This document shows positions 1 to 24,652 of a DNA stretch of 24,652 bases, one piece after another. Where the stretch lies: IMG/VR virus record IMGVR_UViG_3300017991_000382, positions 1 to 24,652 of that record. One strand, 5' to 3'. This DNA is from a virus. Both the position numbers and the translations under genes were made by a program. Below the pieces are notes generated by a model that had not been told where the DNA came from, did no database searches, and was given only the letters and a program-made list of their open reading frames with translations. Position 1 is the stretch's first letter; the number at the start of each line of letters is the position of its first letter.

Positions 1-2
1 CG

Positions 3-131
3 GCGTGGGACAATCACATCTACACGGTCGATACGGTCACGGGGCAGTTGTATTTCCGTTGGCATGGCAACGCGCTGCCGTGCAAGCCGGGAACACCCTT
101 TCCGCCTACTGCCCCATCTGATGCTCGATAA
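3..131 (+). CDS. Possible 3' end of a plus-strand gene (partial)
   Basis: A reading frame is open from the left edge to a TAA at 129-131 and encodes about 42 residues, including YTVDTVTGQLYFRWHGN near its start. The third codon positions are mostly G or C and the composition looks protein-like, while the other two plus frames read as arginine-rich or hit a stop sooner. If real, it is the tail of a gene that begins outside the window and converges on the holin-like gene, with a 26-base overlap of 3' ends. The function is not recognisable from so short a piece. A chance open frame is a real alternative. Confidence 0.42.
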   Translation, partial: AWDNHIYTVDTVTGQLYFRWHGNALPCKPGTPFPPTAPSDAR

Positions 132-423
132 GGCGGTCCAGTTTCTTGTTGATGTCGGTTGCCATGCCCTCGACCTTGCCGTGCAGGTCTCGAACGTCCT
201 GTTTGAACTCCTGGCGGTCGGCCTCGATGCGGGCGTGGCGCTCGTCACAACGCGACTGAGAGAACCCGTTCCCGTTACTCCGCTTCTTCTGGATGACCGC
301 CCCGCCGGCAATGCCACCGCCCCCGGTCAGGGCCAGTATGATCCCGGCCACGATGTACACGAGGTTCTGGCCTCCGTCGTTGGTGACTGTCTCGGTTGCT
401 CCCTGTGCGATGATCTGTAGCAT
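106..423 (-). CDS. Holin-like small membrane protein
   Basis: This 105-residue protein has one clear membrane segment at about residues 20-45 (NLVYIVAGIILALTGGGG and on), followed at once by a basic QKKR stop-transfer. The C-terminal half (about 57-105) is a charged, coiled-coil-like helix. One membrane helix plus a coiled coil is seen in several phage holin or XhlA-like proteins, and its place at the end of the late gene run fits a lysis role. The start is supported by GGGGAG seven bases before the ATG. It begins only 21 bases after the stop of the giant gene, so it is probably co-transcribed. No endolysin lies beside it in the window, so a virion-linked or superinfection membrane protein is an alternative. 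The gene is secure; the holin function is inference. Confidence 0.8.
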   Translation of the reverse strand: MLQIIAQGATETVTNDGGQNLVYIVAGIILALTGGGGIAGGAVIQKKRSNGNGFSQSRCDERHARIEADRQEFKQDVRDLHGKVEGMATDINKKLDRLIEHQMGQ

Positions 424-444
424 CCTTGCGCTCCCCTGTCTCGA

Positions 445-3400
445 TTATGGTGTCCGTCCCGCCATGCGTTTGTTGATCTTCTCAGCGACCTTGAGCCATC
501 GCTCGATCCCGGCGTAGACCTTCTTCCGTTCCGCGTCGGTGATGTTCTCGGCGCGAAGCCGCTTCCAGTACGGCGACAGCTTCCGCTGGATAAATCGCAG
601 TTGCTTCAGTTGGGACCGCTCGCGTCCGCTGGCCTTACCCGAGGCGTCTTTCTCGCTCAGGTTCTCCAGTTGCTCGTAGAACGCTTCGATCTGCTTACTG
701 GGCCGATGGGGCTCCCGCATGAACAGCGTGCCGATCACCGGCCAGTCTGAAGGCGTCTCCGGTCCGTTGATCCCCAGTTCAACCGTGCGGGCGGCGCGGC
801 CGTAGAGCCCGCCCGTGTAGCTGTTGACGACGTATTCGGTCTTGGCGGGCGAGACGTCGAGCGTCTTACCGACCTTCCGCATGAGCTGCGTGGTCCAGGG
901 CTTGTACTGGTCTTCCGGTAGCTTCCGGGCCATCGATTGCGTGACGATGGGGTTGCCCGCCCAGTCCTTGTTGGTCATAACGTCGATCACGGGACCGACC
1001 AGAGCCGGCCAGTCGGCGGGGTTGGCGTCTCTCGCGGCCTCGGTGAAGATGCGTTTGACCTCCTCGGGGTCGTCGTTGTACTTGGCATCGAGGGCCGCGA
1101 CCGGGATCGACTGGAACCAGTGACCCAGTTCGAAGGGGATCGGGATACGGACAATCGTGTGAGTGCCCGGAACGCGGAAGTGGAGATATCGCGCCTTCTC
1201 ACGCGGATCGAGTCGCTTGTACCATTCCTCGTCTTTGTTGCGCCACCAGAGCAGTATCGCCGGGACCGTCAGGGCGGCCAGGGCTGTCAGCGTCGTGCGG
1301 ATCGGCCGTTCGCGGAACGTGCGGAGGATCTTGTCCGGCCCCTGAATGCCCGCATTGAAGAACGGGATCAGTTGGTTCAGTATCTTGGCGATGCGCCCGT
1401 GGCGTGTGAAGTTCGTCGTCACGTCCTGGGCCTGGTTCAGAGCGTAGATCGATGCGTCGAGCGATCCGGCCCCGAATCGGGCCTCTCCGTCCTTCAGGGC
1501 CGCGTCGAACTCCGCAATGCGGACCCCGGCCTCGGTGACGCCGAACAACTCGCGCATGGCATCGATGGGGTGTAGGGCCGTGCGGATTACGAAGGGTTCG
1601 ACCACTTCGGCCCGTAGGTTCTGCGTGGCCTTGCGGTCGTGGAGGATCTGGGCCGACATCTTGCCGCCCATCGCCTTGAACCGTTGGGCCGCTTCGGTGC
1701 GGGCGACGTCCTTGACCACTCCCGCCGTCGCCGAGAGTGGCCCGGCCTTGGCGTGCTTGGCGAGAACGGTGAAGGTCATGGCATCGCGGACGAAGTTGCG
1801 CACCAGGCCGAACGAGGCGTTCAGGCCCGTGGCGCCCAGTCGCAGCGCTCGCGTGGCCTTGCCGAAGGTGATCGACAGGAACCAGGGCAGACTATACTGA
1901 TCCAGGCCCTCCAGGACGCGGTACACGTCCGGGTCCACCTCGTAGAACTGGCGCTTGCCGTCCACGACCAGCGTGACGATGTTGTCCTTGCCGTAGTATT
2001 GCGAGGCGTTGGAGTAGACGGTCAGGATTTCGTCCCACTCCTCCATCATGCCGGAACTGATAACGTCGGCATCCAGGCCCAGCCGCTTGTGGGCGATCTT
2101 GATGATATCCCTCTTGAGTTGCTCGGCGCTGAACTGCATCGCCTTGGTCGGGGCCGGAACCTTCCAGATGACGCTTCCCATGCCCTTGCGCGTCGCCAGT
2201 TTCGCCAGCGATCGCGCGACCATCGACTTGTGGGCCGTCGAGAAGATGCGTTCGGCCTGCTGGATCATCGTCTCGAACGGGTCCATGATCTCTCGGCCTG
2301 ATCCCTTGATGGCCTTGACCGCCTTGCCGACCTTGGCGATCCCCTTGCCCGTCCCGCTGGACTTCTGGACCTCGCCCTCGGCAAAGGCCCGCATGAACGG
2401 AACGTAGACCGGGTTGAGTTTCTTGATCTTCTTGAGCGCTTCGGTCTCGATCGCGCCGGATTCGTGCAGGTAGTCGAGCAGGCGGTGATTCCATTCGGTG
2501 ATCTCGGTGGCGGTCTGTTCCCACTGGTCGCTCTTGTACTTGTCGTATACGTACTGGACGTCGCCCTTCATCATGCCCGGGTTGATCCCCCGCTTCCAGA
2601 GCCAGAGGGCGCGCTTGGCGACGATCCATCGCGTGAACGTCTTGATGTCCTTACGCACGGGTTCGAGGATTTCGCGGAGCCCCTTGCCGTTCCGGTTGCC
2701 CGCCAGGTCGGTCGTGTACTCCATGACGAAGTGCCGGGCCTTGGCCGCCGGCTTGTCGGCGAACGCGACGGACAGAGCGACGGGATCGTCGGACGGCTTG
2801 AGGCTCTTGACGCCCGCCTGTTTCAGTCGCACGCGCAACGGGGCCAGCTCGTCGCGGAACATCGTATCGAGCCAGAGCATCCGATGGGTGATCCGCTCCC
2901 AGATCGTCCCCTTGATCGGCTTGCGGTTGATCTGCGATTCGACGCGGGCCTCAGCGCCCTGGAACCGCCAGGCCGAGATCATCTTCTTGGTCCGGGCCAG
3001 CTTCTTGGCGACGTCGGGGTTCTCCTCGAGGTAGGTCTCGGTGAACCACTCGTAGAGGTTCGGGGCCTTCTGTTGGGCCTCCTCGCCGGTCAGATACTCG
3101 CGCGTGAACTCGGCCCACCCTTCGGACTTGTAACCGCCTGGCGGCTTCCTGTCGGCATAGAGGGCCTTGCCCATCGCCATAAGTTCATCGGCAATGGCCT
3201 TCGAACCCGGCTTCTTCGACCAACGGTCGTTGGTGTGCCAGTCGAGGTAGTGCCCGATCTCGTGCATGGCCGTGGTCAGGCTGCGCACGTCCTTCAGGCG
3301 AATGCCGACCGCGTGAGCATCGTACCAACCGGCATAGGTCCGCATCTTGTGAGTGGCCTTGCCGCGCATGGTGATGTTGAAGGCCCGCTTGGCGTAGTCG

Positions 3401-6400
3401 ATGATCTCGCGGGCGGTCGTAACCTTGCCCTTGGGCTCCATCGAGACGCCGATCCGTGCGGCGCTGTCGGTGCCGGGGAAACCGGCCTTGCCGCCCGTGG
3501 CCTTGGGGGCCTTCTTCGGCTCGGCTTTCCGAACACCAAGCAACATCTGGTCAAACTCGATCTGCCCTGTCTTCGGAACGCCCTTGATGGGCATGACGAC
3601 ATAGCGACCCAGGACGCTTCTGCCCTTCTTGCCGATCATCAGGACGGGGGCCAGTTCCCGGCTGCTATCAAGGAAGACCTCCACCTTCTCGGCCCCCAGC
3701 TTGTGCAGAGCCTCCAGGCCATCGGCCAGGAGTTGCGGGTTCACGCTACCGACATTGCCCTCCGGTTCACGGATGACTACCCCGGAGATGTCGTCTTTCT
3801 TCTTGTCGAAGACAGCCGCTTTCTCCGTCGCCCGGATGTTCGCAGCGACGCGCCCCACGTCGTCAATCGTGAAGTGATGCGTTGCGTTCTCGACGTCGGG
3901 GACGATGTCCGTCCATTTCGGGAATCTGCCCTCACCCTCTGCGTACTGGACGGCTCCCTTCCTTCCTGGGTCAGTCCAACGGTACAGCCCCGGCTTGATA
4001 CCGTGCGGGACGGGCGGCTTGTCAACAACGAGCAGACGGCGTCCGTCGGTGACGACGAGTTGACCTTTCGGTTCGACGTGAAACCCGACGATCGCGTACC
4101 GGGCCGACTCCTTCGGTGAAGACGGCTTGATGATCTTGAGCAACTCGGCGGCCGTCTTCGGCTTCTTGGCCTTTGGGGTCTTATCTGCCTGGACAATCTG
4201 CACGCCATAGCGCTCGCGTAATTGCTTGGCGGCCATCCTGCGAACCTGCAATGGGAACGCCTTCGCTGACGCCTGCACCATAAGCAGGAACTCGTCACTG
4301 GCGGCCTCGACTTTATCATCGGTCCATTTGAGGCTTCCGTGGAGAAGGGCTTTCTCCTTGTCGGTCAGTTCATGGTCGAGCCGTTTGCTCAGCTCGGTCT
4401 CGGCCTTCTCTCGACTCGTGCCGAAGGGCAAATCGAACGGCTTGGTCTTCAACGGCCAGATGACCGGACTTGCGTCCTGCCAGAAGCTCAACCCCTTCTT
4501 CTTGCGTTCGGCCTCTGCTGTGTCGCGGCGCTTGCTCTCAGCCAGATCCTGGCGGCCCTGTTTCTTGGCCTCGTTGACGATGGCCTGTAGTTCCTCCTCG
4601 ACCTCAGCTAAGCTCCTGTTCTGGCCGATCCCCTGGCTGACCGCATTCTTGGTGCGCCGAAGAAACGGCGCGCGGTCCTGGAGCCCCTTGATGTCGCCGA
4701 TGAGGTCGTCGTATTCCTTTTGGAGCCATTCCTGTTTGAGTCGCCATACCTTCCTGGCAATGTGTTCGTCCAGGCCTTTGGTGTAGAATCCGCTCAAAGG
4801 GCTGTTCGTGACGCTGAGGGCTTCGGTGTTCTTGATTAGAACCGCTTGGTCCTTCGTTGCGCCGGCGTCCATTGCCATCTTCTGCACGAGTTGAGCCAGC
4901 CGGTCCCAGACTTTGATTTTGTCGGCCTTCTTATCCAGGAGATTGTAGAGCGCCCCCAGGCGCTGCGCTTCGCTGTTGGGATTCTCGTAGGCGTCTTCCA
5001 GTTGGGCCTTATTGCGCCGCTTCTGGATCGACTGGTATTTCTTACGCCAGCTCTCTGCGTTCGCCTTGGCGTCAACATATTGGCGAGATCGCTTCTGGTA
5101 GTTGACGCTGCCGGTCTTTGACCGCTTCATGCCGGTGCGTGCCTTCTGAGCCTCCGCTTCCGACTCCTTGAACTTTTGCAGGGCCTCGTCTTCCTGCTTC
5201 GTAAGGTCATCGGTTTCGCCTCGGGTGGTCGTGCGTTCGTAGGCGGGCAAGTCGGGTCCAGGTGCGGCCTCTTGCGTGCCACCGAGTTCAGCATAATCGG
5301 CAACCAGCCGCTCCCGTGTCCGTGGCTGGATGTCCTGCTTCGTCAACCACTGGTAGAACTTGTCCATGACGCCTTGCTGGTTGGCTTCATCCAAAACGCG
5401 GTAGGTGTCAGCGGCGCGCAACTGCTCAGGCGTATCAGCCGAGACTTTCAAGATGTTCTGGAATTGCTGTTGTCCCTCGCCCGTCTTCGCTGGCTTCTTC
5501 TTGGCCTGCTCGGCGGCGGGCGGCGCCAGCCCCGCCTTGTCGAGGACTTCTACCCCCGCCCATTGGGCAAATGCCTTGCGAGCCTCTTCGCCGTAGATGT
5601 TCTCGTACTCACCGAGAAGACCGGCGATCTGGTCAGTCGTCCGGGCGATCTCACTACGCAGCTGGTCAGGCATTCGCTCGCGCTGCTTCGCTGTCAGCTT
5701 CCGGCCGGTCTCGGGATTGACGCCCGTCTTCTCGATGTCCTCCAGGAGGCTCTTGGCATGGGCAATGCTGCTGTCGTAGCCTTGGAGTTCGTTCTTCCAT
5801 TCCTCGTGGCTGTAACGGACCTGCTCAATGTCCTTGGGATCAGGGTAGTGTTGCCCTGGTGCTCCCTCGCGGGTCATCGCTTCGCTGGGGGTGGGGAAGC
5901 TCTCTTTGAAATCAGGCTTCCCTACTTGGACTTCTCCCTCCTCTACTTGGACATCGTCGGCCTTTGGTTGGACTTCTTGCGGCGGTTCCGCCTTCTCCGT
6001 CGTCTCCTGAGCCACAGGAGGGGCAGGAGCTTCAGGCTTCGCGGCCTCAGCGAGCGCCGCTTGGAGGTTCTGGGCCTCGACGGTTTGGACTCCGTATTCA
6101 TCGCGCATGCCCTCCGCACCGCGCAAAGGTTGGGTCTCGAGTTGCGTCTTGATCTGGAGGCCAGCGCCGCCAGGTCCGATCTCGGGCGGCTTGGGCGCGG
6201 CGACGTCGGTCTTGGGTCCGGTCTCCGGGGGTGTCGTCTCAGCCTTCTGCGTAGCCGTCTCTACTGCCGTCTGCCCCACCGATCCGGCCAAGCCGAGCAA
6301 ACCACCGGCCGTCAGACCACCGAGGCCCGCCTGTCCTACGCGCGAGACGTCCTTACCCAGTTCGATTCGGTCGCCGTGCATGGTCGCAGCGCCGATGCTC

Positions 6401-7464
6401 ACCGTCTCCTGAAGGGCCTCTTCGAGCCCTTCGTTGACCGCCTTGCCGACCTGGCCGAGGCTGGCCTTGCCGACTTCCCGGCCGAGCTTGCCCATGGCGC
6501 GGTCTCTGGCTGCCTGTTTGATGGCCCGCAGCGACTCGCGGCTTATCCCCTTGCCGATCTTCAGGGCCTCATCGGCCTGCATGCGCTCGATGAAGCCGTT
6601 GATCGTACCGACAATCAGACGCTCCGTCTGGGCCAGGTCTTCGGACGCCCCGGCGTTGATGGCTTCCTGGTAGGCTGCTTCACCTTCAGCCATGGCGCCC
6701 ACGGCCCAGGCACCGAGCCCGCCCGTCGTCGCCCCGGCCGCTGTAGCTGCTGCCATCAGGGGCAAGGTCTCGAATGTCGTGTTGGCGATGTAGCCCCAGA
6801 CGCCCTCCTTGCGCGGACGCAAAGATTCCATCTGGGCCTCGTCGTAGATCAGCTTGGCGAGGTCTTGGGCCGATCCAGCCTTCTCGGACAGGGCCGGAAG
6901 GTCCGTCGCCTGAGCTTCACGTGGGTAGATCATGCGGGTAATCGGATGTCTGGCAATCTTCTTACCGATCGCGCCCAGCGTGCCCGGTCCAGAGGCAACG
7001 GTGCGCAGGCCGCCCCGCGTCAGGGCGTTATCGACTTCGGCCCGCCAGGTCGGCCCCTGGGTCTGGGTCGCGGCGGCGGGTCGTGTAACGCCGGGGATCG
7101 GCTGCGCTTCGGCCAGTGCCCGGTCGAAAAGGTCTCTCGGGACGCGGCCTGTCTGAGGCCCTGAGACCGGCTGTGAGGCCCAAACGTCTTGGGGGCCGTA
7201 GATGTCCACCCCAGGACTTTCTAGGCGTCTCGTGGGGAATCGAGGGGCTTCCTGAGGCTCTGGGGCTACTCCTGAACCGAGGAAGCTCTCGGCAATGCCC
7301 GGCCACTGCGCTACGGGCGGGCCGGCGGGGGGCGTAGAAACAACGTCAAAGCCGTCTGGAATGGCTGGGGTGGAGATAATGTCAAACCCTTCCGGAACAG
7401 TCGGCGGCGCTGTGGCGACAACCTCGAAACCCTCTGGTATCCTCGCTACTGCACTGGAACCCAT
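445..7464 (-). CDS. Giant multidomain (polyvalent) phage protein, probable internal or ejected virion protein
   Basis: At 2339 residues this is by far the largest gene. The order seen is: three PEGF-type repeats (9-45); glycine/alanine-rich hydrophobic stretches at about 230-258 and 378-397; a Pro/Glu-rich linker (about 400-520); long charged helices (about 690-1100); a sliding-clamp-like block (about 1120-1296); a zinc-peptidase motif HEIGH at 1401-1405 with a downstream GWAEF at 1449-1453; helical segments; and a C-terminal region resembling large polyvalent protein-associated domain 38 (about 1860-2210), with a hydrophobic helix near 2055-2073. Such giants in short-tailed phages are often packaged and ejected with the DNA, as T7 gp16 and the N4 virion RNA polymerase are; that role here is inference from size, hydrophobic helices and position after two helical proteins. 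The ATG lies within the end of the previous gene (19-base overlap) behind GGGGTGG. No frameshift was noticed. Confidence 0.93.
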   Translation of the reverse strand: MGSSAVARIPEGFEVVATAPPTVPEGFDIISTPAIPDGFDVVSTPPAGPPVAQWPGIAESFLGSGVAPEPQEAPRFPTRRLESPGVDIYGPQDVWASQPVSGPQTGRVPRDLFDRALAEAQPIPGVTRPAAATQTQGPTWRAEVDNALTRGGLRTVASGPGTLGAIGKKIARHPITRMIYPREAQATDLPALSEKAGSAQDLAKLIYDEAQMESLRPRKEGVWGYIANTTFETLPLMAAATAAGATTGGLGAWAVGAMAEGEAAYQEAINAGASEDLAQTERLIVGTINGFIERMQADEALKIGKGISRESLRAIKQAARDRAMGKLGREVGKASLGQVGKAVNEGLEEALQETVSIGAATMHGDRIELGKDVSRVGQAGLGGLTAGGLLGLAGSVGQTAVETATQKAETTPPETGPKTDVAAPKPPEIGPGGAGLQIKTQLETQPLRGAEGMRDEYGVQTVEAQNLQAALAEAAKPEAPAPPVAQETTEKAEPPQEVQPKADDVQVEEGEVQVGKPDFKESFPTPSEAMTREGAPGQHYPDPKDIEQVRYSHEEWKNELQGYDSSIAHAKSLLEDIEKTGVNPETGRKLTAKQRERMPDQLRSEIARTTDQIAGLLGEYENIYGEEARKAFAQWAGVEVLDKAGLAPPAAEQAKKKPAKTGEGQQQFQNILKVSADTPEQLRAADTYRVLDEANQQGVMDKFYQWLTKQDIQPRTRERLVADYAELGGTQEAAPGPDLPAYERTTTRGETDDLTKQEDEALQKFKESEAEAQKARTGMKRSKTGSVNYQKRSRQYVDAKANAESWRKKYQSIQKRRNKAQLEDAYENPNSEAQRLGALYNLLDKKADKIKVWDRLAQLVQKMAMDAGATKDQAVLIKNTEALSVTNSPLSGFYTKGLDEHIARKVWRLKQEWLQKEYDDLIGDIKGLQDRAPFLRRTKNAVSQGIGQNRSLAEVEEELQAIVNEAKKQGRQDLAESKRRDTAEAERKKKGLSFWQDASPVIWPLKTKPFDLPFGTSREKAETELSKRLDHELTDKEKALLHGSLKWTDDKVEAASDEFLLMVQASAKAFPLQVRRMAAKQLRERYGVQIVQADKTPKAKKPKTAAELLKIIKPSSPKESARYAIVGFHVEPKGQLVVTDGRRLLVVDKPPVPHGIKPGLYRWTDPGRKGAVQYAEGEGRFPKWTDIVPDVENATHHFTIDDVGRVAANIRATEKAAVFDKKKDDISGVVIREPEGNVGSVNPQLLADGLEALHKLGAEKVEVFLDSSRELAPVLMIGKKGRSVLGRYVVMPIKGVPKTGQIEFDQMLLGVRKAEPKKAPKATGGKAGFPGTDSAARIGVSMEPKGKVTTAREIIDYAKRAFNITMRGKATHKMRTYAGWYDAHAVGIRLKDVRSLTTAMHEIGHYLDWHTNDRWSKKPGSKAIADELMAMGKALYADRKPPGGYKSEGWAEFTREYLTGEEAQQKAPNLYEWFTETYLEENPDVAKKLARTKKMISAWRFQGAEARVESQINRKPIKGTIWERITHRMLWLDTMFRDELAPLRVRLKQAGVKSLKPSDDPVALSVAFADKPAAKARHFVMEYTTDLAGNRNGKGLREILEPVRKDIKTFTRWIVAKRALWLWKRGINPGMMKGDVQYVYDKYKSDQWEQTATEITEWNHRLLDYLHESGAIETEALKKIKKLNPVYVPFMRAFAEGEVQKSSGTGKGIAKVGKAVKAIKGSGREIMDPFETMIQQAERIFSTAHKSMVARSLAKLATRKGMGSVIWKVPAPTKAMQFSAEQLKRDIIKIAHKRLGLDADVISSGMMEEWDEILTVYSNASQYYGKDNIVTLVVDGKRQFYEVDPDVYRVLEGLDQYSLPWFLSITFGKATRALRLGATGLNASFGLVRNFVRDAMTFTVLAKHAKAGPLSATAGVVKDVARTEAAQRFKAMGGKMSAQILHDRKATQNLRAEVVEPFVIRTALHPIDAMRELFGVTEAGVRIAEFDAALKDGEARFGAGSLDASIYALNQAQDVTTNFTRHGRIAKILNQLIPFFNAGIQGPDKILRTFRERPIRTTLTALAALTVPAILLWWRNKDEEWYKRLDPREKARYLHFRVPGTHTIVRIPIPFELGHWFQSIPVAALDAKYNDDPEEVKRIFTEAARDANPADWPALVGPVIDVMTNKDWAGNPIVTQSMARKLPEDQYKPWTTQLMRKVGKTLDVSPAKTEYVVNSYTGGLYGRAARTVELGINGPETPSDWPVIGTLFMREPHRPSKQIEAFYEQLENLSEKDASGKASGRERSQLKQLRFIQRKLSPYWKRLRAENITDAERKKVYAGIERWLKVAEKINKRMAGRTP
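835..1887 (-). other. Domain in giant protein: LPD38-like C-terminal region
   Basis: Residues about 1860-2210 contain GLVRNFVRDAMTF, a stretch rich in N, F and helical residues (LIPFFNAGIQGPDKI), a hydrophobic helix ending in ILLWW, then RIPIPFELGHWFQSIP. This resembles the large polyvalent protein-associated domain 38 found at the C-terminal side of giant phage proteins. Its biochemical role is not known. The family call is from pattern memory. Confidence 0.6.
2995..3342 (-). other. Domain in giant protein: zincin-type metallopeptidase motif
   Basis: Residues 1401-1405 are HEIGH, preceded by a short helix (SLTTAM) and followed by YLDWH, as expected for the active-site helix of a zinc metallopeptidase (two His ligands, catalytic Glu). 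About 46 residues on, GWAEFTREYLTG (from 1449) offers Glu1452 as a likely third ligand. Zincin domains with an HExxH plus later Glu are known in phage polyvalent proteins. Possible roles are self-processing of the giant or cleavage of a host protein after entry; neither is shown by the sequence. Confidence 0.75.
3577..4107 (-). other. Domain in giant protein: DNA polymerase III beta sliding clamp-like (C-terminal half)
   Basis: Residues about 1120-1296 carry, in order, three hallmarks of bacterial DnaN. VTDGRRL at 1138-1144 matches the ATDGHRLA motif. GRFPKWTDIVPD from 1179 matches the FPDYRRVLP link between clamp domains 2 and 3. NPQLLADGLEAL, then a strand-rich stretch, then YVVMPI at 1288-1293 matches the end of domain 3, where DnaN terminates in YVVMPMRL. 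The part between the first two motifs is roughly half the length found in E. coli DnaN, so domain 2 is reduced, and no domain 1 is evident. A functional ring-forming clamp is therefore not assured. The likeness was judged by eye against remembered DnaN sequence. Confidence 0.72.
7330..7440 (-). repeat. Three tandem PEGF repeats at the N terminus of the giant protein
   Basis: Residues 9-18 (IPEGFEVVAT), 23-32 (VPEGFDIIST) and 35-44 (IPDGFDVVST) are three copies of one 10-residue motif separated by short Pro/Ala spacers. Similar PEGF-like short motifs occur near the N termini of other phage giant proteins (from memory, not checked). They could be docking peptides for another virion protein; that is inference. 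Confidence 0.8.
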
Positions 7465-8240
7465 TTGCCACCCCGCATCACTTTCTTTTCGCCGGTTTTT
7501 TTGTTCTCGATAACAGTTCCCTCGGCCAGTGGTTGGGACCGTTCCGGCACCAGGGGCGCTGTGGCGAGGCTTGGGCGTTTCGGTTCTGAGGTCTTCGTCG
7601 GGTAAGGCAGTTGGCCCGGTTCGGGCTCATAGTGCGGCGGTCCGGTCTGCTCGGCCGGTGCTTGGTCTCGCTCGGCGATCCTCTTGGCGATTTTCGTGCG
7701 CATACCGTAGAGGCCCTTGATATCGTCGTCCTCGAACAGTCCGACCCCATGCCTGAGCAGGTCGCTGAGCAGGTCGTCCGTCTGCTGCAAGGCAATCAGA
7801 TCCCGGTCGCCTGCGACCTCCAGCCGCTTGGTATCGGCCTCGATCCTCTGCTTGTTGAGGGGATGCATCTCGGCATCGCGCGTCTCGGCGGCGGCTTCGC
7901 GCTGCTGCCCCGGCGTCGGCAGGGCCGTCTCGCCCCGTCGCGCCATCACCTGCTGCTGGAGGGGCGACAGTTGCGGCGCGGCCCCGGGTCCGACCAGACG
8001 GTCGACGAACCCCAGAATCCCGCCCCGCTGCTGCGGCGCCATCGACTCGACCAGGAACCGTTCGGCGTTCTCCGGGCCTTTCCCATCGGGGTCTTGCAGG
8101 ATCAGTCCCATCGCGTGCTGATCGATCTCGCGTTGGCGGCGAACCTCCTTGATCTCGCTGATCCGGTTGGCGAGTGCCTGGAATCGGTCAGAGGTTTCCC
8201 CGAGTGCCCTGCTGCCGTCCCCTACTGTCGTAATGCCCAT
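7446..8240 (-). CDS. Putative internal virion protein, hydrophilic helical
   Basis: This 264-residue protein is hydrophilic and mainly helical, with charged heptad-like stretches at about 20-60 and 110-190 and a proline-rich linker at about 195-235. It ends in ENKKTGEKKVMRGGKWVPV, a short tail of a kind found at the end of phage proteins encoded just before giant polyvalent genes. There is no signal peptide or membrane helix. It starts 20 bases after the stop of the previous gene behind AAAGG, and its last 19 bases overlap the start of the giant gene, so the two are probably translationally coupled. By position it may correspond to one of the small ejected proteins of short-tailed phages, a T7 gp15 type role. 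That is inference; no enzyme motif is visible. Confidence 0.88.
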   Translation of the reverse strand: MGITTVGDGSRALGETSDRFQALANRISEIKEVRRQREIDQHAMGLILQDPDGKGPENAERFLVESMAPQQRGGILGFVDRLVGPGAAPQLSPLQQQVMARRGETALPTPGQQREAAAETRDAEMHPLNKQRIEADTKRLEVAGDRDLIALQQTDDLLSDLLRHGVGLFEDDDIKGLYGMRTKIAKRIAERDQAPAEQTGPPHYEPEPGQLPYPTKTSEPKRPSLATAPLVPERSQPLAEGTVIENKKTGEKKVMRGGKWVPVQ

Positions 8241-8260
8241 CGTCTCTGCCTTTCTTGTGA

Positions 8261-9052
8261 CTACATGCCCGGCATCTTGCCCATAGCGTTCGATGCGCCA
8301 GATATCCCGCCCTGGATGGCATTCCTCAGGGTCTCGTTTACAGCAACGTATTTCGCAAAATCGCTCGGTTGCTGCGTCGCCACCATCGGAGCGCCGAACG
8401 TCATCCCGGCCAGTTGCGGTTGGGTCTCGTATCGGAACGTGATCGGGTCCATCTTGTTGAGGTACTCGGCCTCGAGCTTCGCCCCTTCGATCCCTCTGAG
8501 GATGTCCCCGACGCGCGTCCCGGCCTGGACCTGGTTCAGGAGCGTCCCCTGGCGCTGGCTGTCGAGGCTCTGGAGTTGGGTAATCGCCTGCTGCTTCTCG
8601 GCCCGAGCCTGCTGGAGGAACGGCACGGCGGCGGCCATCATGCGCTCCTGCGTCCCGGTCACGCTTCTGCCCAGGACGTCGCGCCCGGCCGAGGAGGATA
8701 CCGAGTTGACCCCGCCCATGATGTTACCCCGCTGGAGCCGGTTGGCCTCCAGTTGACCGTAGTCGGCGATCTGATCAACGACGGCGCGGTATTCCGGTAG
8801 CTGGGTCGGGTCCGTAGACTGCGTAGCGAACTGCGTGGCCGTGTCGAGTGCGGTGGTGTAGGCCTGGGAAGGCCCCTCCTGCATGTAGCCCTGCACGAGC
8901 TTCTGGGCCAGTTCGGTCAACGGGTCGATGCCCGCCACTTGGCGCTCGGGAAAGTCGGGCGGCGCTTCGGTCGCTCGCTCGGTCAGGAGCTTGAGCGCCG
9001 GCCGGTACTCTTTCGGTACTTTCGTCTCGATCTTGGTGTCGAAGAATCCCAT
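8261..9052 (-). CDS. Putative internal virion or ejection protein
   Basis: This 263-residue protein opens with MGFFDTKIETKVPKEYRPAL and is then mostly helical, rich in Gln, Ala and Thr. An amphipathic helical core lies at about 85-205, a Gly/Ser patch (MGGVNSVSSSAGRDVLG) at about 112-128, and the end is Gly/Met-rich. The lack of any catalytic motif, the helical composition and the position before another helical protein and the giant suggest an internal or ejected virion protein, comparable in place to T7 gp14. The start is supported by AAGGTGG about eight bases upstream. A tail accessory protein is the main alternative. Confidence 0.86.
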   Translation of the reverse strand: MGFFDTKIETKVPKEYRPALKLLTERATEAPPDFPERQVAGIDPLTELAQKLVQGYMQEGPSQAYTTALDTATQFATQSTDPTQLPEYRAVVDQIADYGQLEANRLQRGNIMGGVNSVSSSAGRDVLGRSVTGTQERMMAAAVPFLQQARAEKQQAITQLQSLDSQRQGTLLNQVQAGTRVGDILRGIEGAKLEAEYLNKMDPITFRYETQPQLAGMTFGAPMVATQQPSDFAKYVAVNETLRNAIQGGISGASNAMGKMPGM

Positions 9053-9065
9053 AGTTTTCCACCTT

Positions 9066-9500
9066 CTACACAGACACCCAATTCGTGCCGTCGTAGGCCC
9101 GGTACGTCACGGCCGACCCGGCGGCCAGTGTGACCGAGGTATTGGCCCCACTGCCCAGGTCGTCATCGACGTTCGGGAATATCTGGAGCGTTTCGGCCCC
9201 GTTGTTGATAATCGTTTGCCAGGCCCCCGCCTGCGCCTTGCGCATCGTCACGACGTCGTTGGCGTTGGCGCAGGTCGCTATCTCGTTGACGTTGGCGCTC
9301 AGAACTTGCTGGCCCTGGCTCTGGGTCGTTGACGCCGTGATTCCCGCCTTGGTCGTTCTCTCCCCCGCCGTCCGCACGATGTCGTAGAACCGCTGGAACT
9401 CCTCGAAGAACAGACGCAGAACGCGCTTGAGGCTCGCCATGTCCTTGGCGGCCTCCAGTTCGGTGCGCGGGATGCGAAAGCTCTTGGGCAGTTCACTCAT
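9066..9500 (-). CDS. Small virion structural protein with C-terminal beta domain
   Basis: The 144-residue product has an N-terminal helical part (about 1-45, ELEAAKDMASLKRVLRLFFEEF) and a beta-rich C-terminal part (about 55-144). The latter has the layout VVTMRKAQAG, then TLQIFPNV, then SVTLAAGSAVTYRA, ending DGTNWVSV. That layout is common in small phage surface or fibre proteins. The ATG overlaps the stop of the preceding gene by one base (TGATG), a sign of coupled translation with the large 612-residue protein. A partner of the tail hub or a head decoration is plausible. There is no signal peptide here, in contrast to the genes further upstream in the operon. Confidence 0.88.
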   Translation of the reverse strand: MSELPKSFRIPRTELEAAKDMASLKRVLRLFFEEFQRFYDIVRTAGERTTKAGITASTTQSQGQQVLSANVNEIATCANANDVVTMRKAQAGAWQTIINNGAETLQIFPNVDDDLGSGANTSVTLAAGSAVTYRAYDGTNWVSV

Positions 9501-11338
9501 CAGCGTAACCCGTCCAACTCGAAATCAACGATATAGGCCCCGATGAACTCGAAGTAGCCAGTCGATTCGATCTTGAATTCGAAGTGCTTGGCCCGCGCGT
9601 CGCAATCCAGATGGACCTGGACGTAGTCGGCGCTGGCGTCGTCGCCAACCAGTGTTGCCGAGCCCAGATCGGTCCAGGCCTGCTCACCATCGCGCCGGAC
9701 GTAGACGTCGATAGAGACGTCCGTCTCCCGGTTGAAGACCAGATCGATCCCCTGGCTGATGCGTTTGAACATCGCCAGGTGCTTGCTCGGCTCGACGAGT
9801 CCGACGTCGAAGATCAGCGTCCGCGTCATGGAACTGCCCGCGTCGTTGCTGGCCTGGTCGAACTCGTAGGTGTAGCCGCTGTAGTTGCTGGCCAGGACGA
9901 GGTTGAATCCCAGGCTGTTGGCCGCGGCGTCCCAGACCAGCCAGGCGGCCCCCCACTCGTCGTAGGTGTCATAGGGCAGCGTGTCCCAGGTGTAGACCGT
10001 CTGGCGCGAGTAGATCCCGAACGCCGAGACGGGTATCTCATGGATGACGACGGCTTGCGTGTACGGGTCGATCTCCAGGACCGTGTCGTTCGTCTCGGAG
10101 TCGGCCGAGGGGACGGCAAAGAGCAGGCGGTCCAGTTCCTCGTAGTAGACGGCCTGGCTCAGATCGACGGCGTCCTGGTTCAGGCTCTTGAGCGTCTTGG
10201 CCGCGTGCGGACTGGTGATCGGCGTTGCCCCATTCAAGGCCCGGATCGTCAAGTCGTTCGCCAGCCAGAGCAGGTTGCCCTCCCGGTCGGTCACGAGCGT
10301 ATCGCTGGCGACGCACCCGGCTCGAATCTTCTCGATGGCGAAGTACCAGGGCGTGTCGGTCGTGGTCAGCCAGGCCCGCACCATGCGTTTCTCGGCCGCG
10401 ATGATGAAGTAGTCATCGATGTCCGCGAAGCCCATCACGAACCCGCAGGCGTCATCGATATCCTTGTACCCGGCGTCACCGGCCCCGTCGGTGTCGAACG
10501 TGTCGGCGTTGGCGTCACTGTACCGGACGCGCCGCGCGTGGACGGTGCCGTCTTCGGTGGTGTAGCCGAGCCAGAGGTAGCCTTCGGTACTGCCAACATG
10601 CTTGGCCTTGGTCAGGTAGACGCCCGTCGAGACCAGGACGCCCGACGCGCTGCCCAGGTCGGCGAAGCTGTTGCTCACGCTGGTGTGCGAGTCCCACTTC
10701 TGGACGAGGTCGTCGCCGTTGGTCGCATAGACGCAATCCTGATGCGTCACTATCGACCAGCGCGTCACGTTGGCCGGGGTGGTCACGGTGAACTTGACGG
10801 TCATCGTCGCCGCCGTGTTGTTCCAGAGCAGGATGTGGTAGGCCGTCGCCAGGAGCAGGTACTCGGTCGCGTTGGCCTCGTTGACGTAGCGATGGTACTT
10901 CAGGACCGGAGTGATCCCCACGAACACGTTCCCGTCGGCCGTGGCGTCGGAAACGGTCTCCGAGACGACGATGTCGGTGTTGGCCCCGTTCTTGGTTGCC
11001 GAGACGAGCGTATAGAGCGCGTCGTTGCCGGTCGAGCCGTTGATTCTGATCTGAGAGCTGTCGGCATTGGCGTTGATCGTGGTGGCGTGGTCGCCGCTGA
11101 TGGTGAACGTCTTGGACCCGGTATCGACCGCCGTCACCGCGTAGACGTACTTCGGCGGCGCGATCTGCACGCTGTCGCTGTCATACAGGGACGGCAGGCG
11201 TCCCCGGCACGCGCGGTACTCCCCGTACCGTTCGCGGACGTTCCGGGAGTCGCGCGAGATGAACGCCTGGGTCAGGAGCATCTTGTTCGTATGCTCACCG
11301 ACCCCGTACTTCGGAGATGTCAGAGCGAATCCGGGCAT
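9500..11338 (-). CDS. Large tail protein, probable tail hub / nozzle or DNA stabilisation protein
   Basis: The 612-residue protein is beta-rich throughout, with short WD- or kelch-like strands such as YLLLATAYHILLWNN, GYLWLGYTTEDG and LLWLANDLTIRALNG. It begins with a loop region (MPGFALTSPKYGVGEHTNKM) without a signal peptide. A C-terminal beta sandwich covers about 480-612 (YVRRDGEQAWTDLGSATL, then FEFKIESTGYFEF). Size, beta-propeller-like look and place after the connector gene fit the tail nozzle or packaged-DNA stabilisation proteins of short-tailed phages (T7 gp12, P22 gp10). It starts two bases after the stop of the previous gene, and its own Shine-Dalgarno is weak, so it may depend on translational coupling. 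The role is inferred, not proved by a family motif. Confidence 0.87.
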   Translation of the reverse strand: MPGFALTSPKYGVGEHTNKMLLTQAFISRDSRNVRERYGEYRACRGRLPSLYDSDSVQIAPPKYVYAVTAVDTGSKTFTISGDHATTINANADSSQIRINGSTGNDALYTLVSATKNGANTDIVVSETVSDATADGNVFVGITPVLKYHRYVNEANATEYLLLATAYHILLWNNTAATMTVKFTVTTPANVTRWSIVTHQDCVYATNGDDLVQKWDSHTSVSNSFADLGSASGVLVSTGVYLTKAKHVGSTEGYLWLGYTTEDGTVHARRVRYSDANADTFDTDGAGDAGYKDIDDACGFVMGFADIDDYFIIAAEKRMVRAWLTTTDTPWYFAIEKIRAGCVASDTLVTDREGNLLWLANDLTIRALNGATPITSPHAAKTLKSLNQDAVDLSQAVYYEELDRLLFAVPSADSETNDTVLEIDPYTQAVVIHEIPVSAFGIYSRQTVYTWDTLPYDTYDEWGAAWLVWDAAANSLGFNLVLASNYSGYTYEFDQASNDAGSSMTRTLIFDVGLVEPSKHLAMFKRISQGIDLVFNRETDVSIDVYVRRDGEQAWTDLGSATLVGDDASADYVQVHLDCDARAKHFEFKIESTGYFEFIGAYIVDFELDGLR

Positions 11339-11340
11339 GG

Positions 11341-12294
11341 TTACTTGACGTACCCCACGAGCTTCATCGTGATGGTAATGCTGTTAACGTTGGCAGCGAC
11401 CTGGACAACGCCGCTGCTGTCGGTGATGCAGGACAGGTAGCGCACCTTGTTGGCGTCCACTCGGCAGGCGGCCGTGCCGTTGGTGTTGCCGTCGGTCCCG
11501 TGGTACGTAGTCGTCGCGCTACCGTACCCCTTGGGCTTGACGACGAAGTACCCGGCCCCGCTGGCCTGGACTTCCAGGAACACAAAGGCCGAATTGCTGC
11601 CCACGTAGGACGAGAGGTCGAGGTCTTCCCAAGTGTTCGCGGCGGTCATCGTGGCATTGAGGACCGTAGAGCCGTCGGCCGTCAGGGTCGAGGCCGCCGC
11701 GACCTGGTCATCGACGTACTTCTTGTTGGCGATCATCGCGTCGGTGGTCGGCGCTCCGCTGGTCGCCAGGACCGAGGCGTCGGGGATCTGGAGGACGTCG
11801 CCCGTCGTCGCTTTGATGAGGTCAACCGTTCCCGTCCCGGCGTTGTCAACCGCCGTCAGGTAGGTATCGTTCGCCAGGACGCCGAGCAGTGCCGCCGAGG
11901 TCAGGTTCACCTTGCCAACACTGGTCAGTTGGATTTCGTTCTCGTCTTCGTCGGTGAAGTGCAGTTCGGCCTTGCTCGATACGTCCTTGGTGAACAGAAC
12001 CCCCTCGTTCTCCGGGACGCTTGAGACGGTGTTCGGTCCCTGGAATGTGACCCATCGATGCTTGCCGCAATCGGCCGCGTCGTAGGTGCTGGCCGCCGAG
12101 GCCGACCAGTAGTGATCGACGGTGATCCGCTCTTGGATCGCCGCCTTGATCTCCCGCATCCGGTCGTCGCCTTCGCGTGGATCGTCTGACGCGCCCGGCG
12201 TGTCCGTCCGGTAGGTATAGGTGAAGCCCGCTGCCATCGAGAAGATCGAAAAGCAGAGGGCCAGAAGGGCCAACAGGGTCGCTTTGTTCTTCAT
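11341..12294 (-). CDS. Tail-fibre-like protein with N-terminal signal peptide
   Basis: The 317-residue product has two parts that do not usually go together. Residues 1-22 (MKNKATLLALLALCFSIFS and on) form a signal peptide with a basic N-region, hydrophobic core and a possible AA-G cleavage site. From Met20 it continues as FTYTYRTDTPGASDDPREGDDRMREIK, which resembles the canonical start of many podovirus tail-fibre proteins (DDP.EGDDR..EIK...). A beta-rich stretch and C-terminal sandwich (about 210-317) follow. AAGGAGAG lies nine bases before Met1, while no Shine-Dalgarno precedes Met20, so the leader is part of the product. It begins four bases after the stop of the 91-residue gene. A membrane-anchored or exported fibre is implied. 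Confidence 0.88.
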   Translation of the reverse strand: MKNKATLLALLALCFSIFSMAAGFTYTYRTDTPGASDDPREGDDRMREIKAAIQERITVDHYWSASAASTYDAADCGKHRWVTFQGPNTVSSVPENEGVLFTKDVSSKAELHFTDEDENEIQLTSVGKVNLTSAALLGVLANDTYLTAVDNAGTGTVDLIKATTGDVLQIPDASVLATSGAPTTDAMIANKKYVDDQVAAASTLTADGSTVLNATMTAANTWEDLDLSSYVGSNSAFVFLEVQASGAGYFVVKPKGYGSATTTYHGTDGNTNGTAACRVDANKVRYLSCITDSSGVVQVAANVNSITITMKLVGYVK

Positions 12295-12298
12295 GGCG

Positions 12299-12574
12299 TC
12301 ACTCTCCTTCCTGCTCGGGAACGGCCTTTTCTAGGTTGTCGGCCAGCGTCCTCAGTTGTGCTACGGTCTGCGGTAGCTTGTTCAGGTGCTTGTTGATCCA
12401 GTTGAGCCGGTCGTAGGTCTCGTCGGCTGTGATCTCTGCGCCGACGGTGTAGCGGCCGCCGATGTGCGTCTTGCCCTTGACGCCGCTGATCGTGTCCAGT
12501 TCGTCTTCCGTCGCCCGGATGATGAACTCATTCTCGTTCCCGTTCTTGATCGGGATCAATCCGATGATCTTCAT
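12299..12574 (-). CDS. Small conserved-looking phage protein of unknown function
   Basis: The 91-residue protein begins MKIIGLIPIKNGNENEFIIR, with a beta-strand N half (IGGRYTVGAEITAD at about 38-51), then helices (YDRLNWINKHLNKLPQTVAQL) and an acidic end. A longer reading frame runs upstream, but GAGGAG seven bases before this ATG and an ATGA overlap with the preceding stop (12571-12574) fix the start. It is sandwiched between the connector-like gene and the fibre-like gene and has no signal peptide. I do not recognise the family; a small cytoplasmic assembly factor or minor virion component is possible. Confidence 0.82.
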   Translation of the reverse strand: MKIIGLIPIKNGNENEFIIRATEDELDTISGVKGKTHIGGRYTVGAEITADETYDRLNWINKHLNKLPQTVAQLRTLADNLEKAVPEQEGE

Positions 12575-13176
12575 GTGTAGGCTCCTCGGGCTGTCGGTGC
12601 GACCTGGCTCTCCATGCGCTGCCGGGTCGAGCCGTAGACCTGGCCCCAGTGGTTGATGTACTCCTTGTTGCGGCGCAGGACCGCCAGCCAGTACGTGGCG
12701 CCCACGTTCAGCAGGTGCTGGAACTTCGACGGGTAGATGATGCTGTCGGCGTCCAGAGGATGCTCGGCCCAGAAGTTGATCTCGGTCGTGTAGGCCCCGT
12801 TGGCGGGCAGGTACAGCAGGAACTTCTGTTGGTCGATGTCCTCGACAAAGTGGGTGGGGATACCCGTCGGCGACGTCCCGTAGATCAGTTGCTTCAGCGC
12901 CCGCATCCCGCCCGGTAGCTCGATCAGAGGATCGTACTTGTACCCGGTCGAAGAGGCCAACTGGATCGAGATGACGGACTTGTAGTTCGTCGGGTAGGCC
13001 AGGCTTGTCCCGCCACTGACAAGCGTCTGTGACGTGTCCCAGTCGGTCAACAGCTCGGACGTGTTCAGATCGCCCAGGCACGCCTTGATCGCCTCGTCGA
13101 GCGTGGTGCCGCTGAACGTCGTGTTCCAGGCGGCCGAGGCAAAGGTCAGGATGTCCGCTTTACTTGCCGCTGCCAT
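12571..13176 (-). CDS. Putative head-tail connector / adaptor protein
   Basis: The 201-residue product starts MAAASKADILTFASAAWN and combines N-terminal helices (to about 45), strands around YPTNYKSVISIQLAS, and C-terminal helices including FQHLLNVGATYWLAVLRRNKEY. This helix-strand-helix plan, with a partly conserved YP loop, resembles phage adaptor proteins that sit under the portal of short-tailed phages (P22 gp4 or T7 gp11 type). A start 12 codons earlier is possible, but GGGAG ten bases before this ATG and the five-base gap to the previous stop favour this one. It lies among exported proteins but has no hydrophobic leader itself, as expected for a protein added to the filled capsid in the cytoplasm. 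The adaptor call is moderately secure. Confidence 0.82.
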   Translation of the reverse strand: MAAASKADILTFASAAWNTTFSGTTLDEAIKACLGDLNTSELLTDWDTSQTLVSGGTSLAYPTNYKSVISIQLASSTGYKYDPLIELPGGMRALKQLIYGTSPTGIPTHFVEDIDQQKFLLYLPANGAYTTEINFWAEHPLDADSIIYPSKFQHLLNVGATYWLAVLRRNKEYINHWGQVYGSTRQRMESQVAPTARGAYT

Positions 13177-13180
13177 CGCT

Positions 13181-13783
13181 CTAAAACTCCCGATAGTAGA
13201 CCGTGACGTCACCGGCCTCGATGCCCGTCGAGCCGTCGGCGCTGGTTATCTCGACCATCGTCCAGTTGTATCCCTGCATGTCCGTCGCCAGTTCGGCAAC
13301 GGAGTTTCCCCCGGCCGTGGTCGTGTAGATCCCCGTGGTAGTGTAGTCGTTCGTCACCGTCAGGGTATCGGCCCAAAACTTGTTCGTCGCCGTGTTGGCG
13401 TCATGGGGGTACTTCGTGACCGCCTGGGTGCCGAGAATGCCCGTCCCGTTGCCCAGGATGCGGGCCGGTCCCCGTCCAGCGCTCCAGGCCAGCCAGCGCC
13501 AGGAGAACGTGTCGTTGGCCGCGTCACCGCCACAGACCGCGATGGCGATGTTCTGGACATCGCGCTCGTAGTTCAGGTTGGCTTTCAGTTCGATGGCCGC
13601 TGCCGGTTTGTTGGCCCAATCGCCCTTGGTGGTCAGGTCCAGCGCCGTGTCCTCGTCGGCCTCGGCCCGCAGGACGAGAAAGCCCTTCTGCGTCGTGCCG
13701 ACCGTGACGTACGCGCTGCACATGACGGCCAGTAGGAGCGCCAGAGCCACGCCCAACGCGGTGAGATTCCGTTTTCGATACAT
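13181..13783 (-). CDS. Phage structural protein with N-terminal signal peptide
   Basis: The 200-residue protein begins with MYRKRNLTALGVALALLLAV, a basic then strongly hydrophobic leader ending near CSAYV. The rest looks like a soluble beta-rich virion protein: GFLVLRAEADED, a Trp-rich strand FSWRWLAWSAGRGP, then GTQAVTKYPHD, TNKFWADTLTV and a final VTVYYREF. Proteins of this plan occur in phage structural operons, usually without a leader. The ATG is supported by AAGGAAGG about ten bases upstream; no Shine-Dalgarno precedes the inner Met21. Cys22 is not in a proper lipobox (AVMC), so a lipoprotein is unlikely. It might be a capsid or tail decoration protein that is exported or membrane-tethered; its function is unproved. 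Confidence 0.86.
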   Translation of the reverse strand: MYRKRNLTALGVALALLLAVMCSAYVTVGTTQKGFLVLRAEADEDTALDLTTKGDWANKPAAAIELKANLNYERDVQNIAIAVCGGDAANDTFSWRWLAWSAGRGPARILGNGTGILGTQAVTKYPHDANTATNKFWADTLTVTNDYTTTGIYTTTAGGNSVAELATDMQGYNWTMVEITSADGSTGIEAGDVTVYYREF

Positions 13784-13803
13784 ATCCGTTCTACCTTCCT
13801 TTC

Positions 13804-14202
13804 TCAGTCCGTCAGGTTCGCCACGTAGCCCTGAGCCGTGACCATCTTGTCGGCCAGGGCGTTCACCTCGGCCTTGATCTGTGTCACCGTCGCGGAGGGG
13901 ATCGTGATCTCATAGCCCATATGACCCACCGTCCCGGCCTGATAGAGCCGGATCAACTGGCCTTGCCTGTTCGCGGCCCGGTGCGTGTACTTGTAGGCCC
14001 ATTCGACCTTCTCGACGCTGGTCAGGCCCGCCGTCAGGGCCGCTAGGTCAGCCGTCGCCAGTTCGCTGTCACTGAGATCCAGGTCAACCGCTGGGGCCGA
14101 GATGGAGACTGACTGCTGGATGGCTACCGGCCAGAGGCCAGAGGCGCTGCCTGCAACGACGAGCCCGAGCGTGATGAGTAGTACTAGTGTGATGCGTTTC
14201 AT
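13804..14202 (-). CDS. Small exported protein of unknown function
   Basis: The 132-residue product starts with a typical signal peptide, MKRITLVLLITLGLVVAGS, with possible cleavage after SAS. The mature part begins with an acidic stretch (VDLDLSDSELATADLAAL), then a mixed segment with WAYKYTHRAANRQGQLIRLY, and ends in a helix (about 105-132). The Shine-Dalgarno TAAGGAG contains the TAA stop of the upstream gene, so translation is probably coupled. The first residues resemble those of the neighbouring 421-residue protein (MKRFTL against MKRITL), and some bases around the two starts are shared. I do not recognise the mature domain. It may be a partner of the fibre-like proteins beside it. Confidence 0.84.
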   Translation of the reverse strand: MKRITLVLLITLGLVVAGSASGLWPVAIQQSVSISAPAVDLDLSDSELATADLAALTAGLTSVEKVEWAYKYTHRAANRQGQLIRLYQAGTVGHMGYEITIPSATVTQIKAEVNALADKMVTAQGYVANLTD

Positions 14203-14216
14203 GGTTCAGAGTCTCC

Positions 14217-15482
14217 TTACGGGTAAGTCTGTCCGTTGCCGTCGATCTCCACCCAGTCGGTGCCGTCCCAGCAGAGCGTCACCCACTCCAGTGCTGTGTC
14301 GAGCCTGATGACTTCCGGGTCCGATGTGACGTGGTTCGCTACCGTGATATCGATGTTGTTGCCTGCCGTCTTACACGAGAACTTAACAACCTGTCCCGTT
14401 GACGTGCCTGCTGCAAGAGTACCAGTGACCGCTGCTCCACTTGAATCAATGATGTGAATGCCATGATCGTCAAAGGTTACAAGGTCGGCTGTCACATTAT
14501 TCACATCGAGGACATGACCTGCAGCCAAGTCAACCATAGCGTCAAAACGGACATTGCCTGTGCCAGTTGCAAGAACACCATTCGTCTGGTCATGTGCCAA
14601 ACTCAGCCATTGGGTGTTGTCGGTATCAGGGTCTATAGCAGAATGAATATACATAGTCGGATTGGTTTGGTTAGTGTGGTCAAAATCCTTGATACGATCA
14701 CCATCCTCAGCAAAAATCAGGGTATTTACACCGTTTGACAGAGTTAATTGTAAAGCTCCGGAGTGGCCTGTGGCTGGCAGTAAGCGACCACACGTATTAC
14801 CGAGAGCCGTTCCGTCCGTTGAGATTAACAAGTTATCACAAGTCGCATAACTTATTAACTCAACGCCAGAGTCAAAGTATGTGAGCCCGTCAACTTCCAG
14901 CTTACCACTAATGAACAGGTCATCATTAGCAGCAAGACCGTGGCTTGTACTCCCTGCATCGCCCACGACGTTCGGAACGCCCAGCATGATGAGGTCGCCT
15001 GTTGTGCCCGGCTGGATAGTGATATCGCCACTTCCGGTACTCAGCAAAGAGCCTCCGCCGGCTAACGTGACATCTCCGCTGAATAGAGCGGCACCAGTTC
15101 GATAGATAATCGCTACTTCTGATTCTTGGTACTGCACTGCAAACGGAATGACAGACGAATCGTCGGTGTTTATCTGAACGGCATATGTCCCACCGTCCCA
15201 GTTGCTGCCATCGGCGTTCACATAGAGCAACCGAGTCGCCCCATTAGCGGCTGGAGTGCTTTGGATAACAACTACATCGCCGCTAGTGCTATTATCCTGA
15301 ATCGCCAGGGACGAGGCCGTGGGGACGGAGGCCAGTTGGGGAGAGATTTCCAGGGGACAGGCCGAGCCGTTCACAACGCCAGGTTGAGGGTGGAGCCGTC
15401 TCTGCATCTGGGCCGTGGTTGGAACCAGGAGCAGACCCAGGAGGATCGCCAGTGTTACCGTGATGAGTGTAAAGCGTTTCAT
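14217..15482 (-). CDS. Exported fibre-like repeat protein with an AT-rich insert
   Basis: The 421-residue protein begins with a signal peptide (MKRFTLITVTLAILLGLLLV, likely cut near TTA-Q). It continues with beta-rich fibre-like sequence (about 50-370; GDVTLAGGGSLLSTGSGDIT, DDLFISGKLEVDGLTYF) and a C-terminal beta domain ending WVTLCWDGTDWVEI. There is no enzyme motif. The middle, residues about 61-380, is encoded by DNA of roughly 35-50 percent G+C, while both ends are above 60 percent. The Shine-Dalgarno is modest (GGGAAC), and a strong hairpin lies just upstream. It is the second of two long beta-repeat proteins in a row, so it may form a surface fibre together with the 589-residue neighbour. 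Confidence 0.88.
   Translation of the reverse strand: MKRFTLITVTLAILLGLLLVPTTAQMQRRLHPQPGVVNGSACPLEISPQLASVPTASSLAIQDNSTSGDVVVIQSTPAANGATRLLYVNADGSNWDGGTYAVQINTDDSSVIPFAVQYQESEVAIIYRTGAALFSGDVTLAGGGSLLSTGSGDITIQPGTTGDLIMLGVPNVVGDAGSTSHGLAANDDLFISGKLEVDGLTYFDSGVELISYATCDNLLISTDGTALGNTCGRLLPATGHSGALQLTLSNGVNTLIFAEDGDRIKDFDHTNQTNPTMYIHSAIDPDTDNTQWLSLAHDQTNGVLATGTGNVRFDAMVDLAAGHVLDVNNVTADLVTFDDHGIHIIDSSGAAVTGTLAAGTSTGQVVKFSCKTAGNNIDITVANHVTSDPEVIRLDTALEWVTLCWDGTDWVEIDGNGQTYP
14340..15300. other. AT-rich island inside the 421-residue fibre-like gene
   Basis: Sixty-base lines in this stretch contain about 35-52 percent G+C (for example about 37 percent at 14641-14700 and 35 percent at 14821-14880). 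The lines before and after are near 60-67 percent. The reading frame runs straight through both borders. This suggests that the fibre's middle came from a different phage while the signal peptide and C-terminal domain were kept. Confidence 0.75.
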
Positions 15483-15506
15483 CGTCTTGTTCCCAAGTTG
15501 CGTAGT

Positions 15507-15546
15507 GGATGGGGGGCGGCGCTACGCACGCCGCCCCACGCCATCC
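15507..15546 (-). promoter_or_regulatory. Strong GC hairpin between two fibre-like genes
   Basis: GGGGCGGC at 15513-15520 pairs with GCCGCCCC at 15530-15537 around a 9-base loop, and GGATGG at 15507-15512 pairs with CCATCC at 15541-15546 after a 3-base bulge. On the minus strand no U tract follows, so it is not a standard intrinsic terminator. An mRNA-stabilising or processing hairpin, or a folded transfer boundary, fits better. Confidence 0.6.
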
Positions 15547-15573
15547 CTTCCAGAGTTAGGAGATCACTGGCTC

Positions 15574-17343
15574 TTATTCCTCGACCCACGCCGAGGGGGT
15601 ATACACGGCGTACCATGTATCTGCTGCCGTACAGACGATCATCACGGCGCAGCCGTCGGCGTCCGTCTGGTTCTCGATGTAATGGCCCGCCGTATCCCCG
15701 TTGATGGTCCCGGTCCCTTCCGGGTCCACCTTCAGGTCATTGCCGGCGCCCGCATTGCCATCGACCAGCCAGTAGTAGACGCCCACCTCAGAGGCCGTAG
15801 CCTCCGGTAGCGTCACCGTGCAGGCCCCGCCCGTCTGCGTGTAGATAATCATCTGACCGCTCTGTGCGGCCGTCAGGGTGTCGGACGTCCCTGCCACGAC
15901 TTCGGTCGTCGCCTTGATGTTGTCGAGGGTCGCGCCGCCGCCCTTGAGCGTCCCCGTCACCGCCAGCGTCAAATCGCCCGCTGCGGTCAGGGTCATGTCG
16001 TCGGCGGCATCGATGGCGATGTCACCGTTCGAAGCCCCATCGGCGTTGATCTGGACCCCGCCGTCGGTCGTCTCGAAGACAATCGCGTTACCCGCCACGG
16101 TCCCGGTCGCATCCACCTTGAACTGGTTGGCTACCCCGTTGTCGGTCGTGGTGATGAAATCGTTGGTGGTGATCGACATGCCACTGGACGCTACGGCGAT
16201 CTCCAGATTGTCGTCGGTCGTCTCGTCGTACATAATCGAGGCGTCCGAGTCCGTCCCGAAGACCAGGGACATGCCATCGCTGAAGGTCATGTTGTCGCCG
16301 TCGTAGTCGGTGTCGATCGTCCCGGCCGTCTCGAAGTAATACGTGATATCGAACCCGGTCGTGGTATCGCCGATCTTCATCGCCTCGTCGGCCGTCGAAG
16401 CGTCGATCAGGAAGTCGGTCCCGTTGAACGTGAGGGTCACGTCTCCGGCCGTAGAGCCAAGCTGGAGAGACGAATCATCGTCCAGATGGACCTGACCGCC
16501 CACCACCTCCAGCGCCTCGTCGGAGGCGTCCCAGAGGGCATAATCGGCCGTGGTCGCGGCGAACAGCTTTAGGTCAACCCCGGTCGTATCGGCCCCGATC
16601 TGCACGATGGCCGTCTCGTCCGTCGCCGCCGGCGTGATGTCCAGCGTCTTGGCCGTGTACGAATCGATCACGAAGTCGTTGCCCGTCCCGATGATGAGGT
16701 TCGAGTCGTCGTCAAGCTGGATGTCCAGGTCGGTGAACAGTAGCTCGGCGTCCCCCTCGTTGAAGGTCATCAGCTTGTCGGCGGCGGCGTAGAAGATGAC
16801 ATCGGCGTTATGCGTCGCGTCCCCGATCCCGATAATGCCCGCGTCGGAATCAGGAATCATATCCAGCCGTCCCGCCGTGTCGCCATCGATGATCCACCCG
16901 GCATGGGTGAAGTCGATATCGTTACTCTGGCCGTAGGACGAGCCCGCCATTGCCGTCAGGTAGCTCGGCCAGGCGAACCGGGCGGTGGCGCTGGTCAGGT
17001 TGTCCACGCTCCGCGTGTACGTCCCATCGGTCGCGGTGATCTTGTACGAACCGGCTGCGGCCCAGAAGGTCAGCAGACCGGTCGTGTACTGCAAGGGTGT
17101 GTTGGTCGAGTCGTCCGTCACCGGCTGCGTGACCGCCAGTTTCCCGGCCCGGTCGTAGTAGCTGGTCAGCTCCGTGGTGGTGCCCGCCTGATAGATGTAC
17201 AGACTGACGGACGTCCCCATATTGACCGGATCGCCGAACTCGTCTACGAATTGGATTTGGAATTGGTTATACCGCTGTGCCAGGGCCGAAGGAGTCCCGA
17301 GACAGAGGCACGCGAGACATGCAAGCAGAATCAATCGTCGCAT
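15574..17343 (-). CDS. Long exported beta-repeat protein, fibre or surface-layer-like
   Basis: The 589-residue product starts with signal peptide MRRLILLACLACLCLGTPSA and an ALA-Q cleavage site. A short domain (about 25-110, QFQIQFVDEFGDPVNMGTSV) is followed by several degenerate beta repeats of about 40-80 residues (about 170-450), with recurring IG.D.T...D, DDDS.L..G and FLIDAS pieces. A C-terminal sandwich (about 485-585) ends TWYAVYTPSAW. It is very acidic and rich in Thr, Asp and Gly, as secreted or fibre proteins are. A longer frame extends 30 codons upstream, but AAAGGAG about nine bases before this ATG fixes the start. It follows the major capsid gene by 109 bases that hold a hairpin. 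It may be a tail or head fibre; a secreted, host-surface protein is the alternative suggested by the leader. Confidence 0.9.
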   Translation of the reverse strand: MRRLILLACLACLCLGTPSALAQRYNQFQIQFVDEFGDPVNMGTSVSLYIYQAGTTTELTSYYDRAGKLAVTQPVTDDSTNTPLQYTTGLLTFWAAAGSYKITATDGTYTRSVDNLTSATARFAWPSYLTAMAGSSYGQSNDIDFTHAGWIIDGDTAGRLDMIPDSDAGIIGIGDATHNADVIFYAAADKLMTFNEGDAELLFTDLDIQLDDDSNLIIGTGNDFVIDSYTAKTLDITPAATDETAIVQIGADTTGVDLKLFAATTADYALWDASDEALEVVGGQVHLDDDSSLQLGSTAGDVTLTFNGTDFLIDASTADEAMKIGDTTTGFDITYYFETAGTIDTDYDGDNMTFSDGMSLVFGTDSDASIMYDETTDDNLEIAVASSGMSITTNDFITTTDNGVANQFKVDATGTVAGNAIVFETTDGGVQINADGASNGDIAIDAADDMTLTAAGDLTLAVTGTLKGGGATLDNIKATTEVVAGTSDTLTAAQSGQMIIYTQTGGACTVTLPEATASEVGVYYWLVDGNAGAGNDLKVDPEGTGTINGDTAGHYIENQTDADGCAVMIVCTAADTWYAVYTPSAWVEE

Positions 17344-17383
17344 GGTTTGGTACTCCTTTCTCTCGTTTGCTCTTGTCAGTAGT

Positions 17384-17429
17384 CTGTCCCCGGCCCAAGC
17401 CCCGCTTCGAGACCCAGGCCAGGGGACAG
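17384..17429. repeat. REP-like GC hairpin after the capsid gene
   Basis: CTGTCCCC at 17384-17391 continues into GGCC, and these pair with GGCC plus GGGGACAG ending at 17429, with one bulged A and a 21-base loop. There is no U tract on either side. The GGGGACAGTCAC end (17422-17433) recalls short palindromes mobilised by REP-associated transposases in many bacteria, but only one copy is visible here. A transcript-end stabiliser for the capsid mRNA is equally possible. Confidence 0.5.
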
Positions 17430-17452
17430 TCACATTCTCGGAAACTCACTCA

Positions 17453-18652
17453 TCAGTCGGCGACACAGGTATCGTGCAGAATGACGCCGTAGTCTTCCTG
17501 GGCATCGTTGGCCGCCTGGGCGAGGCCTGGATCTCTGAACTGGACCTTGCGCACGCCGTAGATCGCGTCGGTAGCAACGCCCGGCTTGCGGTTGTAGTCG
17601 AAGTTCTCGGTGTGCCGCGCCCAGTCCTTGCCCCAACAGACCGCCACAGCGCTCTGACCGACCAGGGCCGCACGAGCGACGCGGGCCGTACCGGAGACGA
17701 TGTTGCTGTCGATGGTATCGCCACTGGTGAAGACCTCACCGGCGACGCGCGTGGGCAGGCGTTCGGACTCGTAGATGATGACATCGTCCAGGACGCCGAC
17801 GACGCCGTTGAACATCCGTTCCTTGCCCGAGCCCTCTTTGCGGAACATCCAGTTACCCAGGCCGCGCACGTGGGCCGCCTGAACGATGGACGCCCAGCCG
17901 GTCTCGCCGGTCTGCGCCCGCAGGGCCTTGCGCTGCAAGGGGTGGATCAGCAGGACGTAGTAGTACGCCCCGTTGATATTGACCGGCATGACCTTCGGAG
18001 TCGCCAGGACGGCCGCCTGTCGCATCTGCGTGATGCAGTGGGTGCCGAACAGGTAGTTGGCGTAGTCCGAGGCCCCGCCGTCACCGAGGGCCGAGTCGGT
18101 CGATTCGGAACTGTAGACGCCCGCGACCGTCTCGCCGCCGTACAGGATGCGGTTGGTCGAGGGGGCGACCTCGTTGACCGTCTCGATGCTGCTGGTCCCT
18201 TCGCCCACGTAGGTGTTCTGGTTGCCGATCCCGCAGAGGGCGTAGATCAGGTCGTTCTCGAACTGCTCGGCCGCCCATCTGGTCAGACCGTAGAAGCCCT
18301 TCTTCAGGATGTTCACCGCCGACCGCTTGTCGGTCATGATGCCGTTGCTGCGGACCGCGTTGGAACGCTCGTGGACCACGATGGGCATGTTGTAGAAGCT
18401 CATGCTCTCTTCGTTGCCCTCCAGCGTCCCGTCGTCGCCTTGACCGGCGCCCGAGAGAGGCAGGTCCAGCTCGAAGATCACCTGATCGCCCGGGCGGCCG
18501 ACGAGGCTCTTGTCGATCTGGATAGGCATACCGGAGCCGGGAGGCCCCATCAGCTCGCTCAGCTTCATGTTGGCGAGCATGTACTCGAAGAACGTCTTCG
18601 ACCAAGCCTTCTGCGTGAGTTGGTTGGCGTGGAGAATACTGGTGTTAGCCAT
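17453..18652 (-). CDS. Major capsid protein, DUF4043 / N4-gp56 family
   Basis: The 399-residue product carries the features of the DUF4043 (N4-gp56-like) capsid family. KSLVGRPGDQVIFELDLPLSG leads to the conserved GDDGTLEGNEESMSFYN, then VRSNGIMTDKRSAVN, WAAEQFENDLIYALCG, and a late region with FRKEGSGKERMFNGVVGVLDDVIIYESERL. These correspond to the N arm, E-loop, spine helix and peripheral domain of the HK97-type fold. The length is usual for the family. It follows the scaffold gene by 41 bases, and AAGGA lies near its ATG. It has no signal peptide, in contrast with the next gene in the operon. It builds the icosahedral head in the cytoplasm. Confidence 0.93.
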   Translation of the reverse strand: MANTSILHANQLTQKAWSKTFFEYMLANMKLSELMGPPGSGMPIQIDKSLVGRPGDQVIFELDLPLSGAGQGDDGTLEGNEESMSFYNMPIVVHERSNAVRSNGIMTDKRSAVNILKKGFYGLTRWAAEQFENDLIYALCGIGNQNTYVGEGTSSIETVNEVAPSTNRILYGGETVAGVYSSESTDSALGDGGASDYANYLFGTHCITQMRQAAVLATPKVMPVNINGAYYYVLLIHPLQRKALRAQTGETGWASIVQAAHVRGLGNWMFRKEGSGKERMFNGVVGVLDDVIIYESERLPTRVAGEVFTSGDTIDSNIVSGTARVARAALVGQSAVAVCWGKDWARHTENFDYNRKPGVATDAIYGVRKVQFRDPGLAQAANDAQEDYGVILHDTCVAD

Positions 18653-18693
18653 TTGTCAATCCTTCCATCGCCCCGATGGAGGACCGACCTGCG

Positions 18694-19533
18694 TCAAGCG
18701 AACATATGATCCACTACGGACCTCGCGTTGCCGGGCAGGTCGTCTCGTGCCGGAGCGTTAGCGGCCTCCTCGGAGGGGGCCTGTGCTTTGCGCTTGGACG
18801 GACGATCTGCGTGCCGCTGATTGGGAGATGGCTGTCGTGGCGTGGCCTCTTGTGCCGGGAAATTGCGCTCGAGCCAGGCGACCTCGCTCTCGGACCCATA
18901 GGCGTTGAGCCGGGCTCGCGCCAGGGTCGTTGCCGTATCGAGGATGTTGTCCGATTGGGTGATGGCCTGTCGGTCGGCAGGGAGCAGGTAGCGCTCGGCG
19001 ATCTGGAGAAGCCGCTCTTGGGCAGGCTCGGCCAGGAGCAAGGCGTTCCGCACCTTCGCGGCCGTCTGCTGCTGGGTCTGCTGGTTGGCCTTCTCGATTC
19101 GCTCGCGCTCGATCCGGCGCAGGTCGGCACGGGTCAACGGCTCATCGTCGTCATATCCGTCCTCGTCCTGCTGCTCGGGTGCGGCCTGCTGGTTCTGCTC
19201 GACGCGCTCCAGGCGCTGCATCAGCTCCAAGTTCTGTTGTCGCAGTTCCCGCCGTTCGCGGCGCAGATCCGCAACAACCGAAGGGGGAACTCCATCGGTC
19301 GCCTGTTGGCTCGTTTCTTCGCTGTTGTCCGGCTGGCTCCCGGCCTCGGAACCCTGTTCCAACGGTGCTTCGTCCGATCCCGTCTCGTCGGTCGGGGTAC
19401 GTTCCTCGGCCGTCTCGTCGGGGTCGACGTCGTTGGTGGTGGGCTCGTCAGCGTTGGCAGGGGCCTCGTCTACAACGGGCATCTCTTCGTCAGTGGTAAG
19501 CAGTGCGTCCAAGTTGTTGTCGAAATCCGCCAT
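18694..19533 (-). CDS. Scaffolding protein
   Basis: The 279-residue product is hydrophilic. It has a very acidic N half (about 1-85, rich in Asp, Glu, Thr, Pro), a coiled coil (about 90-170: VVADLRRERRELRQQNLEL and IERERIEKANQQTQQQ), a helical middle, and a basic proline-rich segment (about 232-255) before the end. This composition and its place directly upstream of the capsid gene are classic for a phage scaffold that shapes the procapsid and then leaves. The frame is open for 17 more codons, but AAGGAG ten bases before this ATG, and the poor look of the extension, fix the start at MADFDNNL. No protease motif is visible in it. Confidence 0.9.
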   Translation of the reverse strand: MADFDNNLDALLTTDEEMPVVDEAPANADEPTTNDVDPDETAEERTPTDETGSDEAPLEQGSEAGSQPDNSEETSQQATDGVPPSVVADLRRERRELRQQNLELMQRLERVEQNQQAAPEQQDEDGYDDDEPLTRADLRRIERERIEKANQQTQQQTAAKVRNALLLAEPAQERLLQIAERYLLPADRQAITQSDNILDTATTLARARLNAYGSESEVAWLERNFPAQEATPRQPSPNQRHADRPSKRKAQAPSEEAANAPARDDLPGNARSVVDHMFA

Positions 19534-19609
19534 ATCGTTGAAGCTCCTTTGCTTTTCCCGGCCGGGAGTCTCGCAGCCGTTCACCGACGGATAACGCCGT
19601 CGTACCGTC

Positions 19610-19668
19610 GCCGCTTTCCCGTAGCGGCGTCACGTAAACCGCTGGCCTCCCCAGCGTCCCGGGGAGCC
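19610..19668 (-). promoter_or_regulatory. Two small hairpins in the gap before the scaffold gene
   Basis: In the 151-base gap, GCCGCT at 19610-19615 pairs with AGCGGC at 19623-19628 (7-base loop), and CTCCCC at 19647-19652 pairs with GGGGAG at 19661-19666 (8-base loop). Neither has a U tract. They lie in the leader of the scaffold and capsid mRNA and could affect processing or stability. The rest of the gap shows only the scaffold Shine-Dalgarno. Confidence 0.4.
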
Positions 19669-19684
19669 TGCGTAACAGTTGGGA

Positions 19685-20125
19685 TTACAGGGGGTCTCCT
19701 GCGATCATGTCATCGACGTGGGCCTCGGCCTTCTCGGCCTCCCCACTGGGGACACCGGTGCTGCGGGCCAGCAGGCCAAACGTCGCTTCGGTCTTCTTGT
19801 CGCCCGTCCGCTTCAGCGCCGGGGACCATGTCCCATTGAGCAGGGCCGGCAACTCGACGTTGCGCCAGTGCCGGACCATCGCCGGCGTGTGTTGACTGAC
19901 GCCCTTATCGGCCGCCTCCAGACGCGCGACGACCAGGGCCAGGCGCTCCTCGGCCTTCTCCTTGAGAACCTTCGGGTCCATCGTCGGGCCGCCCCGGGCC
20001 TTGGCCATCAGGGCCGCCGCTCGCTCGCGCAGGCTCGGCTGCTTAGCCTTGGTTGGGGTCTGTCCCGTCGCTCCCTTGCCAGAGGGGGTCTCCGTCTTCG
20101 TCGGTTTCGATGTCGTCTTTGCCAT
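19685..20125 (-). CDS. Small basic phage protein of unknown function
   Basis: The 146-residue product has a Lys/Thr/Pro-rich, probably disordered N terminus (about 1-30), a helical charged middle (RERAAALMAKARGG; EKAEERLALVVARLEAADKG) and a C-terminal part with HWRNVELPALLNGTW. There is no signal peptide and no catalytic motif. The basic tail suggests nucleic-acid or scaffold contact. Its first 83 bases overlap the end of the upstream gene in another frame. GGAG six bases before the ATG supports this start in spite of the overlap. Between portal and scaffold it may be a minor head protein; the family is not recognised. Confidence 0.78.
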   Translation of the reverse strand: MAKTTSKPTKTETPSGKGATGQTPTKAKQPSLRERAAALMAKARGGPTMDPKVLKEKAEERLALVVARLEAADKGVSQHTPAMVRHWRNVELPALLNGTWSPALKRTGDKKTEATFGLLARSTGVPSGEAEKAEAHVDDMIAGDPL

Positions 20126-20444
20126 TGGTGTCTCCGTCCCAGGTGTGCGTGGAGGCCTCCAGCTTCTCGATGCGCTTGGTGATCTCCTGGAAGCTCGCGT
20201 TGAGAGCCCGGTCGTTGGCGAGTGCCAGGCCCAGGTTGAAGAAGATGCGGGTCCGTTCGCTGTCGCCGAACTTGCCCGTCCATGTCTCGTTGGGCGCCGC
20301 TAAGGGCGTGTAGATGGGATCGTTGCTGTCGAACTGCTGCTCCGCGGGGCCGACGCCAGCAATGCTGATGACGCCGAGACTGATGGACAGACCGAACGCG
20401 CTGACCAGTAGGGCCAGGGCAGCGATAGCGGTAGATGCCTTCAT
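20043..20444 (-). CDS. Small membrane-anchored protein with an acidic tail
   Basis: The 133-residue protein starts with a long hydrophobic segment (about 4-32, including ALALLVSAFGLSISLGVISI) and no clear cleavage site, so an uncleaved anchor is likely. The rest is soluble: a middle segment (NDPIYTPLAAPNETWTGKFG), a coiled-coil-like helix (about 85-100, FQEITKRIEKLEAS) and a very acidic end. Its Shine-Dalgarno (TTAGGAG) includes the TAG stop of the portal gene, so translation is coupled to portal. A membrane protein immediately after portal is unusual. A role in tethering head assembly to the membrane is only a guess. The C-terminal 83 bases are shared with the next gene. Confidence 0.78.
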   Translation of the reverse strand: MKASTAIAALALLVSAFGLSISLGVISIAGVGPAEQQFDSNDPIYTPLAAPNETWTGKFGDSERTRIFFNLGLALANDRALNASFQEITKRIEKLEASTHTWDGDTNGKDDIETDEDGDPLWQGSDGTDPNQG

Positions 20445-20455
20445 GGGGTGATCTC

Positions 20456-22483
20456 CTAACCTGTGGGTGTGGGTTGCGCTTCGAGGATCTCGTCTTTGTT
20501 CGGCGCGTCGGACGCCTTGACCAGCACGTCACGCGGCACGCCGGGGTACTGGCTCTCCAGGAGCGTCTTGTGGAGTTCGATCGTCTCCAGGAAGTTCTGA
20601 GCCCGGTGGGTCATCGCCGCCTCAGAGAGGCCGACCTTGACGCCGTAGCGGCCCTTGGGCAGGTTGTCGAACTCGTCCAGCAGCGCCGCCTTCGCCATCG
20701 GGACCGCCAGTGAATCGATCTCGCCCATGATCTGCGTGTAAAGGTTCTCCTCCTGCTTGTACGCCTGCCACCATCGCATCTGAGACTGGGGGTCCAGGCG
20801 CTGTACCATGACCGGATCGGGCGGCTCAGGCGGCTCGATGGGACCGCCGAACGCCTTGTCGATAATCATCGCCCGAGCCTTGCCGAGCAGTTGGTCGTCA
20901 ATCAGTTCCTCCTCATCGATGATGCTCTCGATCTCGGCCTGGTCGGTGTCACCGGCCCGGATGAACGCCTCGACAAAGAACTGGCCCATGATCTCGTTGG
21001 TGTGGTCGTAGTTCGTGAACAGCATGGCCGAGCCCGTCATCGTCCCCTGCTGCTTCAAGGCGATGGCCCGACCGCTCATGTTCTTGTCGTCCCAGTTCGG
21101 GTCTTCGATGCGGACGTTGGCGATCTCGTTGATGTGCTGGCTGGACGCGGCGCTGATCTCGGCGAAGCCGGTGTTCGGGACGTTGCCCTGGAGCTTCTCG
21201 ATTTGGCCGCCGAACTGGCTCTCATCCAGGATGATTCCGTCCTCAGATCCGTGGGCCTCCAGCCATCTCCGCATCACGTCCGAAGCCTTGCGGACCTTCC
21301 ACCCGCTATTCGCGAGGTGCTTGATGAGGTCGAGCATTCGGGACCAGGAGGAGTTGACCACCTTCTGAGGCCCAATCAGGTTCTCGACGATGCCGTACTC
21401 GTAGCCGTGGCAGAAGTAGGGATTGAACGGGAACACCGGGAACATCATCAGGCCGTTGAACGGGTCTTCCTGGTAGTCGAGGAGCACGTTGCCGACCATC
21501 TGGGCCCAATGCAGCACCGGGACCACCACCGGATCGTTGTCGTTGGTCGATTCGATGATGCGGATGTTTCGCTTCTTGGTCTCTTTGAGCTTGTCCTTGG
21601 CGTACTCGATGTCGCCCTTGCGATGCAGCGTGACGTACCAGTCCGGTTGATCCAGCCGCTGGACGTAGCAGCCGGTCTCCCACGTCCTCCACCAGTAGGT
21701 GGAACGCCGGTAGGCGTCCTGATACCGATGGCTCTGTACTCTCGCGTCGCCCCAGGTCTCTTGCCGGTAGCTGTCCGACACTTCCCACGGCCGGTCTTGG
21801 CCGAACATATGGTTGATGAGCCCCTGGAACCGTCGGAACAGCCCCGCCGACTCGGCGTCACCCGAGTACGAGGCGTTGCCCAGCTCCTCCTTCATCGTCG
21901 GGTACAGCTTCTCCAGCCATTCCTTCGGGCACCAGTCCTCCTCGATCACGAACCGGCAACCGCCCAGCCGATGGTTCGGGTCGTACTCGCTCCGTCGTGG
22001 ATCGGGCAGGATGCGGAAGGGATCGGCTGTCTGCAATTGCCAGTCGCCCTTGGGGTCTCTCTCGTAGCTCCGCTTGGCCATCAGATACCCCCGTCCCGTC
22101 GTCAGGCCGTCGTCAAAGCAGGAAGACTTGACCCTCTGGGCCTTGGACTCGTCCAGCACGTTCTTGATGAGGGCAGAGAGGATGCGAGCCCGGGTCGCGG
22201 TCGAGGTCTTGGTGCATTTGACCGACACGTCACGCGGGTTCTGGATCTCATGGCCATCGAGGTGCAGCACGGCCGGCAGGATGCGGTTGATCGTGACCGA
22301 GTGCTTGCGGTGGGCCTTGTTCCAGTCGAGATCGTCGGTGTCCCACTGGCGCCCGACCTTCATCTTCTCGCACTGGCTCATACGCTGGAACGCGGAGTTG
22401 TTGCCGTCCTCGGCCTCCGTGTGCCACTTGATGAGCTGGGCGATCAGGTCTTCCCGTTTTGTCCGTGATAGCTTCGTCTTCAC
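20456..22483 (-). CDS. Portal protein, P22-like
   Basis: The 675-residue product has the size and look of P22-type portals (P22 gp1 is 725 residues). An N-terminal helical part has QCEKMKVGRQWDTDDL and NRILPAVLHLDGHEIQNPRD. The wing/stem region includes FRILPDPRRSEYDPNHRLGG and YQEDPFNGLMMFPVFPFNPY. A long helix region contains ASSQHINEIANVRIEDPNWD and MSGRAIALKQQGTMTGSAM, and a helical C terminus follows. Portals form the dodecameric ring at one capsid vertex through which DNA is packaged. The start is GTG with only a weak Shine-Dalgarno (GGAA), and it lies 25 bases after the terminator U tract. No in-frame ATG exists upstream before a stop. Confidence 0.92.
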   Translation of the reverse strand: MKTKLSRTKREDLIAQLIKWHTEAEDGNNSAFQRMSQCEKMKVGRQWDTDDLDWNKAHRKHSVTINRILPAVLHLDGHEIQNPRDVSVKCTKTSTATRARILSALIKNVLDESKAQRVKSSCFDDGLTTGRGYLMAKRSYERDPKGDWQLQTADPFRILPDPRRSEYDPNHRLGGCRFVIEEDWCPKEWLEKLYPTMKEELGNASYSGDAESAGLFRRFQGLINHMFGQDRPWEVSDSYRQETWGDARVQSHRYQDAYRRSTYWWRTWETGCYVQRLDQPDWYVTLHRKGDIEYAKDKLKETKKRNIRIIESTNDNDPVVVPVLHWAQMVGNVLLDYQEDPFNGLMMFPVFPFNPYFCHGYEYGIVENLIGPQKVVNSSWSRMLDLIKHLANSGWKVRKASDVMRRWLEAHGSEDGIILDESQFGGQIEKLQGNVPNTGFAEISAASSQHINEIANVRIEDPNWDDKNMSGRAIALKQQGTMTGSAMLFTNYDHTNEIMGQFFVEAFIRAGDTDQAEIESIIDEEELIDDQLLGKARAMIIDKAFGGPIEPPEPPDPVMVQRLDPQSQMRWWQAYKQEENLYTQIMGEIDSLAVPMAKAALLDEFDNLPKGRYGVKVGLSEAAMTHRAQNFLETIELHKTLLESQYPGVPRDVLVKASDAPNKDEILEAQPTPTG

Positions 22484-22507
22484 TGGTTCTGGATTCCGAG
22501 TGGGCGC

Positions 22508-22554
22508 AAAAAAAGGGCTGACGACGGAGGATCACGGCTCCGTGTCAGCCCTTT
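22508..22554 (-). terminator. Strong intrinsic terminator after the terminase genes
   Basis: GGGCTGAC (22515-22522) pairs with GTCAGCCC (22544-22551), and ACGGAG (22524-22529) pairs with CTCCGT (22538-22543). This gives a 14-pair stem with one bulged base and an 8-base loop. Read on the minus strand, the stem is followed directly by seven U residues (22514-22508). Three extra A-U pairs could extend the base. It would stop transcripts from terS-terL just before portal. On the plus strand only three U follow, so action in that direction should be weak. Confidence 0.88.
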
Positions 22555-22624
22555 AATTGCCTTTCGTCGCCTCGCCAGGTGCCCCCGGCTCAGCGAACCC
22601 GATATTCAGTTGTCCTGCCCGGTT

Positions 22625-23971
22625 TTACCCGGCCATCTCACTTCTCGGCCGTTCGGCCGGCCCAACTTGATAACTCTGGTAGTAGTCACTCGGTGCTTCG
22701 GTGTACGGAATGCCCATCGAGAGGTATCGAAAGGCGTCTGCTCCGTGGCTCGTCCAGTCGTGCTGTGGCGTGTTCGAATAGACCGGCTTGTACTCGGTAC
22801 TCATGCGCTCGTTCAGACTCTTCTGGTAGTGTTCCAGACATTCTACGCCGAACTCGCAGCGCGAATGGAATCGGCACGTCGGCAGCAACCGACGGACGCG
22901 CTCGATCCCGTTCTGAACCCGCTTCTCCAAAGGCAGGTCGAAGAAGTGCAGGCCCAGCGCCGCCGCCGACTCTCTGACCTCCAAGCCCGATCCGAACTCA
23001 TGCTTCTTGATGTCGGCCGGTGCGAAGTGCTCGCCGTACTCGTAGCCGTGCTCCTCCCGGCGTTCGCTCAAGAGACGAGCGTAATGCTCCAGGCCCTCAC
23101 CGCTGTTCTCGTAGTAGTCGAGGATGTGGATCCACGGGCCAACGATCTGGAACCACCAGATCGCCGTGGGATCGCGGTAGCCGATATCCCAAGCCGTGTG
23201 GACCAGGTGGTTCGGGTCGTGAACCAGGTCGTCCATGATCCGGCCTTGAGAGCGGCACTGGGCCATCAGACGCCCGTAGTAGGCTCCCGCCAGGCCGTAG
23301 TCCCACGAGCAGTAGAACTCCTGCTGGATCAGCTCCTCGCTCATCCCGGCGTCCCGCTCGTTCTGGATCGCCTGGGCCGTGATCGCCTTGGTCACGTCGG
23401 CCCCGAGCATCTGACAGAACCACAGCGGATTGTTCTCGGCCATCTGGTACAGCTTGTAGTGGTGGTTGTGTCCGCGCGGCGTCCCGTTGAAGACCGCCCA
23501 CCCGTCGTTCTCGGCCAGGATCGGACGGACGTAGTTCCAGCCCCGAGGCGACTGGAGGGAGAACTCCGAGAAGACGCATCCGACCGGGTTGGGACCGACG
23601 ACCTCCAAGCGATCCGTCCCGACGATCTGGAAGATGGAACCCCAGACGGTCCGGATCTTCATCTCCGTGTCGTTCTTCGAGATGATCGAGCCAGGGGGGA
23701 AGTGATCGAGGAAGCGAATGCCCATTTTGTCGGCCCCGTCCCAGAGGATCTTGCGGCCCTGGGCGCCGGTGGGGAAGTAGTAATAATACGCCCCCTGCCG
23801 CTTACACATACGGGAAATCATGAAGTTGACCTGGGTCTTGTCCTTGCCCGCTCTACGGTGCCAAACGAGCAGAGCCCGCTTGATTCCTCGGTCCATCGCC
23901 CGCCAGAATGGGATTTGGTAGTTCCGCGGCTCGTAGTTGTGCGGGACACGTACACACCCTTCAGGACTCAA
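22625..23971 (-). CDS. terL: Terminase large subunit (ATPase and nuclease)
   Basis: The 448-residue product is the DNA-packaging motor. The ATPase part shows an N-terminal PRNYQIPFW, Walker A HRRAGKDKT at 38-46, Walker B GCVFSE at 131-136 with the catalytic Glu, and the coupling motif NGTPRG at 162-167. The RNase H-like nuclease has acidic metal ligands at Asp262 (WDIGYRDPTA), Asp320 (APADIKKHEFG) and Asp412 (SHGADAFRYL). The start appears to be TTG, preceded by GAGGGG and overlapping the end of terS by 11 bases; the conserved N terminus begins near residue 8, which supports it. The gene ends 70 bases before the terminator. Length and motifs look complete. Confidence 0.96.
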   Translation of the reverse strand: MSPEGCVRVPHNYEPRNYQIPFWRAMDRGIKRALLVWHRRAGKDKTQVNFMISRMCKRQGAYYYYFPTGAQGRKILWDGADKMGIRFLDHFPPGSIISKNDTEMKIRTVWGSIFQIVGTDRLEVVGPNPVGCVFSEFSLQSPRGWNYVRPILAENDGWAVFNGTPRGHNHHYKLYQMAENNPLWFCQMLGADVTKAITAQAIQNERDAGMSEELIQQEFYCSWDYGLAGAYYGRLMAQCRSQGRIMDDLVHDPNHLVHTAWDIGYRDPTAIWWFQIVGPWIHILDYYENSGEGLEHYARLLSERREEHGYEYGEHFAPADIKKHEFGSGLEVRESAAALGLHFFDLPLEKRVQNGIERVRRLLPTCRFHSRCEFGVECLEHYQKSLNERMSTEYKPVYSNTPQHDWTSHGADAFRYLSMGIPYTEAPSDYYQSYQVGPAERPRSEMAG

Positions 23972-24374
23972 CGGGCTTGCCCCTCTCGTCGAATCCCTCA
24001 GCTTTGGCGTCGGCGTAGCTCACCACCTGGACGTTCATCGCCACTTTCATGTCGGCCGTCATCTCCTGCTTGTCCGACTGGTCGAGATGCTGCTTGCCCC
24101 ACCAGATCCGGTCAACCGTGCTGCCCTTCGGACTGGAGGCGGCTCTGTACTGCGCCTGCAGCACCTTGGACTTGCCCTCCGCTCTCTTTTTCTCAGTCCT
24201 CTCCCGGAAACGCTCCCGGAACGTCTCAAGTGGAATGTCCAACACTCGTGCAATCGTCGTGTCCTTGCACTGAGCCAAGGCCATCTTGTCGATTTTCCGC
24301 TTCTGCGCCTCGGTGAATACCCTCGGTGGTCGTCCGGGCTTGTCTCGTTTCGGTGTCGTGCGTTTGCGTGGCAT
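23961..24374 (-). CDS. terS: Terminase small subunit
   Basis: The 137-residue product has a basic N terminus and a helix-turn-helix-like part at about 20-55 (FTEAQKRKIDKMALAQCKDT, then IARVLDIPLETFRERFRE). A helix follows (KRAEGKSKVLQAQYRAA), then a segment with DRIWWGKQHLDQ typical of small terminases. This subunit recognises the packaging site and loads the large subunit. GAGGTGA about four bases before the ATG supports the start. It is the first gene of the visible operon and overlaps terL by 11 bases, consistent with coupled translation. Confidence 0.92.
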   Translation of the reverse strand: MPRKRTTPKRDKPGRPPRVFTEAQKRKIDKMALAQCKDTTIARVLDIPLETFRERFRERTEKKRAEGKSKVLQAQYRAASSPKGSTVDRIWWGKQHLDQSDKQEMTADMKVAMNVQVVSYADAKAEGFDERGKPVES

Positions 24375-24477
24375 TGCTCACCTCACCAGCCGTTCCATCG
24401 TCTTGTCCCCTCCCTGGCCGCTGGTCGTGAGAGGTCATCGGCATTTGGAGGGGGTTTTCTTGATAACTACGGACGTT

Positions 24478-24501
24478 ACAGAGCAGACAGAGCAGACAGA
24501 G
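24478..24501. repeat. Tandem 9-base repeat
   Basis: The unit ACAGAGCAG occurs 2.7 times in a row, starting about 104 bases upstream of the terS start codon. It sits directly beside the GGGA repeat. It may be a binding site or a slipped-strand product. Confidence 0.75.
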
Positions 24502-24509
24502 GCAATGAA

Positions 24510-24535
24510 GGGAGGGAGGGAGGGAGGGAGGGAGG
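24510..24535 (+). repeat. GGGA tandem repeat, G-quadruplex-forming motif
   Basis: Six consecutive GGGA units (24510-24533) followed by GGTGGTGGG give more than the four G3 tracts needed for an intramolecular G-quadruplex with one-base loops on the plus strand. The minus-strand leader mRNA of the terminase genes would be C-rich here. It starts about 136 bases before the terS start codon. A regulatory or packaging-related role is inference; simple-repeat slippage is the plain alternative. Confidence 0.7.
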
Positions 24536-24652
24536 TGGTGGGAGAGCTATCCGAAGCGGCGACCCCTACGTAGTTGTACGTATTTTTGTGATTTTCTGGA
24601 GATTATTATTGTCCTGTCTCCGTATTACCGTATTGTGGTATACAGTGAGTAC

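Follow-up and report, generated by a model that had tools for sequence, protein, structure and literature searches.

Gene context and domains of the giant protein

The window, a 24,652-nucleotide stretch of viral DNA, carries a long open reading frame on its minus strand. The gene is the last of a co-directional structural cluster that includes terminase, a P22-like portal, and a Phage_capsid_3 capsid protein, and its start overlaps the 3' end of the preceding gene (7446-8240). Its main features are:

445-7464, minus strand: giant LPD38-type polyvalent protein, 2339 aa (open reading frame; LPD38, E = 2.4e-35; phrog_9854, E = 4e-57)
742-1230, minus strand: LPD38 domain, aa 2079-2241 (Pfam PF18857, E = 2.4e-35, scoring 122.8 bits where 27 is the cut-off)
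3250-3264, minus strand: HEIGH, aa 1401-1405, a zincin-type metallopeptidase motif about 105 aa past the clamp module (motif scan)
3577-4161, minus strand: half-clamp module, aa 1102-1296, homologous to DnaN domains 2-3 (profile, hhalign, and model-to-DnaN alignment)

LPD38 has been reported only from phage-type polyvalent proteins, which have been proposed to be injected with the DNA, to be cut by their own peptidases, and, once in the cell, to jump-start replication or transcription (PMC5512222). From this class (PMC5512222) and the structural gene cluster, we infer that the giant protein would likewise be injected with the DNA, and by the same analogy it may be cut by its own predicted metallopeptidase. 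The first-pass annotation had placed a clamp-derived module within a phage protein of this general type; the LPD38 match supports that placement, in a class inferred to be injected (PMC5512222). The H, E, and H of the HEIGH motif are invariant among close relatives of the giant protein (alignment A5). The motif notwithstanding, the protein gave no profile match to any peptidase family.

As a separate observation, five proteins of the structural region (11341-12294, 13181-13783, 13804-14202, 14217-15482, and 15574-17433, all minus strand) have signal-peptide-like N-terminal stretches, for example MKNKATLLALLALCFSIFSMAAG and MRRLILLACLACLCLGTPSALAQ, which are unusual for virion genes. In the protein at 15574-17433 the stretch follows a later internal start. 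None of the five had a family match.

Homology to domains 2 and 3 of DnaN

A sliding-clamp-like domain had been annotated at 3577-4107, which is exactly residues 1120-1296 of the giant protein; the module itself starts slightly earlier, at about residue 1102. Profile comparison confirmed the domain. A profile of 30 non-redundant standalone phage half-clamps, taken from fetched loci, matched the segment with 27.7 bits and the whole giant protein with 20.1 bits, whereas the best of 2000 segment shuffles reached 7.4 bits and the next unrelated ORF among the loci tested reached 7.3 bits. Alignment of the same profile to the segment by hhalign gave E = 7e-10 with a probability of 96.5. Together with the fold match described below, these results establish that the segment is homologous to domains 2-3 of bacterial DnaN.

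Direct searches were weak because the segment is diverged. When the segment was used in a tblastn search of 50,697 phage records, only three records were returned (E 0.1-0.2). Two of the matches are proteins that carry the annotation 'DNA polymerase III sliding clamp', and the third lies in an unannotated record. The two PHROG families touched by the segment (E = 0.007-0.008) also match E. coli DnaN. Pfam alone was blank for the segment, which is uninformative since it equally misses a recognized phage half-clamp. There was no match to the segment in PDB sequences by phmmer or in plasmids by tblastn. Close relatives were found neither for the module in viral_contigs or genome_contigs, nor for the stretch upstream of it in viral_contigs, nor for the C-terminal part of the giant protein in genome_contigs.

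Alignment to E. coli DnaN placed the following motifs:

4084-4101, minus strand: RYAIVG, aa 1122-1127, aligned with RYYLNG (E. coli 152-157) in the wall of the pocket (alignments)
4033-4053, minus strand: VTDGRRL, aa 1138-1144, aligned with ATDGHRL (E. coli 171-177) in the wall of the pocket (alignments)
3898-3927, minus strand: RFPKWTDIVP, aa 1180-1189, aligned with RFPDYRRVLP (which contains P242 and V247) at the domain junction and in the wall of the pocket (alignments)
3706-3744, minus strand: VNPQLLADGLEAL, aa 1241-1253, aligned with FNVSYVLDVLNAL (which contains N320) in the domain-3 helix (alignments; model helix 144-156)
3583-3603, minus strand: YVVMPIK, aa 1288-1294, aligned with YVVMPMR of the DnaN C-terminus in the floor of the pocket (alignments)

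The three motifs named in the first-pass annotation (VTDGRRL, RFPKW..IVP, and YVVMPI) were all recovered in DnaN order within residues 1138-1294. The match of VNPQLLADGLEAL (aa 1241-1253) to FNVSYVLDVLNAL adds a fourth to these three.

Predicted structure of the module

An AlphaFold2 model of the module was computed from alignment A4, in which the segment is combined with 16 half-clamps and the domain-3 helix is in place; an earlier MAFFT alignment of few sequences (A1) had misplaced it. The model had a mean pLDDT of 66 and a pTM of 0.66. Searching the PDB with this model by Foldseek returned DnaN for all of the best 30 matches, the top one with E = 5e-6, and VIA-align superposed the model on DnaN with Z up to 12.2 over 173 residues. 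The clamp fold expected for domains 2-3 was thus recovered, though the other alignment rows are clamps and the model therefore depends in part on the sequence match. A model from the single sequence had low confidence (pLDDT 36), and DnaN ranked first among its matches with a non-significant E of 0.4.

Against E. coli DnaN, model residues 2-196 ran along residues 131-366 (Z about 12). The earlier description of a C-terminal half only, with a shortened middle domain, appears correct. No Pfam or PHROG clamp match indicating DnaN domain 1 was present in the 600 aa upstream of the module, although both libraries miss diverged clamps.

Retention of the peptide-binding pocket and loss of the dimer edge

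We compared the module with E. coli DnaN at 23 positions that line the peptide-binding pocket in E. coli clamp structures. Thirteen of the 23 are identical and several others conservative, compared with 27 of 157 (17%) elsewhere, an enrichment partly built in because pocket residues are also a hallmark by which any DnaN is recognized. Subsite I is retained, with T172, G174, L177, P242, V360, and M362 identical and L155I and V247I conservative. Subsite II is partly altered: R152, N320, and P363 remain, while Y154A, R246D, and Y323L differ. A published study chose P242, V247, M362, and P363 for mutation on account of their location in the peptide-binding region (PMC7261172). By alignment, the motifs that had drawn attention to this segment are the predicted walls of that pocket.

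The acidic dimer edge of domain 3 (298-304) and K198 fall in alignment gaps of the module. The same bias was seen in all 30 standalone half-clamps, which retain 11-20 of the 23 pocket residues and lack the dimer edge. With the acidic edge missing, the module should not form a ring. A pocket retained while the dimer edge is lost implies that the module should bind clamp-binding motifs without encircling DNA. As subsite II is altered (Y154A, R246D, and Y323L), ordinary clamp-binding peptides may bind weakly.

A true processivity clamp would require the modules to form a ring, perhaps as a PCNA-like trimer of two-domain subunits. Two domains per subunit and the presence of PCNA chains among the weaker fold matches fit this arrangement, but the gaps at 298-304 and K198, the shortened domain 2, and the embedding of the module in a 2339-aa chain make it highly improbable.

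Standalone phage half-clamps

Half-clamps also occur as standalone phage proteins. The half-clamp of Escherichia phage Sciku (QEG06877.1, 173 aa), one of the segment's tblastn matches annotated as a sliding clamp, retrieved 237 of the 50,697 phage records by tblastn, and a consensus sequence retrieved 274. Some adjoin a phage DNA polymerase gene, as in Acinetobacter phage 4316 and Edwardsiella phage PEi21, and others sit among head genes.

These two settings are compatible with a pocket whose partner is encoded by the phage and not by the host: either a replication protein made early or, at the assembly stage, another virion protein. We consider such a partner unlikely for the window module, as no strict clamp-binding pentapeptide was present in the 15 window proteins scanned, and the one loose and one hexapeptide match among them are at chance level. 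Replication genes were not seen in the window because it is a fragment. A clamp-binding-like hexapeptide, QMLLGV (aa 1306-1311; 3532-3549, minus strand), lies ten residues past the module; chance alone would give about 0.5 matches of this kind across the window proteins.

Two further observations concern the standalone proteins. The label 'RusA-like Holliday junction resolvase' is attached to phrog_3007 and repeated across many RefSeq phage records, yet this family matches phage half-clamps as well as E. coli DnaN (E = 6.5e-24; phages collection; L021, L024, L026, and L027). In Edwardsiella phage PEi21 (L027, 1989-2516) the half-clamp beside the DNA polymerase gene is split over two ORFs, which would reflect an error in the sequence or a gene that is broken.

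The variable cargo slot and probable recurrence of the fusion

The nearest relative of the giant protein that we found, in locus L002, shares its C-terminal part:

583-3516, minus strand: region common to L002, aa 1317-2294, 76% identity (blastp and tblastn)

This similarity resumes at residue 1317, 20 residues past the end of the clamp module. The two proteins are 36% identical over residues 143-507, and between these regions L002 has an unrelated, shorter stretch with no detectable clamp module. In other relatives, the N-terminal part contains a ddrB-ParB or a lysozyme-type domain. Judged from these alignments, the clamp module occupies what appears to be a variable cargo slot of the polyvalent protein. 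The replacement stretch in the L002 protein (5227-10515), between aa 482 and 787, contains VRLYRGE-like (IRLYRGE) and GGWYT motifs and by eye looks like an ADP-ribosyltransferase; it had no Pfam match.

Most LPD38 giant proteins are without a clamp module, those of the cultured Vibrio phage 1.211 and Thalassomonas phage BA3 included. None was detected in the giant proteins of 7 named phages or in those of the first 13 viral loci, and a screen of 77 further LPD38 loci (8599 ORFs) gave none except in L124/L125, with the proviso for both sets that very diverged copies could escape. L124 and L125 are a near-identical contig pair and thus a single candidate second case. The giant LPD38 protein of L124 (6272-12964) has a candidate clamp at residues 960-1160, before a HEIAH motif at 1291, with the motifs TDSHWIF, FPNWKDVV, VNTNYLNMM, and AVLMPVR at residues 1009-1158. 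The candidate scored 17.6 bits with a profile including the window module (shuffle maximum 9.8) and 10.7 bits with a profile without it (shuffle maximum 8.8). The motif series is absent elsewhere in 221 long ORFs and 0.08 occurrences are expected from shuffling, for a pattern that was defined after L124 had been seen. In the distant giant protein of L124, the same slot thus probably holds a more diverged clamp module. The reading [YF]AI.G is common to the two fused modules, whereas all 30 standalone half-clamps have tyrosine at position 154, which hints at a common origin of the fused pair.

A further pointer comes from structure comparison. The third-best viral fold match of the model was A0A6J7W9M3 (TM 0.62, 192 columns, rmsd 4.1), a 'Large polyvalent protein-associated domain-containing protein' of an uncultured Caudovirales phage. 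Its matched part is not named as a clamp and was compared here by structure; the match points independently to a clamp-polyvalent fusion. Taken with the L124 module, it suggests that the fusion probably recurs.

Absence of the module from the nearest relative and its strong divergence could indicate a decayed or purely structural insert devoid of clamp-like activity. Preferential retention of the pocket and the probable clamp-like module in the same slot of the L124 protein run counter to decay, and we regard it as very unlikely.

Proposed role of the module

We propose that the half-clamp, consisting of shortened DnaN domains 2-3, is cargo of the LPD38 polyvalent protein and is injected as a docking module, a proposal to which we give an even chance. 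The giant protein would be packaged, ejected with the DNA, and then perhaps cut by its own metallopeptidase. The module would act as a docking pocket for proteins with a clamp-binding motif, such as the replicative polymerase, and the docked replication proteins would be kept near the entering genome with the DNA not encircled. A more specific and more tentative version, somewhat short of even odds in our estimation, is that of a virion-borne clamp mimic, in which the injected ring-less pocket captures host replication proteins and brings them to the entering genome.

The retained pocket could also serve an inhibitory decoy, in which an injected or later-made module soaks up host clamp-binding proteins and halts host replication or repair. 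Phages do attack the clamp, and the fold matches include 7evp, the phage protein Gp168 bound to the beta clamp. However, the copies injected per virion would be few relative to host clamp-binding proteins, and the giant protein, as the product of a structural-cluster gene, is probably made late; we think a decoy role unlikely. Since an infecting virion would deliver an internal protein in small number, local recruitment fits better than titration, and local docking is more plausible than a bulk titrating decoy.

A role as clamp loader, also raised in the first-pass annotation, was dropped, as no loader-like or otherwise supporting domain was found.

Local docking of this kind would extend the cargo of injected phage proteins to a module of the replication machinery, and would suggest a route by which a phage could reach the host replisome immediately upon entry. 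It also touches a wider, unexplained theme: half-clamps are present in 274 of 50,697 phage records, those examined keep the pocket and lose the dimer edge, and many are labelled as RusA-like resolvases.

Comparison with known systems

Half-clamps and polyvalent proteins are each of known kinds; the fusion of both appears to be new. The literature searched yielded no paper on this fusion or on injected or truncated phage clamps, and the main text of the polyvalent survey does not mention a clamp-polyvalent fusion (PMC5512222).

With E. coli DnaN (Pfam PF02767/PF02768) the module shares the fold of domains 2-3, the motif order, and subsite I. It differs in being about 18% identical, with no domain 1 detected, a shortened domain 2, and no acidic dimer edge, and in lying within a giant protein. 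The standalone half-clamps (phrog_3007, e.g. Sciku QEG06877.1) have in common with it two shortened domains, a retained pocket, and a lost dimer edge. They are separate genes for 170-200 aa, whereas the window module is fused inside a 2339-aa ORF, has a longer domain-3 start, and carries A rather than Y at 154 and R rather than H at 175. Finally, the giant protein resembles the LPD38 polyvalent proteins of phages (Iyer et al. 2017, PMC5512222) in its LPD38 domain, zincin-type motif, large size, structural-cluster context, and variable cargo; the main text of that survey names no clamp or DnaN, whereas the window protein carries one.
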